64,000 bases of DNA from a virus. Shown here piece by piece: positions 1 to 64,000 of the stretch; the first letter of the stretch is position 1; every line of letters begins with the position of its first letter. The notes below the pieces were generated by a model, which had not been told where the DNA came from, made no database searches, and worked only from the letters and a program-made list of their open reading frames with translations. The position numbers and the translations under genes were made by a program. The stretch lies in IMG/VR virus record IMGVR_UViG_3300027969_000050, positions 1 to 64,000 of that record; one strand, 5' to 3'.

Positions 1-2053
1 CCGTTGAGCCGAAATAGACATAGCGAACCTCGCTCTGTAAAGCGTCTCGCGTTATGTTGTATGGAAGTGCGTTTGTGCTTCCTCCATCAAAGATAATTCG
101 GAACTCGCCGCTTGTTGGGGATCCAGTAATGGACACATAAACTTTATTGTTTTGCGTACCAACCTGAGCGCCAAGAATTGGGCTTCCGTCTGAATTACAT
201 TCGATAACTCTGTATCCAAGTTGACCCGTAGTCGAACCAGTGTCTTCGTTTGTCCATCGAACGTTGTCAACTCCATTTACAAGGTGAATGGTCTGAAGAA
301 CGTCAGAAAGCTGAATCGTTGTTCCAAAGTATGCGTTTGCCATTGTTTTGGAAAGCTCACGATTAATCGCTGAATTTGTAGCTTCTACGTTTGCGCCCGA
401 GTTATACATGATCGTTACGTCAAATTTAAAATATCGCGTCTTGGCCTTATGAACTAGAACGTCGGTTGTTACAGGGCGAAGCGCTTCAATTGAGGTTTGT
501 AACGTTGCGATATTCTCATCAAAGAAGTATCCGTTGACGGAGATATGGGCTTCTTCGTTTTGAGCTAGGGTAGGCCCCGTATAGAAATCTGTATTACGAT
601 CAATTGATAACTCGCCGTTTACGTCCGAAGCCCACTCAATTCCGTTCCTAGAGCGAACCGTACCCGCAAGGTCTAGGCTTTCTACGAGCCAGTAATGAAT
701 TCCAAGGTAGTATGTTGTTAGTCCAATTAGGATACTCTCGGGAAGAGCGATAACTGGCTGACGAAGAAGGGGCGAGTAAAAATTTCCTGCTCTTGGATGA
801 TAGGTCTCGCCAGATCGAACAAAGTTGCCAACATAGAAACGATTGCCCGAAATAGTGTTGAAGATCTGGTCAAAGGGCTTAGAGACAATTGCGTCCGACT
901 CGGTTTTATTTTCGTTGTTTACAAAAATGTCCACGCAGTTCAGGATCGCCCGGTCCCAATCGTTTCTTGATGCTGTGCTGATGTATGAATGCTCAACATT
1001 AACAATGTCGTTGGGGCTAAGAGTTGCCGAGTCCTGATCGTCTGTAACGTTGATGAAGGTGACGTTTGGATGGTAAAAATAAGTTAGAGGGTCGGCGGCA
1101 AGAACGTCAGGACCAGTTCCTTTTTTCGCCATGCGGTATGTGTCTCCACGATTTTTAAGTCCGGCAACAACATTTGCGTTGACCACATAGTCGCTATCTG
1201 GAGAATAGAAGAATGAACCCGTCTGGTTTGCCACATAAAACGAATCGGGGTATGTGTGCTTGCTATATAGGACCGAAGACAGGGCGCTTGTGTACTCCCC
1301 AGTGTTTCCATTTCCGCCCACGGCTTCATCGTCACGAGATGCATCATCGACAGAGGGAACCTGAATATTTTCAATATGCTTAGAAATTGGCCCAACGACA
1401 GTGGCTTTGGTTGAACGTCCCGACACGGCAGCGGCAAGGTATTGATCTTCGGTCCCGGAAAGATTTCTGAAAACAGTTGTTTTGAACCTCGCCTTGTACT
1501 CATCGTCGCCTTCGGCGTCTAGCCCGCCAACTGCTGGGGTTCGGTTTGTTACTCCGCTGACGCCAATAACTGGAGACCCAACAAAGTCTGTGATAACCCC
1601 CGCTGGTTTGTTTCCAAGCTCGCCCACTATGCTTGCCCTTATTGGCGCCTCAACGGTTGTCGAGTTGGCCGTAATGATCGCAGCGGAAGTTGTTTCATAA
1701 ACCATTCTGACGCCCTCGTCGGAGCTGGCAATCTGAGTTCCGGATGGAATTAAAAGGTCTGTGTTTGTTGCTGAGTCTCGTGAGAAAACAACAGTTGCCG
1801 TGGCTGAAAGTCCGGATTGGCGACCGAATCCAAAGATCTGCATGAAGGTATCGAGGTTTGACCCATACTTGGCAAATGGGTCTAGAGAACCGTTGACAAC
1901 ATTGACATCAATTTGACTCGAAGAAAGCGCTGTCGCAACGGTAGAAATAATCTTATATTCAGGGGTTCCTTCAGCCGCCGAAATATTCGGATCTAAGGTC
2001 CTTAGCTGCTGGACCATTTGCTTGATGAAATCGTCTGGTGTTAATAGGGCCAT
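1..2053 (-). CDS. Baseplate J-like protein (partial, runs off left edge)
   Basis: Wedge component linking the tail hub to the peripheral baseplate of contractile tails. The frame opens at an ATG at 2053, one base beyond the stop of the gp25-like gene, and stays open for 684 codons to the window edge, so the C terminus is missing. Seen: N terminus MALLTPDDFIKQM, then EGTPEYKIISTVATALSSS and FGFGRQSGLSATATVVFSR, and EGDDEYKARF near residue 185, the pattern of the gpJ family (conserved acidic/Arg motif in the core beta domain). The neighbouring gp25-like gene is the usual partner of gpJ, which supports the call. It is probably translated with its upstream neighbours from one late transcript. Confidence 0.9.
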   Translation of the reverse strand, partial: MALLTPDDFIKQMVQQLRTLDPNISAAEGTPEYKIISTVATALSSSQIDVNVVNGSLDPFAKYGSNLDTFMQIFGFGRQSGLSATATVVFSRDSATNTDLLIPSGTQIASSDEGVRMVYETTSAAIITANSTTVEAPIRASIVGELGNKPAGVITDFVGSPVIGVSGVTNRTPAVGGLDAEGDDEYKARFKTTVFRNLSGTEDQYLAAAVSGRSTKATVVGPISKHIENIQVPSVDDASRDDEAVGGNGNTGEYTSALSSVLYSKHTYPDSFYVANQTGSFFYSPDSDYVVNANVVAGLKNRGDTYRMAKKGTGPDVLAADPLTYFYHPNVTFINVTDDQDSATLSPNDIVNVEHSYISTASRNDWDRAILNCVDIFVNNENKTESDAIVSKPFDQIFNTISGNRFYVGNFVRSGETYHPRAGNFYSPLLRQPVIALPESILIGLTTYYLGIHYWLVESLDLAGTVRSRNGIEWASDVNGELSIDRNTDFYTGPTLAQNEEAHISVNGYFFDENIATLQTSIEALRPVTTDVLVHKAKTRYFKFDVTIMYNSGANVEATNSAINRELSKTMANAYFGTTIQLSDVLQTIHLVNGVDNVRWTNEDTGSTTGQLGYRVIECNSDGSPILGAQVGTQNNKVYVSITGSPTSGEFRIIFDGGSTNALPYNITRDALQSEVRYVYFGST

Positions 2054-2054
2054 G

Positions 2055-2531
2055 TTATGAGAAAAGCATTCTTACTGGAACCGTTGATCCGGAACCCGTT
2101 TGCAGGTAAATATTAATGGACAGACGTGTTGGTTCCTCAAGCGTTTGCTCTGCGGTAATCTGGCCAATGTTTAGAAGGATCTCTCCTCGGGACAGGGTAA
2201 TTCTTCCGTATGTTGCCTCGTCTGACTTGGCCCTCACAACCTGTGAGGTTTGATGGCGAACTAAGACACGACGGACCTCTTCTTCAATTTCCAAAAGAAG
2301 CATTTGGTCAATGTTTTGTCCAATAAATCCAGAGGACCTAACGCCATTTGGGGTTGTTCCGCCCTCAAGAAGGGATCCGTAGGAAGGCGTTGTGGGGTCC
2401 TCACCTTGCCTATGAAGAAGCGCCGACTTCAAATCCTGAAGCAGCTTTCCTTCGTCTCGCACAACGGCAAGAGAGTGACCCCTTCCGTCTACCGCTAAAT
2501 CACCGTCTTTTAATGAAAGGCTCCAAGTCAT
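2055..2531 (-). CDS. gp25/GPW-like baseplate wedge protein
   Basis: 158-aa protein of the gp25/gpW lysozyme-like fold family, which initiates sheath assembly at the baseplate in contractile tails; no enzymatic activity is expected. Seen: the N-terminal beta hairpin LSLKDGDLAVDGRGHSLAVV, the helix VRDEGKLLQDLKSALLHRQGED, then PSYGSLLEGG, and the central helix LLEIEEEVRRVLVRHQ. Length is normal for the family. It lies directly upstream of the gpJ-like gene. The start ATG at 2531 is preceded by an A/T-rich stretch containing TTAATAAGTA, also found before the start at 26131. Confidence 0.88.
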   Translation of the reverse strand: MTWSLSLKDGDLAVDGRGHSLAVVRDEGKLLQDLKSALLHRQGEDPTTPSYGSLLEGGTTPNGVRSSGFIGQNIDQMLLLEIEEEVRRVLVRHQTSQVVRAKSDEATYGRITLSRGEILLNIGQITAEQTLEEPTRLSINIYLQTGSGSTVPVRMLFS

Positions 2532-2582
2532 CTACTTATTAATGGCCGCAGGAAGGGCCTGTAGTGCTATAGAATCTTACGA

Positions 2583-3461
2583 CTAGGCCAATAGGAGCCA
2601 TAGCGTTGAGCTACCAGTAGGTCCTGCGGGGCCTGAAGGTCCCGTAGCGCCGGTTGGGCCACCGGCAGGCCCAGCGGGGCCGGAGGGACCTGTGGCGCCG
2701 GTAGCACCCGCCCCTGTTGGTCCCGTAGGCCCAGAAGCTCCAGAAGGACCGGAGGGTCCTGACGGCCCTGACGGCCCTGAGGGTCCTGACGGACCGCTCG
2801 CTCCAGCCGCTCCGCTAGGTCCAGTTGGCCCGCTAGGACCTCCGGCTGGTCCCGAAGGTCCAGATGGTCCAGATGGACCCGAAGGCCCGGAGGGGCCGGT
2901 CGATCCAACTCCGGTTGGACCAGAAGGCCCAGAAGGACCAGTTGGTCCGGTTGCGCCAGCCCCTGTTGGTCCCGTATGCCCCACCGGGCCGATTGAGCCG
3001 GTTGGACCCGTTGGGCCAGTCGCACCAACGGCAAGATTTTGAACCGTATCGATTAGATCCTGAGAAAGCTTTGTGATCGTTACTGCGCCATCGGCAATAT
3101 TTTTTGTAGAGATATTTCCATCAAAGGTCCCTTGAACGAAAACGTTTCCGTCGAGGTGAATCGTGCCGCCAGTTGAAATTCTTGTGTCTCCGGGCTGAAT
3201 ATCCTTAAGGTTTGTGGTTACGTCCTTCTCTTCAGCGTAATCGATCTTTTGACCTAGGTGCCAGTACCCGTTGCTATAAAGGATCGTCCAGATCTCTCCC
3301 ATAATGGGCCAACGGAAAGCGTTGGGCGTGTCCCACACTGCGATTTGAACAATTGCCCCGCCCTTAATAAGTCCTTCAAGACGGCGCGTAGCGGGATCGC
3401 AGAAAGTAATCTGCGCCCTAAGTTTGTCCATCCCCGTTCTTGGTTGGTCAAATCCACTCAA
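2583..3461 (-). CDS. Baseplate/tail protein with collagen-like C terminus
   Basis: 292 aa. Residues 1-145 form a globular part ([20 protein letters not shown], then [18 protein letters not shown], then [18 protein letters not shown] and a short helical segment [20 protein letters not shown]). From about 150 to 282 there is a collagen-like run of GPT/GPS/GAT triplets. Such repeats form triple-helical fibres in phage tails. The ATG at 3461 overlaps the stop of the hub gene by four bases (ATGA), so translation is coupled. Its place between hub and gp25 suggests a hub-attached spike or short fibre; the globular fold is not recognised. Confidence 0.75.
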
Positions 3462-6265
3462 AACGATTTCACCATACCGTAAGTAAACTTCTCCATCATC
3501 CCATCATCATTTGTATCTTTTGCGGATGGAGACGACAACTGCGCAAAAGTTTCAAATCCACCAGCATAATCAAACTGATGCTGTACTGAATCGATATAAC
3601 AAACAAGATCGTGATCCTTAAAGGCAACTCGACCGCCCGGATAAAGCTCGGGCATGAACGTGAATTGGAACTGAGTAATAAATTGCAGGGACCATTGCTG
3701 CATGAAGCGCTGAAATGCGGAGAATGCCTCAAAGTATTTAGAACGGATCAATGGCTCTTCGTGATAGTCAGGCCTTACCCCGTAACGATTCAAGAAGTTA
3801 GCGGCGTCCTTGAAAAGAGGAAGTTTGCCCTTGCCTCCCTGCTGGGATAGAAGCCAGTTTGTTTCAAATGCGTTGAAGATCGTAACGATTCCGGACGTCA
3901 TCAACCTATCGTTAAAGTCAATCTTCATGTCGTACTGAGTGTCTCCAACAACGTAAACATGAGTTTTTAGGTTTTCATCAGATAGAATCATGTCGCCCTC
4001 AATAAGCTCAACGTCGTCAATTTCCCAGTACGGCGGTCTATTAGGATTAAACGTCCCAAAATGATCGGGGAAGAAGGCGTAGAATCGACCGTCTGGAAGA
4101 CTCATGTAGGTTCTCATGCTGGCGGAGCAAAGCTGTTCTACGAAATCAATCAGCGGCTTGTCATTCATGTACGATTTTTGGCCAGAATAAGCCAAGGATT
4201 CAAGCGTTTCTGCCATTGTTGGCAGCTCTATGACGGTGCCAAAGGCTGAAGCCGTAGCAATTCCCTGAGCGGCCTCTTTGCTAATTCCGCCGCCAGAAAT
4301 GCCGCTTGCCGAGGCCGGGTCGGTACCCCCAGCCTGTGTATCCGCCCCTGCAAGCCAAGGAGCCGCGTCCTGTGCTACTCCTCCGGGCCGATACTCAAAA
4401 TGCAAATGCGGTCCTGATGAACCACCGGTATTGTTTGATTTGGCAATTACGTCACCTTTTTTAACTTTATCGCCAGCTTTGACATTCCATGACTGAAGGT
4501 GTCCGTATCTTGTAAAGACGTTATTCGCATGCTTTAACTCAATCCATTTACCATATCCGGTGCCGCCATCGTCTTGAACAATGTTTGCCGTACCATCCAA
4601 TACAGCAAAAATATCAGTACCGTTGGGACAAGGAAAGTCAAGGCCTTCGTGGAGGTGTCCGACCCTTTGCGTGCCAAAACCGGAGCCTGCTTTGATACCA
4701 GTTGGTACTGGCCACAATGGTTTGTTGCTGTTGGAAGGGGCCTTTGGACTTTGCGTTGATGGCGTCGGTCCTTTCCCAGACTGGTTTGGCTGTGGGGGAA
4801 CCGCGCCGGGAAGAGAAGGGGCGATAGGCCTTGCCGCAGCGCTAACGGTCCGGCTACTTCTTCTTGCAACCGGGATTGAAGAGTCGATGACTGTAGTTGC
4901 GGCATCAACAATATCCCGACCAATCATGTCATTAATTGAAACTGACGCAACTTTGGCAGAGCGACTGTTGCCATCTGGGGTACGACCATTTCCAGACTGA
5001 CCGCCTCCGGGTTGCGCTACGTCCTGAGTTTTGTTTTTGTTTTTTGCCGCTCCTCTTTTCCAAGCGGCAAGCGTGTTTCTAGCTTCAATAAGCCCGCCCG
5101 CTCCATTGTCGTACCTGTCTGGATACGCTGACCCCTCAACAGTTTGAGCGATTACACCCGGCGACATTCCCGGATTTTTTTTGGCAAGCTCAATAGCAGA
5201 TCCTTTACCAGTCCATCCATGCTTTCCGTTGTCCCCGTTTTTAAATTTAGCCGGGGCTGGATCGCCGCCCATAAATACCCGGACGTTGAAACCAATGTTC
5301 ATCAGGTCGCTCTTTGGGTTGTATCTCTCTAGGCCCTGCAAGATACCGTAGGATCCGTATCCATCTTCAGATGGTGTGGCTATGTTAATCCATTCGCTTT
5401 CCTGCGTTCCAGCTTCGATTAATGCAAGCACGGCATTGTCTGGAGGGTTTTCGTAAAGATCGTAGGCATATCCAAGACCCGCTTCAAGGTTTTTAATTTG
5501 CTCGGCGCTTGCCTTGGCGCCCTTAATTTTAATGTTTTCACCAGCCAACGTTCCGTTTCCACTTCCGCCCGGGCTATTTGAACTTGCCCCTGCGGCTGTC
5601 TCTCCAATTGCGGTCCTTAAGAATTCTTTGAGCGCCTCCTTGGTCTCTTCATTTTCCTTTTGGAAGCTCGAGAATACCTTGGTTACGGTGTCAACAATAC
5701 CCGGAGGCAAGGCCTCGATAAAAATGTCCTCTTGACGCCATTTACCAACAGCTTCAAGGACCCCATAAAGAATGTTGCTGAACCCTCCATCGTTAAGGTT
5801 TTTATTTTTCTGCTTTAGAGTCGAATCGGTGGCTTCGTCAAGATTAATAGCCGTACCGTCGGTCATTTGCTGCCAACCAAACTTAGATATAAAGGTCTTA
5901 GAGAATGGAAGCGCGGGATCCCAGTATGTGTACTTCAGCCTCTTCATCGTGCAGGAGGCCTCTAGGGTAATTGTTCCGGGAAACAACTGTAGGTATGGCG
6001 TCGTGTCCAAGAACCCAGTAAAGACGCGAACAGGATAGTTGATATTGCGAGCCATGTAGATTGTAATTGGGTCCATCGGATGAAATGCTGGGGCGCCCGG
6101 AGTAGTAAATTTAAAATCAGGGTTACGCAAGACCAGAGACGCCGTGCTGACGCCATTCGTGATCCTGTTTACGTTTCCTGAAACTATGTATGGACTTAGG
6201 TCGATTGCTTGACTGTCTGTCTTTACATAGGCCCAGACCTTAGGTCTATATACTAATCTTTTCAT
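3458..6265 (-). CDS. Tail hub protein with inserted lysozyme-like and M23 peptidase domains
   Basis: 935 aa. Residues 1-150 ([34 protein letters not shown]) and about 690-935 ([39 protein letters not shown]) are the two halves of a late-control-D/gp27-like hub. Between them lie a lysozyme-like segment at about 250-400 (candidate Glu in EAGTQESEW, then [11 protein letters not shown]) and a zinc M23 endopeptidase at about 520-640 with HEGLDFP and GPHLHFEY, the HxxxD and HxH metal-binding motifs. The enzymes would cut peptidoglycan glycan and stem peptide during injection. Paralogous to the split pair 6262-7797 and 7794-8975. Starts by ATGA overlap with the upstream gene. Confidence 0.88.
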
Positions 6266-7797
6266 CCTGATCCCCCAGTAGAAGGCCTTACCATTCCCAA
6301 TGGATAGCCGACTTTACTATTAACATCAGCGGATGGGGCAGATAGCTGGGCGGTAGTCGTAAACCCGTTTTCGTAATCAAACTCGTGCTTTACCGAATCG
6401 ACATAACAGATCAGGCCTCGATCCTTGAATGAAACTCGGCCACCGGGATACATCTCTGGCATGAAAGTAAATTCGCAGTTTGTTAGAAACTGCCTCGCCC
6501 AAAGCAGCATAAACCTCTGAAAGGCAACAAACATTTCAAAAAACGGAGCGTGGACGTAAGGAGCGTCCTCGTAGTAGGGCCGAACGCCGTAACGCTCCAA
6601 GAACTTGGTCTCGTCAGAAAACACCTTAACTTTGTTTTGGGCGACGTCAACATTGCCAAGCCAGTTCAAATTGAAAGCGTCAAAGATTGACACAACGCCG
6701 TTAGAGTTCAGGCGGTTTACAAACTGAGGGCCAACCGGAGACGGCGCCGATCCTGCAAGCATCGTGTCACCAACAACGTAAACGTGTGTGGCCAAGTTCT
6801 CGTCAGATAGGTACATGGTCATATCGATTACCTCAACATCATCGATTTCCCAATATGGCGCCCTGTGATTAAAGCTTCCAAAATAGTCTGGGAAAAACGC
6901 ATAAAAGCGACCGTCCGGGAGGCTTTGGAAGTGATGCATAGACGCTGAGCAGAGCTGCTCAATAAAATCAATTAAGGGCTTGTCGTTTAGATAAGACTTT
7001 TGACCTTGGAGCATCATCGCCTCTAAGCGATCCTCACGGGTTGGTCCCTCCAATACAACTCCGAATGCTGCCGCCGTGCCTACAGTCTGCGCGCCAGCGG
7101 CGTCAATACCATTTGTGACGCCCCCTCCGCCACCACCTCCCCCGCCTGACCCTCCAGCAACAACCTGAATATTGGAACCCGTAATATCGTTGTAGATTTG
7201 CGCGATTGTCGTTGTGTTTCCAGAGGCGTATCCGCTACTTGCCCATCCGGAACTTACGATTGCTTGGATTTGACTTTGTGGAGACCCTCCAGCGGTCTTG
7301 ATAATCTGAAGAATTCCAGACGAAGGACCAAATTTCTTGCCCCTTAAAAAGTCATTGGTGGCCTGAGCCGCCTTCTCCCCGGTACCCCATACGCTGTCGT
7401 ATGTTATCCCTCCTCGGCCCGAGTCGAACCAGCCAACATTTAACCAGTTATGGTTGCTTGAACTCTCTCGTCCCTGAGCAGCGCTGCTGTTCCCGTATCC
7501 CTCTTCTGCAATTACCCAAGCGGCAATAACATACTTGTCCATACCAGATAGGTTGGCAAGCGTGTCAACAAACGTTTTTTGACCAGCGGTTAAATTAAAA
7601 CTTCTGCCGCTTCCACTGCCGCCACCTGACGATGATCCCGAAGAAGAACCGGATGATGGCGACCGGCGACTGGTAGAGGCAACTGGGGCCTTTGGAGAAC
7701 TAGGAGTTCTCGCTGCCGCTCGACCAAGAAGAATTTTGGCTTGCGGAACAGGGTTCTCGCCAATAAATTCTGGATATATGTCAGCGGCTGAAATCAT
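6262..7797 (-). CDS. C-terminal half of a second tail hub with a glucosaminidase/lysozyme-like domain
   Basis: 511 aa from the ATG at 7797, whose A begins an ATGA overlap with the preceding stop; a TTG at 7809 would add four residues but is less convincing. Residues 75-210 are a lysozyme-like domain (AGQKTFVDTLANLSGMDK, VIAAWVIAEEG, NHNWLNVGWFDSG), of a type seen in tail proteins of actinobacterial phages; the Glu pair in AEEG is the likely catalytic site. After a Gly-rich linker, residues 235-511 match the C-terminal half of the 935-aa hub ([40 protein letters not shown]). It lacks the N-terminal hub half, which is encoded by the gene just upstream. Confidence 0.82.
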   Translation of the reverse strand: MISAADIYPEFIGENPVPQAKILLGRAAARTPSSPKAPVASTSRRSPSSGSSSGSSSGGGSGSGRSFNLTAGQKTFVDTLANLSGMDKYVIAAWVIAEEGYGNSSAAQGRESSSNHNWLNVGWFDSGRGGITYDSVWGTGEKAAQATNDFLRGKKFGPSSGILQIIKTAGGSPQSQIQAIVSSGWASSGYASGNTTTIAQIYNDITGSNIQVVAGGSGGGGGGGGGVTNGIDAAGAQTVGTAAAFGVVLEGPTREDRLEAMMLQGQKSYLNDKPLIDFIEQLCSASMHHFQSLPDGRFYAFFPDYFGSFNHRAPYWEIDDVEVIDMTMYLSDENLATHVYVVGDTMLAGSAPSPVGPQFVNRLNSNGVVSIFDAFNLNWLGNVDVAQNKVKVFSDETKFLERYGVRPYYEDAPYVHAPFFEMFVAFQRFMLLWARQFLTNCEFTFMPEMYPGGRVSFKDRGLICYVDSVKHEFDYENGFTTTAQLSAPSADVNSKVGYPLGMVRPSTGGSG

Positions 7798-8975
7798 GTT
7801 CCGGGCCAATGCCTTGCCGTAAATCCACTTGTGGGGTGATCTTTAGGATTAAAGCCCGCTCCGCCAAACCCCTTGCCCCACTCTCCAGTTCCAAAATGAT
7901 GCCCAGAATGACCGGGAAGATTAAATACAAGAAAGACATGTGAAGAGTTGGCGTACATTGTTAGATATCTACCTTTACCAGCCTTGCCCCAGCTTTTTGC
8001 CATGTCGTAGCTGGCCGGAACCCCTTGGCCCTCTCTGAATCCCATCCCCCCAGCGCAAAGCACGGCGGCAACAGATCCTGAGCAGTCATATCCACCTCCA
8101 CTTGGACTTCCGCACTTAGAGTGGCCTCCTCCCCAAACGTATGGAAGACGCTTGTTGGTGATCGAAACAGCCTCGGCGTAGGCTTGCTCCACCGCCGCTG
8201 GACCGGTTCCAGTTCCATCAAAAGCAAAGCTTCCAGATGCTGCGTCCGCCGCCGCTCCTCCAGACACCTCCTGAGGCGGATCCCCAATAGCACTTGCCAG
8301 AAACGCTTTAAAGGCCTCTTGGGTCGCTGTTCGGTCGTCCTTAAGGTCGGTCCATAGCTTATCGATATCGTCGGTCAGCGTAGAAGGAAGCGGTTCGACC
8401 AATAGATCTTTAGGGTCCCAATGACCAATATTTTCCATCGAGGCAGAAATCAGCGCCGACAATCCAGAGTCATTAAGCCCAACTTGACCAATCGTGTGAA
8501 TCTCCCCGTTGACATTTTTGGCTTGTATGGATCTGTTTTCGGCGTCGATGTTACGCATAGTTCCGGTAGCCACATCCTGCTGCCATCCATACCTAGCAAG
8601 AAAATATTGGGTGAACGGCAATGCAGGATCCCAGTAGGTGTGCTTAAGACGTTTAAGTGTGCAGGACGCTGTCAGGGTTACGCTTCCGGGAAATAGTTGC
8701 AGGTAGGGAGTGTCGTCCAAGAACCCAGTAAAAACACGGACCGGGTAATTAATATTTCGGGCCATGAAGATTGTTATCGGATCCATCGGGTGAAAAGTCG
8801 GACCCTCAGTGAATTTGAAGTCAGGGTTTCTTATGGTTATCTTTGCGGTGCTGACATCATCGACAACACGCTCCACGTTTCCTTTTACGATGTATGGGCT
8901 AATGTCAATTGGAATTCCTCCCTCCATGGCCTTGACGTATGCCCAAATTTTAGGTCGGTAGACTAGTCTTTTCAT
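7794..8975 (-). CDS. N-terminal half of a second tail hub with an NlpC/P60-like peptidase domain
   Basis: 393 aa. Residues 1-165 are closely similar to the N terminus of the 935-aa hub ([45 protein letters not shown]). Residues 260-393 look like an NlpC/P60 cysteine peptidase: LPYVWGGGHSK, then GGYDCSGSVAAVL with the likely catalytic Cys, and a later His in NSSHVFLVF. The protein ends where the 935-aa homologue continues, and the next gene supplies the missing half, coupled by ATGA. The two products probably reassemble into one hub. It starts by a four-base overlap with the upstream gene. Confidence 0.82.
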   Translation of the reverse strand: MKRLVYRPKIWAYVKAMEGGIPIDISPYIVKGNVERVVDDVSTAKITIRNPDFKFTEGPTFHPMDPITIFMARNINYPVRVFTGFLDDTPYLQLFPGSVTLTASCTLKRLKHTYWDPALPFTQYFLARYGWQQDVATGTMRNIDAENRSIQAKNVNGEIHTIGQVGLNDSGLSALISASMENIGHWDPKDLLVEPLPSTLTDDIDKLWTDLKDDRTATQEAFKAFLASAIGDPPQEVSGGAAADAASGSFAFDGTGTGPAAVEQAYAEAVSITNKRLPYVWGGGHSKCGSPSGGGYDCSGSVAAVLCAGGMGFREGQGVPASYDMAKSWGKAGKGRYLTMYANSSHVFLVFNLPGHSGHHFGTGEWGKGFGGAGFNPKDHPTSGFTARHWPGT

Positions 8976-9760
8976 TGATCCAAAGAAGACGTCGCATCTC
9001 GCGCAGTTTCGCTATACGCGGAAAATGGATCAATCCCCGGTTGTGCAAGGCTGGCATTGCTTAGCGCGTCCTCAATGGTTTGAACCGCTTTAATAAGATT
9101 TGAGTTAAGGACTGGATCCTGAAGCCCAAGCATGTTTACAGACCTTAGGATAACGAATTCAAACTGCCATGCATACGACACTTGATAGCGCTCCGCGCCT
9201 CGTTGCATTCCAGAGACGTACCCATCTAGAACAATGCGGCTAGGAACCCCCTTTGTTGTTCGATTTTCCTTTCCGGTTCTTGACTTTGAAGACGCGCCTG
9301 CGGTTCCGTTACGAGGCTTGTAGTCCAAACCGTACTTAATGAATCGAATTGCTCGATACTTATCGTCTAGTCCACGGTCCCCATCGTCAATTGCGTATCT
9401 ATGCGCCTCTCTAATAACCTCTCCTAGGCGACCAAACTCATAACTGTTTGGGCATTGACCAGAAATCGTAATCCTTGGTGCCGCAAAGTTGTGAGGAAAA
9501 AATTGCTGCTTGTCTTGGCTTTGAGCAACGGAACCGAGCAGGCTGAAATCCGTAGTGATGTCATTGACCCAAAGACCAATCCTCTTGTTATTTGCTGACA
9601 CAAGCATCGCATTTGATTTATTAGTTGCGTTGCCGGTCGAATCATTTGGTCTCATGTTTGGCGAGTTTACGTTCCACTCTTTGCCATTTGGCTTATCAAA
9701 TGGAGCGCTCATTCCCAATGAAGGATCTGCTTTTGGAACCCATGATGAACTAGAAGGCAT
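8972..9760 (-). CDS. Tail/baseplate protein, family not recognised
   Basis: 262 aa. Not recognised by motif. It has a Ser/Pro/Asn-rich N terminus, a central mixed region (LWVNDITTDFSLLGSVAQ, FAAPRITISGQCPNSYEFG) and a segment YQVSYAWQFEFVILRSVN. The gene sits between the tape measure and the hub, joined by TAATG to the upstream gene and ATGA to the downstream hub gene, so it belongs to the tail assembly set. Its position fits proteins that connect tube, tape measure and hub (roles like T4 gp48/gp54, or LysM-type tail proteins), but no LysM motif is evident. Confidence 0.7.
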   Translation of the reverse strand: MPSSSSWVPKADPSLGMSAPFDKPNGKEWNVNSPNMRPNDSTGNATNKSNAMLVSANNKRIGLWVNDITTDFSLLGSVAQSQDKQQFFPHNFAAPRITISGQCPNSYEFGRLGEVIREAHRYAIDDGDRGLDDKYRAIRFIKYGLDYKPRNGTAGASSKSRTGKENRTTKGVPSRIVLDGYVSGMQRGAERYQVSYAWQFEFVILRSVNMLGLQDPVLNSNLIKAVQTIEDALSNASLAQPGIDPFSAYSETARDATSSLDQ

Positions 9761-10560
9761 TATTTGGCTTTCTTATCTTTTTCGCTCGGAGCCTTTGGCT
9801 CATATGGAGTTGAGTAGTTTGCCCCATCAAAAAGTGTTCCGTAGGGGTCCTCAGCCGTGTTATCGATATAGCTTCCAATGATTTGATTGAATGCCTCGCC
9901 ACGTTTTTTGTACTCCTCTTTGAGGGCCGCGCCGTCAAACTTGTTGGGCCTCGACTTGCCACCCTTGTTATTGCCCAGTGACATTGACGGATTAACGAAT
10001 CCACTATCCGGGTAGTAACCGATATCGGCAAGCGTTGTCGTCTTGCTAATTGCCTGATCTATGGAAATGTCCGGGGAGCCGTAATACTTGCTTGAAATTG
10101 CCGAGAGGATGTTTGCACTGGCGGACCCGTCGTCCTCGTACACCTGACCAGTTAGCCTCCATTCAGGGGCGACGACCTCTGTTCCCATTCTAAACCCGGG
10201 TACCGTCTTAGGAATAATTTTTAGGTTCCATCCTCTACTGGGAATGCTCATGTTGATGGGGTTTCCAAGATAATTTGTGGGCTTTCCGGAAACACCTTGG
10301 GAGGCAAACTGCATGTAAGTCACAAAATAGTTGTAGATATCTTCCATCTGAAGGTAATTTCGGCAGTCGCCTTGTATTTCTATGTCGCTAATTGAGCAAG
10401 ACAGGATCTGAACGACTTCGCCACCGTAAGTTGGGAAGGTTTGAGTATTGAGTTGATATCCCCAGTACACAGAGTTCGCTCCGGTCGTAACAACCAAGGT
10501 CTCTTGGTCTTTCTTGTCTGGACGGGTGTACGAAAACTTTATGTTTGTATTGACAGTCAT
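9760..10560 (-). CDS. Tail/baseplate protein, family not recognised
   Basis: 266 aa. The N terminus has beta-rich segments (NIKFSYTRPDKKDQETLVV, GGEVVQILSCSISDIEIQG), a helix with aromatic residues (MEDIYNYFVTYMQFA) and SRGWNLKIIPKTVPGFRMG; the C terminus is Lys/Glu-rich and probably disordered. It follows the tape measure gene after two bases and is coupled by TAATG to the next gene. This layout and the weak resemblance in build to the following protein (both carry an SISxxIxG or RITISGQC segment before a helix) suggest both are tube-like or tube-initiator proteins of the baseplate. That is inference. Confidence 0.68.
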   Translation of the reverse strand: MTVNTNIKFSYTRPDKKDQETLVVTTGANSVYWGYQLNTQTFPTYGGEVVQILSCSISDIEIQGDCRNYLQMEDIYNYFVTYMQFASQGVSGKPTNYLGNPINMSIPSRGWNLKIIPKTVPGFRMGTEVVAPEWRLTGQVYEDDGSASANILSAISSKYYGSPDISIDQAISKTTTLADIGYYPDSGFVNPSMSLGNNKGGKSRPNKFDGAALKEEYKKRGEAFNQIIGSYIDNTAEDPYGTLFDGANYSTPYEPKAPSEKDKKAK

Positions 10561-10562
10561 GG

Positions 10563-12629
10563 CTAGTAGCTCGGGCTGAGGTTTTTGCCCTTCTTGGGGT
10601 TCTTAGGAAGCTCGTCCTCATGCTGTTTAAACCATTGACCGGCCTTGCCAGTAAAGGCAACTTTTATTTGCTGTGAGTCGTCTAGTTCACCGCTGGCTAT
10701 TTTCTTTATGGCCTCCGCGTCGCCCTTGCTTGCTTTCTTGATTACATCTTCTAACGCCTTGGGGTCATTGATGTCATACCCCATTTGGTTTTGTATCATT
10801 TGCCCGATAAGGGCCTTTCTTTTGCTCGGGTCGGTATCCATAATGGCCTGTTGCTGATCTGCGCTAAACCCACCGAACTGCCCATCTTTCTTCATGTTGG
10901 GGAGCTGCATTTTAGCTAGGTCTTGCTTTAGAAGTTTGTCATTACCTATATCGGTAAACATATTTGATGCAGCGGCCATTTGATCGCCATGAAGCCCGAC
11001 CCTTACCTCCTCGGCGGTCAGCCCGCTAAGAGTTGATAGCTTCGCTTCTTTCTGCGCCGCTGCCGATTCAACCAAGCGACCTTGGTTGTCGTACTTGTCT
11101 GTGAAACTTCCGCCAATTGTTCTTGACATGCCTCGAAGAACACTGTTAGTCGCCCCAAGAACGGAAGATGGAGAGGCGCCCGCAACAGCGTCTGGATGAA
11201 TTCCGTACTGAAGCGCCATTTGACCCTGAACCAAAGCATTGTTTGAAAAGTCGTTTGCCATTGCCCCAGTAACTCCGGCCTGTCCGTAACGTGCAACCTG
11301 CTTAAATGCTTGATTGTTTGTTAGTTGCGGATTAGATGCATGGAAGGCCTGCGCGGCTTCGCCCATTTGCTGAACGTTTAGGCCTGCGGTCATTGCCGCT
11401 GCCGCAAGATTTCTAAGATTTGTTGAGGCTTGTTCGTATGTTGCCGCGCCATTTCGTGTTTGTTCGTGCATCAATTCGTTGTATTGACCCGGAGCCATTG
11501 TCGGCACGGCAGACATGCGGTCCTTGGAGTAGTTTGACTGCGCGACGTCAAATTCATTTCCCCTCATATTGACTTGCATCGAGGATTCGGCAAAATCGCC
11601 TCTTTCTTTGAGACTGTAAAGGCCTAATGACCTCATACCCATAGGGTCAGTAATATCCCTCCCGCCGCTTAGCGCTCGACCAAATCGATAACCGGCCTCG
11701 CTTCCCGTTCCGGGTCTGTCTTTGTCAAACGTACCTTTGAATAATGCGTTACCGAGTCCCGCAGTCGCTCCCAGCATGGTTGGGTCTTGACCCTGCAAGC
11801 CCATACTTGAAGTCATATTTGTTGCAAGTCCGGGTGCGCCAAAAAAACCTCCGCCAAGGAGCTGAGGAATAAGGCCCTGCGTGGCTGCTGCATACGGAGC
11901 AACCTGTCCAAAAGCTGTTAGCGTTCGTCCGGCCCTTAGTTTGTTTGTATCTCCCATTTGCTTGGCCATTGCAGACGCGGCCTGATGAGCCTGATCGGCT
12001 GCATCAACGGACGTCATGCCGCTATCAATTCCTTGCGTATAAGCCTCGTTATAGTTGCCTGTATAGCGCCCAAGGGCGCGACCAGCGACAACCTTGCCCG
12101 CCATTCTCATGTAATCCTGAGGATTGAAGTTGTTAATACGCGGAATTTGCAGCGGATCTCCATAAAAACCCGCATTTGTCATGTATCGAGGAGCGTCTCC
12201 GGGTAGGCCGCCAGATGAAAAGGTTGAATACCCGCCACCATTGTCGCCCATCCCACCTCCGCCTCCGGTGCCTCCGTACCCTGCTGCATCCGCATTAGGA
12301 CCGCTAGGCCGAGCGCCAGCGCCAAGTATGCCATTGGCGGCTCCAGAAGCAGTTGCTCGAGATCCGCCAGTGCTTACTCCGCCAGATGTGGTGGTACTGC
12401 CTCCGGGAAGAATGCCTCCAAGCTCCTCAAATGGCGTCCGACCCGACCCAGCCGATCCAGCGCCAGACTGTTGAACGATCCTTCTAAGGCTTTCCATGTC
12501 GGTAGCCATCTTGTCCTTGATGTCGCTCATCGACGCACGAACACCGTCAAGAGCGTTCACAAATGCCATCAAAGCCGCACGGGACTCTTCATCGAGAGGG
12601 GATAGCTTTACCTCAATATCTTCTGGCAT
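10563..12629 (-). CDS. Probable tape measure protein
   Basis: 688 aa from the ATG at 12629 (an adjacent GTG at 12632 is possible). It follows the frameshifted tail chaperone pair and precedes baseplate genes, the standard place of the tape measure. N terminus is an amphipathic helix (EESRAALMAFVNALDGVRAS), followed by a Gly-rich low-complexity stretch (80-150), then long Ala/Gln/Met-rich helical segments with hydrophobic patches (QVAPYAAATQGLIPQLLGGG) and a Lys-rich C terminus. No hydrolase motif is visible. At roughly 1.5 angstrom per residue it would set a tail of about 100 nm. The family is divergent, so position carries most of the weight. Confidence 0.72.
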   Translation of the reverse strand: MPEDIEVKLSPLDEESRAALMAFVNALDGVRASMSDIKDKMATDMESLRRIVQQSGAGSAGSGRTPFEELGGILPGGSTTTSGGVSTGGSRATASGAANGILGAGARPSGPNADAAGYGGTGGGGGMGDNGGGYSTFSSGGLPGDAPRYMTNAGFYGDPLQIPRINNFNPQDYMRMAGKVVAGRALGRYTGNYNEAYTQGIDSGMTSVDAADQAHQAASAMAKQMGDTNKLRAGRTLTAFGQVAPYAAATQGLIPQLLGGGFFGAPGLATNMTSSMGLQGQDPTMLGATAGLGNALFKGTFDKDRPGTGSEAGYRFGRALSGGRDITDPMGMRSLGLYSLKERGDFAESSMQVNMRGNEFDVAQSNYSKDRMSAVPTMAPGQYNELMHEQTRNGAATYEQASTNLRNLAAAAMTAGLNVQQMGEAAQAFHASNPQLTNNQAFKQVARYGQAGVTGAMANDFSNNALVQGQMALQYGIHPDAVAGASPSSVLGATNSVLRGMSRTIGGSFTDKYDNQGRLVESAAAQKEAKLSTLSGLTAEEVRVGLHGDQMAAASNMFTDIGNDKLLKQDLAKMQLPNMKKDGQFGGFSADQQQAIMDTDPSKRKALIGQMIQNQMGYDINDPKALEDVIKKASKGDAEAIKKIASGELDDSQQIKVAFTGKAGQWFKQHEDELPKNPKKGKNLSPSY

Positions 12630-12685
12630 CACTAATTATTGTCCGTTGTGAGCCATGTTGAACATACGGATCGGCAAAGAAGCCT

Positions 12686-12895
12686 TTACGGCTTCTGATT
12701 TTGCATATTGGCGATCATTTCGTTGAGTTCATCTGGATCCGGATGCACCCATTCAAGCTCCTGCTCAATTTTTTCTTTTGTATCAGCAAACAGAGCGTCG
12801 TACATCTTAGGATTGGTCACGAAAGTATTCGCCTTGAACTGGTCAAGGGTCTCGTCTTGTCGCGCTTCATCCTCAAGCGCTATTGCGTAAACCAA
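12686..12895 (-). CDS. Tail assembly chaperone, frameshift-encoded C-terminal part (gpT-like)
   Basis: Open frame lying -1 to the upstream chaperone ORF. A TTG at 12895 is the first start-like codon, but no ribosome binding site is well placed and the frame is open far upstream of it, across the 3' end of the upstream ORF (no stop back to at least 13020). The natural reading is that it is made as a -1 frameshift fusion, giving about 257 aa in total. Seen: acidic helical sequence IALEDEARQDETLDQFK and a Pro/Asp/Glu C terminus. Placement directly before the tape measure matches the G/GT arrangement of tailed phages. Confidence 0.72.
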   Translation of the reverse strand: MVYAIALEDEARQDETLDQFKANTFVTNPKMYDALFADTKEKIEQELEWVHPDPDELNEMIANMQNQKP

Positions 12896-12915
12896 TAACG
12901 CTAACTGAACTCCGT

Positions 12916-13458
12916 TTAGTCCTCGATCCGATCCAGAATTTGAGTCAACTCGAAGTCCCCCTGATCTTTCGAGAAGTCGGGCGAGGGATTTGATGTATCC
13001 CGACTCCTGACTGATAAATCCCGTAAGGCATTTAGAGCCTCTTCCTGCTCGGCTCCCAGTTCAGCAAACTGTGAAAACAGGAATGCAATTACCGGCCAGT
13101 ACCAGCCACCAACAAAGTTGAACCTATCTCGTCCATTCTGAAGCCGATCCGGACCCAAAGCGGTACAGAACTCGGAATCGCCATCAACGGACTTTAGAGA
13201 GAGCGCAACGTTAGCCATAGCCCATGCTTTAGCTTGACCAAGAGTCTCAATGTACTCTTGAGTGAGAGTTGCGACGATTAGATCGTCGTCAGCCTTAAGA
13301 GTCCTCAGAACGAATGAATGGCCACCATAAGAAGTTTCTTTCTCAAGATGCCCAAGCCACGCTAATCCACTAACTGCTGTTTGAATCCTGTCGGGGAATC
13401 CGTAAAAAGGATCCTCGGTTGATTCATACGTCTCTTCATCCAGCGCTTTGTCTGTCAA
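12916..13458 (-). CDS. Tail assembly chaperone (gpG-like)
   Basis: 180 aa, acidic. It lies between the tube gene and the tape measure gene, the fixed place of the tail assembly chaperone. The only usable start is TTG at 13458: the in-frame codons upstream run into TAA, and a Shine-Dalgarno-like AAGGGCGG lies about six bases away. Seen: SYGGHSFVLRTLKADDDLIV, a beta segment followed by helices, typical of the chaperone core, and a disordered Ser/Asp-rich C terminus where the frameshift occurs. It would coat the tape measure before tube polymerisation. Confidence 0.75.
   Translation of the reverse strand: MTDKALDEETYESTEDPFYGFPDRIQTAVSGLAWLGHLEKETSYGGHSFVLRTLKADDDLIVATLTQEYIETLGQAKAWAMANVALSLKSVDGDSEFCTALGPDRLQNGRDRFNFVGGWYWPVIAFLFSQFAELGAEQEEALNALRDLSVRSRDTSNPSPDFSKDQGDFELTQILDRIED
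12957..12966 (-). other. Candidate -1 ribosomal frameshift site
   Basis: On the minus strand the upstream ORF reads CAG GGG GAC here, a run of five G (12961 down to 12957) that lets a GGG-decoding tRNA slip back one base. The -1 frame then continues without a stop through the end of the upstream ORF into the 69-codon ORF ending at 12686. It is not a textbook XXXYYYZ heptamer, so the exact slip position is inferred. The functional setting is the well-known G/GT tail chaperone frameshift. Confidence 0.55.
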
Positions 13459-13539
13459 CGAACACCGCCCTTAACTTGTTTGGAACTACTTACTGGTTAC
13501 TAGGACAGAAATGCTTGAAGAATTAAGCTCTGTCGCTGC

Positions 13540-14103
13540 TTAGTTGTTAAAAGTGACGTCGTTCGGGTCAGGATAGTTAATTGAAGAAGCCGACGAACTT
13601 GTGACCTGAGTGTAAGCAACGGTGATTTGCTTGAGGATTTCCATGGTGCCAACCTCAATGGTCTCGCCGTCAGCTACGTTTGTAATCACGCAGTTGTGGT
13701 ACTGCTCAATGTAAGGTGAGACGCTTGAACCCTTAGGAGGGCGAACAACCTTAACAAGATCAATTGGGCGAGGGGTATCCGAAACGATGCGGAAGATGTC
13801 AGCAAGGTCACGAATTGGGCTACCTGAAGTGGCCTGAGCAAAAGTCTTAAGACGGCCCCAAATCTTCTGGCCATAAATTTCGTAGAACTCAAGCACCAAG
13901 GTACCCATGCCAATAGCCCTAGGGGTAATAATCTCGAGAGGACGAGCGGCATCCATTGGGTGAATAGGAACAGGACCCGGGCCAACTGGCTGCGGAGACT
14001 GATGCACGATCTGGCGTGCGCTTCCGATGGGCTGATTATCCCACATGAAAACGGTAAACCCAGACCCACCAACTCGATATCGTTTTGCGTTAATCTCTGC
14101 CAT
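13540..14103 (-). CDS. Tail tube protein
   Basis: 187 aa. Directly follows the sheath gene, as tube genes do in contractile-tail phages. Beta-rich throughout: GSGFTVFMWDNQPIGSARQI, then HPMDAARPLEIITPRAIGMG, LVLEFYEIYGQKIWGRL, and the C-terminal EVGTMEILKQITVAYTQV, compatible with the T4 gp19-like tube fold. It would polymerise as hexamer rings around the tape measure. No signal or membrane segment. Confidence 0.82.
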   Translation of the reverse strand: MAEINAKRYRVGGSGFTVFMWDNQPIGSARQIVHQSPQPVGPGPVPIHPMDAARPLEIITPRAIGMGTLVLEFYEIYGQKIWGRLKTFAQATSGSPIRDLADIFRIVSDTPRPIDLVKVVRPPKGSSVSPYIEQYHNCVITNVADGETIEVGTMEILKQITVAYTQVTSSSASSINYPDPNDVTFNN

Positions 14104-14106
14104 AGT

Positions 14107-15570
14107 TTATGCCGTAGTCGCAGTGTTTAGAGTCGCAGTTGCAGTTGCGAGATTGATTGAGAACCCAACGTTAATGTAGTTGAGTGGGAATGAAGGCCTG
14201 TACGAGAACCTAACATCCATTTGAGTTGGATCCGTTGTTACAAGACGCGCCTGTACGTCTTGGAAGTCAACAATTTCACCAGCAGTTTTAAGAAGCTGCA
14301 AGACGCCGATAACGGCTGCCTGTACAGTTGCGCCAGCAAGGTCATCGGCAATCGTTTGGCCAATGATCTGAGTTTCAAGAGTCTGACGAATCGAAGAAAT
14401 CATACGACCCTTGGCACGAACAACCGAAAGCTCTGATTCGTATGTTGGAGTAAGGTCAAGCGTCTTGGAATGGCGCACCTGATTGACACCTAGTTGAGGA
14501 TGTACAACAAGGAGGCCGCTTCCGGCATCGTCGTCTAGGTCTGGGCGGGTGCGGAAGTCAATATTTGAGACGCCAATAACGCTTTGACGGGTGATGGATC
14601 GTGACGGTAGTCGCGCAGAAAGCATTCCGCCAATTGCCGCTGCTAGGTACTGTCCGCCTAGAGTGTAGACCGTGTTTGCATCAACGGAGCGCGTAAATTT
14701 CGCAGGAGAAACCATCGCTGCTTGTTTTGCGTATGTTGCTCCGTTTGAGCTAGACCTAATATTTCCAGCGGTGGTGCGTAGGGCCGTAATTCCCGCCGCA
14801 AAATCAAGCGCCGTTCCGTCTTGACCTAAGACAGCAAAGACTTGATTTTGGTAAGTTTCATTGGCAGTACGCTGGTAATTTTGAACGGCAGTAAAGATAT
14901 CTGCTTGGTTTGTGCTGTCCGAAACTACTGGAACAACGATTGAAACGTCTTCTATGCCATGAAGCGTATTCAGCGCCGTTTGCCAAGCGGTAGACGTGGA
15001 CTTATTTGCCGTAGAGATTGGCAATGCGTATACGGAGCGCGCACCGTTTTCAAAAGCAAACTTGATACCTAAGGTAAGCGGAGTAAGAACCGTAGTGTTT
15101 GAGGTGTTAAAAGGAAGTCCGTAAATTTCTTCAGCGTCTGAATAGTTGGTTACAAGACGAGCGGAATAGTAATTTGAAGGGACATAAGTGATTGTAATCG
15201 TGACGTTGTACGTTGCTTCACTTGTGGAACCCCTTACAAGCTTGATCTGAGGAGTGGTGCCACTTGACCAAGTAAGAACGTACTTGAGAGCGCTTCCCGT
15301 GCTAGGAATGATCTGAGTCACGCCGCTGGCATCAACGTATGAAACCGAGGTGACGGCAACTCCTGTCGCGCTGGCAGGAATTTCTGAGATAGCGCTATCG
15401 ACTCCGCTTGTGCTAGAGGCTAAGGTCCTTGTTACGGTCTTTGCCGCGTAGCCCTGAGCAGCCTCTCCCACAATTACGATTGTTCCTGCTGGAGTCAAAC
15501 CGGGCAAAACAGACTGCGTGGTTAACTCTGAGACGCTTACTCCGGGGGAAATATAATTATTAATTGCCAT
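14107..15570 (-). CDS. Contractile tail sheath protein
   Basis: 487 aa. N terminus NNYISPGVSVSELTTQSVLP is the classic sheath signature (PGVxVxE), followed by TIVIVGEAAQG. The C-terminal half contains the conserved core (NIDFRTRPDLDDDAG, LLVVHPQLGVNQVRHSKTLD, RRMISSIRQTLE-like segment RMISSIRQTLETQIIGQ) and ends in an extended strand used for mesh contacts. Length is within the family range. It surrounds the tube and contracts to drive injection. Upstream of the start lies an A/T-rich leader; the tube gene follows three bases downstream. Confidence 0.93.
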   Translation of the reverse strand: MAINNYISPGVSVSELTTQSVLPGLTPAGTIVIVGEAAQGYAAKTVTRTLASSTSGVDSAISEIPASATGVAVTSVSYVDASGVTQIIPSTGSALKYVLTWSSGTTPQIKLVRGSTSEATYNVTITITYVPSNYYSARLVTNYSDAEEIYGLPFNTSNTTVLTPLTLGIKFAFENGARSVYALPISTANKSTSTAWQTALNTLHGIEDVSIVVPVVSDSTNQADIFTAVQNYQRTANETYQNQVFAVLGQDGTALDFAAGITALRTTAGNIRSSSNGATYAKQAAMVSPAKFTRSVDANTVYTLGGQYLAAAIGGMLSARLPSRSITRQSVIGVSNIDFRTRPDLDDDAGSGLLVVHPQLGVNQVRHSKTLDLTPTYESELSVVRAKGRMISSIRQTLETQIIGQTIADDLAGATVQAAVIGVLQLLKTAGEIVDFQDVQARLVTTDPTQMDVRFSYRPSFPLNYINVGFSINLATATATLNTATTA

Positions 15571-15623
15571 CGTTGATTAATATGCCGCTTGAGACAATAA
15601 GATAGTTACCAACAGATCCGACT

Positions 15624-16286
15624 TTAGGAAGTCCAAGCCGGAGGCTCTTGAATGTCTTCGATGTAAGGCTTTTGATTGACTTTTTCAAGGATTCCGAAGG
15701 TCTTGTCGGTCTCTTCAAGAGAATAAAACTCTCCTCCAACATCGCACCTGTAGCTTGTCTGATAGACCATTTGTGTATCCGGTTCCCAAGGGGCAGGAGT
15801 CTCAGCTTCGCCTAGACCACTAATGATGTCGGTGTTGATGTTGATGAAGTTTGTCTGTGATTCGGGAAGAACTGATTCGTACACGCGCATAAAGAACTTA
15901 TTCGTGTACTCCTGAAGATCGCCCATCGACAAAGTTTGGACGATTGTGTCCGCAATTAAATCCCTGTCAATAGAAGAAAGAGCGTAAACGGCGAATTCGA
16001 TCTCCCCGGTGTACAGGTAATGCTTGAATTTTTTATTTTGGATTCCGCCTCCAGCAACTGCGACCGGGACAACCTCAAAGTGGCCAACGCCCATGTTCTT
16101 GATCTGGCTCTCAAAAAACCTTACGATCACTGACGGGTAGAGGTTCTTATCCTGCGGGTATTCGATTGATACCTTGGTTTTGGCAAGTAGCTTGTCCGGA
16201 TGACTGGCAAACACCTCGCGCATAGATTCAACCATTGACCTTTTGATCGATGTCTTGTAATGGATTGTCTTCTCTGGAGTCGCCAT
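15624..16286 (-). CDS. Neck/tail terminator-type protein
   Basis: 220 aa. Position directly before the sheath gene, at the end of the head-tail connector cluster, fits a tail terminator or tail completion protein. Seen: an N-terminal helix HYKTSIKRSMVESMREVFAS, strands YPSVIVRFFE and YLYTGEIEFAVYALS, a helix DRDLIADTIVQTLSM, and later TSYRCDVGGEFYS. This alpha-beta order resembles terminators of the lambda gpU/T4 gp15 kind, but I cannot show homology. TAATG-type coupling to its upstream neighbour (1-base overlap). Confidence 0.6.
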   Translation of the reverse strand: MATPEKTIHYKTSIKRSMVESMREVFASHPDKLLAKTKVSIEYPQDKNLYPSVIVRFFESQIKNMGVGHFEVVPVAVAGGGIQNKKFKHYLYTGEIEFAVYALSSIDRDLIADTIVQTLSMGDLQEYTNKFFMRVYESVLPESQTNFININTDIISGLGEAETPAPWEPDTQMVYQTSYRCDVGGEFYSLEETDKTFGILEKVNQKPYIEDIQEPPAWTS

Positions 16287-16786
16287 TAGAACAGTTGTCC
16301 TTGCTCGCCATTAGGATCGTCAATTGTTTTGACAGAACGCGGTTTACTGGCCTTAGGCTTGATTGGGATGACTTCAGGCTCAAATAATTTTTTCTGGGAC
16401 TTGAACAAGTCAAAGTAGTTTCTTCCCGCCCTTGCCTCAGCGATAACGGCGGTTCTAACCGACTCAGTGTTTTCCTTAACGGCCTGAGTTAAAGCGTCCT
16501 CTGCAATCTTGCGAAAAGTTTTTCTGATCGTCTGGCGGGCCTCGAGGTCCACAATTCCGTCAAAGTTGTAATCAACGGTCAGTCCAAGACTTGGGTTATC
16601 AAGGTTCTGCGGTTTTGGCTTAAAGTAATTTCCCACGCCAACAAACTGAGCAACTTTCTTCAGCAAGCCTTCCTCCATGCCTTGATCCTGAAGCGCCTGC
16701 CTGTACGAGGGAACGTTTGCGTTAGCTATTTGAACAGCCCTATTGACAATCGTCTTGTGGGCATTGGCTACATCTAAAGAGGCCAT
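16286..16786 (-). CDS. Neck protein, probable head-tail joining
   Basis: 166 aa, mostly helical, basic. N terminus AHKTIVNRAVQIANANVPSY; a central segment LTVDYNFDGIVDLEARQTIR; long helix AEDALTQAVKENTESVRTAV; Lys/Pro-rich C terminus. It sits in a run of tightly overlapping genes between the connector and sheath genes, where completion proteins of the HK97 gp10 type are found. The length and helical build suit that, but family membership is inferred from context only. Confidence 0.58.
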   Translation of the reverse strand: MASLDVANAHKTIVNRAVQIANANVPSYRQALQDQGMEEGLLKKVAQFVGVGNYFKPKPQNLDNPSLGLTVDYNFDGIVDLEARQTIRKTFRKIAEDALTQAVKENTESVRTAVIAEARAGRNYFDLFKSQKKLFEPEVIPIKPKASKPRSVKTIDDPNGEQGQLF

Positions 16787-17574
16787 TATCGGTCAGTCTC
16801 AACTTGATAAAGAACATTGTTGTCAGGAACCTTGGCCATCTCAAAGGTCTGGTTGATCATGTAGCGGTTTGGGCCATATGAGTTCCCATACTCACGAAGA
16901 CCTTTGCGATCAAGGCCTCGAATAGAAACGGGCTGAACGTTTTTTAATTCAAAGCGCTCAGCGGCGTCAAGGATGTCGCCCCGTGAGTCAATCGTGACAT
17001 TGACAAGCAAGTCATTGTCGGCAAACGTAGGAAACCACGGAGCTTGGGCCGTAGCCGTTTGCGTTTGATACATCGCTCCAGATTCGGTCAGCTTGAAGAA
17101 ATCTTGAGCGGCGTCAGGCTCAATTATATAAACAAGATATCCGGGGCCGTACCCTCTGTATTTAGGAGCCTTAACATACGAAGCACCGGGCGAAGAGGTT
17201 TCGTAAACAATCTCTCCGTCTGGAGAAACCCATTCGTTATTGGCGGTCTCTACAGATACAAGACCGACTCCGTGTCCAATTGGATCCTCATTGCGCTGAG
17301 TGGCATAAACGTCGTCCCAAGAAGAAGCCGTTTTGACTCCGCCGTGCTTTACGTCGTCAAAGTTATAACGATGCTTTACTAGCACCGGAGTTCCAAGTCG
17401 GCGCATAGCGTCATACACCTGTCGCCGCCGCCTCTTAATGTCTTGAGGGATCTTCTCGTCCCCGACGTATTTGGTCGCCCAGATCACGCCATCGCTATTT
17501 GCCTGTACCTTGAATCCGTTAAAGGTCGAGCTGGCGTAGGCGTTTAGAGTCGGTGCGGCCTCATAGGTGGACAT
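16786..17574 (-). CDS. Structural neck protein, family not recognised
   Basis: 262 aa. Contains GFKVQANSDGVIWATKYVGD, then a basic helix IKRRRRQVYDAMRRLGTPVL, and strand-rich segments (GPGYLVYIIEPDAAQDFF, NDLLVNVTIDSRGDILDAAE). The C terminus YMINQTFEMAKVPDNNVLYQ is beta-like. Overlaps its downstream neighbour by one base and lies one base from the upstream gene. Likely part of the head-tail connector; no enzyme motif seen. Confidence 0.6.
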   Translation of the reverse strand: MSTYEAAPTLNAYASSTFNGFKVQANSDGVIWATKYVGDEKIPQDIKRRRRQVYDAMRRLGTPVLVKHRYNFDDVKHGGVKTASSWDDVYATQRNEDPIGHGVGLVSVETANNEWVSPDGEIVYETSSPGASYVKAPKYRGYGPGYLVYIIEPDAAQDFFKLTESGAMYQTQTATAQAPWFPTFADNDLLVNVTIDSRGDILDAAERFELKNVQPVSIRGLDRKGLREYGNSYGPNRYMINQTFEMAKVPDNNVLYQVETDR

Positions 17575-18393
17575 TTAGTCAATGGCCAAAGCTAACTGGC
17601 CCGGTTTGATGACCAGTAAGTCGTTGACCCTCAACGCCTGTGGGCTAAGGAGGGCGCCACGCCAATAAATCTCGTCCGCCGTGCTAACCGTAGCGTTTTT
17701 CCTTAAGGCAACATGCGTGACGTTGCCAGCGGCTTTCATGTCAATACTGATCTTGGTTGCGTTATACGCCGTTCCGTTGGAAACGGTCCAGTCCGCCGCA
17801 AGCATTCTATACCGCTCTCCAATCTCATTTCCTCCGGTACCCTCAAATCCGGGATCGCCATCGTAGAAAGCAATCCACGTCTGATCAATTTCATTGAACT
17901 TATTTGTAGCGCCGGGAACAAAAATGTGATCAAGAATAAGGCGACAAAGATCTTTACAAAGAGCGGACCCGGTAAGGCCAAAGACAACCTTTGTTAGGTA
18001 TAGCTGGTCAATATCCTGATAGGTCCTTACCGCCGTCCCTGTTAGCATTTCAGTCCAAATAACGCTATTGGCTTCGTTAACAAGACCAATAGCAACAACG
18101 TTTCCCGATGTCGCGGCGGAAAAATCAAACTTCTCAGTGGTAGGAATATAAGTTCTCGACTTGTCTCCGGAACTAAACGAGTTAATAGCAGAAACGGCAT
18201 TTGGCGATGACCCATAGGTTCCAAGGACAACATACGGAGTAGTTAGACTGACCGCTCCGCCGACATCGCCATTTTCTCCGGGTGCGATTGTGTATAGCTG
18301 AAGCCTAAGAGACACTGGCTTTTCCCATGAGTCACCCTCGGTGCCGGTTAGCTTTTTTAAAATCGCGTTTTCGTAGAAGTTAGTAAGGCTCAT
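17575..18393 (-). CDS. Structural protein with two tandem tail-fibre-like beta domains
   Basis: 272 aa made of two copies of a domain that resembles the Gp80-type phage tail domain. Copy one ends with GNVVAIGLVNEANSVIWTEM and copy two with GNVTHVALRKNATVSTADEI, each preceded by a short strand and followed by a closing hairpin (VNDLLVIKPGQLALAID in copy two). In other phages single copies of this domain form small structural or fibre proteins. Here it sits in the connector cluster, so it may decorate the neck (whiskers or collar). Function is inferred. Confidence 0.6.
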   Translation of the reverse strand: MSLTNFYENAILKKLTGTEGDSWEKPVSLRLQLYTIAPGENGDVGGAVSLTTPYVVLGTYGSSPNAVSAINSFSSGDKSRTYIPTTEKFDFSAATSGNVVAIGLVNEANSVIWTEMLTGTAVRTYQDIDQLYLTKVVFGLTGSALCKDLCRLILDHIFVPGATNKFNEIDQTWIAFYDGDPGFEGTGGNEIGERYRMLAADWTVSNGTAYNATKISIDMKAAGNVTHVALRKNATVSTADEIYWRGALLSPQALRVNDLLVIKPGQLALAID

Positions 18394-19229
18394 TAGTAGT
18401 ATCCTCGTCCCATGTTACGGGTACGCATAGGCGCAGGAATAAGTCGGCCAGCCTTTGAGGCCACGAGGCCCTTTGCCTTGCCCAACTGTAGGTACTTGCG
18501 CTTCCAAAGGGCGATCCAACGTGAGTACGTTTCAAGTTCAATTTGGTATGTCTCCTGCCAGCGCTGTAGGTAGTCACGACGATCCTCGTAGACAACCTGC
18601 GCCCCAATTGGCTGCGGCTGCTCGACGTAGGAACGAATAAGATGACGAACAACCGATAAGAAAGTCGATTGAACTAGCAAGGGGAGATCGGCGGTCGGAT
18701 CGCTTCCAGCGAAGAATCCATCAATGCCAATATTTGTTGGCGGGTTCTGCTGATTGATGTCAAACAGACCTTCCGCAATAAAGTCCTGCATCTTGCCTTT
18801 ATTGAAAAAATTAAGAGTCATGTCTCGAAGCCATGGACCTTCAATTTCAGAATCAAAACAGTCTTCGATCTTGTCCCAAACACGATTTGCCACGATTTCT
18901 TCTGGAGAAGGCACGGGAGGGTTAAACGGGTCAAAGACCTCAAACCCAGTCGTGCTTGACCTGCGAGAGCCGTCTGCGGTTGTGAAGGTTGCAACTGCAA
19001 TATAGAGGCCCGGATCTTCGGTGTCATCAAACTTCAGCGTTCCAATTCCATCTTCGGTAATTTCTCCGGATACAGATACAACTACCTTGTCGGGCTTTTG
19101 AATCTGCCAATTGACCGACTGTAGGTCATCATATGAAACTGGATTGCCATTTACATCGAACAAGGGCGTAGCTAGTTCCGCCGTATCGTTTATGGCAACA
19201 ACAATGTCATCGCGGTCATAGCCAAGCAT
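18393..19229 (-). CDS. Head-tail connector/adaptor-type protein
   Basis: 278 aa. N-terminal half is Ig-like beta (ELATPLFDVNGNPVSYDDL, DPGLYIAVATFTTADGS); C-terminal half is helical with many aromatic and basic residues (DYLQRWQETYQIELETYSRW, WKRKYLQLGKAKG) and a basic tail. First gene of the neck-tail minus-strand run after the ligase island; an AAAGG lies just before the ATG at 19229. The Ig-like plus helical layout is unusual for an adaptor; it is placed by context. Confidence 0.58.
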   Translation of the reverse strand: MLGYDRDDIVVAINDTAELATPLFDVNGNPVSYDDLQSVNWQIQKPDKVVVSVSGEITEDGIGTLKFDDTEDPGLYIAVATFTTADGSRRSSTTGFEVFDPFNPPVPSPEEIVANRVWDKIEDCFDSEIEGPWLRDMTLNFFNKGKMQDFIAEGLFDINQQNPPTNIGIDGFFAGSDPTADLPLLVQSTFLSVVRHLIRSYVEQPQPIGAQVVYEDRRDYLQRWQETYQIELETYSRWIALWKRKYLQLGKAKGLVASKAGRLIPAPMRTRNMGRGYY

Positions 19230-19297
19230 CTACCTTTTACGCTGTAGGAAGCAATACTTTTCTGGCTCGACCCAAATGAACATTTTCTAATTTTGTG

Positions 19298-19306
19298 TGC
19301 TATAAT
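19298..19306 (+). promoter_or_regulatory. Extended -10 promoter, leaderless start for the DNA ligase gene
   Basis: TGcTATAAT followed by nine bases and then ATG at 19316. Transcription would start within a few bases of the ATG, leaving essentially no leader, and no Shine-Dalgarno is present. No good -35 is seen, as expected for an extended -10. It resembles the other start-proximal promoters at 45562, 48648, 49382, 50602, 54857 and 56049. Confidence 0.7.
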
Positions 19307-19315
19307 ATTGGAACA

Positions 19316-20197
19316 ATGAATCCCAATCGACTCGCACATAACGCAGAAGCAGCCCCAATTAGCTCGGCGCTATCAGATCCTAACTCGGTCATGGAACCGA
19401 AACTGGACGGAATCCGCCTGCTTGCAATCATTGACGATCAAGTCAATCTCTACACCCGCTCTGGCAAGTGCCAAACCGGAAAGCTTCCAGCCATCGAGGC
19501 AGAACTGGCAAGCCTTCCAGCGGGAACCGTTCTGGACGGCGAGATTGTCGCGTTTGTTGAAACAAACGGAAAGCGCGTACAGGATTGGGGCAAGGCCCAG
19601 TCGGTAATGGGATCCGCCGTAAAACGAGCGGCAAGCCTATCCGATGCGCTTACCTACGTTACCTTTGATCTACTAAGCTATGACGGAGTAGACGTTCGCT
19701 CCCTTCCCCTGTGGAAGCGTCGCCAAGCGCTAGAGCGCGTTGTTGAGACCTCAGATCGAGTTGAGGTCATTGATCAGATCGAGCCTACCGAAGAAAACTA
19801 CGACAACCTAGTCCTTGACGGGTTTGAAGGCGCAATGGTCAAGCGCCTAAACTCTCGCTACGCATCAGGAGCCAGAGGGCAAGGCTGGTTTAAGCTAAAG
19901 GCCACAGACGAGGTAGATGTTGTCGTTATGGGCTTTCAGGCTGGTCGGGACGGGTTCTCAGGAATGATTGGTGCTATAATCTTCGGTCAGTACCGTGACG
20001 GCAAGCTAGAAGAGCGCGGCAAGTGCAGCGGAATGGTAATGAAGCTGCGTCAGGCAATGAGCGACAAGCCAGACGATTACATCGGCACACCAATTTCAGT
20101 CGCTCATATGGGCGTTATGGAGTCAGGCAAGTTCCGACACCCACAGTTCAAGCGCCTACGCGACGACAAACCAGCAGACGAATGTGAATGGAGCTAA
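19316..20197 (+). CDS. ATP-dependent DNA ligase (small form)
   Basis: 293 aa. Nucleotidyltransferase motif I is EPKLDGIR with the Lys that takes AMP; other motifs are LDGEIV (III-like), TFDLLSYDG, EGAMVK (IV) and WFKLKATDEVDVVVMG (V, entering the OB domain). At this length it has only the adenylation and OB domains, no N-terminal DNA-binding domain, like many phage ligases. It seals nicks in replication or repair. ATG at 19316 is preferred over the earlier GTG because the latter lies inside the promoter. It is on the opposite strand to all surrounding late genes. Confidence 0.92.
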   Translation: MNPNRLAHNAEAAPISSALSDPNSVMEPKLDGIRLLAIIDDQVNLYTRSGKCQTGKLPAIEAELASLPAGTVLDGEIVAFVETNGKRVQDWGKAQSVMGSAVKRAASLSDALTYVTFDLLSYDGVDVRSLPLWKRRQALERVVETSDRVEVIDQIEPTEENYDNLVLDGFEGAMVKRLNSRYASGARGQGWFKLKATDEVDVVVMGFQAGRDGFSGMIGAIIFGQYRDGKLEERGKCSGMVMKLRQAMSDKPDDYIGTPISVAHMGVMESGKFRHPQFKRLRDDKPADECEWS

Positions 20198-20198
20198 A

Positions 20199-20696
20199 GT
20201 GGCGACTAGGATAAGTGGCAACTGGAGGTACTACAGCAAGGGTCAATACATCTATTGCTGGACAACCGACAGGCAGTACCACGCAAACAACAAATACGTC
20301 TCGTTTGTCCGGCGTATGCACAAGACCAAAGGTGCCTATGTGACGGTTGATTCAAAGACCGCCACTCACGCAACTCGCGTCAAGGCCAAGTTACGAGCGC
20401 AAAAGCTCGCGGGCATGAACGTCGAGGTCAAAAAGAGCGCACCTAAAGAGAAGATGCCGTCAGATCACGGCTACTGTATGAAATGCAAGGGTTCTCGCTT
20501 CATTGCCAATTCCGAAAAGGTAGAGAAGCACACCAAGCAAGGCACAAGATACGCCTTGGTTGGATCCTGCGAAGACTGTGGAACCTCGATCTGCAAGTTT
20601 GTGGCGGATACTCGGCATTGCAACAATTGTAATACGACCAAGAAAGAATCTGACTTCATGATCAATGACTACGTTTGTCGCGCCTGTCGATGGTAA
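20199..20696 (+). CDS. Zinc-ribbon protein with basic middle region
   Basis: 165 aa from the GTG at 20199, which has GGAG five bases upstream and follows the ligase stop directly; a GTG at 20184 would overlap the ligase. Seen: N-terminal KGQYIYCWTTDRQYHAN, a Lys-rich helix TRVKAKLRAQKLAG, then two Cys pairs YCMKCKGSRF and GSCEDCGTS, and a second set RHCNNCNTTKKE and VCRACRW. Two zinc ribbons are therefore likely, the first like the DUF5679 type. Co-transcribed with the ligase; possibly a nucleic-acid-binding partner. Confidence 0.75.
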   Translation: MATRISGNWRYYSKGQYIYCWTTDRQYHANNKYVSFVRRMHKTKGAYVTVDSKTATHATRVKAKLRAQKLAGMNVEVKKSAPKEKMPSDHGYCMKCKGSRFIANSEKVEKHTKQGTRYALVGSCEDCGTSICKFVADTRHCNNCNTTKKESDFMINDYVCRACRW

Positions 20697-20701
20697 AGGA
20701 A

Positions 20702-20722
20702 GGGGCCGCATATAGCGGCCCC
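20702..20722 (-). terminator. Hairpin between convergent genes
   Basis: Perfect 8-bp stem GGGGCCGC / GCGGCCCC with a 5-base loop. On the minus strand it is followed by TTCCTTT, so it would mainly end transcription of the minus-strand gene ending at 20748; on the plus strand there is no T run, though it may still slow readthrough from the ligase operon ending at 20696. Confidence 0.7.
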
Positions 20723-20747
20723 AAATCCAGCGTCTTCTCTGGAACCC

Positions 20748-20987
20748 CTACTCGGCTTTCTTAGCTTTTGCCTTCTTCTTTGGGGCCTCTTCTTCTTGCT
20801 TTGGCTCCTCAGCAGGGGTCTCAGAAGGCGTTACGGCCTCTTTAACGGCCTGCACGGCACCTTTGGCACTCTGCTCTACTTCAACAGTAAGTTCCTCGAC
20901 ACGGGCCTTCCAGCGGCTTACCTCAGCCGTGTGGACTTCAACAAAATGCTTAGCCTGATTGAGAAGATCTTGTGGCGTTACCATCAT
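20748..20987 (-). CDS. Small coiled-coil protein with Lys/Glu-rich tail
   Basis: 79 aa. Residues 1-50 are helical with heptad spacing (NQAKHFVEVHTAEVSRWKAR, VEELTVEVEQSAKGAVQAV); 51-79 are Pro/Glu then Lys/Ala-rich (KKKAKAKKAE). Coupled by ATGA to the gene upstream and followed by a terminator hairpin. Function unknown; small charged virion-associated or scaffold-like proteins of this kind are common next to capsid genes. Confidence 0.62.
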   Translation of the reverse strand: MMVTPQDLLNQAKHFVEVHTAEVSRWKARVEELTVEVEQSAKGAVQAVKEAVTPSETPAEEPKQEEEAPKKKAKAKKAE

Positions 20988-21610
20988 GCTCCTTTTTGTG
21001 GTGTTTCGATTGTTACTTCCATGTTCCCAAGTCCGGCAGCCGGACCTTCGGTTTTCTGACGAGCAATCCAGTCAGCTTTTTGTTCTGGATCAACATCAGC
21101 GGGAACCGGAATGGGATTGTCCTGCGTACCCATGCCGTTAAACCTTTGAATTCCCAAACCTCTATCGATAACCATCTGACCGTCATTCAACTCAGCTACA
21201 ACGACACCTTGGTCGTTGAATGTTTCTTCTTTGACGACGATATTTTTATTATCAAATAACTCGCCCTTGTCATTTCGCAGCGCGTCCATTGCTGGATGAT
21301 GCGCCTGCTGATTGGTCAACTGGTCGTCCCAAACTTTCTGAGCTTCAACCTGAGTCAACGCTTCGAAAATCAGGTCCATATTGGCCTGAATACGACTATC
21401 GCTGAACTCTTGCTTTGACAGTTGAGCCATATCGCCACGCATACCGCGTGGACGAAGCTCAATTCGGCGTTCTGGGCTGACACGACAAGTTACAGGCGTG
21501 TAGCGGAGATTCCGGATGTATTTCTTAACACTGCTTGCCCGAGGCGTAGCCTTCTTGGTAGCAGTTGACTTAGTAGGCCGCTTTGCAGCGGGTTTCTTTG
21601 CGGGTGGCAC
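20984..21610 (-). CDS. Head-region protein with basic N terminus
   Basis: 208 aa from a GTG at 21610 with AAGGAG seven to eight bases upstream. The first 30 residues are Lys/Pro/Thr-rich (AKKPAAKRPTKSTATKKA), as in nucleic-acid-binding tails. The rest has strands YTPVTCRVSPERRIELRPRG, a helix RIQANMDLIFEALTQVEAQ and NIVVKEETFNDQGVVVAELN. It is the first gene after the capsid terminator, so it has its own promoter or depends on readthrough. Not recognised; a head or head-tail structural role is suggested by place. Confidence 0.6.
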   Translation of the reverse strand: MPPAKKPAAKRPTKSTATKKATPRASSVKKYIRNLRYTPVTCRVSPERRIELRPRGMRGDMAQLSKQEFSDSRIQANMDLIFEALTQVEAQKVWDDQLTNQQAHHPAMDALRNDKGELFDNKNIVVKEETFNDQGVVVAELNDGQMVIDRGLGIQRFNGMGTQDNPIPVPADVDPEQKADWIARQKTEGPAAGLGNMEVTIETPQKGA

Positions 21611-21688
21611 TTATGATTCTCCTTTAGCTATATGATCACTTGACTTGGAACTAAACTTGCCATTTATTTAGGGACGGCAAAGGGAACG

Positions 21689-21716
21689 AAAAAGGGGCGA
21701 CTTTTCAGCCGCCCCT
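21689..21716 (-). terminator. Rho-independent terminator after the major capsid gene
   Basis: On the minus strand AGGGGCG...CGCCCCT (stem arms 21710-21716 and 21693-21699, loop about 10 bases) is followed by TTTTT. It lies 27 bases past the capsid stop codon. A strong terminator here would raise capsid mRNA over the neck and tail genes beyond. Confidence 0.88.
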
Positions 21717-21742
21717 CAAATCGTCCAACTATTACTCTTAAC

Positions 21743-22846
21743 TTAGAGTAGGCCCGACACATCCAGCTTGCTGACAGCGGAGGGCTGACTGCCCGTGCTG
21801 ACCGTCTGCTTAAGGATACGCGAGAGACCGCGTGGGTTAAGCACAAGCATACCTACCAGCTCGTCCATTACCCAGCCCTTGTAGAACTGCTCGACCTGAT
21901 GGTTCTCCTCCACGTCGAGAGAGTACATGACCGGGAACACACCGACGAACTCTGGCTCAGCCGTGAGGAAGATCTCGCCCTGTGGGACAATGATCGACTT
22001 CTGGATCTGGAACTCACCGAAGGAAGTGATCTTCCCACCGCTGAATACCTCGTCCTTGAACTTAAAGCCAGTGACGTTCAGGTCCCAGTTGTATAGGTCC
22101 CGAATGTCAGCCGGATGTGCGAGAACGCGCTTGGCTTCTAGCTGGTTAATCTCAATCTGAGTAACCGCGTTGTAGAAGTCAGCAGGCTCTAGCGGGTTGC
22201 CAGCACCAATGACGACGCTCTGCTCATTGGCGTAAGTGCCAACACCAGCAGCGTTGCCAACCTGCGTGCCGCCCGTAGGGGCTGCACCGATGACGGCATT
22301 GCTGTTTGCGCTACCGTTAGCCGAGTTACGGCTTCCGGCTAGGTCCGAAATGGCACCCTCAAGCAGAACGACCAAACGTGCGTCTTCCTGCTTCTGGATT
22401 GCCTGACGAGTCTCGTCCTGAGCGTACTCAACTGCGTTTACCCGCAGGTAGTAAAGATCTTCCTTGCGAATACGCGGGAAAGATGCGATACGGAAAAGCT
22501 GCGGGAAGGCCTGCTTACCCTCGAAAGGAGTAATTTTGACCTCTGAGTCAGTCTGGTTCAGGACATATGCCCGACCCAGATCGTCCAGAATGTCGTAAGG
22601 CATGAGTGGACCGCGCTCCAACGTATCCTCAACGAGGACGTTGCGCACGATACCTTCGTACCGAAGACGAATCTGAATAGGGCCAATCATGCCCTGACCA
22701 ATACGACGCATTGCGTTCTGCCTGTCGGCAAGAATCGCCTCAAGACGCTTGGCCTTAGCCTGCTTTGTTAGCTTGGGAAGATCCTTCAGCTTTGTTTCAT
22801 AATCAGCCGAAGCAACTGCCTGTCGCGCTGTTAGTTCTAATGACAT
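21743..22846 (-). CDS. Major capsid protein
   Basis: 367 aa from the ATG at 22846, which has AAGGATAA upstream; in-frame codons further upstream lie over the neighbouring gene. Follows the protease and decoration-type genes and precedes a strong terminator, the expected place. Seen: an N-terminal helical segment (ADYETKLKDLPKLTKQAKAK), a long E-loop-like region (RLRYEGIVRNVLVEDTLERG), GRAYVLNQTDSEVKITPFEG, helix ALEYAQDE-like AVEYAQDETRQAIQKQED, and ADIRDLYNWDLNVTGFKFKD. The C-terminal half (EIFLTAEPEFVGVFPVMYSL) is typical of HK97-fold capsids in long-genome phages. It forms the shell. Confidence 0.85.
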   Translation of the reverse strand: MSLELTARQAVASADYETKLKDLPKLTKQAKAKRLEAILADRQNAMRRIGQGMIGPIQIRLRYEGIVRNVLVEDTLERGPLMPYDILDDLGRAYVLNQTDSEVKITPFEGKQAFPQLFRIASFPRIRKEDLYYLRVNAVEYAQDETRQAIQKQEDARLVVLLEGAISDLAGSRNSANGSANSNAVIGAAPTGGTQVGNAAGVGTYANEQSVVIGAGNPLEPADFYNAVTQIEINQLEAKRVLAHPADIRDLYNWDLNVTGFKFKDEVFSGGKITSFGEFQIQKSIIVPQGEIFLTAEPEFVGVFPVMYSLDVEENHQVEQFYKGWVMDELVGMLVLNPRGLSRILKQTVSTGSQPSAVSKLDVSGLL

Positions 22847-22859
22847 TATATCTTTATCC

Positions 22860-23516
22860 TTAGATCTTGAGGTCGATGACAATGCGATTTGCCGAAGGAA
22901 CATCAAGAAGATGCGCCACGACAGTACGCTTGTTGCCGGTAGTACCAACGACGTTGACGCCACTCTGGACGTCTGCGGCCGATTCAGCAATCGCGTTGGA
23001 GGTGTAGCCAGCCGGAAGCGTTAAGACTCCGTTTGTGCCACAAACCAACGGCACAGGCGAACTAGCACCCGTGAGAATTGCTGCGGTAATAGTTGAGGTG
23101 TCGAAAGCCGGGGCCAGAAGCTCGAAAACCGAGTCCGGGCCGCGCCAAACGCCAACCTTATTTTCGTTGCCAAGTTCATCAAGGTCGCCACCAACAAAGT
23201 TGGCAAGAAGACCAAAAGGAACCTCACGCTTGACGCCGGTAGACGGGTTGCCGCCTGTACCAACAGCGACAACGTCGCCGCCTACAGTAGGAACACGAAC
23301 TAGAACGGTGCCGGGAATGAGGCCACCCTTGATGAGCTTAGCCGCTGCCGTGCGTGTGAACGGAGATGAATCCGAACTGCCCGGGGCGGTGAAGCTTGCA
23401 CCAGTACCAATCGAGCTGTGCAGTTCACATGCAAACGGGGTAGCCTGCGTTTGTGCGTAGGCCGCCCGAATGGTTCGCTTCTGCAAAGCATTCGATACAT
23501 TTTTAACTCGAAGCAT
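22860..23516 (-). CDS. Probable capsid decoration protein
   Basis: 218 aa, Gly/Thr/Val-rich and beta-dominated. Seen: ELHSSIGTGASFTAPGSS, LIPGTVLVRVPTVGGDVVAV, EVPFGLLANFVGGDLDEL, KVGVWRGPDSVFELLAPAFD. This order (short lead, then VPFGLLANF..GGDLDELG, then V.VWRG..S) is like head-stabilisation proteins found beside capsid genes. It is 13 bases upstream of the capsid gene with an AAGGATC before its ATG. The decoration role is inferred from build and place. Confidence 0.68.
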   Translation of the reverse strand: MLRVKNVSNALQKRTIRAAYAQTQATPFACELHSSIGTGASFTAPGSSDSSPFTRTAAAKLIKGGLIPGTVLVRVPTVGGDVVAVGTGGNPSTGVKREVPFGLLANFVGGDLDELGNENKVGVWRGPDSVFELLAPAFDTSTITAAILTGASSPVPLVCGTNGVLTLPAGYTSNAIAESAADVQSGVNVVGTTGNKRTVVAHLLDVPSANRIVIDLKI

Positions 23517-23608
23517 ATCGATCCTTTAGTTTCGATGATTACATTTGCGTTTTACACGCACTCCGTCAAGAAATTCTCTGACGGAAGATCCTAATTTAAT
23601 AGGAACCT

Positions 23609-26131
23609 CTACATGAAAAGCGCGGAATCTGTTTCCGGCTTCTCGGTAGCGGATTTGTCTGTGCTTGCAGAGCGAGTCATAGACGGCAACCTCTTAGCGG
23701 TCTTGGCCTGACGCCCTAAACCAGCGAGTTTTACCCGCTCGGCGTAGCGCAACGAAGCCTTAACAGCCTCAGTTGACTCTTTCTCTAACTCAGCGATACG
23801 CGCATACTTACGCTCCGTCTCAGTCAGGCCAAGCTCAACTTCGAGATCGGCTAGCTTGAACGCGGAAAGAAGATGCGTTGACTTCTTAACTCCCTCTTCC
23901 GAAGAAGGGAAAGGTTCATTGGTTACGGCTGGTTGCTGCTTTGTTACACCGTTACCATTCATGCCCGAAAAAGTATCCGTCGGGCCAGAGTTGTTATTTG
24001 GCGAAGTGACATGATCTAGCACATCAACTCGTTCCTGAGCATTGCCCATCGGATCTGATGGCTGAGTACCGCTCTTCGCGCTACCGCCAGCAAGTCCGCC
24101 GTCGTCCTTCGGGAATGCTGAGTCGTCGTGAGACTTCTTAACACCCTCGTCGGCAGCCGGGAATGGTTCGCTGCTTACAGGATCGTGCTGATTTTCATTT
24201 GGGAATGTCTGAGTCGGGATAGCTTCAATATTGCCACCCTCCTGCTCCACATCGACCCGCGCAGCAGGATCGTCATTCCAAGCCGGGGCAACCCCGGTTG
24301 AATCAACGGCGACCTGAGCGTCAGCCTGAGAAGATTGCTCGTTTGTTCCCTCATAAACCGCGCCCACGCCATCGACATTAGTCGTAGCGTCGGCTGCGCT
24401 GGCAGAAGCATTGTCCATCGATACCCCATCAGCTACTCGTTCCATTTTATCTCCTGCTTGTTTACGCCCAAGAGCCTCAATAAATTCTTTGGCTGTTAGG
24501 ACAGATGATGTGACCGGCGTAGTTTGATCCGAAACAACTGTTTCTTCTGTTGGTTCGTTGGTCCCCAAACCGTTAGGATTCACAATTGGCTTTTCGCCAT
24601 TGTTAATCTCTCCGGCTACGCGGGGGTCAAGCTCAATTTTCCATGCCATATCGTTTTTTACTGAAGCGAGGGGTCGATTATTAAAGGGTTCATCGCCGGT
24701 AAGGATGTCCTCTAGTTGAACTTCTTCTCGATCCTCCATAGCTTTCGATAGGTCTGGATTGTTAAACCCTTGTGGGGGTTCTGTGTTTCCACAAATTTTG
24801 CATGTCTGCTCACCGTTCATTTGCGCATCGCAGACAGGACACTTGTCTTTTTCGTCTCCCTGATCTTGAATTTCGTTACATACGCTGCAAGGCTCGTCCT
24901 TGTCGTCCTTGGTACTTCCACAAATCTCGCAGATTGCCTCTTGGCGAAGAGTGTCCACCTCGGCAGGAAGGCGCTCCTGCTCTCCCTGAGGCTTGGGATT
25001 GTCAGCTTGCTTGACAGAAGACTGAGGTCGCATTGGCTCGTCGTCGCCCATGTTCCAGTAGCGCTCTTCGTGTTCAAGGACATCTTCACGGTCAGGACCG
25101 CGATCAGAGTTGTCGAGATCCACATGACCACACTCAGGGCAATCAACATAGGACGCCATATAATCATCGCGCTCGCGCTCACCGGGATGATCATTGTGGT
25201 GAGGCACATGACTTAACCCGACTCGGTCCTCTTCAACTTCTTTGCCACAATTGGGACAATTCACAGGATTGTGTTCGGGGACATACTCAGAGCGAGCCAA
25301 GTCTCCCCAGTCAGCGCTTTTCGTATTTGCTGTACGAACCTCACGAAGAAGAGCGGTTTCGTCAGCCGGGTCAAAGACTGCTGAGATCTCAAAGAATTTA
25401 ATTCCGTAGCAGTCCTCGTAGGCTTTGCGTGAAGTGCGATGACCCTTGTCGTCGTAATGATCGAACTGGGCGCCCTTCATCTTCACATGCTGGCAGAACT
25501 CGTCAGGTGAATAAGCGGCGTTCTTACAGATGTTGCAAACCGTGTAGTCAACGTCGCATCCCATCGAGAAACCGTCAATACCCTTACCCGGGTCCTTGCT
25601 TCCCTCAATGATCGCCTTAGCGAGCTTTGGAAAGGACTCAGCGTCCACCTCAAGAAGAAGCTCCACCCAAGTAGGAGGAGTGTGGTTGTCAGGAGCGCTT
25701 GCGTAGTACGAATCAAGCTCGGCGGCGGTTTTGTGATCCTCAACATGAAGCTTGGCATCAACAATGACTCCACGCGCCCTAGAAGGGTCGGAGTTGTTGT
25801 GGTCGATGAAGATTGGCTTGCCAAGGAACGTAGAGAATCCGTACTCGTCGCCCTTCTTGGCCTCAACCGTAAAACCACCTTCGATGCCTGATTGCTTATA
25901 GCGATCAAAGATGTCTGGGTTGCCAGCAAGCTCAATCGCTGGCCAACCATCATGGTTTTTATTTACACGAGACGAGATGGCCCGGATACGAGCATAAAGA
26001 TATCCGTCTTCTGTGCGGTATTCATCAAAATCAGCTAGACGAGAAAGCGAAGCCGATTTGACTTGCTTATTCGAACCCTTGGTGTCAAGGATGTCCGTGA
26101 TTTCAACAGATGCGAACTTAGTAAAAGCCAT
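23609..26131 (-). CDS. Prohead maturation protease fused to a long acidic zinc-ribbon region
   Basis: 840 aa. Residues 1-280 look like a capsid maturation protease of the HK97/S78 type: GKPIFIDHNNSD (catalytic His), GIDGFSMGCDV (Ser) and KFFEISAVFDPADE (acidic third residue). Residues 195-460 carry many Cys pairs (CNICKN, CPNCGKE, CPECGH, CEICGS, CSVCNE, CPVCDA, CKICGN), probably several zinc ribbons. The rest is acidic and disordered with a C-terminal Lys/Ala-rich helix (ERKYARIAELEKESTEAVKA) that could act as scaffold. The protease would process scaffold and capsid proteins in the prohead. The length is far above the usual 200-300 aa. Confidence 0.78.
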   Translation of the reverse strand: MAFTKFASVEITDILDTKGSNKQVKSASLSRLADFDEYRTEDGYLYARIRAISSRVNKNHDGWPAIELAGNPDIFDRYKQSGIEGGFTVEAKKGDEYGFSTFLGKPIFIDHNNSDPSRARGVIVDAKLHVEDHKTAAELDSYYASAPDNHTPPTWVELLLEVDAESFPKLAKAIIEGSKDPGKGIDGFSMGCDVDYTVCNICKNAAYSPDEFCQHVKMKGAQFDHYDDKGHRTSRKAYEDCYGIKFFEISAVFDPADETALLREVRTANTKSADWGDLARSEYVPEHNPVNCPNCGKEVEEDRVGLSHVPHHNDHPGERERDDYMASYVDCPECGHVDLDNSDRGPDREDVLEHEERYWNMGDDEPMRPQSSVKQADNPKPQGEQERLPAEVDTLRQEAICEICGSTKDDKDEPCSVCNEIQDQGDEKDKCPVCDAQMNGEQTCKICGNTEPPQGFNNPDLSKAMEDREEVQLEDILTGDEPFNNRPLASVKNDMAWKIELDPRVAGEINNGEKPIVNPNGLGTNEPTEETVVSDQTTPVTSSVLTAKEFIEALGRKQAGDKMERVADGVSMDNASASAADATTNVDGVGAVYEGTNEQSSQADAQVAVDSTGVAPAWNDDPAARVDVEQEGGNIEAIPTQTFPNENQHDPVSSEPFPAADEGVKKSHDDSAFPKDDGGLAGGSAKSGTQPSDPMGNAQERVDVLDHVTSPNNNSGPTDTFSGMNGNGVTKQQPAVTNEPFPSSEEGVKKSTHLLSAFKLADLEVELGLTETERKYARIAELEKESTEAVKASLRYAERVKLAGLGRQAKTAKRLPSMTRSASTDKSATEKPETDSALFM

Positions 26132-26162
26132 CGTTACTTATTAAGTCCCGACCAGACCTGTT

Positions 26163-26345
26163 TTATTTGTTTACGAGGTCTGAAATTCTTGCCTGAGCGT
26201 CATAGCTCAAGGACTTCAAAGTGTTCTTAGCTCCGCTTTCCTGCTTGTCAGGCAAACCCCAACTCTCAATTAAACCGAGGAGCCGACCGCGCAAACGGTT
26301 GAACTCCTCGGCAATGAGATCGTCGCTTGACTTCTCAGTGGTCAT
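26163..26345 (-). CDS. Small helical protein of a kind common in actinobacteriophages
   Basis: 60 aa, almost wholly helical: DDLIAEEFNRLRGRLLGLIE then WGLPDKQESGAKNTLKSLSY. Small proteins with this pattern recur in genomes of actinobacterial phages; the function is unknown to me. ATGA overlap with the upstream gene shows coupled translation. Located just before the protease in transcription order, so a head assembly role is possible. Confidence 0.7.
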   Translation of the reverse strand: MTTEKSSDDLIAEEFNRLRGRLLGLIESWGLPDKQESGAKNTLKSLSYDAQARISDLVNK

Positions 26346-27043
26346 CGCACCGATAGGAGGGCGTGAACCTTGCCCTCTGATCTGCGCAACTGCTTGACCT
26401 TGTAACCGTGCGGGCCGAATTCACTCTCAAGGCTGGCCTTGGCCTGCTTGATTGAATCAAACGTGTCGTCTGAAGTTGCCGTGAACGAGGCTACTTTGGT
26501 TGAGGCAAACGCTGGCGATCCAACGTTTACAGTTCCGGGGGGAGCCTCGCCGGGACGCATTGACTTATTGAGGGTGACTTCTTTTTCTTTGTCCTTAGGC
26601 TCTTCAGGAGCCGGAGGAGCTGGCGCGTGCATAGGCGCAGGAGCGTCCTCCATACCCGGAGCCTTAGGCTCTTCGTCATTGATGCCTAGAGCCTCAATGA
26701 TTTTTTTGACGTCTTTGATCAGATCCTTGAGTTCAGAAACTTCCGAGCCGTCTTCATGCTCTTCTTTTTCTTCCGAAGGGCTTTCGCTCTTCTCGTGATC
26801 CTCGTCAATTGCGTCAAACGGAGTCTTAGGCTCGTCTTTATCTTCAGGACCCATCATATCTAGGTCCTCCGAGAAAAGATCGTCCTTAGGCTCTAGAACA
26901 GAGATAACCCAGCGCTCGCCACGACGACGAATACCGGCAATGGTTGAACCCTGTTTAAACTCTGGGTGGCTCTGAAGGCCTAGGAGAGCTTCTTCCTGAC
27001 CCATTCCGGCTCGTGAGGTAACTGTTCTACGATTAAATTGCAT
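26342..27043 (-). CDS. Acidic Pro-rich protein, possible internal head protein
   Basis: 233 aa from ATG 27043 (AAGGAAA eight bases upstream). N terminus RTVTSRAGMGQEEALLGLQ and strand RRRGERWVISVLEPKDD; a long acidic Ser/Glu/Pro middle (EKSESPSEEKEEHEDGSE, PAPMHAPAPPAPEEPKDK); C-terminal small domain DSIKQAKASLESEFGPHGYK, VKQLRRSEGKVHALLSV. The STKVASFTA segment before the last domain resembles a tripeptide repeated in other large proteins here. Function unknown. Confidence 0.65.
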   Translation of the reverse strand: MQFNRRTVTSRAGMGQEEALLGLQSHPEFKQGSTIAGIRRRGERWVISVLEPKDDLFSEDLDMMGPEDKDEPKTPFDAIDEDHEKSESPSEEKEEHEDGSEVSELKDLIKDVKKIIEALGINDEEPKAPGMEDAPAPMHAPAPPAPEEPKDKEKEVTLNKSMRPGEAPPGTVNVGSPAFASTKVASFTATSDDTFDSIKQAKASLESEFGPHGYKVKQLRRSEGKVHALLSVR

Positions 27044-27073
27044 CAACTATTTCCTTCTAGGTAGAGGTTTGTT

Positions 27074-28954
27074 TTATAGCAGCCCGAATAGGAAGTGGTC
27101 TTCCATCGCGGCGTCGGCGTAATGCGTATTCTCTAGGTCCAGTTTGTCTGAATTCCTAGCGATTCCGTTTTCGCCAATAAATTCCCTTTGTTCCATTAAG
27201 TTGTAATCAAACCCAGCGGTCTTACCAACAGTCTTAGACATCATTGGGCGTCGAGCCAACTCAGGATGATGATGCTCTAGTAGCTGACGATCCCCGTCCG
27301 TCATTTCAAAAACTGGGTTCGAATCAACGCTGTAAGAGTCAGGTCCGTCAGTGCTAATGTCAAACATGGCGGTCCGACCGTCTGTATCCGGGTTCCAGCC
27401 AATGTCCTGAAGGTGCTGAGAATGAGTTAGTTCGCTTGCGGGATTGTTCATTCGCTCCGCAATACTAATTGGCCAAGTGTGTAAGACCGGACTCTGGCCT
27501 TCGCGCTCCATAACAAGCCCACGACCTACTTGACCGTTCATGTCGCCTAGGATCTCAAGGTCGTCTGGTGTAGGACCGTGCCAATCAGGATGATCTTCGT
27601 CCGGGCTAGGACGATTTTCGTGAGGGCCAGTGATTTCTTCGTCAGCGGCGTAATGAGGCCCGCCTACAGAATCAATGCGGTTCCATAGATCCTCGCCAAT
27701 CTCATCTCCACTTGCAATCTTGCGCTTCATTACGTTGGTGAGGGACTTAGCGGACCGATGATTTAGGGACGGAGCGAGGTAGTTATTCCTCCACTCCTCC
27801 ATTGCCGTGTCGAATTCTTCGGTAGAAGAAAATTTATTTGGGCAAGGAGCGTCAATCAAAGGAAACGAAGGATCGTCCTTATCGTGGTTTGGTCGGTCGC
27901 CTTCTGGACGAGCAAACTCGTCGTTCCGTGCATGCCGACCCCACAAATTATTTTTTACTGAGGATGTGGGCTGGGAAAGGTCCGTCTGCTCCGGGACCCC
28001 CTCAAACATGGTTCGGTCCGAATTCCCATTGTTTTCAAGCATATCGTTGGGTCCGAGATCAGCGTCACCGTAGTCATCACCATCGTTGGTTGGCTCAAAA
28101 GAAATTTCTTCGTCGTCAAACTCATCAATAGTGAGGTCGCCAGTGTGGTTGAGGCCATACTCGCCAGAAATTTCGTATTTAAGCGTGTCGCCAATGACCG
28201 AACCGCCCATTTGACCAGTTTCAGGGTCAATCTGTCCCGGACCGAGAACTTTTACGAAGTCGGGAATGTCCGAACGGTTTGAAAGCATCTTGTATTCTTT
28301 GCCGACTTCGATTGGCTGACCCGAATTGTCAACCCAACGCATTGTCGAAGGAACGGAATCGTCGTGCATGTGAAGGTCTTCGTGATCATGCTTACTTGGC
28401 TCTTCATCTGCGGACAAACGACTGCTTTTAGAAGTGTCAACAGAGTCATCAATGACCTCCTTTGTGGTAAAGGTCTTATTGCACGCATGGCACATGCTTT
28501 TGCCCTTTTCGCCAACGATTCCCGTTGTGTGAGAGTTACAGTTGGGACACTTACCAGCGATGTTGTCAGCGGCGACCTTAGCGGTGGTCGATCCGGGAGG
28601 AGGTTGCATCCCCGGCATAGGCATAGTGTTCTCTGGCGGAGCCTCTTCCATTGCTGGCATAGGCTGACCAGCGGCCTCCCCTTCAATCTCGGGAGGGGCC
28701 TCTCGACCCTGAACCTGTGCAAACTCCTCAGCAAAGTCCGTGGGGTGATTAAGCATGCTCACAAGAGTTTCAACAATCTGAGAAGGATCCATGCCCTCGG
28801 CCATAAGCGTATCCCTGAGGTACTCTGCTAAAGCGGCGGCCTGCTTCATGTCATGCGGGCCTTGATGGGCCGACTGACGAGAAGCCATCATGCGAAGAGC
28901 CTTTTGCATAGCCGGAGTCATATGATCGTTATTTTGATCCATTGTCTCTTTCAT
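27074..28954 (-). CDS. Large acidic zinc-ribbon protein, unknown function
   Basis: 626 aa. N-terminal helices (HMTPAMQKALRMMASRQSAH, AAALAEYLRDTLMAEGMDPS), a Met/Pro linker, then one zinc ribbon at about 135-165 (GKCPNCNSHTTGIV...CHACNKTF). The remainder is Asp/Glu/His-rich and mostly disordered with a later small region (DLEILGDMNGQVGRGLVMER). It starts inside the 3' end of the upstream gene (26-base overlap). Segments TAKVAADN and GKTAGFDY flank predicted domain borders. Not a portal or terminase by any motif I can see. Confidence 0.62.
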   Translation of the reverse strand: MKETMDQNNDHMTPAMQKALRMMASRQSAHQGPHDMKQAAALAEYLRDTLMAEGMDPSQIVETLVSMLNHPTDFAEEFAQVQGREAPPEIEGEAAGQPMPAMEEAPPENTMPMPGMQPPPGSTTAKVAADNIAGKCPNCNSHTTGIVGEKGKSMCHACNKTFTTKEVIDDSVDTSKSSRLSADEEPSKHDHEDLHMHDDSVPSTMRWVDNSGQPIEVGKEYKMLSNRSDIPDFVKVLGPGQIDPETGQMGGSVIGDTLKYEISGEYGLNHTGDLTIDEFDDEEISFEPTNDGDDYGDADLGPNDMLENNGNSDRTMFEGVPEQTDLSQPTSSVKNNLWGRHARNDEFARPEGDRPNHDKDDPSFPLIDAPCPNKFSSTEEFDTAMEEWRNNYLAPSLNHRSAKSLTNVMKRKIASGDEIGEDLWNRIDSVGGPHYAADEEITGPHENRPSPDEDHPDWHGPTPDDLEILGDMNGQVGRGLVMEREGQSPVLHTWPISIAERMNNPASELTHSQHLQDIGWNPDTDGRTAMFDISTDGPDSYSVDSNPVFEMTDGDRQLLEHHHPELARRPMMSKTVGKTAGFDYNLMEQREFIGENGIARNSDKLDLENTHYADAAMEDHFLFGLL

Positions 28955-31427
28955 TACCCAGCAGTTCCTTCAATAAAGAAAGAATAGGATCGTCATTATC
29001 GCGCTCATGTTCAGGTTGATCAACGTGATCCATGAAGTGATCCCAGAAATCGCTAATAAGCTTCACTGGTTCTGAATCTTTATCAACGCCAAATATGTCG
29101 GCAATTTCTTCTACTGAAAAAGGTTCTTGGTCATGACTGACCGTGACGACAACTGCGCCGGGATCTTGCTTTGATCCGCCAATGTCGTTGACAGAATAGT
29201 CCTTCTGCCAATCCGAATTGTCATCTTCCTTTTTCTGATGCGGGTCAATTTTATCAGGGTCCGTAATGTCATTGGCCGGAATTTCGCTGTGGCTTGACGG
29301 ATGCTCGTCTGCGTCATCGCGCTCCGCGTTTTTTACATGGGTCATGTATTGCGTTGGTGCCAACCCTTGCATTTGATAATCAGTACCATTAACCAGTTTT
29401 TTGAGCATGTCTAGCTTGGAGTCAGGCTTGCCATCCTCAGAAGTCTGGGCGGGTTTTTCTTCTCCGTTTGGAATCATATCAGAGATAATTCCGGAGTCTT
29501 TGTTGTGAGTCAAAAATTGAACTGGTGGCAAATTGTTCATTTTGTATTCGACGTTATCAATTGGGAGACTTGGCATTTTCGGGCGTCCTTTAGGCGGTTT
29601 GGTTCTAGTTTTTGTACGAGGGGGTTTTGGCGTAGGTTTCTGACGCCGCCCCCCTGCCCCTGCTGCTGCTGCTCCCGCCGCCGCTGCGGCCCCCGGTCCT
29701 ATTTTAGGAAAAGGGGCAGGCGTGGGTTGAGGGGAAGGAGCAGTTTTTGGAGCAGGGCTAGGAGCGGGAGCGGGAGCAGGTGAAGGTTTTGGACTCGGAG
29801 CTGGTTTCGGCGTGGGGGAAGGATTGGGACGCAGATTGTCAATTTCTTTTTTCTCTTGGGGCGATATCGTATCGGCACCGCTGGCGTCAAGGCCTTTTCC
29901 TGTTGGATTATCAAGACCAAGAATCCCAGTTGGATTTTCTTCAAGAAAACCAAGTGGAAGAGTGGCAAGACCGAGTGCCTTTGGCGCTAATTTCTTGCCG
30001 ACGCCAATAGCCTTTGGAATAACGTCTTCTGCCACCGGAGCAACTTTCTTTGCAACGTCGTCTATAGCGCCCTTGCCCGCATCAACAATATCATCAAGAA
30101 AATTACCACCGTTGGGTTTAGGAGCTGCTGGCTCAACAGGAGCTTGTGGCGCTGTTTGAGGTGCTGGTCGGCCTTGCATGTCTGGTCTAGTAGCCGGTCC
30201 CTCAACTGGGTGGTTTGTGTCCATGTAGTTTTTTAGCCACTGCTGCGCCTGAGGACTCATAGGCCCCGAACCCTTAAATGGGTTGTACGCCATCATGTCG
30301 TCCCAATTGTTCAGCGGGGGATTTAAAACCATTGGGGCAGACGTCTTTGCTTCATGCGGATCCATAATATTTTGCTCTGCAAGCCAACGCAGGGCCTCTT
30401 TTTGCTCTTCCGTAATTTCAGGATGCTGGCCAAGCCAGTCAAAGAGCGGATCAAGGGAATCAAAGTCCGAAACGCGCTGAAGGACCTCCCCAAGCTCAGG
30501 ATGAGAAGTGGCAATGGGAATCTGAGTATCCCCGGCTTTATACCCAGCGTGGCTGGCGCTGATTCCGTCTTTTAGGCTCTCCTGATCCCCACTCAGATAT
30601 GGAACTCCGTAAGTATGAGCCTGAGTCGCGTAGAGGGCGCGGGAAAGATTTGTGTTGTCATCATGGAACAACCCATTTCTTTCCTTGCCCGGAAGATCCA
30701 AAACAGATTCATGAATCGCATGTTCTTTTCCATGCTCTTCGCTCTTCTGATTAATAATTTTTTGTTGAAGCTCCGGAAGACCTTCAGGCCTTCCTGTCTC
30801 AATAACCGACTTAAGAACCTCGAGATACTCGGGATCCGGATGCGAAATCATAAAAGTTTTAGGCGGATGATCGGGCAGCATGTACTCGCCCATCAACTGC
30901 CTGCCCATTTCCTGTGAGTAAGGCTCTCCGTCAATTACTACAGGAGGCTGAAAATCCCCCAAAGACATATTTGCAACCCCGGTGGTTGCTCCATGCCAGC
31001 CCGGAGTGCCATCAACTAGTTTTGCTTCAACCGTAGGGCTGTCGCTAGGAGTAGGAGGCATCACCGAACCAATCTCGGCGTCTCCCTCAATGCTGTGTTC
31101 CTCAGCAGAAGTAATCCACCAAGGAAGAATCGGCTCCATGTCAAACGTTTCCCGTTTAACGGAACCGCTGAACTCGTCGCGCTTATTGCGATTTTGCCAG
31201 CCGTTGTCAGCGAGAATTCCAGATTTGAGAGGGTTTCCGCTCATATCGCTGTTTAGACCGCCGTCTCCAGCGGCCTCGGGCATTTCCTTCATTGCCATAT
31301 CCATATCAGAGATGGTTGGACTAGGCTGGTCCCGATAAGGGCGGTTGCAGTTAGGACAGCCTTCGCTGACACCCTTACTTTTACCGGGGGACCAGAACTG
31401 CCCGCCGCATTCGCAATGTTCTTCCAT
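28929..31427 (-). CDS. Large multidomain protein with N-terminal zinc ribbon and Pro/Ala-rich middle
   Basis: 832 aa from ATG 31427. N terminus has a ribbon CECGGQFW...CPNCNRPY. Residues 160-300 hold a helical region (PDPEYLEVLKSVIETGRPEG, QKIINQKSEEHGKEHAIHES), followed by segments of unknown type. Residues 440-620 are Pro/Ala/Lys low complexity (SPTPKPAPSPKPSPAPAPAP) with a small-residue hydrophobic run GAAAAAGAAAAGAGG near 590 (possible membrane-active helix). The C terminus is acidic with EPFSVEEIADIFGVD. No enzyme motif is recognised. Context is the late head region. Confidence 0.6.
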   Translation of the reverse strand: MEEHCECGGQFWSPGKSKGVSEGCPNCNRPYRDQPSPTISDMDMAMKEMPEAAGDGGLNSDMSGNPLKSGILADNGWQNRNKRDEFSGSVKRETFDMEPILPWWITSAEEHSIEGDAEIGSVMPPTPSDSPTVEAKLVDGTPGWHGATTGVANMSLGDFQPPVVIDGEPYSQEMGRQLMGEYMLPDHPPKTFMISHPDPEYLEVLKSVIETGRPEGLPELQQKIINQKSEEHGKEHAIHESVLDLPGKERNGLFHDDNTNLSRALYATQAHTYGVPYLSGDQESLKDGISASHAGYKAGDTQIPIATSHPELGEVLQRVSDFDSLDPLFDWLGQHPEITEEQKEALRWLAEQNIMDPHEAKTSAPMVLNPPLNNWDDMMAYNPFKGSGPMSPQAQQWLKNYMDTNHPVEGPATRPDMQGRPAPQTAPQAPVEPAAPKPNGGNFLDDIVDAGKGAIDDVAKKVAPVAEDVIPKAIGVGKKLAPKALGLATLPLGFLEENPTGILGLDNPTGKGLDASGADTISPQEKKEIDNLRPNPSPTPKPAPSPKPSPAPAPAPSPAPKTAPSPQPTPAPFPKIGPGAAAAAGAAAAGAGGRRQKPTPKPPRTKTRTKPPKGRPKMPSLPIDNVEYKMNNLPPVQFLTHNKDSGIISDMIPNGEEKPAQTSEDGKPDSKLDMLKKLVNGTDYQMQGLAPTQYMTHVKNAERDDADEHPSSHSEIPANDITDPDKIDPHQKKEDDNSDWQKDYSVNDIGGSKQDPGAVVVTVSHDQEPFSVEEIADIFGVDKDSEPVKLISDFWDHFMDHVDQPEHERDNDDPILSLLKELLGNERDNGSK

Positions 31428-31475
31428 CACCCGTTACGGGTCCGAAGGAAGAAGTTTAGAAATCGTTCCCGGCTG

Positions 31476-31853
31476 TTAGCCGAACTTACCGAAACCGCAA
31501 AGGCGAGCATGAACTCGGATATTCGCATTGGAACTAGCCGTGGCCTTGAAACGAACGCGCCAAAACGATCCATACACGGGATCGTCAAAAACTACGCCCT
31601 TGCTGCTGGTCGTAGTATTTGCAGTAGAGGTAGACGAAGACGCTGCCGTTACGGCAATTGCGTGACTGTAGTCCCAAACTGCGCTAGACGGTGAAGTTTC
31701 CGCAATTGGGTCAAAGCTTTGTTCTACCCAAAGAGTTCCGTCTTGGGTTGCATTTGCTGTGCCTCTAATAAAGTCGTACCAGTCTGTACGCTTGGTCTCA
31801 CTGACGTAAATTTCGTCAGCGGGCAGTGTGATATTAGATCCGAGATAAGCCAT
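31476..31853 (-). CDS. Small beta-rich structural protein
   Basis: 125 aa. Seen: LPADEIYVSETKRTDWYDFI, GTLWVEQSFDP, a Ser/Thr stretch, then GSFWRVRFKATASSNANIRV and a short C-terminal tail. This beta sandwich-like composition with a low-complexity middle suggests a fibre, decoration or receptor-binding accessory protein. It lies between the glycosyltransferase group and the large head-region proteins. Confidence 0.6.
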   Translation of the reverse strand: MAYLGSNITLPADEIYVSETKRTDWYDFIRGTANATQDGTLWVEQSFDPIAETSPSSAVWDYSHAIAVTAASSSTSTANTTTSSKGVVFDDPVYGSFWRVRFKATASSNANIRVHARLCGFGKFG

Positions 31854-31860
31854 TCAGGTA

Positions 31861-32091
31861 TTAACCTTCGGCCTTACTCGTTTTAACGCTCTTCGGTTCA
31901 GACTTAGCAGCTTCCTTGTCTGCTTTTGCAGATGCCTCTTTAGCGTTTTTCTTTGCTTCCTCCTGAACCAGCTCGGTCAGAACCTGAATTCGGCCCATTC
32001 TGCTCGCTCGATCTTTTTCGAGATTGGTGAGCTGATCGATTAGCTGATTGTATTCCTCAACCTCTTGGTTAAGCTTGTCTTGAAGGCTCAT
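31861..32091 (-). CDS. Small coiled-coil protein
   Basis: 76 aa from the ATG at 32091, preceded by AAAGGAAC; a longer form would overlap the glycosyltransferase further. Residues 1-45 are a coiled coil (LNQEVEEYNQLIDQLTNLEK, MGRIQVLTELVQEEAKK) and the C terminus is Lys/Ala/Ser-rich. Overlaps the glycosyltransferase stop by 23 bases. Unknown function. Confidence 0.62.
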   Translation of the reverse strand: MSLQDKLNQEVEEYNQLIDQLTNLEKDRASRMGRIQVLTELVQEEAKKNAKEASAKADKEAAKSEPKSVKTSKAEG

Positions 32092-33127
32092 AGTTCCTTT
32101 CGAATGGTGGAGTCTTGGTTTCATCATACCAGCCGTCCTCGGCCAGAGTCTGCAAATGCTTGAAGTAATAATCGTACTGGGGTCCGATCGCGTCCAGAGA
32201 CCAAGTTGCTTGGGCGTGCTTGCGGATAGCTTTCTTGTCTAGCTTGTCGGCGTTCTCTACAGCCCACATGAACTCGCCAAGACGATGGCAGCGATAACCG
32301 CTGACGCCCTGCTCAACAGTCTCAGTAAACGCGCCCCAGTCAGTTGACACAACAGGAGTTCCACAAAGCTGAGCCTCAACGGCAATACAACCAAATGGCT
32401 CAATATAAGTCGTAGGACAGATCAGGGCATGAGCGCCAGCCATAAGCTCGCCTCGCTCCTCAGGACCAACATTGCCAAGAGCCTCACCATAGTCAGGAAT
32501 CCAATCTCCGGCCCCAGCGAGCTTAAGGGGCATGTCAAGCCTCTTTGCTGTCTCCGTGACGATCTCAATGCCCTTACGCTGCGTCAGGCGGCCAACGTAC
32601 AGGAGATAGTCTCCGCCAGTAGCCTCTGGGAAATCCTCAGGCTCGAAATAGGCAGGAATGACGGCATCGTAAAACGAACCGTCCGCCGAGTTGCTTCCCC
32701 GCTGCTGGCCATAGCAAGTATGTTGCCAAGCTCGAGATTCAAAAACCTTATACGGAGCGAAGCAACCTCCGTAACCGATTCCGTATTCAACCGGATACAG
32801 GTCAGGAAAAGCGTTCATCAAAGAGGTCTGGCAGTTGCCTCCCATTAATCCGAGAACATCGTCCTTTTCGCAGCGCGCACGGATCTCTTTGATTGCAGCG
32901 TCATTGAAAGGTTGCCAACCCTCCTGAGTGAACGGAGGAGGATCGCAGGACGGATAGCAAACCACATGCTCGCCATCGTGGGCGTATTCCTCATCACCAT
33001 AGATGATTACCTCGTGTCCAAGGGGAGTCATCATGTCAGCGAACTTGCGGACCTTCTGAGTAAAAGCGCAAACGCTGTTCTCTTTAGTTACTGGCTGTCC
33101 GGGAAGTGCCGCTAGATGAAATCTCAT
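32069..33127 (-). CDS. Glycosyltransferase, GT4/GT-B type
   Basis: 352 aa. C-terminal half carries the GT-B signature: DYLLYVGRLTQRKGIEIV, AGAHALICPTTYIEPFGCIA with the E-x7-E motif (EPFGCIAVE) that binds the sugar nucleotide, and GTPVVSTDWGAFTETVEQG. The N-terminal half has LGHEVIIYGDEEYAHDGEH. It would transfer a sugar to a fibre or capsid protein, to cell-wall glycans, or to modified DNA bases; location among fibre genes favours the virion surface. Length is normal for the family. ATGA overlap with the small membrane protein gene upstream. Confidence 0.88.
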   Translation of the reverse strand: MRFHLAALPGQPVTKENSVCAFTQKVRKFADMMTPLGHEVIIYGDEEYAHDGEHVVCYPSCDPPPFTQEGWQPFNDAAIKEIRARCEKDDVLGLMGGNCQTSLMNAFPDLYPVEYGIGYGGCFAPYKVFESRAWQHTCYGQQRGSNSADGSFYDAVIPAYFEPEDFPEATGGDYLLYVGRLTQRKGIEIVTETAKRLDMPLKLAGAGDWIPDYGEALGNVGPEERGELMAGAHALICPTTYIEPFGCIAVEAQLCGTPVVSTDWGAFTETVEQGVSGYRCHRLGEFMWAVENADKLDKKAIRKHAQATWSLDAIGPQYDYYFKHLQTLAEDGWYDETKTPPFERNYEPSRQA

Positions 33128-33270
33128 CCTGACTTGTTGCCCAGATAGATCTGGAGGTTTCTGTCTCGCAGGTCTTTGCGATTTCTTCTTGCTTTGGCAT
33201 CGCTTCGAGCAAAAATAAGGAACGAGATCGCTTGGGTGGTATACAAGAATGGAAGTATCAACTTATTCAT
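33124..33270 (-). CDS. Small membrane protein
   Basis: 48 aa. ATG at 33270 overlaps the upstream TAA (TAATG) with GAAAGG before it, and its TGA overlaps the glycosyltransferase ATG (ATGA), so both ends are coupled and the gene is probably real. Residues 3-19 are hydrophobic (LILPFLYTTQAISFLIFA), then a strongly basic segment (DAKARRNRKDLRDRN). This is one membrane span with a cytosolic basic tail. It may anchor or partner the glycosyltransferase; that is inference. Confidence 0.62.
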   Translation of the reverse strand: MNKLILPFLYTTQAISFLIFARSDAKARRNRKDLRDRNLQIYLGNKSG

Positions 33271-33878
33271 TATGACCTTTCAGGGAAAAGAGTTTCCAGA
33301 CCAATCTCTTGCCTCGCCTCAGTTCTCCAAGCCGGTTCGTCTTCTGGTTTGGCTCCATCAAATCTCCACTGGAAAAGCTCTGCCATTCTAGAATTGGGAT
33401 CTTTTAAACTTGCAAAAAGTGTAATCTCATCGTTTGCTATTTCGCCCTTTTCAAAGCCTGTGAGAAGAAAACGACCATAAGAACTTTCTTCATTTGGAAG
33501 GAAAATCTTCATGTCGTCAACATAAGTTGCAGCAAAGGTCTTCATTTCTTGAGAGGCAAGATTTTTTATTGGAGCGTCTGAAGTTCGATCACAAAGTCCA
33601 CTTCCCCAAATCATTAGCACCTTGCCGTCTTCTTGTTTTTGAAAATATAGTTCTTGATTACCTGATTCCCAAACTACAGCTATTCTTGCCCATACTCCCG
33701 GCCCCGGCCAAGCATCATAATTAACTTGATCTCTTGGAAGGTCTATATTGTCAAGAGTGATAATTTCTGGATTCTTATACTCCCAATTTGAGTAAAAAAG
33801 AATTGTTTTATCAGAAATCTTGAAAGCTTGATCTAGAGATTCAGTTGCACCCTCGCCAAGCAAATCGTCAAGGTTCAT
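33270..33878 (-). CDS. Protein of unknown function in the fibre cluster
   Basis: 202 aa. No familiar motif. Seen: an N-terminal helix (LDDLLGEGATESLDQAFKIS), strands KTILFYSNWEY and WARIAVVWESGNQELYFQK, then KVLMIWGSGLCD, and a C-terminal WRTEARQEIGLETLF. Mixed alpha-beta, cytosolic-looking, acidic. Base composition is more A/T-rich than its neighbours, as is the next gene, so the pair may be a later acquisition. TAATG-coupled to the small membrane protein. Confidence 0.6.
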   Translation of the reverse strand: MNLDDLLGEGATESLDQAFKISDKTILFYSNWEYKNPEIITLDNIDLPRDQVNYDAWPGPGVWARIAVVWESGNQELYFQKQEDGKVLMIWGSGLCDRTSDAPIKNLASQEMKTFAATYVDDMKIFLPNEESSYGRFLLTGFEKGEIANDEITLFASLKDPNSRMAELFQWRFDGAKPEDEPAWRTEARQEIGLETLFPERS

Positions 33879-33880
33879 CT

Positions 33881-34147
33881 TTAAACCTCTTCAACTTTAA
33901 TAATCATTTTAACTTCTCTATCGGGATTAGGCTTTACGTAAACAGTGTGATCCATCACGCTTTCAAAATTCAGAGTGAGACGATTAGACCAAAGCTCTTT
34001 ATCAGTCGAAATCTCTCCGCCGTCGCCAATAACATAAGCTTCTTCGCTACCTCTAATGATTAGCATTAAAGGCTCAAGGAAACCACCGACAGTTACCTCG
34101 TTTTGCGCTACTAAAACTCTCGACTCTCCATCAAAAATATGATACAT
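33881..34147 (-). CDS. Small beta-rich protein, unknown function
   Basis: 88 aa. Strand-dominated: YHIFDGESRVLVAQNEVTVG, LEPLMLIIRGSEEAYVIGDG, NRLTLNFESVMDHTVYVKP, MIIKVEEV. A/T-rich like the gene after it, two bases away. It follows the first collar fibre gene and may be a fibre accessory; no family recognised. Confidence 0.6.
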   Translation of the reverse strand: MYHIFDGESRVLVAQNEVTVGGFLEPLMLIIRGSEEAYVIGDGGEISTDKELWSNRLTLNFESVMDHTVYVKPNPDREVKMIIKVEEV

Positions 34148-34160
34148 AAATTCCTTTGCT

Positions 34161-35216
34161 TTATAGTTTAATAATGTAGTTTAAAGCTATTTCAGGCTGA
34201 ACATTTGTGTGCGCTGAAGATGCTGCAACTTCAGTATTAGAAGTTACAGCAAGACCGTTGAGCGTTCCACCACTGAAAGATATATCAGCAGTCACAGAAG
34301 TATAATATTGATTTCCGGCTTGGTAGCCGTCTGGATGGTATAGCGCAGCGTCAGCATTTTTGGTATCGACGGTAGTTCCGGCAAACTTCTGCTGATGAGC
34401 GTGGCCTGACTGCGCCACATTTCCTCCGTGATTATGAGTTACCTGATTTACAGAATGCCTGTGATTTTTAACACCAGTTTGACCGACAGTTAAAAGATGA
34501 GAAGTAGAGCCTGACCAAGTTCCGAGTCCTCCATCGCCCTCGGTGCTTGTGACCGTAAACGAATCTATCCAGTAATACGCTGACAAACCGAAGAAGCCTG
34601 ATCTATCACTCATAGCAAATTGAGCGCCGGTTACATTTGAAGTGGGTGTCCAATCAATAGTATAGGTGTTCCAGATACCCGCAGTAAAAGTAGTAATTCC
34701 ATCTTTGAATGCCTGATTAGAAGTTGAAAAATCTCCAAAGTATCCATATAGCCAAGCATTGGCAGAAGCTCTCATCTTCCAAGCAATTGTGTAGGTCACT
34801 CCAGCAACAAAAGTTCCATTGAGGGTGGTCGCAATGCTGTCTGAAAAATCAAGAACATTGGAAGCGCCAGTATTATCCCACCTGCCTGAAGCTGGTGAAG
34901 AATCAAACACGGAAGTGTCACGAGTTATTGTGCTGGTGCTAGCAGTCCAGCCAGTTGTATTCGTATCAAAGGTAGGATTTGTAAAGGACACCTCTGTACC
35001 AGTTCGTGGTCCTACTGGAACTCTAGATCCCAGATTTGGAACAGCGAATGAAGACTGGCCGGTGCCACCATAGGTTGTTCCTATAACAGACCAAAGCTTG
35101 GCGTAATTAGAATCGTTTCCATTGTATGTAGACCCATCGCAAGAAACCCAGTTAGTAGGAATAACTGGAGAAGAATGAGGAGTAATTGTTCCCGTGGGAA
35201 AGTCAAAAACAGGCAT
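34161..35216 (-). CDS. Tail collar-domain fibre protein with an inserted carbohydrate-binding-like domain
   Basis: 351 aa. The tail-collar domain is at residues 1-70 (PTNWVSCDGSTYNG, YAKLWSVIGTTYGGTG, SSFAVPNLGSRVPVG) and a beta C-terminal domain ends in LNYIIKL, shared by the paralogues at 35216, 35965 and 53510. Residues 78-230 are extra: NPTFDTNTTGWTASTSTITR, GVTYTIAWKMRASANAW, WTPTSNVTGAQFAMSD, YYWIDSFTVT, the pattern of a CBM4/9-like jelly roll. The last third has His-rich turns (KNHRHSVNQVTHNHGG) as in T4 gp12-like receptor tips that bind metal. Likely binds cell-surface glycans. Confidence 0.82.
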   Translation of the reverse strand: MPVFDFPTGTITPHSSPVIPTNWVSCDGSTYNGNDSNYAKLWSVIGTTYGGTGQSSFAVPNLGSRVPVGPRTGTEVSFTNPTFDTNTTGWTASTSTITRDTSVFDSSPASGRWDNTGASNVLDFSDSIATTLNGTFVAGVTYTIAWKMRASANAWLYGYFGDFSTSNQAFKDGITTFTAGIWNTYTIDWTPTSNVTGAQFAMSDRSGFFGLSAYYWIDSFTVTSTEGDGGLGTWSGSTSHLLTVGQTGVKNHRHSVNQVTHNHGGNVAQSGHAHQQKFAGTTVDTKNADAALYHPDGYQAGNQYYTSVTADISFSGGTLNGLAVTSNTEVAASSAHTNVQPEIALNYIIKL

Positions 35217-35965
35217 TATGTTTTGATGATGAAGTTTAGAACTAGAGAAGGCTGAGAGTTAGGATGAGGGTGCAAGGCGCTTGCTGATTTATATCCTACC
35301 ACGCCGAGGTTTCCAGCGCCATCTGTAATGTTTGAGCTTTCGGAGCTAATTGAATAAACAGCGTTGGCCGATCCACTGCCCGAATTACCGCCCGTATAGT
35401 AAGTACCCGGCTGACCAAAATAATCCGTGAAGTAATTAACAGGATTACTACCTGATTTAGTGTTAGGAGCAATAGACACTCCATACTGATGTCTATGATT
35501 AGTATTGGTACTTATTGGGTGCGCGCCTTGCGCAGTTCCGTGATCTGATTCTGTAATTGCGTGACTATGCAAAGGAAAACCAGATTCTGCTGCTGAAAGC
35601 GTAACCGGCGTTGCTCCTACCTGCTGGCCAATGGTTCTAGCTGTTAAAGCCGATCCGCCAGTAATTAGTCCTGTCCCTGATGTTGCTCCACCAGTTCCTG
35701 TTCCTACTCCCATAGGTGAGCGTTTGGTGAAATCTGGTAGGCGGAAATTACCCGCTGCTTCACCGCCAGTATTGAATCCGCCTGCTATTGCTGTGTTTAG
35801 TGACGGGTAAGTAGTTGCCGATACGACTGTTCCGTCACAGATCAGCCAGCCTGTAGGCGCCGATGATCCAGCATAAGAAACGATAGTTCCTGTTGGTGGA
35901 GGAATAACCTTGTAAGGTTTTTTCGCTCCAGTATTTCGATAAAAAGTAAAGGTAGATCGCTTCAT
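35216..35965 (-). CDS. Tail collar-domain fibre protein
   Basis: 249 aa. Collar domain: PPTGTIVSYAGSSAPTGWL, CDGTVVSATTYPSLNTAI, AAGNFRLPDFTKRSPMGVG. The C-terminal part has His-rich segments (LHSHAITESDHGTAQGAHP, NTNHRHQYGVS) and ends in LNFIIKT, matching its paralogues. Joined by TAATG at both ends to other fibre genes. Probably a short fibre or receptor-binding tip. Confidence 0.85.
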   Translation of the reverse strand: MKRSTFTFYRNTGAKKPYKVIPPPTGTIVSYAGSSAPTGWLICDGTVVSATTYPSLNTAIAGGFNTGGEAAGNFRLPDFTKRSPMGVGTGTGGATSGTGLITGGSALTARTIGQQVGATPVTLSAAESGFPLHSHAITESDHGTAQGAHPISTNTNHRHQYGVSIAPNTKSGSNPVNYFTDYFGQPGTYYTGGNSGSGSANAVYSISSESSNITDGAGNLGVVGYKSASALHPHPNSQPSLVLNFIIKT

Positions 35966-36663
35966 TATGTCTTAATAATAAAATTAACGACTAGGCAAGG
36001 CTTTACGTTTTGATGAGCGTCTCCTGATTGCCCTGCTTCGTCTTGAGTTGTGGTAACGCCAGACTTTCCAGCCGGAATACTTCCTCCCGGATAAGCATAT
36101 GTTGTATAAGAAAAGTAAGGGCCAGCAGTGTTGGCCATTATGATCCCTCCTGCTCCGCTCTGAGTTTTATAAGCAAAGTAAGATGAGTTAATAGTGTGGT
36201 TATGAGAACTAGAACCACTAATGCTGTGTGTATGAGCCGAGGAGCCAATCGTATGATCGTGGCTTGGCAGAGCAGATTCAGAAGTTGAAAGGGCGACAGT
36301 TTCTCTCCCCGCCCAATCACCAAGAGTTCTAGCGGCAACTGAAGTGCCGTAGGCAATAGATCCTTTTCCGCCGCTATTAATTCCAGCGCCAGCACGATTG
36401 CCTACAGGAATTCTGCCTCTTAGATCTGGTACTCGAAAATGAGTCGTTCCAGCGGCGCTGGAACCATTTGTCAGAGATCCGTAATTAGTACCAACTGCTT
36501 GATATAGATCAGGATAGCTGCCAATTGCTACTTCTTGCCCCTGACATAAAAGCCAGCCACCCGGCGCAGTAGAGGAGGCATATTGAACAATTAGTCCAGC
36601 AGTATTACGCTCTTCTTCGGTGTACTTTTCTTTGCCTGTACTAGTAAAAAATCCCCACGCCAT
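35965..36663 (-). CDS. Tail collar-domain fibre protein
   Basis: 232 aa. Collar domain: GLIVQYASSTAPGGWLLCQG, YPDLYQAVGTNYGSL, THFRVPDLRGRIPVGNRAG. Then LPSHDHTIGSSAHTHSISGS with the His-rich turns and the shared end VNFIIKT. TAATG-coupled to its neighbours. Third member of the local collar family; the different middle sequences suggest separate receptor targets. Confidence 0.85.
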   Translation of the reverse strand: MAWGFFTSTGKEKYTEEERNTAGLIVQYASSTAPGGWLLCQGQEVAIGSYPDLYQAVGTNYGSLTNGSSAAGTTHFRVPDLRGRIPVGNRAGAGINSGGKGSIAYGTSVAARTLGDWAGRETVALSTSESALPSHDHTIGSSAHTHSISGSSSHNHTINSSYFAYKTQSGAGGIIMANTAGPYFSYTTYAYPGGSIPAGKSGVTTTQDEAGQSGDAHQNVKPCLVVNFIIKT

Positions 36664-37292
36664 TAGCCAACCCTAATCGGTACGACTGAAAGGCTTGCGT
36701 TGTAAAGAGTCAACGTAGTGGACCCCGCTGAGGTTTTGTAGTAGCGTTGAAGAATCACAGTGTTAGCGGTTGACATCGTGACCCTTCCAGCAGCACTCAG
36801 CCAGTACGCAACAGCCGCCGTAGTCTGCTCTAACAAACCGGTCGTAGCCTCAAGCGCGCCTGACGGCTCTGTAGCGTTTAGTTTTACACCAACTGCTAGG
36901 GTTCCCGTCGCTGTGTTGTTTAGTCCTGCCGCGTGCCGGACGTAATACTCCCCAGCGAGCGGCACCGTTACGCGAGGATCCAGCGTTGCGCTGATCTGGC
37001 TCCACGTAGATGCAGCAACACTCGCGCTTGTCGCGCCTGCTGAAGCGTGACTGATTGGCGCAGCCCCTACTACTTCCCACTTGTAACTTGATGATGATGC
37101 CGCCCGATACCTGAGAAGCCAAACGGCACCAACATCAGCCATCGAGTTAGTAGCGCCACCACCAGTACCAGCCGTAGAAGACTGGTAAAAAACCTCTTGC
37201 CCATTAACAGGAGAAGAAGGAAGCGTGGACACAAGTTCCCGGCCAGTGTTGGTCTTAAGGAAACCAGCAGGGTTATAAAAATTCCAACTCAT
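36663..37292 (-). CDS. Fibre protein with beta-sandwich C-terminal domain
   Basis: 209 aa. The N-terminal part (STLPSSPVNGQEVFYQSS, GAVWLLRYRAASSSSYKWEV, VGAAP) is a short motif found in many actinophage fibre or minor structural proteins. The C-terminal part (VTVPLAGEYYVRHAAGLNNT, GTLAVGVKLNATE, ATTGLLEQTTAAVAYWL, TVILQRYYKTSAGSTTLTLY) looks like a C1q/TNF-type jelly roll, which trimerises in fibres. TAATG on both sides. Confidence 0.72.
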   Translation of the reverse strand: MSWNFYNPAGFLKTNTGRELVSTLPSSPVNGQEVFYQSSTAGTGGGATNSMADVGAVWLLRYRAASSSSYKWEVVGAAPISHASAGATSASVAASTWSQISATLDPRVTVPLAGEYYVRHAAGLNNTATGTLAVGVKLNATEPSGALEATTGLLEQTTAAVAYWLSAAGRVTMSTANTVILQRYYKTSAGSTTLTLYNASLSVVPIRVG

Positions 37293-37642
37293 TATGTTAA
37301 CTGTACACCATAGACGGTCACAGTGATAGTGGCGGCTCCAGCTTGGGCGTAGATTGTCTCGCCCGCCGCCATCGTGAGCGTTCCGTCGAACTCAGCAAAG
37401 CCACTAGCATCAATTGAGACCGCAGGAAGAATTGCCGATGCGACAACATCGCCAGACATCAATGCGTCACCATGATGCCAAAGTTTAATGGTCGTCGAAT
37501 TAGTGGCGTGAGTATTGACAATCCTGATCGATTTGACAATCGCTGATGTAGCAGCCGGTACGGTATAAATGACACCAGTGGCGCTGCTTGGCAAAACCGT
37601 GTTCGCCGCCAATCCAGCTAGTTTTTTGTACGTTTCAGCCAT
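37292..37642 (-). CDS. Small beta-sandwich fibre accessory protein
   Basis: 116 aa. Seen: VLPSSATGVIYTVPAATSAI, VKSIRIVNTHATNSTTIKLW, and MAAGETIYAQAGAATITVTV. This pattern (VPagtsaivksI.i.N......ti.l......  L...i....  l..GdtI...A....) is seen in small phage structural proteins of beta-sandwich type. Located between two fibre genes; likely fibre-tip or decoration. Confidence 0.68.
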   Translation of the reverse strand: MAETYKKLAGLAANTVLPSSATGVIYTVPAATSAIVKSIRIVNTHATNSTTIKLWHHGDALMSGDVVASAILPAVSIDASGFAEFDGTLTMAAGETIYAQAGAATITVTVYGVQLT

Positions 37643-37652
37643 AATCTCTTTC

Positions 37653-39053
<1,401 letters not shown>

Positions 39054-39100
39054 ACCTACCCTTTAAGGACTCGGAACAGACGCCAAGTCTAGCAAGGAGA

Positions 39101-40636
39101 CTATCCGGTTACAACTACGCGATAAGTATTGCCATCGTTATTACCGAAGGTAATGTTGACGGCGGTAGAGCTTGAAACCGAAATGTCTGGGAATACTTGA
39201 TTAACGGGAGTTCCAGAAGAGGTGTCATACACCTGAACCGTTACGTCGGTTGTGCCAAGATTGTGAGTGAAAGAAATAGGGCTTGTCGTGTTGCAGGTAA
39301 TCGCGCCAGCGATCTTCGTAGCAAGAACCGGACCGGCTCCCGAAGTGCTGCCGGACTGAGCGGCAAGGTTGGTCCTTGCGCCAGAAGCGGTGCTTGATCC
39401 CGTACCACCATCAACAACAGCGATGTCGGTGCCGTTCCAAACACCGGTTCCAATAGTACCGAGTGTCGTGATCGAGCTTTGACCGATGTAGCTAGTTGAA
39501 ATGTCAATTGCGTCGGCACTGACCGAAATTCGGTTTAATGTGCCAACTGCATCAATTGTGTTGCCGGTCTTTGTAAGACCATCACCGGCTGTAATGCTTG
39601 AGGCGCCAGTAAACTGTGTAAACGACAGGCTGGTAGTGTCAACGATGATTGGGTCGTCGGTAACTAGTACCCAACCGCTGTCGCCATAAACAGAACCTTC
39701 AGTTACCCATACTGCAAGACCGGCGGTTACTTCGGCGTCAGCATCTGCATCGGCTGAACGCGACCATGTGCTTGCGGAGGCAACGTATACGCCATTTTCC
39801 GAAGCTGTGGTTTGATTCTTAACTAAGACGCGATTTCCGGCGACAACAGATACCCCGTCAATGGTTTGAGCGCCAGAGAGGGTAATGTTGGAAGTCGTTG
39901 CGGCTCGTACCGAAGGCTTCCAGTCAATGCCTACAACAGCGGCGTCAACATACGCTTTGGTCGCGGCGTCAGTGTCTGACGTTGGAGCGGCTAGGTTGGT
40001 AATCTTTTGGCTGTTAAGGCTTACGCTTGCGCTTGGCGTACCAATTGAGCTTAATGTTACGGCTCCGGTTCCGGAGGTAACAAGCTTGCCGACCTGAATG
40101 CTGCCAGCAAGATCACCGTTTGTAATTGAACTGGCAAGGCTAAGCTTGGAGTATGCGATAGCCGCATTGGTAGCGACGTCGCTGTTCTGAATGCTGGTTG
40201 AAAGATTAAGCTTGCTGTAGGCAATGGCGGCTGATACGCCGATGTCTGCGTTTACGATGTTGCCCGTAAGGTTCAGCTTGGAGTAAGCAATTGAAGCACT
40301 TGCCGAAATGTCAGCATTGACGACACCACCTGTAAGACTGAGCTTGGAGTACGCAATGGCGGCGCTGGACGAAACATCAGCGTTAACGATGCTTCCTGAA
40401 AGACTTAGCTTCGAATAGGCGATTGCGGCGTCTGCCGCAACGTCACCATTTGAAATAGTGCCTGAGAGGACCTTTTCCCAGCCAGCTCCGTTATAAATAT
40501 AAAGCTTGTTAGCAGTCGTAGACTCAAAGTAAATTTGGCCTTTAACCGGACTGGCCGGAGCGGTTCCCGTATTTTGAATACGAGCATTGAGAAGCTCGTT
40601 CTTTGATAGGTCTACTGCTGAGAGAAATTTAGGCAT
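39101..40636 (-). CDS. Long tail fibre with tandem 22-residue repeats
   Basis: 511 aa. N terminus LSAVDLSKNELLNARIQNTG then KGQIYFESTTANKLYIYNGA is a typical fibre attachment motif. Residues 58-185 hold six copies of a 22-residue unit (NADVSSSAAIAYSKLSLTG and variants), likely a regular coiled or beta-helical shaft. The next part has SQKITNLAAPTSDTDAATKA, a common phage fibre motif, then beta domains and a C-terminal domain FTHNLGTTDVTVQVYDTSSG related to the one in the next gene. Probably trimeric. The repeats are visible in DNA at about 40080-40460. Confidence 0.82.
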   Translation of the reverse strand: MPKFLSAVDLSKNELLNARIQNTGTAPASPVKGQIYFESTTANKLYIYNGAGWEKVLSGTISNGDVAADAAIAYSKLSLSGSIVNADVSSSAAIAYSKLSLTGGVVNADISASASIAYSKLNLTGNIVNADIGVSAAIAYSKLNLSTSIQNSDVATNAAIAYSKLSLASSITNGDLAGSIQVGKLVTSGTGAVTLSSIGTPSASVSLNSQKITNLAAPTSDTDAATKAYVDAAVVGIDWKPSVRAATTSNITLSGAQTIDGVSVVAGNRVLVKNQTTASENGVYVASASTWSRSADADADAEVTAGLAVWVTEGSVYGDSGWVLVTDDPIIVDTTSLSFTQFTGASSITAGDGLTKTGNTIDAVGTLNRISVSADAIDISTSYIGQSSITTLGTIGTGVWNGTDIAVVDGGTGSSTASGARTNLAAQSGSTSGAGPVLATKIAGAITCNTTSPISFTHNLGTTDVTVQVYDTSSGTPVNQVFPDISVSSSTAVNITFGNNDGNTYRVVVTG

Positions 40637-40677
40637 GGTTATCTCTTAACGACTAGAGGCGCAAAATAAATAAGTGA

Positions 40678-41067
40678 CTAGTTTAAATATGCCTTGCCAG
40701 AGAACGCCGAAGAGAAAGTTAGGGTGATTTGACTCGAAGAGTTGTATTTAACGTCTCCAACAACAACGTTTCCACCCGAGTCAACAACCGTAACTGAACA
40801 AAATTTCTTCAGATTGTGATTAACTATCCAAATGTTGTTTGGCTGTCCCTCTGAGTGGACGTACTCAAACACAGCATTAGCGTCAAACTGCCCGTCTATT
40901 GCGTCAGGAGATATACTTACATAGACGGGCGTCGATTCTGTTGATAAAAGAATCGGACTTGGGTCTGTGTTTTCGAGGATGACATTGCCACCCTCAACGG
41001 AAACTGAAACCCTGTTTGTCGGGATCTCAACGACGACTTGCTCTTCGCCGGTTAGATCTCCGTTCAT
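40678..41067 (-). CDS. Fibre/baseplate protein with a C-terminal fibre domain
   Basis: 129 aa. N-terminal half is beta (EQVVVEIPTNRVSVSVEGGN). C-terminal 50 residues (NIWIVNHNLKKFCSVTVVDS, GGNVVVGDVKYNSSSQITLT, FSGKAYLN) are a domain widespread at fibre ends. It follows a BppU-like gene with ATGA overlap. Probably part of a receptor-binding or baseplate upper complex. Confidence 0.75.
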   Translation of the reverse strand: MNGDLTGEEQVVVEIPTNRVSVSVEGGNVILENTDPSPILLSTESTPVYVSISPDAIDGQFDANAVFEYVHSEGQPNNIWIVNHNLKKFCSVTVVDSGGNVVVGDVKYNSSSQITLTFSSAFSGKAYLN

Positions 41068-41396
41068 ATCGAGCTTAGAACCTTGATCGTTCCAAACAGA
41101 AGGGTGTCTGTGACTCCAGCCGAGCTTGTGATTGACATCTCGTAACTAGCGCCCTTCCAAGTCAATGCGGCGGTGGTCGCTTTGGGGATCGTGAACTCAA
41201 TTAGACCAGTTGCGGTAGTGATAACGCCAGTGACCACGACGGGAGATAGGGATTTTGGCTGAATCGTAATCTTTGCCGTATAGCCGGAAAGGTCTCGATA
41301 TGACGTCCTAGAGGCGTTGGCATAAAGAGTAATTCGCTCGTAAAAAGTTGATCCCTTCCAAATAGAGAAGGAATGTTTATCTGGGATGACGGTCAC
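41064..41396 (-). CDS. BppU N-terminal-like baseplate upper protein
   Basis: 110 aa from the GTG at 41396, which has CAAGGAC about nine bases upstream; a TTG at 41459 would extend it into the preceding gene. The sequence VIPDKHSFSIWKGSTFYERI, then DLSGYTAKITIQPK, TGLIEFTIPKATTAAL and KGASYEMSITSSAGVTDTLL follows the build of BppU N-terminal domains, which bind the baseplate and carry fibres. Coupled by ATGA to the next fibre gene. Confidence 0.72.
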   Translation of the reverse strand: MTVIPDKHSFSIWKGSTFYERITLYANASRTSYRDLSGYTAKITIQPKSLSPVVVTGVITTATGLIEFTIPKATTAALTWKGASYEMSITSSAGVTDTLLFGTIKVLSSI

Positions 41397-41425
41397 AGTG
41401 ATTATGTCCTTGGTAAGGCGTACAT

Positions 41426-44236
41426 CTATGTCCTGCCAACATCTAAGTTTAATTTCCAAAGCTCTTCAGGGGATAATTTCAAATCTCTTCTCAGGTGCTT
41501 CATGATCGAATCGCCGTCTTGTCCCTCAACTACGTCTCCTGCGTCTGAAAGATAATAGGGACGCTGGCCTTGGAAGGAGGAACCCTTCCAGCCGGGAGGA
41601 GTTTGAAGCTGGTCAATTTCTTTCCGAAGGGCCTTCTTGAACATTTTCCAGTCAAGCTCCCCGCCACGAAAATCATCTTGGTGCTTGTCGAGGTACTCAG
41701 TAATTTTCTTTTTCGGCGTCTTGTTGAGGACGGCATAGGCGCCAAGCTGCTTAATCTGCGATAGCGTTCCGCTGATTGGCTTGAGTTTATTCCATGACTC
41801 AATAAAGGTCGGAAAAATATTTGCTGTCCTGAACGGAACGGTGTTTCTGCTGTGTTGAGATGCTTCATTAGCGTTCCAAAGATCCTCGACGACCTTTCCG
41901 GCATCCTCACTGTTAGCCCACCATTCTTCAGGGCCTTCGATCTGGTTAGGGCGACCACGATCTAGAACGTGGTTTCCTTCTTCGTCGGCTTCGTACTCAA
42001 TTTTCTTAGACCAGTCTCGGGTCTCTGTTGGGTCCTTCTTTGCCCAATCAACTTGGTCATGCGGCGTAGGGTTCATTGGCTTAAGCGCCGTATGGTCCTG
42101 ATGCGACCCGACTCCGGTGCGCTTTGCGTCCCATAGCGCCCATTGAGCCTGACCCAAAGGCATCGATCCGTAGCCCATATTGTCAGTTCTAGCACGAAGC
42201 ATGCGCTCGTACTTAAAATAATCCCGGTTTGAAAGATCTGACTGCTTGCCCCCAAGCATTGAAATCATGTGGGTATCGATTGTTGCAAGCTCCGAGGTCA
42301 TTGGGCTTAGTAGAAGCCAAGCAAACGAAGCAACCTTCGGGCCAACGCCCGGAAGGTTCAAATGCATTACCTCGGTCCTAAAAATATGGCCCTTTCCGCC
42401 AGAATTGGCGTCTTCGACCGCCGCATCGTAAAGCGAATCAATATGTCGGGAGATGGCCGCAATATTTTTTGTTTGCTGGATGAGCCAGCCACCGTAAAGC
42501 TCATCGTCCCCAGTTTCCGCCGGAAGAGGGTCCTCGTCGTTCAATAAATTTTTCTGGCCCTTGTTCACCTGCTTGAACTTTGGCTTCTTGGCCGCAATTA
42601 AGCCCAGTTGCTCATGCTCGACATCATGCTTCTCGTTCTTGGCCTTCATCGAGTCCCGAAGATGGGTTTTGACCAGTGCTGCGGCAGCGGCAGTTATCTG
42701 GTCAGCGCTCTTGCGCTTGTCCTCGGCCTTATCGGACTCCTCGCCCTCAAGCATTCTTTCGTAGTGATAAAGAAGATTATGGACCTCGAGTTCGGTGTTT
42801 TTTCGAACTTCCGATGGATCCACGTCTGGATGCTGGGCAATTTTTAATCCGATGAGATCTTTGAGTTCTTCTCGGTACGGGATATGGACATCGGCAAAAT
42901 CAGGACCAAACTTGCTTACGTTCCATTTGACCCTCTGGTCGTTTAGAGCCTCGTGATAAACACTTGGGTCGGTTACGTCATACGGAATCTGCATGAGGTG
43001 TTGGTACTGAATGGCGTTCCAGCGCAGATTTTTCATTGGGGAAAGAACCGCTGCTCGCAGGGCGTTTGCGATTGATGCCTTGGCTAGGGATTCGTCCATC
43101 TTGTTCAAGGGCTGGCCCTGAAGCTTCTGAGCTACGTCCTGAATCCCGCCCTCTTTCCCATAATCGAGCGGGTCGCCGTAATGCAGGTAGGCATTCTGGT
43201 CGGCAGGGGCGATTCCGGACTCCCATTGATGGTTAGGGTCGAAAAGCTCCTGACCCTCCTCTGTAATCGTCTTTGAAATAACTGGCGGCCTTGGAAAACC
43301 CTGCTCGTAGTCGTACCAGCCCTCAGGCCAGCCCATTCCCTCTGCCTCGTGCGGAGCTGTCGTGCCTAGATCGAGACCCTGTGCGGGACTTGGCGCGACT
43401 TCTGGCATTGCCATTGGGGCGTAAGAATGCTCAACCGGAACGCCAGTGTGATCAACATCGTTTTCGGCATATTGGGCCTCACCAAGGAACTGGGGAAGTA
43501 AAACAATTTTTTGAGGACCGAAGGACCGGTAATACTGCGAATACGCAGTCTGGGCGATGCATTCTGAGAAAAGCGCCTGCTGGGCAAGCGGGGAGAGCAG
43601 CGGAAAATGCGCGGCACAGGCTTGGTTCTCTCCAACCCAGCCAAAATCGCCTCCCGAAACACAATGCCCAAGCACATCATGAACCACGCGAAAAGCGACA
43701 TTCTCATCTACGGACCAAATTGGATGTTCGCTATTGGCACGGCTAACTTTAAATTTTCTTTTGTTGTGGACGTCCTCGCACATCTCCTGAGGATTGGCAT
43801 ACGGCTCAGGGTCATCAACTATTTCGATGTCTATCTGCTGTGCAAGAACCTCCATACGGCGAACGCTGTCGTCGGCAAGTTCTTTCCAAGCCGGACCAGC
43901 TTTTGGATCATAGGCTGGAGCCGTTGCATAGGCCTCAGCAATCTCTTGAATCTGATCGGTCCAATTCGACTTCCACATTCCAACGTGCCTCTGGGCAGCA
44001 GAGCGGACATGCTCGCGCCGCATAATGGCAATCAAAAGAGATCCAAGGGCAGTAGCCTGATCGCGGCCAGTCTTAGTTACTTTCTTGCCGCTTGGATTGG
44101 TTGCCGAGGCATGGTATTCGCCCTTTTTGAACTCAACCTTTCCTACCGTCCAGCCCCTAGCGTGGATCTCGTTCATTAGATCCCTTACAGGCGTAGTTAT
44201 GCCCCTGAAGGCTGACGTGAGATCAATCGTGCGCAT
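41426..44236 (-). CDS. Large multidomain protein with HDxxGH and HhH-GPD glycosylase-like domains
   Basis: 936 aa from ATG 44236. Residues 1-75 are an N-terminal domain (GWTVGKVEFKKGEYHASATN). Residues 170-255 contain FRVVHDVLGHCVSGGDFGW, GENQACAAHF and FSECIAQTAYSQYYRSFG, a motif set (HDxxGH, GExxA) I recall from large phage proteins and which may bind metal. Residues 600-720 contain HLNLPGVGPKVASFAWLLL and ATIDTHM, the helix-hairpin-helix, Lys and Asp signature of OGG1/EndoIII-type DNA glycosylases. The rest is charged and helical. Likely a virion-packaged polyvalent protein; it is far longer than any stand-alone glycosylase. Minus strand, upstream of the fibre genes. Confidence 0.72.
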   Translation of the reverse strand: MRTIDLTSAFRGITTPVRDLMNEIHARGWTVGKVEFKKGEYHASATNPSGKKVTKTGRDQATALGSLLIAIMRREHVRSAAQRHVGMWKSNWTDQIQEIAEAYATAPAYDPKAGPAWKELADDSVRRMEVLAQQIDIEIVDDPEPYANPQEMCEDVHNKRKFKVSRANSEHPIWSVDENVAFRVVHDVLGHCVSGGDFGWVGENQACAAHFPLLSPLAQQALFSECIAQTAYSQYYRSFGPQKIVLLPQFLGEAQYAENDVDHTGVPVEHSYAPMAMPEVAPSPAQGLDLGTTAPHEAEGMGWPEGWYDYEQGFPRPPVISKTITEEGQELFDPNHQWESGIAPADQNAYLHYGDPLDYGKEGGIQDVAQKLQGQPLNKMDESLAKASIANALRAAVLSPMKNLRWNAIQYQHLMQIPYDVTDPSVYHEALNDQRVKWNVSKFGPDFADVHIPYREELKDLIGLKIAQHPDVDPSEVRKNTELEVHNLLYHYERMLEGEESDKAEDKRKSADQITAAAAALVKTHLRDSMKAKNEKHDVEHEQLGLIAAKKPKFKQVNKGQKNLLNDEDPLPAETGDDELYGGWLIQQTKNIAAISRHIDSLYDAAVEDANSGGKGHIFRTEVMHLNLPGVGPKVASFAWLLLSPMTSELATIDTHMISMLGGKQSDLSNRDYFKYERMLRARTDNMGYGSMPLGQAQWALWDAKRTGVGSHQDHTALKPMNPTPHDQVDWAKKDPTETRDWSKKIEYEADEEGNHVLDRGRPNQIEGPEEWWANSEDAGKVVEDLWNANEASQHSRNTVPFRTANIFPTFIESWNKLKPISGTLSQIKQLGAYAVLNKTPKKKITEYLDKHQDDFRGGELDWKMFKKALRKEIDQLQTPPGWKGSSFQGQRPYYLSDAGDVVEGQDGDSIMKHLRRDLKLSPEELWKLNLDVGRT

Positions 44237-44271
44237 CACCGTTTAAATCAGAGGAGCAGGGCTATTTGCGG

Positions 44272-44688
44272 CTACATAAGGTCAAGCACACGCAATTCAA
44301 AATCATACGCATCATCTTCAGATTCCTCAATGCTCAACGGGTTGATTGTCAGCGTTCCATATTTTTTCTTTCCTCGATTGAACTGACTGATGTGTCGAAG
44401 TTCATGGGCAAACAGCCTTATGATGTCGCGCTCTCCACATTCAAACCCCAGAGACATTTGCACCCACCCATCGGGGTGATAGCGGAAATTATTTCTTCGG
44501 ACGGAAAAGTTGTCCGGATGCGCCCAACCATTGAAATCAGAATGCGACGGAGAGAGCCGCGTTTCGACAAAGAGGCCCCGTACCCTCAGATCACGATCAA
44601 CCTCTCTTACAACGGCCTTTACGTCGTTTAGAAGCAACCTTAGATCCGGGAACTCACAGTCAATCCCAGCAGAGCAAGATACTTGCAC
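44272..44688 (-). CDS. Small HExxH metallopeptidase-like protein
   Basis: 138 aa. GTG start at 44688 with GGGGGGAAA just upstream. Zinc site: FAHELRHISQF (HExxH), and an acidic cluster SEDDAYDFELRVL 22 residues later that could give the third ligand, as in minimal gluzincins. Earlier part is beta (DLRVRGLFVETRLSP, PDGWVQMSLGFECGERD). Small peptidases of this type occur in phages and toxin-antitoxin systems; the substrate is unknown. Confidence 0.7.
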   Translation of the reverse strand: MQVSCSAGIDCEFPDLRLLLNDVKAVVREVDRDLRVRGLFVETRLSPSHSDFNGWAHPDNFSVRRNNFRYHPDGWVQMSLGFECGERDIIRLFAHELRHISQFNRGKKKYGTLTINPLSIEESEDDAYDFELRVLDLM

Positions 44689-44737
44689 GGTTTCCCCCCT
44701 TTGGATGGAGGAAACTTATGCTCTCTTTACGGCTGTG

Positions 44738-44757
44738 TAAATAGTCCTAACGGACTA
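44738..44757 (-). terminator. Weak hairpin terminator candidate
   Basis: TAGTCC / GGACTA, 6-bp stem with a 4-base loop, followed on the minus strand by TTTAC. It lies 13 bases beyond the stop of the gene ending at 44770 and before the metallopeptidase gene. The T run is short, so efficiency is doubtful. Confidence 0.4.
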
Positions 44758-44769
44758 CTTTAGGGACGG

Positions 44770-45120
44770 TTAGGCGCCATCCGTTTGGATAGGTGCCATT
44801 GGCCTGCCGTACTGGTAGCGATCCCAATCAAACTGAGGACTATTGTCGTATTCCTCGTTAGGGTGTCCCGGCCCAAGAGCCTGAACTACCTGTCGTTTAA
44901 CGAAAGGATCGGTTAGGGGCTTACCCTTGACGTCTGTTACTCGCCAGCCGCGCTTAATCTTTGCGGCAAAGCCCGTCATCGCGTTTGGATCCCCAGACTC
45001 ATTAGCCAAGCTTTCGAGAGTCGGATTGTCGAGCGGGTGGTCTTCTAAAGCGTGAGCGAAAGTGACCGCTGCTGTTTGAGGAGAAAAGCACCACATGTAG
45101 AACGTCGGTTCATAGGTCAT
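44770..45120 (-). CDS. Protein of unknown function
   Basis: 116 aa from ATG 45120. Seen: EPTFYMWCFSPQTAAVTFAH, TGFAAKIKRGWRVTDVKGKP and FVKRQVVQALGPGHPN. Small, mixed fold, no motif recognised. Six bases downstream of the MSMEG_6728-type gene, so the two form one operon under the promoter at 45562. A TCCAAACGGA element overlaps its last codons (44780-44789). Confidence 0.62.
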   Translation of the reverse strand: MTYEPTFYMWCFSPQTAAVTFAHALEDHPLDNPTLESLANESGDPNAMTGFAAKIKRGWRVTDVKGKPLTDPFVKRQVVQALGPGHPNEEYDNSPQFDWDRYQYGRPMAPIQTDGA

Positions 45121-45126
45121 CAACGA

Positions 45127-45555
45127 TTACAGGGCGTATTCAGGGTGCTTAGAGGGCCAGAAGTAGGGCATCGGAGAGTCGTCCCAGAGTTCTCCGTACC
45201 AGTCAGAATCCTTCACTATAAGATTTGAACGGTGCGATGCGTGTACACGATCATCGCCCCACCACGCAGGGAATGACTCGTCGTCAAACTTGAAAGCTTC
45301 AATGCGACCTCGTAGATCGGTGTTGTCATTGCCACCTTGAGCGACCCACTCGTCGCACATGATTAGACCGTAGAGACGCAAGGCGCCGCCGTAACCGCGC
45401 CACATATGAACGGCTGGGTGACTCTGCCAGCCGTAAGTGTCGTCTGTGATCGCACGAAGAACCTGAAACGCCTCGATTCGCTGCTTGTTGAGGCGACGAC
45501 GATCTAAGGACGAAGCACACTTGTAGATATCTGGATACGGAACGAATGTCTGCAT
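45127..45555 (-). CDS. MSMEG_6728-type protein, possibly related to pyrimidine dimer glycosylases
   Basis: 142 aa. MQTFVPYPDIYKCASSLDRR, RLNKQRIEAFQVLRAI, GWQSHPAVHMWRGYGGALRL and HASHRSNLIVKD are the conserved blocks of a family found in actinobacteria, their phages and cyanophages. Some members are annotated as pyrimidine dimer DNA glycosylase-like, but the activity is not certain. If so it would act in repair of UV damage. It is expressed from a leaderless promoter six bases upstream. Confidence 0.72.
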   Translation of the reverse strand: MQTFVPYPDIYKCASSLDRRRLNKQRIEAFQVLRAITDDTYGWQSHPAVHMWRGYGGALRLYGLIMCDEWVAQGGNDNTDLRGRIEAFKFDDESFPAWWGDDRVHASHRSNLIVKDSDWYGELWDDSPMPYFWPSKHPEYAL

Positions 45556-45557
45556 CG

Positions 45558-45794
45558 CTATATTATATCAGTAATAGATGAACGAATGCTATCCAAGGCC
45601 TGCTGGGCGCGCTTAACTCCAGCCGCGCTGTTTGGCAAGGAAAGAGGGACCGTCGCTATTTCAACAAGCGCATCGCGAAGACTGTTTCTCTCCATAATTG
45701 CCTTGTCGATTGCCTCCTGTACATCCTTGTACTGGACCCAGTTTCCCTTGTTGTCTCGCCTTATCTTATTGCCGTCTATGCTATATCGTCTCAT
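45558..45794 (-). CDS. Small helical protein, unknown function
   Basis: 78 aa. Short N-terminal beta part (YSIDGNKIRRDNKGNWVQYK) then helices (VQEAIDKAIMERNSLRDALV, GVKRAQQALDSIRSSITDII). ATGA overlap with the HTH gene upstream. Its stop is three bases before the ATG at 45555. Common build among phage proteins of unknown function (Ea22/Gp-like coiled proteins). Confidence 0.65.
   Translation of the reverse strand: MRRYSIDGNKIRRDNKGNWVQYKDVQEAIDKAIMERNSLRDALVEIATVPLSLPNSAAGVKRAQQALDSIRSSITDII
45562..45570 (-). promoter_or_regulatory. Extended -10 promoter, leaderless start
   Basis: On the minus strand TGaTATAAT, six bases, then the ATG at 45555. No ribosome binding site is present, so the mRNA would begin at or next to the start codon. 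Same geometry as at 48648, 49382 and 50602. Confidence 0.68.
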
Positions 45795-46006
45795 TGTTTG
45801 TGAAGCTCCCCATCGGAAAGAAATTGTGTGATTCTTTGACGAGTGTACGGAGTCCTTACCGCTATCTCACGATGAGACGCCCCGGCGCGACCCGCCCTGC
45901 GACAAGCAGAAGCCAAAACCTCACGCCTGTTCTCAAGTTCCGCCTTTGCTTGAAGGTATTTATGAGAGGCAAGTTCAACAGATTCCAAAGCATGCTTGCG
46001 GCTCAT
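45791..46006 (-). CDS. Small DNA-binding protein, helix-turn-helix
   Basis: 71 aa from ATG 46006, which has GGAGGAAA eight bases upstream and an ATGA overlap with the gene before it; a TTG at 46021 is a weaker start. An N-terminal helix (ESVELASHKYLQAKAELENR) is followed by a basic helix-turn-helix GASHREIAVRTPYTRQRITQ. It could be an autoregulator binding the iterated TCCAAACGGA sites between 46191 and 46326; that link is inference. Confidence 0.68.
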   Translation of the reverse strand: MSRKHALESVELASHKYLQAKAELENRREVLASACRRAGRAGASHREIAVRTPYTRQRITQFLSDGELHKQ

Positions 46007-46191
46007 TTTGCTTTCCTCCAAAGACCTACGACTTGACGAGCGGTTACTGAGTAGTGAGTAAACCTAGGATCCATCGGCTGGATAGAGAGGGAACTCTCCC
46101 CCTCTTTCTTTTCCGTCACCGTAGCGAAGAAAATTCTCCCCTTGATGTCGCACTTGACGATATCTCCAGATTTGACTCTCGATAGTTGCAT
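46003..46191 (-). CDS. Small SH3-like protein
   Basis: 62 aa. MQLSRVKSGDIVKCDIKGRI, FFATVTEK, and SVTARQVVGLWRK make an SH3-like barrel with a basic C-terminal helix, as found in many small actinophage proteins of unknown function. First gene of the operon 46191-45558. Its ATG lies six bases after TAGTTT (46198-46203 on the minus strand), a start-proximal -10 without TG extension. Confidence 0.66.
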   Translation of the reverse strand: MQLSRVKSGDIVKCDIKGRIFFATVTEKKEGESSLSIQPMDPRFTHYSVTARQVVGLWRKAK

Positions 46192-46197
46192 TCGACG

Positions 46198-46203
46198 AAA
46201 CTA
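46198..46203 (-). promoter_or_regulatory. Start-proximal -10 element
   Basis: On the minus strand TAGTTT, then six bases, then ATG at 46191. It fits TANNNT and the spacing of the other leaderless promoters, but lacks the extended TG, so it is the weakest of the set. Confidence 0.45.
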
Positions 46204-46230
46204 CTGAATGGCCAATCGATTAGCAACCCG

Positions 46231-46316
46231 TCTAAACGGATGGTTTTACTTTCAAACGGACTGGTCAATCTGGGTTGCATGTCGCCATCACATTGTTATA
46301 CCGGTATCCAAACGGA
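46231..46316 (+). repeat. Iterated TCCAAACGGA element in a divergent intergenic region
   Basis: Three near-identical decamers, TCTAAACGGA (46231-46240), TTCAAACGGA (46251-46260) and TCCAAACGGA (46307-46316), lie between the divergent genes starting at 46191 (minus) and 46326 (plus). The first two are 20 bp apart, about two helical turns. Related copies occur at 44780-44789 (minus strand, exact) and 49414-49423 (TCCAAAAGGA). A 30-base stretch starting at 46226 matches the one at 49409 in 26 of 30 positions. This looks like an operator set. Confidence 0.55.
46275..46302 (+). promoter_or_regulatory. Promoter for the holin-like gene
   Basis: TTGCAT (46275-46280), 16-base spacer, then TGtTATACC with -10 at 46297-46302. 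Downstream are the third TCCAAACGGA copy and AAAGG directly before the start codon, so this is a leadered mRNA whose 5' region contains a putative operator. Confidence 0.55.
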
Positions 46317-46325
46317 TAAAGGATG

Positions 46326-46637
46326 ATGGCGGCCCCAGAACCACTAGAAATAATTTTAAAACACATCGAGCAGCTCCGAGAGGATGTTCGTGAAGGCTTT
46401 GAACGGATTGACGGTCGGCTTACCAAGCTTGAAGAACGAGTAGGCCGAACTGAAAAATGGCAAGCCGAAAAAGACGCCGTTGAGAAGGCCTTAGATGATC
46501 AGTCAGACGAGAGAAACGCAAACGCGCATATTACTTTAAACAGCCGTCAAGTAGTGATTGCAACGATAGGCGGAGTGCTTGCCCTCGCAATGGTAATCAT
46601 TAGCGTATTACAAGTCTTTAACGTCATCGGTACTTAG
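46326..46637 (+). CDS. Coiled-coil protein with C-terminal membrane span (XhlA/holin-like)
   Basis: 103 aa. A long coiled coil (LEIILKHIEQLREDVREGFE, RIDGRLTKLEERVGRTEKW) is followed by one membrane helix QVVIATIGGVLALAMVIISV near the C terminus. This is the layout of XhlA-type holin partners. ATG 46326 or the adjacent 46323 may be used. It is convergent with the helicase gene and overlaps its 3' end by 30 bases. No endolysin sits next to it, so a lysis role is tentative. Confidence 0.68.
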   Translation: MAAPEPLEIILKHIEQLREDVREGFERIDGRLTKLEERVGRTEKWQAEKDAVEKALDDQSDERNANAHITLNSRQVVIATIGGVLALAMVIISVLQVFNVIGT

Positions 46638-48641
46638 CATTCCGCGCATCAGATCGCGCAGAATACTTGTTTGAGCGGGGTTGTCTCCGCCGTCCATAAT
46701 TGCGCTAGTGACCGTGCGCTTGCTCTCAATCAATTCCACAATGCGCTCGTCGATTGTTCCCTGAGCAATCAGGTACCAAGCCGTAACCGAATCTGACTGA
46801 CCGATACGGTGGCAGCGGTCCTCCGCCTGATCGTGTTCCGCTGGCGTCCAACCAACCTCTAAGAAAGCAACATTTGATGCAGCCGTAAGGGTGATGCCGG
46901 TGTTTGCAGCCTTGAGAGAGCAGACGATAATACGGCAGGACTCGTCATTTTGAAACTTATCAACCTGTTCTTGCTTTTCCTTGGCGTCCATTCCGCCAGA
47001 AATGCTTGCCATGTTGGACTTTGCAAGGCGCTTGTCCTCACGAACGCTTTTGGCAACGTCACGATGATGAACAAAGAGAACCAGCTTCTCCGACTCGATA
47101 AAGTCAGCGGCCCATTCGATAGCGGCCTCAACCTTTCCTCTTGCCGCGATCTGCTTAAGGGTCTGAATTTGGACGAGGACTTCTGCCTGCGACGCCCTTG
47201 CCGCAGCGGTGTTAGCGCGCTGGTCACGGAGCTTTTTCTTTTCTTCCTTGGAGAGACCGGCCTCTTCGGCTTCAATCTCGGCCTTCTGCTCCGCACTCTT
47301 GCGTAGATATCCGATTACGTCGTCTTCTGCGGCTCGGTACTCAGAAAAGTTGTCGATCTCCATTGGGATAATCGCCCGCTGCTTGGCGGGAAGCTCTTTT
47401 AGAACGTCGCTCTTAAGACGCCGAACAAAGCACGAGCCGCGCAGCTTTTCGTTTAGCTCGTCAAGATGGGTGGCTCCGTCCATGTTCCAACCGAAGCGGT
47501 CCTTGTAAGCGCCACAGTAACGAAGAAAGAACTTGAAGCCGCCGAACTCTTTTTCTCGTCCCAGAATCTTTAGCTGCGGAGCAAGTTCTTTTGGTCGATT
47601 GAGGACAGAGGTTCCGGTTAGGTTCAAGACAAGCCCATCGTCCGGAATAAGGTTTGCGATTGCAAGATCGGCCTGAGTCCTTTTAGCCTTCGGGTTCTTG
47701 AGATTGTGGGACTCATCGTTTACGAGAGACTTGGGAGAGAAGGCGATTAGTTCTTCCTTCCAAGAGTCCAAGATGTCGTAGTTGATTACTACAACGTCGC
47801 AGGCGTCTGGGATCCTAAGCGCCTTTTTGCCTGAGAGTACGTCCACGACTCGATTTGGACAGGCGGTCTTCCATGCCCTCTGCCAGCCGTACTTCATGTT
47901 TCCTTGACAGACAATGACTACCGGGAAGGCATCGGCGGCGTGAATTGAAGCAATAGCCTGAAAGGTCTTGCCAAGCCCCTGCTCGTCAGCGATGAATGTG
48001 CGGCGGGTTTTCAAAACGTATTCGACCCCGGCCTTCTGGAATGGATAAAGCTCGACGCCGAAATCCTTGATCTCAAAGTCGGACTCCGCTTCGTCTTGAC
48101 GGGAGAGGATGGTTAGCTCGTCGTGTTTTGCCTCTTCGATGACGGCGCCATCAAGGAGAGTGGAAAGATGAGCGGTCACGTCCTTGCCGACCTTTACGTT
48201 GAACCGAGTGATGAAATTTGCCGTGCCGTCAGCGGCTTTCGGAACTCCGGGTACCGTCCATGTCTTGCTGGTCGGGTTGAAGTTGCGTCCGGGGATGCTC
48301 TTCACTGACTCCAAGCAATTATAGAAGTCATCGGTTCCGGGTTCAAAGCTGATTTCAAAGTCGCCCTGATTGAGCCGAACTTTGATTAGCGGCTCGTCGG
48401 CTACTTTGTCGAGTTCCTTGCTGGCCTCGTCCGTGAGAGAGAAGCCGTGATTCTCAGCGAGAGAACGGACAGGGGCTGCGTTGCCAGCGGATACAGAGGC
48501 GGTCCAGAACTTATTGCTGGGGTTCCACTTGCGCCTCGGAAGAGATTTGATCGAAGCAACGACTTCACTGTCGTATTCGCACTCGATTACGAGATCGGAA
48601 CCGTCAAATGAGATTTTGCGTTCCTTCTGCTTGGTAGCCAT
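46608..48641 (-). CDS. SNF2-family helicase with HARP-like repeats (SMARCAL1-type)
   Basis: 677 aa. N-terminal residues 1-160 hold two short HARP-like repeats (KWNPSNKFWTASV and NFNPTSKTWTVPG). Helicase core: Walker A DEQGLGKT near 220, VINYDILDSW, VNDESHNLKN (DESH in place of DEAH), NLTGTSVLNRP, then LFVHHRDVAKSV, CSLKAANTGITLTAASNV and motif VI DQAEDRCHRIGQ. All motifs are intact, so it should hydrolyse ATP and translocate on DNA. SMARCAL1-like enzymes anneal single strands and remodel forks; the phage protein may restart replication. Leaderless promoter six bases upstream. Confidence 0.9.
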   Translation of the reverse strand: MATKQKERKISFDGSDLVIECEYDSEVVASIKSLPRRKWNPSNKFWTASVSAGNAAPVRSLAENHGFSLTDEASKELDKVADEPLIKVRLNQGDFEISFEPGTDDFYNCLESVKSIPGRNFNPTSKTWTVPGVPKAADGTANFITRFNVKVGKDVTAHLSTLLDGAVIEEAKHDELTILSRQDEAESDFEIKDFGVELYPFQKAGVEYVLKTRRTFIADEQGLGKTFQAIASIHAADAFPVVIVCQGNMKYGWQRAWKTACPNRVVDVLSGKKALRIPDACDVVVINYDILDSWKEELIAFSPKSLVNDESHNLKNPKAKRTQADLAIANLIPDDGLVLNLTGTSVLNRPKELAPQLKILGREKEFGGFKFFLRYCGAYKDRFGWNMDGATHLDELNEKLRGSCFVRRLKSDVLKELPAKQRAIIPMEIDNFSEYRAAEDDVIGYLRKSAEQKAEIEAEEAGLSKEEKKKLRDQRANTAAARASQAEVLVQIQTLKQIAARGKVEAAIEWAADFIESEKLVLFVHHRDVAKSVREDKRLAKSNMASISGGMDAKEKQEQVDKFQNDESCRIIVCSLKAANTGITLTAASNVAFLEVGWTPAEHDQAEDRCHRIGQSDSVTAWYLIAQGTIDERIVELIESKRTVTSAIMDGGDNPAQTSILRDLMRGMLSTDDVKDL

Positions 48642-48647
48642 ACGAAT

Positions 48648-48656
48648 AGTATAGCA
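48648..48656 (-). promoter_or_regulatory. Extended -10 promoter, leaderless start for the helicase gene
   Basis: On the minus strand TGcTATACT, six bases, then ATG at 48641. A TAGACT sits 17 bases upstream of the -10 as a partial -35. No ribosome binding site before the ATG. Confidence 0.7.
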
Positions 48657-48668
48657 GATTTGAAGATT

Positions 48669-49049
48669 CTAGTCTACAGGCTGGCCGAGCGCCGCAGCCG
48701 CGATTTGCTGCGCCTGTGACTTGGTGCAATCGGCGCAGGCCTGCAATGCCTCTACAAACTTAGTGTTATTGGCCTTATACGCCTCTAACTCAATGCTTAG
48801 TTGTTCTACGTCTGATTGACTGACGCTATGGCTAGAGACCTCTAATAGCTTGGTCTGGGAGTCTTTCAGATCTTTACGAAGGGAATCAACCTCCACTTGA
48901 CGCATTGCGCTTGCTTGCTCAGTTGTGCTTCGCGCCGCTGCGACCGCCTCTCGAGCCTCGATTAGAAGGCTCTCAGAAGCCGCTAGTTGGCGCTGGAGAT
49001 CAGAAGTTTTTTGGACGGCATCAAGATACTGCTGACGATAATCAGCCAT
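48669..49049 (-). CDS. Coiled-coil protein
   Basis: 126 aa, nearly all coiled coil: KTSDLQRQLAASESLLIEAR, EVDSLRKDLKDSQTKLLEV, DVEQLSIELEAYKANNTKFV. Two Cys in ACADCTK near the C terminus. Joined to the upstream gene by TAATG. No enzyme motif. It may be structural or bind its upstream neighbour. Confidence 0.66.
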   Translation of the reverse strand: MADYRQQYLDAVQKTSDLQRQLAASESLLIEAREAVAAARSTTEQASAMRQVEVDSLRKDLKDSQTKLLEVSSHSVSQSDVEQLSIELEAYKANNTKFVEALQACADCTKSQAQQIAAAALGQPVD

Positions 49050-49375
49050 TACTGCGCCTTCATTGACGAAACCGCGTCTGCCGTCTTTTGGATGTTCGCA
49101 AGATCCGACGCCGAAGCAACAGATAACTTCGACTCAGACGGGAGCTTGCTGGACTCCTCTACAAGCCGCTCGCCCATTTTCTCTGCCGCCTCTTTATTCA
49201 AAGAGAAGGAGATCTGGCCAAACGGAACCTGAAGCGGGTTTCCGTCACCGGAATCAAGTGGAAGCATTTGCCCAATTGTGAGATTGACCCTGAGACCAGC
49301 CTTGGCTGCTTCCTCGTCCTCCGGAACCGAGAGGCTCATACCCATTACATTAATCTCTGCGTTGAATGCTGTCAT
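49049..49375 (-). CDS. Protein of unknown function, actinophage type
   Basis: 108 aa. Beta-rich first half (FNAEINVMGMSLSVPEDEEA, RVNLTIGQMLPLDSGD, VPFGQISFSLNKEAAEKMGE) and an acidic helical C terminus. Small proteins of this kind recur in actinobacterial phages. Leaderless promoter TGaTAGGAT six bases before the ATG. Confidence 0.65.
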   Translation of the reverse strand: MTAFNAEINVMGMSLSVPEDEEAAKAGLRVNLTIGQMLPLDSGDGNPLQVPFGQISFSLNKEAAEKMGERLVEESSKLPSESKLSVASASDLANIQKTADAVSSMKAQ

Positions 49376-49381
49376 TGCTAA

Positions 49382-49390
49382 ATCCTATCA
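49382..49390 (-). promoter_or_regulatory. Extended -10 promoter, leaderless start
   Basis: On the minus strand TGaTAGGAT followed by six bases and the ATG at 49375. No Shine-Dalgarno is present. The element TCCAAAAGGA lies 24 bases further upstream (49414-49423). Confidence 0.6.
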
Positions 49391-49408
49391 CTTGTCATTG
49401 GTTTGCCT

Positions 49409-49438
49409 ACCCGTCCAAAAGGATGGGTTTACTATCAA
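49409..49438 (+). repeat. Second copy of the 30-base intergenic element
   Basis: ACCCGTCC...GGATGGGT, matching 46226-46255 in 26 of 30 positions. It can also form a stem CCCGTCC/GGATGGG with AAAA loop. It lies directly after the LuxR-type gene (stop at 49435) and upstream of the promoter at 49382, so it could be an operator, a terminator for the regulator gene, or both. Neither strand shows a strong T run, which weakens the terminator reading. Confidence 0.5.
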
Positions 49439-50049
49439 TCGATTAGCCCTTGACGAAGAGCAGCGCTAACCGCCGCCCCCTTGTTATGGACGCCGAGTTT
49501 GGAATAAATATTGCGAAGGTGGAATTTGATTGTGGGTTCAGCGATGTAAATCTCCCCCGATATTTTCTTTGCGGTAAGCCCGTCCGCGACCAAGATCAAG
49601 ATCTCGCGTTCACGCGGGGTCAGCTTGCACGGCCTCCCTGCGTCTCTGAGAGTTCCTACGAGCTGCGAGTGAATCTCCCCTAGAGCGGTCTCACCACGAG
49701 CCACTTGCTTGACCACATCAAAAATGCTTTTTGGGGACCGAGTTGCAAACCCCATCAATCCATTCGCCACAGCCTCAACGAAATCTATCGTGTGGCAGCT
49801 ACAGCAGATTAAGACCGGGGCCGCTTCTGATTCGGCCTCGTGCAGCTTGCGAATTATCTGCGGGCCAGAAAGTCCCGGGAGGCAGGCTCCCAAAATCGCA
49901 ACGGTTGGAGCTTCAATAATAAGCTCTTGAAGGGCCTTGGCTCCGTCCGACGCGGAGCCTAAAACACGGCCCTCAAACAACTGTGACAGGCCGATGATTG
50001 AAATTGGATCGTCAGCTATGTAAACGCTAAACCCCTGCTCTAAGCCCAC
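49435..50049 (-). CDS. LuxR/NarL-type regulator with degenerate receiver domain
   Basis: 204 aa. GTG start at 50049 with GGAGAAA upstream. Residues 1-125 follow a response-regulator receiver (VYIADDPISIIGLSQLFEG), but the phospho-acceptor Asp is replaced: AILGACLPGLSG in place of the usual LLDxxMPG. The conserved Lys is Arg (GFATRSP). Residues 140-204 are a complete LuxR helix-turn-helix (LTPREREILILVADGLTAKK, TIKFHLRNIYSKLGVHNK). It should bind DNA without phosphorylation. Phage-borne regulators of this kind may control lysis or interfere with host circuits. Confidence 0.86.
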   Translation of the reverse strand: MGLEQGFSVYIADDPISIIGLSQLFEGRVLGSASDGAKALQELIIEAPTVAILGACLPGLSGPQIIRKLHEAESEAAPVLICCSCHTIDFVEAVANGLMGFATRSPKSIFDVVKQVARGETALGEIHSQLVGTLRDAGRPCKLTPREREILILVADGLTAKKISGEIYIAEPTIKFHLRNIYSKLGVHNKGAAVSAALRQGLID

Positions 50050-50078
50050 TTTTTCTCCAATGATGGTGTGTGGGCGGA

Positions 50079-50084
50079 ACTATA
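50079..50084 (-). promoter_or_regulatory. -10 element for the LuxR-type gene
   Basis: On the minus strand TATAGT, 29 bases before the GTG start, with a normal leader and ribosome binding site. The sequence just upstream contains AGACGGATGG (50086-50095 on the plus strand), related to the TCCAAACGGA element, so the promoter may be repressed by the same factor. Confidence 0.5.
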
Positions 50085-50103
50085 CAGACGGATGGGGTCT
50101 AGG

Positions 50104-50595
50104 TCAAGAAAGCGCCGATGCGCCATACGAAGAAGCCGCAAAATGCGTTAATTCTTTAGCGTGGGACTGGGTGAAGCCCTCAAAGGGATCAACCTGAATC
50201 GCCATCGTCGGAACCGACAAGGAACGACGCCTTGCCCATTCAACCCCGTCTTCGTAGATGTGGTCGTCCATCCAAACCAGCGGTCGGTCCTCGTGTTCAT
50301 TGTCCTCTAGGTATCGGTCGATTCCGTAGAGCTTGAAGGTTTGGTGATTGAGATCCATCGAGGCAAAGCTGATGGCGTCAAGAGGTGGGAGATCATGAAG
50401 AGGCCCAACGTCAATGTTGGCCGTCGTTCCTCTCATCGTCGCCCAGACAATCTCGTAGGACTCCATAAGATGCGTCAAGGCATCGCGGGTTCGAGGACTC
50501 CAATACACCTGCATCTCAGGATGCCATGTGTACGAAGGGGCGGGGGCGAACGGGAAAAGAACGCCGTCAACATCAAGCAAAAGTAGTGGTCTCAT
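50104..50595 (-). CDS. HAD-superfamily phosphatase-like protein
   Basis: 163 aa. Motif I LLLDVDGVLFPF (DxD), motif II IVWATMRG (Thr), and the acidic motif IV LVWMDDHIYEDG. This is the full HAD set at compact length, so phosphatase or nucleotidase activity is likely; the Lys of motif III is not clear. Substrate unknown. Leaderless promoter six bases before the ATG. Confidence 0.82.
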   Translation of the reverse strand: MRPLLLLDVDGVLFPFAPAPSYTWHPEMQVYWSPRTRDALTHLMESYEIVWATMRGTTANIDVGPLHDLPPLDAISFASMDLNHQTFKLYGIDRYLEDNEHEDRPLVWMDDHIYEDGVEWARRRSLSVPTMAIQVDPFEGFTQSHAKELTHFAASSYGASALS

Positions 50596-50601
50596 TGCTT
50601 T

Positions 50602-50610
50602 AGTTTATCA
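50602..50610 (-). promoter_or_regulatory. Extended -10 promoter, leaderless start
   Basis: On the minus strand TGaTAAACT, six bases, then the ATG at 50595. It is back-to-back with the plus-strand promoter at 50625-50654. Confidence 0.58.
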
Positions 50611-50624
50611 CATTCGGTAAGAGA

Positions 50625-50654
50625 TTGACACCGCGTATCTTTTCATGCTAGACT
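50625..50654 (+). promoter_or_regulatory. Strong promoter for the basic nucleoid-type protein
   Basis: TTGACA (exact consensus -35), 18-base spacer, TGcTAGACT (-10 at 50649-50654). A second extended -10, TGcTACTCT at 50703-50711, follows closer to the gene. The transcript has a 90-base leader ending in CAGGAG before the ATG, the best ribosome binding site in this region. High expression is expected. Confidence 0.78.
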
Positions 50655-50744
50655 TCTCACATCAGGCAAATGGATTAGCGAATCAGTAAGTTTGAGTTTT
50701 GTTGCTACTCTATTTGCGTCAGGTAATTCAAACAGGAGAATCAC

Positions 50745-51287
50745 ATGTCTAGTCGTACCAAGCAGCGCCCCAAGACCAAGGCCAAGGCCAAGGTAGTAAC
50801 CACACGGAAGCAGAGCATCACCAAACAGTTCCGTGCCAAGGCAATGGCTCGTGCAAAGGTTCTCGCCCCTCAGGTTCATGAGTACCATGAACTGATCGAG
50901 TTCCTCGATATGACGGCTCCGAAAGTGGCGCCGAAGCCAGAAGCAGCAAAGCCAAAGGCAAAGGCCGCGCCTAAGAGCCGTTCGCGTAAGCGCACAGCTA
51001 CCAAGGCAACAGGCAAGCGCCGAGGCGCTCCGCCGCGCAGGGCGACTGAGTTCGCCAATCTGGTAAATGAGAACCCCGGCATGACCGTCCGTGAAGCTTC
51101 AAAAAAGCTTGACGACGTAAATGAGACCTACCTGCACCGCATCGGTAAGGATCTCGTCGGTGACGGAACGCTCCGCAAGGAAGGTTCCGGGTACTACCCA
51201 GCAGGAAACGCAGTGGTCGTCGAAGCCGCTCCGGTAGTAACGGAGACCCCGGCAATGACGCCGGTTGAAACGCCAGAAGCCTTCTAG
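50745..51287 (+). CDS. Highly basic nucleoid-associated-type protein with winged-helix C terminus
   Basis: 180 aa. Residues 1-40 and 60-100 are Lys/Arg/Ala/Pro-rich (TKQRPKTKAKAKVVTTRKQ, KSRSRKRTATKATGKRRG), like histone H1 tails. Residues 102-150 look like a winged helix (ATEFANLVNENPGMTVREAS, TYLHRIGKDLVGDGTLRKEG). A Pro/Thr/Val tail ends the protein. It probably coats or condenses phage or host DNA and is strongly expressed (consensus promoter, strong RBS, strong terminator). Confidence 0.78.
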   Translation: MSSRTKQRPKTKAKAKVVTTRKQSITKQFRAKAMARAKVLAPQVHEYHELIEFLDMTAPKVAPKPEAAKPKAKAAPKSRSRKRTATKATGKRRGAPPRRATEFANLVNENPGMTVREASKKLDDVNETYLHRIGKDLVGDGTLRKEGSGYYPAGNAVVVEAAPVVTETPAMTPVETPEAF

Positions 51288-51310
51288 GCGTTTCTTCCAT
51301 ACGCAGTAAG

Positions 51311-51341
51311 CGGCCCGCCTTTGTGCGGGCCGTTTTATTTT
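51311..51341 (+). terminator. Rho-independent terminator
   Basis: CGGCCCGC / GCGGGCCG, 8-bp GC-rich stem with a 6-base loop, followed by TTTTATTTT. It lies 23 bases past the stop of the basic protein gene. Textbook form. Confidence 0.92.
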
Positions 51342-51368
51342 CTCGTCCAGTTCCAATCCGTAAAGAAT

Positions 51369-51677
51369 GTGATCTGGCAAGACGCAGTTTTCTCGTTTGG
51401 AGCTTTGATATTCGCCGTAGCCTTGCTTCCGGCAATACTCACCAAGCGCTACCCGCCGATCTCAACGTGTGTTGTCACGGCTCTACTTCTCGTGGCATTC
51501 GCAGTTGCCGACGCATCGCTCGGTCTCGTGTTCGCCACCGCTTTTTCACTGCTTGACGCAGCCCTATGGGGCTATATGGGGGCTAAGCAGCTTCGTGGTA
51601 AGAGCGCTCGATCTCTTCCGAATCAAGGCTCGACACATCAAACACCCGACCAAGATGCCTTAGAAGGTCCTCAGTGA
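51369..51677 (+). CDS. Three-span membrane protein of unknown function
   Basis: 102 aa from the GTG at 51369; earlier in-frame starts fall in the terminator. Three hydrophobic segments: VFSFGALIFAVALLPAIL, CVVTALLLVAFAVADASL and ATAFSLLDAALWGYMG. The QDAVFSFGALIFAVALLPAI pattern recurs in small phage membrane proteins. It could be a holin or superinfection protein. The 3' end overlaps the convergent gene 51583-51891 by 95 bases. Confidence 0.66.
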   Translation: MIWQDAVFSFGALIFAVALLPAILTKRYPPISTCVVTALLLVAFAVADASLGLVFATAFSLLDAALWGYMGAKQLRGKSARSLPNQGSTHQTPDQDALEGPQ

Positions 51678-51891
51678 GGTAGGGAGCGTCCCAATCGGTG
51701 CGACGAAGGAAAGTGTCGATGCAGGGGAAGCTAAGCGCAGTCCTCATAGCCATTGCGTAGTTTCCGCCTATAACTCCAACTGACAGGCGGTCGTGTCTGA
51801 CTTTGGCGTACAGAGACCGTGAGTCCTCTAGTTCGCCCTCCCATTGGCAGATGTGCCACTCGGACACCTTACGAAGGGCGATTATCTTCAT
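51583..51891 (-). CDS. Protein of unknown function
   Basis: 102 aa from the ATG at 51891, which has GGGGAAAG upstream. Seen: KVSEWHICQWEGELEDSRSL, DRLSVGVIGGNYAMAMRTAL and DWDAPYLTEDLLRHLGRVFD. No family recognised. Last gene of the minus-strand run 54795 to 51583; overlaps a plus-strand membrane protein gene at its 3' end. Confidence 0.6.
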   Translation of the reverse strand: MKIIALRKVSEWHICQWEGELEDSRSLYAKVRHDRLSVGVIGGNYAMAMRTALSFPCIDTFLRRTDWDAPYLTEDLLRHLGRVFDVSSLDSEEIERSYHEAA

Positions 51892-51994
51892 TGTGCTTTC
51901 CCCACAGAGCATCAAACATTGCAGCGAAGATAGGGTACAAGAAAGCCGCTGTCAAATCTCCAGCGTGATGAGCGACTGTTCTAATTGGGTTCAC
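51869..51994 (-). CDS. Small hydrophobic protein
   Basis: 41 aa from a GTG at 51994, eleven bases after the stop of the ParB-like gene, with GGTAGAG upstream. Central segment LTAAFLYPIFAAMFDALWG is amphipathic to hydrophobic. It overlaps the start of the gene at 51891 by 23 bases. Too short for certainty, but spacing and hydrophobicity support a coupled small gene. Confidence 0.42.
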   Translation of the reverse strand: MNPIRTVAHHAGDLTAAFLYPIFAAMFDALWGKHNEDNRPS

Positions 51995-52004
51995 GTTTAA
52001 ATCT

Positions 52005-53507
52005 CTACCGGTTCGCCAAATTGATGTTGGCGATGTGGGCCGTCGTTACGTCAGGCGGCTGTTGAGGATTCGGCGCATAGCGTAAAATCCAGTCCCGCGA
52101 TGGAATTTCTTTTTTGATCTCTTGGAAGGAAATCGCATCATCCGCGCTCAGTCCGTAATCGGTGCGGGTCAAGCCACGCTCGATTTCTTCCGCCGCGCCG
52201 GGAAATTCGTATTGATACGGAAGCCGGTGAACCCCGTCAGTATCGTAGGCATACTGGTCGTCATGGGTAAAGAAATGCCACGGCGTTACCGGACTCTCGA
52301 CGTATTCGCCATTGACTACATCGCGGGACGGCACGTCTACATAATGCATTCCAATACTAAGCTCAGGGTAGGCTTGCTGATGTGCAATAGCCCATTCCAA
52401 GCAACTTCCGAACATCCCATTCTCGGCTTCGTCCTCTGACGGCACCCATCGAGCGCCCAGCACATAGGAAGATTCACGAGGAGAAAGCTTCGCTAGGGGC
52501 TTATCCCAAGCGCCAGCCTTTTCTTGAATGCTTAGGTCGCCCACAACTGGCAGTCCAATGTCGGACGGATGCATGTATTGAGGAGGCGTTGGATTTCCTT
52601 GGTAGTCTTGGTAGGGTCCCACATATTGGAACCTATGACCATTAGGCTTATACGGCTTGCGAGTAGATCGAATAACGAAAACAGGAAGGGAGGTCAGGCC
52701 CAACTGTTCCGCAATTCCGACTCGGTGATTCCCTTCTGAAACGTGTGCCTCTCCAGTTAGTTCATTGAACTCAACCACGACCGGTTCCTGAACACCATTC
52801 TGGGCGATACTGTCCTTTAGTTCATCTATGGCGACACTGTCCTTCAGTGCATCTACGTCCTCTCCGAAACGGTCGTACTCGAGAAGTTCTGTCAGCAATT
52901 GAGTGGGAACGTATCCGGTAAATTCCTCCAAAAAAGCAGTCTTTTTTTGGGAAGCCTGAATTCCCGGCTTCATCTCCCTGATGCTGGACTGGTCAATTGG
53001 GTCGCTGGCCCAGTCGGCTCCTTCTCCCCAAGACAAGCACTTACAGCTTTCGTAAAGCTCGTCACATTCGGGGCAGACATGCGGGTCCTTGTCTAGGCGA
53101 CCAAACTTTGCCGTTCCAAGAAAAGAAGTCAAGGCGTCAGAGATCTGCTTCTGATCCTTTTCCGAACAGTTCCACCCTCGGGCCGTCGGAATGTTTACGT
53201 CGCCAGTGACCCGAGAAACGTGACCCCGATGAATTGGCCCAATGAGATCCCCGTCAATGGCTTGCATTATTTGTGCGTGCAAGCTTCCCGGGGGCGCTAA
53301 AAATATTTTTCTTGCGCCCATGTCAACGAGGAAAGGCGTCGTTTCGGGCTGAAAATTTTCATCATCGTCAACGTCAACCCATTGGATCTCGTATTTTGGC
53401 TCGTTAGGAGCGACAGAGTTTGGAAAGTTTCCGGGCTGAATAGACTTGCCGGAGTCCCCGTCCTCGCCCCAGTCCGAATCATAAGCATCAGAAAGACGCC
53501 GGTACAT
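52005..53507 (-). CDS. Large protein with ParB/sulfiredoxin-like domain and possible Cys/His peptidase-like domain
   Basis: 500 aa. Residues 130-165 hold a small Cys cluster (HVCPECDELYESCKCLSWG). Residues 225-285 are a ParB-like nuclease/CTPase-type fold: IDELKDSIAQNGVQEPVVVE then SEGNHRVGIAEQLGLTSLPV (GNHR for the usual GxxR motif). Residues 350-430 contain FGSCLEWAIAHQ and WHFFTHDDQYAYDTDGVH, a Cys-His(-Asp) order as in papain-like or transglutaminase-like folds. The mix of unrelated domains in a minus-strand, late-type gene downstream of fibre genes suggests a polyvalent, virion-delivered protein. Confidence 0.68.
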   Translation of the reverse strand: MYRRLSDAYDSDWGEDGDSGKSIQPGNFPNSVAPNEPKYEIQWVDVDDDENFQPETTPFLVDMGARKIFLAPPGSLHAQIMQAIDGDLIGPIHRGHVSRVTGDVNIPTARGWNCSEKDQKQISDALTSFLGTAKFGRLDKDPHVCPECDELYESCKCLSWGEGADWASDPIDQSSIREMKPGIQASQKKTAFLEEFTGYVPTQLLTELLEYDRFGEDVDALKDSVAIDELKDSIAQNGVQEPVVVEFNELTGEAHVSEGNHRVGIAEQLGLTSLPVFVIRSTRKPYKPNGHRFQYVGPYQDYQGNPTPPQYMHPSDIGLPVVGDLSIQEKAGAWDKPLAKLSPRESSYVLGARWVPSEDEAENGMFGSCLEWAIAHQQAYPELSIGMHYVDVPSRDVVNGEYVESPVTPWHFFTHDDQYAYDTDGVHRLPYQYEFPGAAEEIERGLTRTDYGLSADDAISFQEIKKEIPSRDWILRYAPNPQQPPDVTTAHIANINLANR

Positions 53508-53509
53508 AA

Positions 53510-54331
53510 CTACGTTTTAATAATGTAGTTAAGGGCTAGGGAGGGCTGCATGTTTGGATGCGAGCCGCCGTCCCCAGTGTAATCAGTAAATCCGGTAACG
53601 GAGTGGCGATGGTCAGCGTTTTGCGGAGCGGTCCCGCCGCTGTGATTGTGGGCTGCTGGGCCGTTAGCCCCTACATCTAGGTACCCTCGCTCGAATGGTC
53701 CAACGCTCGTTCCGCCTGCAAACTTTGCGGTTCCGGCTGTACGATAAACGCCGCCAGAGCCGCCTTGATTATTCAAAGAGTGAGTATGACTCAAAGACTG
53801 GTTTTCGGTCCCCGTAGTAAAGCTGTGGGCGTGGTCGGTATCTTGGATCCCAGTTCCAAGCGTGGTACCACTGTGACGATGAGATGGGATCTGCGCTGTC
53901 GTCAGCGTATGGGATTCCGTACCAAACACGCTGGCAAGGGTTCTTGCGGTTAAGCCAGATCCGGTTCCAACTCCAACAATAGCGCGGCCCCGAAGGTCGG
54001 GAAGCGTGAAACTTCCGCCGGAGCCGCCGTATGTATAGGCGACAACAGCGAATAGGTCGGCGTAGGTCGTAGTTGATACGCTTGCACCATCACAGAGCAG
54101 ATATCCAGTTGGAGACGAGCTGCCAGCGTAGGGAAGGATTACTCCGGTGATTCCCGTGCCAGCAGCGCCAGTTGGTCCGGTAGCTCCTGTCGGTCCTCCT
54201 GAAGGCCCCGTTGGTCCTGTTGATCCGGTAGGTCCGGTGGATCCAACTGACCCTGTCGGGCCTGTTGGGCCTGTTATTCCTGTTGGTCCGGTGGGTCCTG
54301 TTTGTCCGGCCTTACGAGTAAGGCTAGTCAT
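53510..54331 (-). CDS. Tail collar-domain fibre protein with collagen-like N terminus
   Basis: 273 aa. Residues 8-62 are collagen-like ([20 protein letters not shown]). The collar domain follows ([54 protein letters not shown]), then His-rich turns ([23 protein letters not shown]) and the end LNYIIKT as in the fibres at 34161-36663. It is separated from that cluster by 17 kb. Forms a trimeric fibre and binds receptor. Confidence 0.85.
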
Positions 54332-54795
54332 TAGCTAAGAGCCGTCCAACTAACGCCGTCGCCACTTGTCGTTGCGTCAATGTAAATCAAGCTCGGGTTT
54401 GTGATATCAATAGTTACCGTATCGCCAATACCGAGCGGCGTACCCCTGCGGGTAGGGCTTCCTTGAGTTCCGGGAGCAGCAACACAAGTAGATCCGCCAA
54501 CAACAATTGTTCCGGTGTTTGTTGACAAAGCTGTAATGATAATTTGTTTAATTGTTGCCGACGCGGCGAGGGAGGCTCGAGTTCCGGCTGTTGTGACTAC
54601 TTTAATTCCATCGGTAATTGTCGTGTTGGCAATTAAAGGAATCGTAACGGGTAAAGGATTGGCCGCCGTAACGTGACTGGCAACACCGTCTCCACCCATA
54701 TCTAGCTTTATGTACTGGTACTGCACGCCCCCAACATCGTCGGAAGCGATGTTCGCGGTTCCGGAACTAGCATTAATTATTACGTTATCAGCCAT
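54331..54795 (-). CDS. Beta-rich structural protein before the collar fibre
   Basis: 154 aa from ATG 54795 with AAAGG upstream. Thr/Ile/Gly-rich strands: [59 protein letters not shown] and [20 protein letters not shown]. This pattern is frequent in minor structural or fibre-associated proteins of phages. First gene of the minus-strand unit 54795 to 51583, coupled by one-base overlap to the collar fibre. Confidence 0.7.
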
Positions 54796-54856
54796 CAACC
54801 TTTACAGTCCCGCTAACCAGAGATTTCCGGGGTTGGTTGCGCGGAGCAATTTTGTC

Positions 54857-54865
54857 TGCTACCTT
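54857..54865 (+). promoter_or_regulatory. Extended -10 promoter, leaderless start
   Basis: TGcTACCTT, six bases, then ATG at 54872. No ribosome binding site. Divergent from the minus-strand gene starting at 54795. Confidence 0.58.
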
Positions 54866-54871
54866 TCCCGA

Positions 54872-55057
54872 ATGGATACAGAACAAAACAGAGAGATAGA
54901 GTATGAGGAATATGTCAAAGCTATCTCTCTTGACAGCGAGCTAATCAAGAACGGAAAGATTGAAATTCCTTCGTTTGAAGAGTGGCTTTCTTATCAGCTT
55001 TACTCTGAGCAAATATCAGTAGGCAAATCACCTAGGAGGCAATGTGCCAGTAATTAA
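54872..55057 (+). CDS. Small acidic helical protein
   Basis: 61 aa from ATG 54872, placed six bases after an extended -10. Seen: MDTEQNREIEYEEYVKAISL, then GKIEIPSFEEWLSYQLYSEQ. No family recognised. Overlaps the next gene by 14 bases. Confidence 0.62.
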   Translation: MDTEQNREIEYEEYVKAISLDSELIKNGKIEIPSFEEWLSYQLYSEQISVGKSPRRQCASN

Positions 55058-55241
55058 ACCGCGTCGTCGTCGGGTTTGGGAAAATCCGCCAGAGAGCCGC
55101 AAGGCTTGGAAAAAGAATAAGAAGGCCGATCTTCGGAAGGCTGGCTTGGAAACTCGCCATGCGGTCAAAAAGGCCGCAGTAAAGGCAGAGAAACGGGCCG
55201 CCAAGAAGGAAGCAAGGGAGTCGGCAAATGAGAACGCTTAA
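55044..55241 (+). CDS. Small very basic protein
   Basis: 65 aa. GTG start at 55044 with a perfect AGGAGG five bases upstream. Lys/Arg/Ala-rich helix throughout (KNKKADLRKAGLETRHAV, KKAAVKAEKRAAKKEARES). It probably binds nucleic acid or a ribosomal or polymerase surface. Overlaps both neighbours. Confidence 0.66.
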   Translation: MPVIKPRRRRVWENPPESRKAWKKNKKADLRKAGLETRHAVKKAAVKAEKRAAKKEARESANENA

Positions 55242-55479
55242 GCTTTTTCGCTGGGTCATTGAGACGCGAGCGCATCGAACACGATTCATCGGCTTAGGCA
55301 TCGAGATTGACCCCGCAGTAGGCGGAGTCGGATTTCTCTTCTGCCTACCGCTCATTGATGTTTCGTTCGACGTTTGGAGCTTAAGCCACCTGCAAAAGGC
55401 GGCGGAGCAACTAGCGGAGTTAGTTAACGCTGAAAAGCCTGACTGGAGCATTTACGCCCCAGCCAAGCAAAAGCATTAG
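55228..55479 (+). CDS. Protein of unknown function
   Basis: 83 aa. ATG at 55228 with GGGAG nine bases upstream. Basic N terminus (KLFRWVIETRAHRTRFIG), a hydrophobic beta segment (VGGVGFLFCLPLIDVSF) and a helical C terminus. Not clearly membrane-spanning. Last gene of the three-gene plus operon; ends four bases into the convergent small gene 55476-55652. Confidence 0.62.
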   Translation: MRTLKLFRWVIETRAHRTRFIGLGIEIDPAVGGVGFLFCLPLIDVSFDVWSLSHLQKAAEQLAELVNAEKPDWSIYAPAKQKH

Positions 55480-55652
55480 TCGTCTCGGTTAGAAACACTG
55501 ACAATGTGGCTTGGGTTTAGCGCAAGCCGCATCTCGGCACCGTCTGGGCCAATCGTCGTTAATTCAACTAGTGGTCCTTGAAGGTCCTTGATCTCGTCTA
55601 GGCTCTCAACGACTACATAGTTGCCTTGGGTGGTACTGATTACAGTTGACAT
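55476..55652 (-). CDS. Small beta-rich protein
   Basis: 58 aa, ATG at 55652 with AAGGAG seven bases upstream and an extended -10 about 30 bases before it. Seen: NYVVVESLDEIKDLQGPLV, ELTTIGPDGAEMRLALNPSH, IVSVSNRDD, an alternating strand pattern like small barrel proteins. Function unknown; the good RBS and promoter support it being real. Confidence 0.66.
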   Translation of the reverse strand: MSTVISTTQGNYVVVESLDEIKDLQGPLVELTTIGPDGAEMRLALNPSHIVSVSNRDD

Positions 55653-55683
55653 GAATTACTCCTTGTGTGGTTTGTTACAAGGT

Positions 55684-55692
55684 ATTCTATCA
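55684..55692 (-). promoter_or_regulatory. Extended -10 promoter with leader
   Basis: On the minus strand TGaTAGAAT, followed by a 31-base leader holding AAGGAG and then ATG at 55652. It starts right at the end of the preceding minus-strand gene (stop at 55696). Confidence 0.55.
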
Positions 55693-55695
55693 CAA

Positions 55696-55923
55696 CTATA
55701 GTCCGGGCTTCTGCAATACCCCCTGCAAGAGTCCTGTGGCTTGGTTTAGCAGGTTTACGGCGTTGTTTACGTCCGCATCGGGGTTATTAGCTAGAGCTTG
55801 AGTCATCTGCTGAATGGACAGCAATTGCGTGACGAGGGGCTGAAGGTTGGCGTTTTGCGCGCTTACGCGCCCCAACCCGTGACGAATCGACCGCTGCTCG
55901 TCTCTATCAAAGCTTTTAGGCAT
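55696..55923 (-). CDS. Small helical protein
   Basis: 75 aa: RDEQRSIRHGLGRVSAQNAN, LQPLVTQLLSIQQMTQALAN, NAVNLLNQATGLLQGVLQKP. Gln/Leu-rich amphipathic helices. GTAAAGG sits just before the ATG at 55923, as at several late genes. Unknown function, possibly virion-associated. Confidence 0.62.
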   Translation of the reverse strand: MPKSFDRDEQRSIRHGLGRVSAQNANLQPLVTQLLSIQQMTQALANNPDADVNNAVNLLNQATGLLQGVLQKPGL

Positions 55924-55949
55924 CAGCCTTTACGCGGTTGTATTTGGAT

Positions 55950-55988
55950 AAAAGAAGGGCCGGGTTCCCGAGAGGTTCCCGACCCTTC
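55950..55988 (-). terminator. Minus-strand hairpin terminator
   Basis: On the minus strand GAAGGGTCGGG pairs with CCCGGCCCTTC (11 bp including one G-U), with an AA/AA mismatch and a CC/GG cap around the loop, followed by TTTTA. It would stop minus-strand transcripts coming from the right, such as those of the 58364-60979 gene, before the gene starting at 55923. On the plus strand it lacks a T run. Confidence 0.68.
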
Positions 55989-56048
55989 CCCACACAACCA
56001 TCATGGCTGGCATCACACCAGCTTGTAAAGCATAGCAGACTCCTTATG

Positions 56049-56057
56049 TGCTATACT
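56049..56057 (+). promoter_or_regulatory. Extended -10 promoter, leaderless start
   Basis: TGcTATACT, seven bases, then ATG at 56065. Almost the same sequence as at 48648 (minus strand) and similar to 61056. No ribosome binding site before the ATG. Confidence 0.7.
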
Positions 56058-56064
56058 ATTGGCT

Positions 56065-56658
56065 ATGCCCAACTGGTGTTTAAACAAATTAGAAATTGAC
56101 GGACGACCAGAGGTGCTTTCCAGATTCTACGAGGAAAACCTCTCAGAAGAGGGAAGCTCGCTGTCATTCAGTAGATCCGTTCCGCTCATGGACCCGCTTA
56201 AGTTTGAAAGCACTTTGATTCCCTTGGCCGTAATTGTTTGGGGAACCAAATGGGACGCCTGTGAGGTAACGGCCTTTGCTGATGAGGCTTTGACCGACCC
56301 AATTGATATTGCTCGGCGCATCGGAGAAGGGGCAAAGTTCTATTACAAGTTTGACACCGCTTGGTCTCCGCCAGTCGAGTGGCTGGAGCAGATCGCCCCC
56401 AAGTATCCGGAGATCTCTTTTCGGCTGTCCTTTGTGGAGCCGGGAATGGATTTTATGGGAGAAGACGTCCATGAGAACGGGGAGCGCAAGTCTAGTTCTA
56501 GCGGCCCAATGGACTACAAGTTTGCTTCTGAGCGAGGGTTGCTATCATGGCCAGACTGTTACGGATGCGGTGATCCGCACACCGAAGAGTTTGTCAACGA
56601 AGAGCTTTGTGAGAAGTGTGCAGAGCAAGACCTAATGATGAGAGGAAAACCATCGTGA
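56065..56658 (+). CDS. YubB/DUF1281-type ferredoxin-like protein with C-terminal Cys cluster
   Basis: 197 aa. MPNWCLNKLEIDGRPEVLSR is the hallmark of the YubB/DUF1281 family, which has a ferredoxin-like fold and is carried by plasmids and phages; its activity is unknown. The core continues with VIVWGTKWDACEV and KFDTAWSPPVEWLEQIAPKY. The last 40 residues add CYGCGDPH and CEKCAEQD, a probable zinc site not typical of the family. First gene of a six-gene plus operon. Confidence 0.82.
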   Translation: MPNWCLNKLEIDGRPEVLSRFYEENLSEEGSSLSFSRSVPLMDPLKFESTLIPLAVIVWGTKWDACEVTAFADEALTDPIDIARRIGEGAKFYYKFDTAWSPPVEWLEQIAPKYPEISFRLSFVEPGMDFMGEDVHENGERKSSSSGPMDYKFASERGLLSWPDCYGCGDPHTEEFVNEELCEKCAEQDLMMRGKPS

Positions 56659-57563
56659 ACAACCACCCAATTGATTCGATCCGTGTAGTTGAGTTCTGGG
56701 AGCAAGGTTATAACTATCGTGAAACCGGAGAGCAGTTCGGCGTAAGTCGAGAGCGTATTCGGCAGATCGTAGTCGCCTCGCACAAGAAAACCTGCCAGCT
56801 ACCTTGGATTGGACCCGGAGAGGGAGTGGCCTGTGGGTGCATCAGCGCCCATAGATCCGGTCGGGATCGCCTTCGTGGAGAAATACTGGCGAAGCATGCG
56901 GACGCAATTAAGGTTGAATACCTAAGCGGAATGCCGATGAAGGATATTGCACAAAAGCACGATCTTTCAGCCAAGGATACTCATTGGTTTGTTGAAGGTT
57001 TCTCTGAGGAAACCAAAGCAATTCGCAATTCCAATATGTGGACTGCAAACAAAACCCGAGGCACCAACGATCTTGATAAGCACATTGTGAACATCAAGTC
57101 CCTTGCCGACAAACTGGGTCGGGTTCCAACAAGGGCTGAATATGACCGCGAAGCCGCTTTGCAAGGCTGGCGCTCAGCCCAAACAATCTGCATTAGGTTT
57201 GGGTACTGGTCAAGTGCAATCAAGGCCGCTGGGCTTGTTCCAAGCAAGGTCACAGCAAGCGTGAGTAAGTCCCGGCGCGACAAGCATTGGAACGACGAGA
57301 AAGTGCTTGACGCAATGCACTACATGTATGAGGCCTATGGCGAGATCCCCCCTTTAACTCGATACCGGGAAATCTATAAGGAAGTTCCGTGGCTTCCTTC
57401 GGACCAAATGATTCGTCGCGGAAGCGGCTGGCCTGAGACGCGCCTATTGATCATGAATACGCATGATGATTGGGAGCCTAAGTTCAGCACCGACGAGCTT
57501 ATTCCGCCAACGGGAACTGGTGGCCGACCAAAGAACACAAACACAACGGAGGCAATAGCATGA
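56655..57563 (+). CDS. DNA-binding protein with sigma-type HTH and homing-endonuclease-associated repeats
   Basis: 302 aa from the GTG at 56655 (GTGA overlap with the previous stop; GAGGAAAA upstream). Residues 20-45 are a sigma region 4-like HTH (YRETGEQFGVSRERIRQIVV). Residues 90-120 contain a second HTH (SGMPMKDIAQKHDLSAKDTH). Residues 150-300 contain LGRVPTRAEYDREAALQGWR...RFGYWSSAIKAAGL and a later related unit, as in the repeat associated with HNH homing endonucleases. No nuclease motif is visible, so it is probably a regulator made from such parts. Confidence 0.75.
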   Translation: MNNHPIDSIRVVEFWEQGYNYRETGEQFGVSRERIRQIVVASHKKTCQLPWIGPGEGVACGCISAHRSGRDRLRGEILAKHADAIKVEYLSGMPMKDIAQKHDLSAKDTHWFVEGFSEETKAIRNSNMWTANKTRGTNDLDKHIVNIKSLADKLGRVPTRAEYDREAALQGWRSAQTICIRFGYWSSAIKAAGLVPSKVTASVSKSRRDKHWNDEKVLDAMHYMYEAYGEIPPLTRYREIYKEVPWLPSDQMIRRGSGWPETRLLIMNTHDDWEPKFSTDELIPPTGTGGRPKNTNTTEAIA

Positions 57564-57793
57564 CTAGTATGATCAAGTTCGGAACTATTGACGCTAAGGG
57601 CAAGGTCACTAACGTTCGTATGGTTCCCAATTCGTCAGTTCACGACTGTCCATTTCGCATTCTTACCCCTTCGCATTACCGCAAGACAAAGAGTGCTAAG
57701 TGCCGATGCGATGATCCCAAGCATCTTGAAATGGCAGACAACGGTTACGTGTGGAACAAAAAGGAAGGTGTTTGGAATGCCGTGGAGCGTTGA
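57560..57793 (+). CDS. Small protein of unknown function
   Basis: 77 aa. ATGA overlap with the previous gene. Beta-rich first half (MIKFGTIDAKGKVTNVRMVP), HDCPFRILTPSHYRK, then KCRCDDPKHLE with two Cys and DNGYVWNKKEGVWNAVER. The Cys/His set (C, C, C, H) may bind one zinc. Unknown role. Confidence 0.65.
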   Translation: MTSMIKFGTIDAKGKVTNVRMVPNSSVHDCPFRILTPSHYRKTKSAKCRCDDPKHLEMADNGYVWNKKEGVWNAVER

Positions 57794-58019
57794 TCAGACC
57801 TGCCTTTACGAATACGATATCGGCCTGCTTCCAATGATCTCCGAGTGCGGAGTGCTAAGTACCTCCAAGCCATCACCTTTGACTCGTGACGAAATCGTCC
57901 CGGTCCTTGAGAAAATTGCAAAGCATTCAAGCTACCAAAAGCAGACCATTGTTTGCCATGATGAAAACTTTGATCCTATTGTCTTGCAAGATGGAAAGGT
58001 AATGAACGATGACGACTGA
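57777..58019 (+). CDS. Small protein of unknown function
   Basis: 80 aa from ATG 57777, preceded by GGAAGGTG. Overlaps the previous gene by 17 bases. Seen: DQTCLYEYDIGLLPMISECG, LTRDEIVPVLEKIAKHSSYQ and TIVCHDENFDPIVLQDGKVM. No motif recognised. Confidence 0.62.
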   Translation: MPWSVDQTCLYEYDIGLLPMISECGVLSTSKPSPLTRDEIVPVLEKIAKHSSYQKQTIVCHDENFDPIVLQDGKVMNDDD

Positions 58020-58269
58020 AACGCGCAAGCGAAAGATGCCCAAGACGGCTGTCCTATCGGCTCCGCTTAGGGAATGGCTTCTGGAAAACTATCCGACCCT
58101 AAGCGTCCTTGAACTTAGCAGGGAGATTGGGCTTCACGAAAGAACAACAAGGGCCATTGTCTTTGCCGAAAGACCGACAGTCAACATCACGCTGGTCGAT
58201 CAGGTCTTTACCAATCTTGGAAGTCCTTATCTTCTAGATGAGCTTTACCCAATGGACGAAGCGGCATGA
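58009..58269 (+). CDS. Helix-turn-helix DNA-binding protein
   Basis: 86 aa. Basic N terminus (ETRKRKMPKTAVLS), then REWLLENYPTLSVLELSREI, GLHERTTRAIVFAERPTVNI with a typical turn, and LVDQVFTNLGSPYLLDELYP. This resembles small phage HTH regulators. Overlaps the previous gene by 11 bases and the next by four. Confidence 0.7.
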   Translation: MTTETRKRKMPKTAVLSAPLREWLLENYPTLSVLELSREIGLHERTTRAIVFAERPTVNITLVDQVFTNLGSPYLLDELYPMDEAA

Positions 58270-58367
58270 GACTAAAAGACGCCGCCTACGGAGCGTTTTT
58301 GGTCGTTGGGGCCACGCTGCTGTTCATCTTCGTTATGGGCCTCTGTAGGCTTGTTATGAGCCTCTAA
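58266..58367 (+). CDS. Very small single-span membrane protein
   Basis: 33 aa. ATGA overlap with the HTH gene; ends four bases into the convergent 871-aa gene. MRLKDAAYGAFLVVGATLLF then IFVMGLCRLVMSL: a single membrane helix with a short basic N terminus. Too small for homology, but coupling and hydrophobicity support it. Confidence 0.55.
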   Translation: MRLKDAAYGAFLVVGATLLFIFVMGLCRLVMSL

Positions 58368-60979
58368 GAGTGCATTAAGCCGTTCCAGCCAGAGGTAAGC
58401 TGCTGGTTTACTGGCTGGGCGTTAGGGTAGTTCTCGTAATACCACTTGTTAGCTGCCGACTGACCTTCGTTAGTCCAGATGCGGGAATACTCCCTTGCGA
58501 TATCGGCAGGATTGTTTCGAGGTTCGACAAACGTGTTATACATTGGCTCGCCCATTCTTTCGCCAAAGGGGACCTCCTCTAGCTCACGGTTGTATTGCTG
58601 TACAGTAACCGGCTGATTTTCGGTTAGAGGCAATTTGTCAAATGGGTCAGGGTCGCGGCGGCGACCAAACTCATCATAGCTAACTGGTGGCGGCGCCGTG
58701 TAATCTCCCGGTTGCGCGTCATTGTTGAGACCCATATTAATTCTTTCGCGCCCTTCATCAGACAACTGTGGGTTGGTCGGATCTTTGTATTCGCCCGCCA
58801 TTGGATCCTTGCCGGGTGGGGTTCTTAGCTGGATAAGATTTAGGAACCTTTCGTCAATAACTTCATCGGCAACTTCCCTTTTAAGAGCCTCTTCATCAAA
58901 ACTAAAAGCCTCCACTTCCCCGCCTGCTTCTGAGTACTGCGCTTCTTCCTCTGGCGACATTTCATCAGTAATGTAACGAGGATAACGTTCGTACTCTCCA
59001 GCCCAATAGTCAAGAATTTCTTTAATGAAGTTGTTCAAGTTCATTCCATAAAAACCATAGCTGCCTTGCTCGCTTAGAAGCCCAATAAATGTTTCCGGGA
59101 ACGAATGGTAGTTTTCTACTGCATCCATAGCAAGCGCCTCAGGAATTGGATCGGCCTCAAGCGTACACTCGTCATCGATGTTGTCGTCAGAAAATTGGCG
59201 AATTACGTCCCAAGGATCATCCATAATTGCTTCTGCCCTGTCGATTTCTTCGACGCTTCCAAAGTCCCAATTAGTAATGCCACCGGCACGCTCGGCCCAG
59301 TCATACATTCCAAGACTTTCAAAATAGTAAGCATTGTCACGGTTTTCGGACAAGCTGTCATTTCCTTGGCCGCCACCATCATCGTCTCGGCCTGTAAAAT
59401 TGTTGAAGGCAGAAATTAATTCTCGCCATTCCTCCTTCGGATATCCGGACCTTCCTTGAATGTGTCCCAAAGAGTTGTCCTCAGGATTCCAATTCCAAGT
59501 TGCCTTTGGAATTCCGTCTGGATCACGAAGAGAAAAGCACTCTAATTTTTCTTCCGCAATGCCGTAAACATACGGCTGCTCATCACTGCCAATGCAGTGT
59601 CCTAGAATTGCTGTTTCTAAGCGTGCGCTTTCTGCGGTTGTGATTTGTACAGCGCGCCAGCCTTTATATTTTTCTGGGTCAATTATTCCCGGGTAGCCTC
59701 GTTCAACGAGATCTTCCATTGTGTAAGGCTCGTCACGACTTGTTTCGCCGCGCAGCTTTGCGTCCTCTAGTTCTTCTAGGACCTGCATATTTCTAGCCTC
59801 AATTGCCTGCGGAAGGTCAACGACCATTGGGTTGTAAAACTGATCAGGAGGGGTATTTGCCCTTTGAAGTTCGTCCTCTTTGCGCTTAGACGTTTCGTCT
59901 TCAAGTAGCTGTTTTGAATACTGCTTGATCATTTCTTGGCTACGGACCCATTCAAGATGCTCATCAGAAATTTTCCACGCTTGATCCACGTCCATCTCCA
60001 TAACATTCTTGCCTTGTCGAAATGGAGACTGACGGGCGTTAAACCATGTTGCGATTGAACCAAACAATAATTCTACGTTTGTGGTGCCGTGATTCAAGCC
60101 AATTTGGTCTCCTCGAGCGGCTTCGCCTCTAGCTCCAAAGTTTGGAGTAATGTCGTTCTTTGCCAGTCTTGCAACAAGCCAAGGAAGCAGCCCTTCAGCG
60201 TCATTTTTGGCGCAGAGATTATCAAGGCGTTCAAGAACTTTGAGTCCAGCATTAGGACCACCGGGGCCTTGAGAGTTTGGGACCTCCCCGGAGAGCGGAC
60301 CATTGCGTCTAAATATTTTTTGGTTTTGCTTGAAGATTTTTCGTCCGGCATTTGTCTTGAGGTCCGGAACGAAGTCTTCTTGCTGACCCCGAGTTTCCTC
60401 AACCGCATTATCAATCCCTCGACGCAGATCAGAGGCAATTGCGTCTGATATACCTTCTTGAGCAATTCGAGCTATTTGAGGAGGGGAGAGTTCTACTATC
60501 CCGATGTTTAGTTCTTTAGCCTGTTCCAGCCCAAATAGGAATAATTTGCCTTCAGCGTCGCAAACAATAGCGTCTACGTCAAGGACTCTACGATCACGGA
60601 ATTCGTACCCATTGCTTACAAGCCAATTGGTTAGGTGTATTTCCGCCATAGAGGGAGTGCGGCCAGCATCGTGAGTGGCGAAAGGGTCGTAGTCCTCTGG
60701 TGGCGTCCCGAACTTGCCAATAAAAAGGCCTACTTTTGGTTTTGGCGCCTCTTCTTCCTCAGCGGCAACTTTCGTCTGCTCTTCCTTGTCCGAATGCCAA
60801 TATCCGCATGAGCAAGGCAGGCCACTAAAAATATTTCTGTGGGTGTAATTCTCCGCATTTTGCGGGTCTTCTTCTTGAAGCGCTTCAGAAATTTTTCTGC
60901 TTGACAGGTCGTCAAACCCAATCATCTCTGGGGTCAGATCGCCTTCAAAGAAAGGGTCTTTTGAGAATTTGCGAGGCAT
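58364..60979 (-). CDS. Large protein with a PcfJ-like domain
   Basis: 871 aa. N terminus has GLPCSCGYWHSDKEEQ. Residues 110-165 (MAEIHLTNWLVSNGYEFRDR, RVLDVDAIVCDAEGKLFLFG) are an unassigned alpha-beta region. Residues 440-540 match PcfJ-like domains of conjugative elements and phages: AILGHCIGSDEQPYVYGIAE, LECFSLRDPDGIPKATWNW, SLGHIQGRSGYPKEEWREL. The rest is acidic, with a C-terminal Pro-rich part. PcfJ-like modules are frequent in polyvalent proteins. Minus strand against a plus-strand neighbourhood. No good RBS is seen at 60979. Confidence 0.72.
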   Translation of the reverse strand: MPRKFSKDPFFEGDLTPEMIGFDDLSSRKISEALQEEDPQNAENYTHRNIFSGLPCSCGYWHSDKEEQTKVAAEEEEAPKPKVGLFIGKFGTPPEDYDPFATHDAGRTPSMAEIHLTNWLVSNGYEFRDRRVLDVDAIVCDAEGKLFLFGLEQAKELNIGIVELSPPQIARIAQEGISDAIASDLRRGIDNAVEETRGQQEDFVPDLKTNAGRKIFKQNQKIFRRNGPLSGEVPNSQGPGGPNAGLKVLERLDNLCAKNDAEGLLPWLVARLAKNDITPNFGARGEAARGDQIGLNHGTTNVELLFGSIATWFNARQSPFRQGKNVMEMDVDQAWKISDEHLEWVRSQEMIKQYSKQLLEDETSKRKEDELQRANTPPDQFYNPMVVDLPQAIEARNMQVLEELEDAKLRGETSRDEPYTMEDLVERGYPGIIDPEKYKGWRAVQITTAESARLETAILGHCIGSDEQPYVYGIAEEKLECFSLRDPDGIPKATWNWNPEDNSLGHIQGRSGYPKEEWRELISAFNNFTGRDDDGGGQGNDSLSENRDNAYYFESLGMYDWAERAGGITNWDFGSVEEIDRAEAIMDDPWDVIRQFSDDNIDDECTLEADPIPEALAMDAVENYHSFPETFIGLLSEQGSYGFYGMNLNNFIKEILDYWAGEYERYPRYITDEMSPEEEAQYSEAGGEVEAFSFDEEALKREVADEVIDERFLNLIQLRTPPGKDPMAGEYKDPTNPQLSDEGRERINMGLNNDAQPGDYTAPPPVSYDEFGRRRDPDPFDKLPLTENQPVTVQQYNRELEEVPFGERMGEPMYNTFVEPRNNPADIAREYSRIWTNEGQSAANKWYYENYPNAQPVNQQLTSGWNGLMHS

Positions 60980-61032
60980 TCAATACTTACGGGCCAGATC
61001 CTCCGAATATGTAGGCGAACCTGCATCGGCAC

Positions 61033-61061
61033 TTGCACTGATCGCATGGATGCGCTATACT
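61033..61061 (+). promoter_or_regulatory. Promoter for the lysis/cell-wall cassette
   Basis: TTGCAC (61033-61038), 17-base spacer, TATACT (61056-61061). The leader of about 16 bases carries AAGAAAGGAAC before ATG 61084. Unlike the leaderless set, this has both a -35 and a ribosome binding site. Confidence 0.68.
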
Positions 61062-61083
61062 ATGTACTCAAGAAAGGAACGTT

Positions 61084-61365
61084 ATGACTGTTGACCATTA
61101 CTCAGCCCTTTGGGACGAATCAGCTACCGAAGAGGACGTTATTCAGACGTATCAACACCTCATAAACACTGGCCAAGCATGGCAGCTTGAAGGCCATGTT
61201 GGACGTACTGCGATGCGTCTTATCGAGGACGGAGTTTGCGCCCTTGGCAAGTCCGATCACCGCGACTACTACGGAGGCCACATTCCTAGTCGTTTTCAGG
61301 TCGAGGCCGGAACCAAGGGAAGCGTCGAGTTCGTACAAGAACACGGTAACGAGGTCTCAGAATGA
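61084..61365 (+). CDS. Conserved actinophage protein of unknown function
   Basis: 93 aa. EDVIQTYQHLINTGQAWQLE, GHVGRTAMRLIEDGVCALGK, DYYGGHIPSRFQVEAGTKGS. This sequence type is very common in phages of Mycobacterium, Gordonia and relatives (DUF7417-like by memory); no activity is known. First gene of the operon containing the Rpf-like enzyme. Confidence 0.78.
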   Translation: MTVDHYSALWDESATEEDVIQTYQHLINTGQAWQLEGHVGRTAMRLIEDGVCALGKSDHRDYYGGHIPSRFQVEAGTKGSVEFVQEHGNEVSE

Positions 61366-61481
61366 CCAGCGCTCTTATAGTTGGGGCGCTTGTTATTTTC
61401 GTTGGTGCCTTGCTGGCAGCCATCGATTTGGTTCTGGATTTCTTCTGGGGTAAAACACCGAAGAGAAAGAAACGACGATGA
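61362..61481 (+). CDS. Small membrane protein, holin candidate
   Basis: 39 aa, ATGA-coupled at both ends. TSALIVGALVIFVGALLAAI is one membrane helix, followed by LVLDFFWGK and a strongly basic tail KTPKRKKRR. It lies directly before the secreted Rpf-like enzyme, the place of a holin or antiholin. Assigned by context. Confidence 0.66.
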   Translation: MTSALIVGALVIFVGALLAAIDLVLDFFWGKTPKRKKRR

Positions 61482-61864
61482 GGATTCTAATCACAACAAT
61501 TGCATTCTGCGCTCTTGCGGCTCCAGCTATAGCCAGCCCGATCAGTCCAAGCTTGATCGGCGTGATGCCTGAGCAACCTCCTATTGTCAAGGCCAAACCC
61601 AAGGTCAAGCCCATGCCAGACAACTCAGAGGTTTGGATTAGGATTGGACGTTGCGAACAACCGGGTTCGGGTAAGTGGGGAATCAATTGGAGCCACCCCG
61701 GACCTCAGTTTCAAGGTGGCCTAGGTTTCTATTCAGGAACTTGGGATTCGTACAGGCCTAGTGGCTACCCAGATGAAGCTGGGCAAGCTACTTGGCGTCA
61801 ACAAATGAACGTCGCAAACCGCGTCGCAAACGACGTAGGGTTTTCGGCTTGGGGGTGTTTTTAA
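61478..61864 (+). CDS. Secreted Rpf-like transglycosylase
   Basis: 128 aa. Signal peptide MRILITTIAFCALAAPAIAS with likely cleavage after Ala-19/Ser-20. A Pro/Lys linker to about residue 45, then a resuscitation-promoting-factor domain: EVWIRIGRCEQPGSGKWGIN with the catalytic Glu, GGLGFYSGTWDSYRPSGYP, MNVANRVANDVGFSAWGCF; the two Cys would form the family disulfide. It cleaves peptidoglycan glycan strands outside the membrane. The family is practically limited to Actinobacteria and their phages. It could serve as the endolysin or wake dormant cells. Confidence 0.85.
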   Translation: MRILITTIAFCALAAPAIASPISPSLIGVMPEQPPIVKAKPKVKPMPDNSEVWIRIGRCEQPGSGKWGINWSHPGPQFQGGLGFYSGTWDSYRPSGYPDEAGQATWRQQMNVANRVANDVGFSAWGCF

Positions 61865-62256
61865 TGATTGCCACAGCACTAGCAGCAGCAGCACTAATGA
61901 CCGGATCCGGTACCGCCTATCACAGTTGCGATGGCAGTACCTCGATGACAGCAAGCGGACGGACGGCAAAGGTCGGCTACGTCGCTCACAACGGCCTGCC
62001 TATTGGGTCATGGATTGAAATGGTTCGCCCTCGTACCGTCATGGACCGCAAGTGGTTCCAAGTCATGGATCGCGGCGGACCCTCCTTCCTAGTTGATTTC
62101 TGGGCCAAGGACTGTTCTTGGATGCATGCCTTCGGACGCAGAACAATTACGATCAAAGCCGTCCCGAGGTCAGAACTCTACCGAGGCAAGCCTATGAAAG
62201 GCTGGTCGTTTCGTAGAGGCTCAAAGTCAGCCAAGCTTGTTTGGAGGGCGAAATAA
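61864..62256 (+). CDS. Secreted 3D/double-psi beta-barrel protein
   Basis: 130 aa from ATG 61864 (TAATG overlap). Hydrophobic N terminus MIATALAAAALMTGSGTAYH acts as a signal peptide or anchor. The barrel: TASGRTAKVGYVAHNGLPIG, SWIEMVRPRT, WFQVMDRGGPSFLVDFWAKD, CSWMHAFGRRTITIKAV, the order of 3D and RlpA-like domains with conserved Asp residues. 3D domains are found in some Rpf and MltA enzymes, so it is probably the partner of the preceding Rpf-like protein in cell-wall cutting. Confidence 0.78.
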   Translation: MIATALAAAALMTGSGTAYHSCDGSTSMTASGRTAKVGYVAHNGLPIGSWIEMVRPRTVMDRKWFQVMDRGGPSFLVDFWAKDCSWMHAFGRRTITIKAVPRSELYRGKPMKGWSFRRGSKSAKLVWRAK

Positions 62257-62609
62257 TGGCCGCTCCCAAAAGCCCCCTAAGCGAAACCGTTGAGTTTGGT
62301 CAAACCCTGCGCCTGTGGGACTACGACTGCGCCGGGTATCAGATCGGATACATTGACGAGGACGGCTGCTGCTGGGAGTCCTGCCGGGAGCGAGACCTAG
62401 CAACAACCGAAGGCCGCTTCAGGGACGGAATGATTTACTGGAACCGAGGGGAGGCTAGTTCGCCTCCTAATGCTCTAGAAATTGCCAAGCTTGAGTGCCG
62501 GGACCCAGACAACATTGAGGACGCGGCTAAGGCCGCTGAGGGCCTTGTGGGGGACAAGCCTTGGGATATCGGACAGGCCTTGGGGCGTCCGGTTACAAGA
62601 GCGGCTTAG
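62256..62609 (+). CDS. Protein of unknown function
   Basis: 117 aa from ATG 62256 (TAATG; GGAGGGCG upstream). Seen: ETVEFGQTLRLWDYDCAGYQ, IGYIDEDGCCWESCRERDLA, then ALEIAKLECRDPDNIEDAAK. Several Cys (C, CC, C, C), no clear zinc pattern. Last gene of the plus operon, with a four-base overlap to the convergent gene ending at 62606. Confidence 0.62.
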   Translation: MAAPKSPLSETVEFGQTLRLWDYDCAGYQIGYIDEDGCCWESCRERDLATTEGRFRDGMIYWNRGEASSPPNALEIAKLECRDPDNIEDAAKAAEGLVGDKPWDIGQALGRPVTRAA

Positions 62610-63223
62610 TCGTCGTAATCGTCGTACTGGCTTTCACCGTAGCCATCGTTGTAGCTATCGATGGCGCGCCTGTGTAGCTCCGTAATAACCTCGTCGTTAT
62701 CGAAAACAGCCTTTGCGACCGCTGCGGTCAACTCCTCAGGAATCTGAGGGTAGATGTACTCAATCTCTTCATTTGTATCAGGAGAGGTGTAAATTGCCTT
62801 CCCGATGGCAAAGTCCGCCTTGGCTTCGTTCAGGTCCACCTCAAAGAGTTCTTCGCTTCCTGCGCCGGACCCCTCTCCCCAATGATTCCAACTACTTTGA
62901 ACATTTGGATCCAAGTCAATATCAATGTCCTCGGCGTAAATGCTTTGACCGGCTGAGTTCTCAACCACCACATATCGAATCGTCGAGCTTCCGGTCATGT
63001 TGACATCGGTAACGGCCCAATCATCGTTTAAGTACCCGGCGCCGATCTTCATGATGTCATTCCAGCTTGATTTCTTTTCATCAAAGATGTCTAGCTGATC
63101 ACCATGCTCATCATCGCACGAGTAGCACTGGCGCGTGTAAGGGTCGATGCTAGTCGGGCTGTCGCCGCAGCGTTCACACTTGGTTACGTTGATTCGTTCA
63201 GGCTTCTTGTCTGGATCTTCCAT
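62606..63223 (-). CDS. Acidic zinc-ribbon protein
   Basis: 205 aa. N-terminal zinc ribbon VTKCERCGDSPTSIDPYTRQ then CYSCDDEHGD. The rest is beta then acidic helical (SSTIRYVVVENSAGQSIYAE, LTAAVAKAVFDNDEVITELH) with an Asp/Tyr tail. The ribbon plus acidic body resembles the large proteins at 23609, 27074 and 28929 in style. Function unknown. Confidence 0.64.
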   Translation of the reverse strand: MEDPDKKPERINVTKCERCGDSPTSIDPYTRQCYSCDDEHGDQLDIFDEKKSSWNDIMKIGAGYLNDDWAVTDVNMTGSSTIRYVVVENSAGQSIYAEDIDIDLDPNVQSSWNHWGEGSGAGSEELFEVDLNEAKADFAIGKAIYTSPDTNEEIEYIYPQIPEELTAAVAKAVFDNDEVITELHRRAIDSYNDGYGESQYDDYDD

Positions 63224-63255
63224 ACAAGGCTTAAACGACTGTAAGCGGCAATAAA

Positions 63256-63522
63256 CTAGGCTTTACTAGTCCACCACACGTCCCGAATGATCGAAATCAT
63301 TGGAAGGTTGATTTCGATACCCATTGGGCTGAAGTAAATTCCGAAGCGAATGTCCTTTGGGACAAAATAAAAGTTCCAATTCGCATGCTTAACCAGATCG
63401 GAATCTTTCATCATCCTCTTAAACTCTTTGTAGTCATTGATCTCGCGCTCGTTTTGCATCTCTTTAAAAATCTTAGCCATGTCCTCTCCAATATTTCTCT
63501 CACTGGGTAGTAGATCAAACAT
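63256..63522 (-). CDS. Small protein of unknown function
   Basis: 88 aa. N-terminal helices (GEDMAKIFKEMQNEREINDY, KEFKRMMKDSDLVKH), then beta NFYFVPKDIRFGIYFSPMGI and EINLPMISIIRDVWWTSK. No motif recognised. Overlaps the upstream gene by eight bases. Confidence 0.62.
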   Translation of the reverse strand: MFDLLPSERNIGEDMAKIFKEMQNEREINDYKEFKRMMKDSDLVKHANWNFYFVPKDIRFGIYFSPMGIEINLPMISIIRDVWWTSKA

Positions 63523-63694
63523 CTTTAACGCCTTCCTTGTGCTTTTGGATCATGTTAATCATCGAATCCAGAGCCTCTTCGTTGAACGGAACATGGAACA
63601 TGATCTCGGACTTTTCGTCGAGGAAGTTGAATTGCAACCCATCTTCGATCTCATCCGATCCCCACTTACAACTCTCAATAGAAATTCTAATCAT
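63515..63694 (-). CDS. Small protein of unknown function
   Basis: 59 aa, ATG at 63694 with GGAGAG just upstream. Seen: IRISIESCKWGSDEIEDGL, FNFLDEKSEIMFHVPFNEEA, LDSMINMIQKHKEG. Strand-strand-helix. Overlaps the next gene by eight bases, consistent with coupled translation. Confidence 0.62.
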   Translation of the reverse strand: MIRISIESCKWGSDEIEDGLQFNFLDEKSEIMFHVPFNEEALDSMINMIQKHKEGVKDV

Positions 63695-63702
63695 TTTCTC
63701 TC

Positions 63703-64000
63703 CTAAAGCGTCAAAGCGCCGAATTTGGACTGGTGAACGGCCTCTATTCTAGCAACCGTTTCGTCAAGCGGAACCTTGGTCAAGCTCGCCGTTTCTTCGA
63801 TGCCGTTTCCGTGCATCTTAATCCTTGCCTTTGGAGCTTTTAGTTCTTTCCGCCACCATGCAAGAATCGACCGCTCAACTTCAAGGGCGTCAGATCCACG
63901 AGGGAAATGCCAAGTCCCATAGATGTCCCAGCCCTGCTGGCGAAACTTATTTAGACGAGATTCGCGCTCGATATCGCCACTAACGCCGACCTTGATAGTG
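63703..64000 (-). CDS. GIY-YIG-like protein (partial, starts beyond right edge)
   Basis: Open to the window edge; the last 99 codons are visible and end at TAG 63703. Seen: IKVGVSGDIERESRLNKFRQ, GWDIYGTWHFPRG, DALEVERSILAWWRKELKAP and HGNGIEETAS. This is the pattern of small GIY-YIG-like phage proteins (K-I-G-x-S/T with Arg, then a catalytic-type Glu in the VERSIL helix). The GIY motif itself would be upstream, outside the window, so nuclease activity cannot be judged. Confidence 0.62.
   Translation of the reverse strand, partial: TIKVGVSGDIERESRLNKFRQQGWDIYGTWHFPRGSDALEVERSILAWWRKELKAPKARIKMHGNGIEETASLTKVPLDETVARIEAVHQSKFGALTL

What the first reader, a model, noticed from the sequence alone, without database searches (positions are those of the whole stretch)
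41426..44236. DNA glycosylase-like HhH-GPD fold and an HDxxGH domain inside a 936-aa late protein
HLNLPGVGPKVASFAWLLL plus ATIDTHM keep the helix-hairpin-helix, the position of the catalytic Lys and the catalytic Asp of OGG1/EndoIII enzymes. An N-terminal set (VVHDVLGHCVSGG, GENQACAAHF) suggests a second, metal-type domain. The gene lies on the late strand before the fibre genes, and the protein is long and modular, like polyvalent proteins that are injected with the genome. A glycosylase delivered in this way could repair incoming DNA or attack modified host DNA.
Basis: partly seen in the sequence, partly recalled or inferred. Interest (0 to 1): 0.7.

Follow-up and report, generated by a model that had tools for sequence, protein, structure and literature searches.

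The report
Phage protein with DNA-glycosylase-like domain
A large soil-phage protein joins a DNA-glycosylase-like domain to a widespread, undescribed phage domain whose predicted fold matches no solved structure, and the two recur together in distantly related phages, which suggests a conserved early-infection tool, though no activity has been shown.

Summary
The ORF at 41429-44236 (-) encodes 936 aa. Residues ~94-259 form a confident AlphaFold2 domain (pLDDT 89.5, core about 98) with invariant H186, H191, E203, H210 and E225 across 61 phage sequences. It has no Pfam family and no PDB fold match, but is common in phages, both alone and inside large "polyvalent" proteins (with GNAT, ART, zeta kinase, MuF). 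Residues ~378-736 carry an HhH-GPD (EndoIII/OGG1-type) signature: LSP, LPGVGPK (K634), TIDTH (D654), QW..W. Profile-profile comparison with 33 cellular HhH-GPD proteins scores 47.7, against at most 22.3 for 150 column shuffles, with K and D in register. PF00730 itself does not match, and the AlphaFold2 model of this half failed (pLDDT 59), so the fold is not structurally proven. The same two domains, with DUF7178 (which I place with HhH-GPD) in the second position, are neighbours in Bxz1-like mycobacteriophages and Gordonia phage Skog, and fused in unrelated phages. Late or virion-module placement is supported by context only. Delivery into the host and base-excision activity remain inferences. 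Best reading: a polyvalent-type effector with a new domain pairing, probably acting on DNA at the start of infection.

The parts
41429..44236 (-). Gene for the 936-aa two-domain protein (ATG start; stop at 41426-41428)
   Evidence: four full-length relatives at 37-44% identity
43460..43957 (-). HDxxGH domain, residues 94-259; invariant H186, H191, E203, H210, E225
   Evidence: phrog_3170 E 3e-21; AF2 pLDDT 89.5, pTM 0.84; 61-sequence conservation; no PDB fold match; 24 BFVD fold matches at E<=1e-3
42029..43105 (-). HhH-GPD (DNA glycosylase)-like region, residues about 378-736, with a helical insertion between residues about 410 and 580
   Evidence: hhalign to cellular HhH-GPD alignment prob 86.8, P 4e-6, score 47.7 vs shuffled max 22.3; to DUF7178 prob 92
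43031..43045 (-). LSPMK element (398-402), counterpart of LSPQK in DUF7178 and LSAQAT in EndoIII
   Evidence: alignments; register with EndoIII (DUF7178 vs HhH-GPD)
42335..42355 (-). Helix-hairpin-helix LPGVGPK (628-634), K634 at the EndoIII K120 / OGG1 K249 position
   Evidence: K kept in all 5 relatives and in 27 of 29 DUF7178 sequences
42269..42283 (-). TIDTH (652-656), D654 at the catalytic Asp position (EndoIII D138)
   Evidence: D kept in all 5 relatives and in 29 of 29 DUF7178 sequences
43967..44236 (-). N-terminal extension, residues 1-90, conserved in the full-length relatives, function unknown
   Evidence: three-way alignment
44272..44688 (-). Neighbour upstream: small protein with HELRH, weak metallopeptidase match (DUF6782 E 0.006); homologue beside the same gene in the Solirubrobacter provirus (45% identity)

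Best explanation
It is a polyvalent-type phage effector with two enzyme-like modules on one chain. The N-terminal HDxxGH module is an all-helical domain of unknown fold class whose three consecutive helices carry H-x4-H, E-x6-H and E, most likely a metal site of a hydrolase or oxygenase (inferred). The C-terminal module is a divergent HhH-GPD domain that probably flips out a base and, with K634 and D654, excises it and nicks the abasic site like a bifunctional glycosylase/AP lyase (inferred from conserved residues). The protein is probably made with the virion genes, packaged, and delivered with the genome, so that it acts on host or incoming DNA in the first minutes of infection (inferred from context). 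Shown here: homology of both modules, conservation of the key residues, recurrent pairing of the two modules, and structural-gene context. Not shown: activity, substrate, packaging, delivery.
For: Both modules are conserved in five full-length proteins. HhH-GPD match well above shuffled controls with K and D in register; DUF7178 independently links to both. L007's protein has Pfam Ogg-HhH as its best, sub-threshold hit over the same region (E 0.015). Pairing: 16 of 50 HDxxGH-bearing records have DUF7178, 13 of them within about 3 kb or in the same ORF, where about 2 would be expected; same-ORF fusions in L029, L082/L083 and L094. Polyvalent partners: three GNAT domains (L011) and a weak ART match (L065), zeta kinase in L038 and L094, MuF, ART and NAT annotations among BFVD fold matches. 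Virion-gene context: Bxz1-like gp104/105 among head genes, Skog 165/166 after tail genes, Solirubrobacter provirus near the head protease. Iyer et al. 2017 (PMC5512222) describe polyvalent proteins as encoded with virion components and likely injected.
Against: AF2 of the C-terminal region was poor (pLDDT 59) and matched nothing in the PDB. PF00730 does not hit. No PDB sequence match for either half. No proteomics or expression data. Divergent solo HDxxGH-like proteins (phrog_7806) sit in the early region of T7-like phages, so delivery in the virion is not universal for the domain. The pairing statistic treats related records as independent.
Confidence: 0.5

Rival explanations
1. A base-excision repair enzyme that protects the phage genome: the domain removes damaged bases from phage DNA during or after infection, alongside the neighbouring pyrimidine-dimer glycosylase gene.
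For: A Pyr_excise (T4 endonuclease V-like) gene lies about 0.9 kb upstream on the same strand (45127-45555, E 1.6e-20); K and D conserved.
Against: It does not explain the recurrent HDxxGH partner, the association of that partner with ART, GNAT and zeta-kinase domains, or placement among virion genes in other phages.
Confidence: 0.2
2. A catalytically inactive HhH-GPD relative used for DNA binding or base reading inside the virion (packaging, organisation or ejection), with a structural role for both domains.
For: Helical, highly divergent domain with insertions; structural-gene context; HhH modules bind DNA without catalysis in many proteins (established knowledge).
Against: The lysine is kept in 27/29 and the Asp in 29/29 divergent DUF7178 sequences, and the five His/Glu of the partner are invariant in 61 sequences, which looks catalytic.
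Confidence: 0.2
3. A DNA base-hypermodification enzyme rather than an excision enzyme: the glycosylase-like fold handles a modified base in phage DNA, with the HDxxGH domain as partner chemistry.
For: Both domains look enzymatic and recur as a pair.
Against: The Pfam-scanned proteins from window and genome show no base-modification gene beyond a helicase and a ParB-like protein, but only part of the genome was scanned; placement with virion genes fits poorly.
Confidence: 0.08

Closest known systems
HhH-GPD superfamily (EndoIII/Nth, MutY, OGG1; Pfam PF00730, PF22175)
   Same: Helix-hairpin-helix LPGVGPK with Lys, then an Asp in TIDTH 20 residues on (18 in EndoIII), LSP element ahead, conserved Q..W after; profile match far above controls
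   Different: Below Pfam detection (PF00730); long insertion between first helices and hairpin; no Fe-S cluster cysteines; fused to HDxxGH
DUF7178 (PF23802; phrog_2878, phrog_3842), e.g. Bxz1-like gp104 and Skog gene 165
   Same: SP..W..N, G.K...F, T[IV]DTH, Q...W pattern; neighbour of the HDxxGH gene
   Different: Most DUF7178 hairpins are two residues shorter (GPK without LPGV); separate gene in Bxz1-like phages and Skog; no published function found
HDxxGH family phrog_3170, divergent phrog_7806 (LKA1 ORF7, phi15 ORF2)
   Same: Same domain: invariant H-x4-H, GE, H and E, and FG.QK end in phrog_3170 type; fold match to the LKA1 protein
   Different: phrog_7806 members are short solo early genes with HDxGH and altered second motif; no glycosylase partner
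Polyvalent proteins (Iyer et al. 2017, PMC5512222)
   Same: Long multi-domain phage protein, virion-gene context, relatives with ART, GNAT, zeta kinase, MuF and 2H
   Different: The main text mentions no glycosylase (0 occurrences), and no Pfam LPD matches the HDxxGH domain; the window protein has only two recognised modules

Membership tests
HhH-GPD superfamily | Sequence-profile relation to known members, with hairpin and catalytic Asp in register | tested here: met
   hhalign score 47.7, prob 86.8, P 4e-6; 150 column shuffles max 22.3; reversed controls P 0.08-0.17
HhH-GPD superfamily | Match to Pfam PF00730 above cut-off | tested here: not met
   no match even at E 10; PF22175 Ogg-HhH sub-threshold in relative L007, E 0.015. 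A diagnostic threshold rather than a defining property, so I say 'HhH-GPD-like', not 'Pfam member'.
HhH-GPD superfamily | Two-domain all-helical fold | tested here: inconclusive
   AF2 pLDDT 59, no PDB match; a poor model cannot decide
Bifunctional DNA glycosylase/AP lyase | Hairpin Lys plus Asp | tested here: met
   K634, D654; kept in all 5 full-length relatives
Bifunctional DNA glycosylase/AP lyase | Base excision and strand nicking activity | not testable with these tools
   needs biochemistry
Polyvalent proteins | Several distinct effector-like domains in one phage polypeptide | tested here: met
   two modules here; relatives of the HDxxGH domain with GNAT, ART, zeta kinase, MuF
Polyvalent proteins | Packaged in the virion and injected | not testable with these tools
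   only gene context is available
Aromatic amino acid hydroxylase-type 2-His-1-Glu fold (considered for HDxxGH) | Fold match to solved hydroxylases | tested here: not met
   confident model, no PDB match above probability 0.05

The most novel reading that the evidence does not exclude
The HDxxGH domain is a new metalloenzyme fold that works in tandem with an HhH-GPD glycosylase/lyase on the same DNA substrate. The pair is a mobile counter-defence or host-takeover module that phages either package in the virion (polyvalent form, adjacent late genes) or, for the HDxxGH part, express as an early gene (T7-like solo form).
Probability: 0.3. Interest if true: 0.82.

Novelty: new variant of a known kind. 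Interest (0 to 1): 0.6.

Why it matters
Large phage proteins thought to be injected with the genome are a rich source of unknown counter-defence enzymes. This case adds a DNA-glycosylase-type domain to that set and links it, across distantly related phages, with a widespread domain that has no name in Pfam and no solved structural relative. It also gives Bxz1-like mycobacteriophage gp104/gp105 and the early genes of many Pseudomonas T7-like phages a shared, testable hypothesis in easily grown laboratory systems.

Tried and rejected
Aromatic amino acid hydroxylase idea for the HDxxGH domain (H-E-x-x-G-H plus a later Glu): no fold match in the PDB. Direct Pfam, NCBIfam and PDB sequence searches: no assignment. 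AF2 of residues 348-736 with 5 sequences: too poor to use, and its Foldseek hits are noise. A twelve-row alignment with DUF7178 misaligned the LSP element, so it was not folded. First scan with the lone protein found no relatives, because the patterns chosen were not conserved. Plasmid search gave only four weak, non-mobilizable records. Papers: none on DUF7178, none giving virion proteomics of Bxz1-like phages. Promoter scan not above chance, so expression timing could not be read from it. No tRNA or Rfam family in the window.

Full report
CHECK. The ORF at 41429-44236 on the minus strand starts with ATG and encodes 936 aa. The window is part of a 140,266-base virus record.

RELATIVES OF THE WHOLE PROTEIN. 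Four full-length relatives were found: L006 and L007 (IMG/VR contigs of 168 and 170 kb), L136 (161 kb), and L137/L140, a provirus in Candidatus Solirubrobacter pratensis URHD0082. Identity over the length is 37-44%. All keep G-x-GPK, TID-x-H and LSP-x-K-x-L. The Solirubrobacter form has an extra C-terminal stretch with two H-x-T motifs and a weak match to the anti-CBASS 2H protein Acb1 (E 0.005, below Pfam's cut-off).

THE HDxxGH DOMAIN. Residues 94-259 match phrog_3170, function unknown. A scan with a five-sequence alignment returned more than 580 viral places. In a 61-sequence alignment H186, H191, E203, H210 and E225 are invariant, as are Y146, F182, R183 and V185. AlphaFold2 gives pLDDT 89.5, pTM 0.84, with an almost all-helical core near 98. 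No PDB structure matches (best probability 0.05), while 24 viral models match at E<=1e-3, some annotated with MuF-type head morphogenesis, ART-PolyVal, NAT or LPD domains. No Pfam family covers it. Other large proteins with the domain carry three GNAT domains (L011) or DUF7178 (L029) or zeta kinase (L038). A metal site is the simplest reading of H-x4-H, E-x6-H and E on three successive helices; this is inference.

THE GLYCOSYLASE-LIKE DOMAIN. Pfam HhH-GPD does not hit. A profile of the five window-type sequences aligned to 33 cellular HhH-GPD proteins gives hhalign probability 86.8, P 4e-6, score 47.7, with LPGVGPK over LPGVGRK and TIDTH over VDTH. Of 150 column-shuffled versions the best scored 22.3. 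The phage family DUF7178 (29 sequences) also matches HhH-GPD (score 32.3, shuffled maximum 18.9), aligning LSPQK with LSAQAT and the Asp with the catalytic Asp; the window type matches DUF7178 with score 53.8 (shuffled maximum 22.5). In DUF7178 the hairpin Lys is kept in 27 of 29 and the Asp in 29 of 29. Pfam's own best, sub-threshold hit for relative L007 in this region is 8-oxoguanine DNA glycosylase (E 0.015). The structure test failed: pLDDT 59 with only five sequences, and no PDB match. It therefore neither supports nor refutes.

THE PAIR. In Bxz1-like LinStu, gene 104 is DUF7178 and gene 105 is HDxxGH; in Gordonia phage Skog genes 165 and 166 are the same pair, both labelled glycosylase by the depositors. 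Of 50 records chosen by HDxxGH alone, 16 contain DUF7178, and I counted 13 of these within about 3 kb or in the same ORF, where the length share would give about 2. The binomial P (2e-10) is overstated because some records are related. Same-ORF fusions occur in L029, L082/L083 and L094, and the window type is a further fusion with the more canonical hairpin.

CONTEXT AND TIMING. The gene is on the strand of fibre-like proteins (39101-40636, 37653-39053), major head protein (21743-22990), head protease-like protein (23609-26131) and tail sheath (14107-15570). In the Solirubrobacter provirus the homologue lies about 4.5 kb from the head-protease homologue, which is 79% identical over 196 aa. This fits late expression but does not show it; the promoter scan is at chance level. 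By contrast, divergent solo HDxxGH-like proteins (phrog_7806) lie at the left end of T7-like genomes: 52 of 60 listed records have it in the first 13% of the genome, allowing for reversed records; in phi15 it is ORF2, between sigma70-like promoters and the RNA polymerase gene. Their relation to the window's domain rests on phrog_7806 E 4e-5 and fold matches.

MECHANISM. The most coherent account is an effector for the first stage of infection, supplied in the virion by large phages and, for the HDxxGH part, by early transcription in small ones. The HhH-GPD part would recognise and excise a base and cut the abasic site; the HDxxGH part would do a metal-dependent step. Whether the target is host DNA, incoming DNA or a defence nucleotide is unknown.

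NOVELTY. Polyvalent proteins are known (PMC5512222). The pairing and the HDxxGH family appear undescribed in the sources searched; supplements were not readable and most subscription papers are not held, so absence there is not proof.

Noticed in passing
window 45127-45555 (-): Pyrimidine dimer DNA glycosylase (PF03013, T4 endonuclease V-like), E 1.6e-20, about 0.9 kb upstream of the finding on the same strand.
   Followed up: partly
window 46608-48641 (-): SNF2-type helicase with HARP motif; DNA helicase phrog_62 E 1e-96.
   Followed up: no
window 52005-53507 (-): 500-aa protein with a ParB-like segment at residues 225-280 (sub-threshold in Pfam, several PHROGs).
   Followed up: no
window 23609-26131 (-): 840-aa protein with head-maturation-protease-like N-terminal part and weak rubredoxin-like and Lar-like restriction-alleviation matches after it.
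   Followed up: no
L137 4068-7055 (L140 5068-8055): Solirubrobacter provirus homologue with an extra C-terminal 2H-like region, weak match to anti-CBASS Acb1 (E 0.005).
   Followed up: partly
L002 3402-6531 (Gordonia phage Skog genes 165, 166): Both genes deposited as 'glycosylase'; the HDxxGH one (166) shows no glycosylase signature and the label may have spread from its neighbour.
   Followed up: partly
L179 1329-1820 (Pseudomonas phage phi15 ORF2): Early gene of a T7-like phage in the phrog_7806 family, sitting where T7 carries its first early genes; function unknown.
   Followed up: partly
L176 13034-14533 and L177 2342-5554: The same phage genome carries a B12-type ribonucleotide reductase part and a bacterial-type DNA polymerase III alpha with PHP domain.
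   Followed up: no
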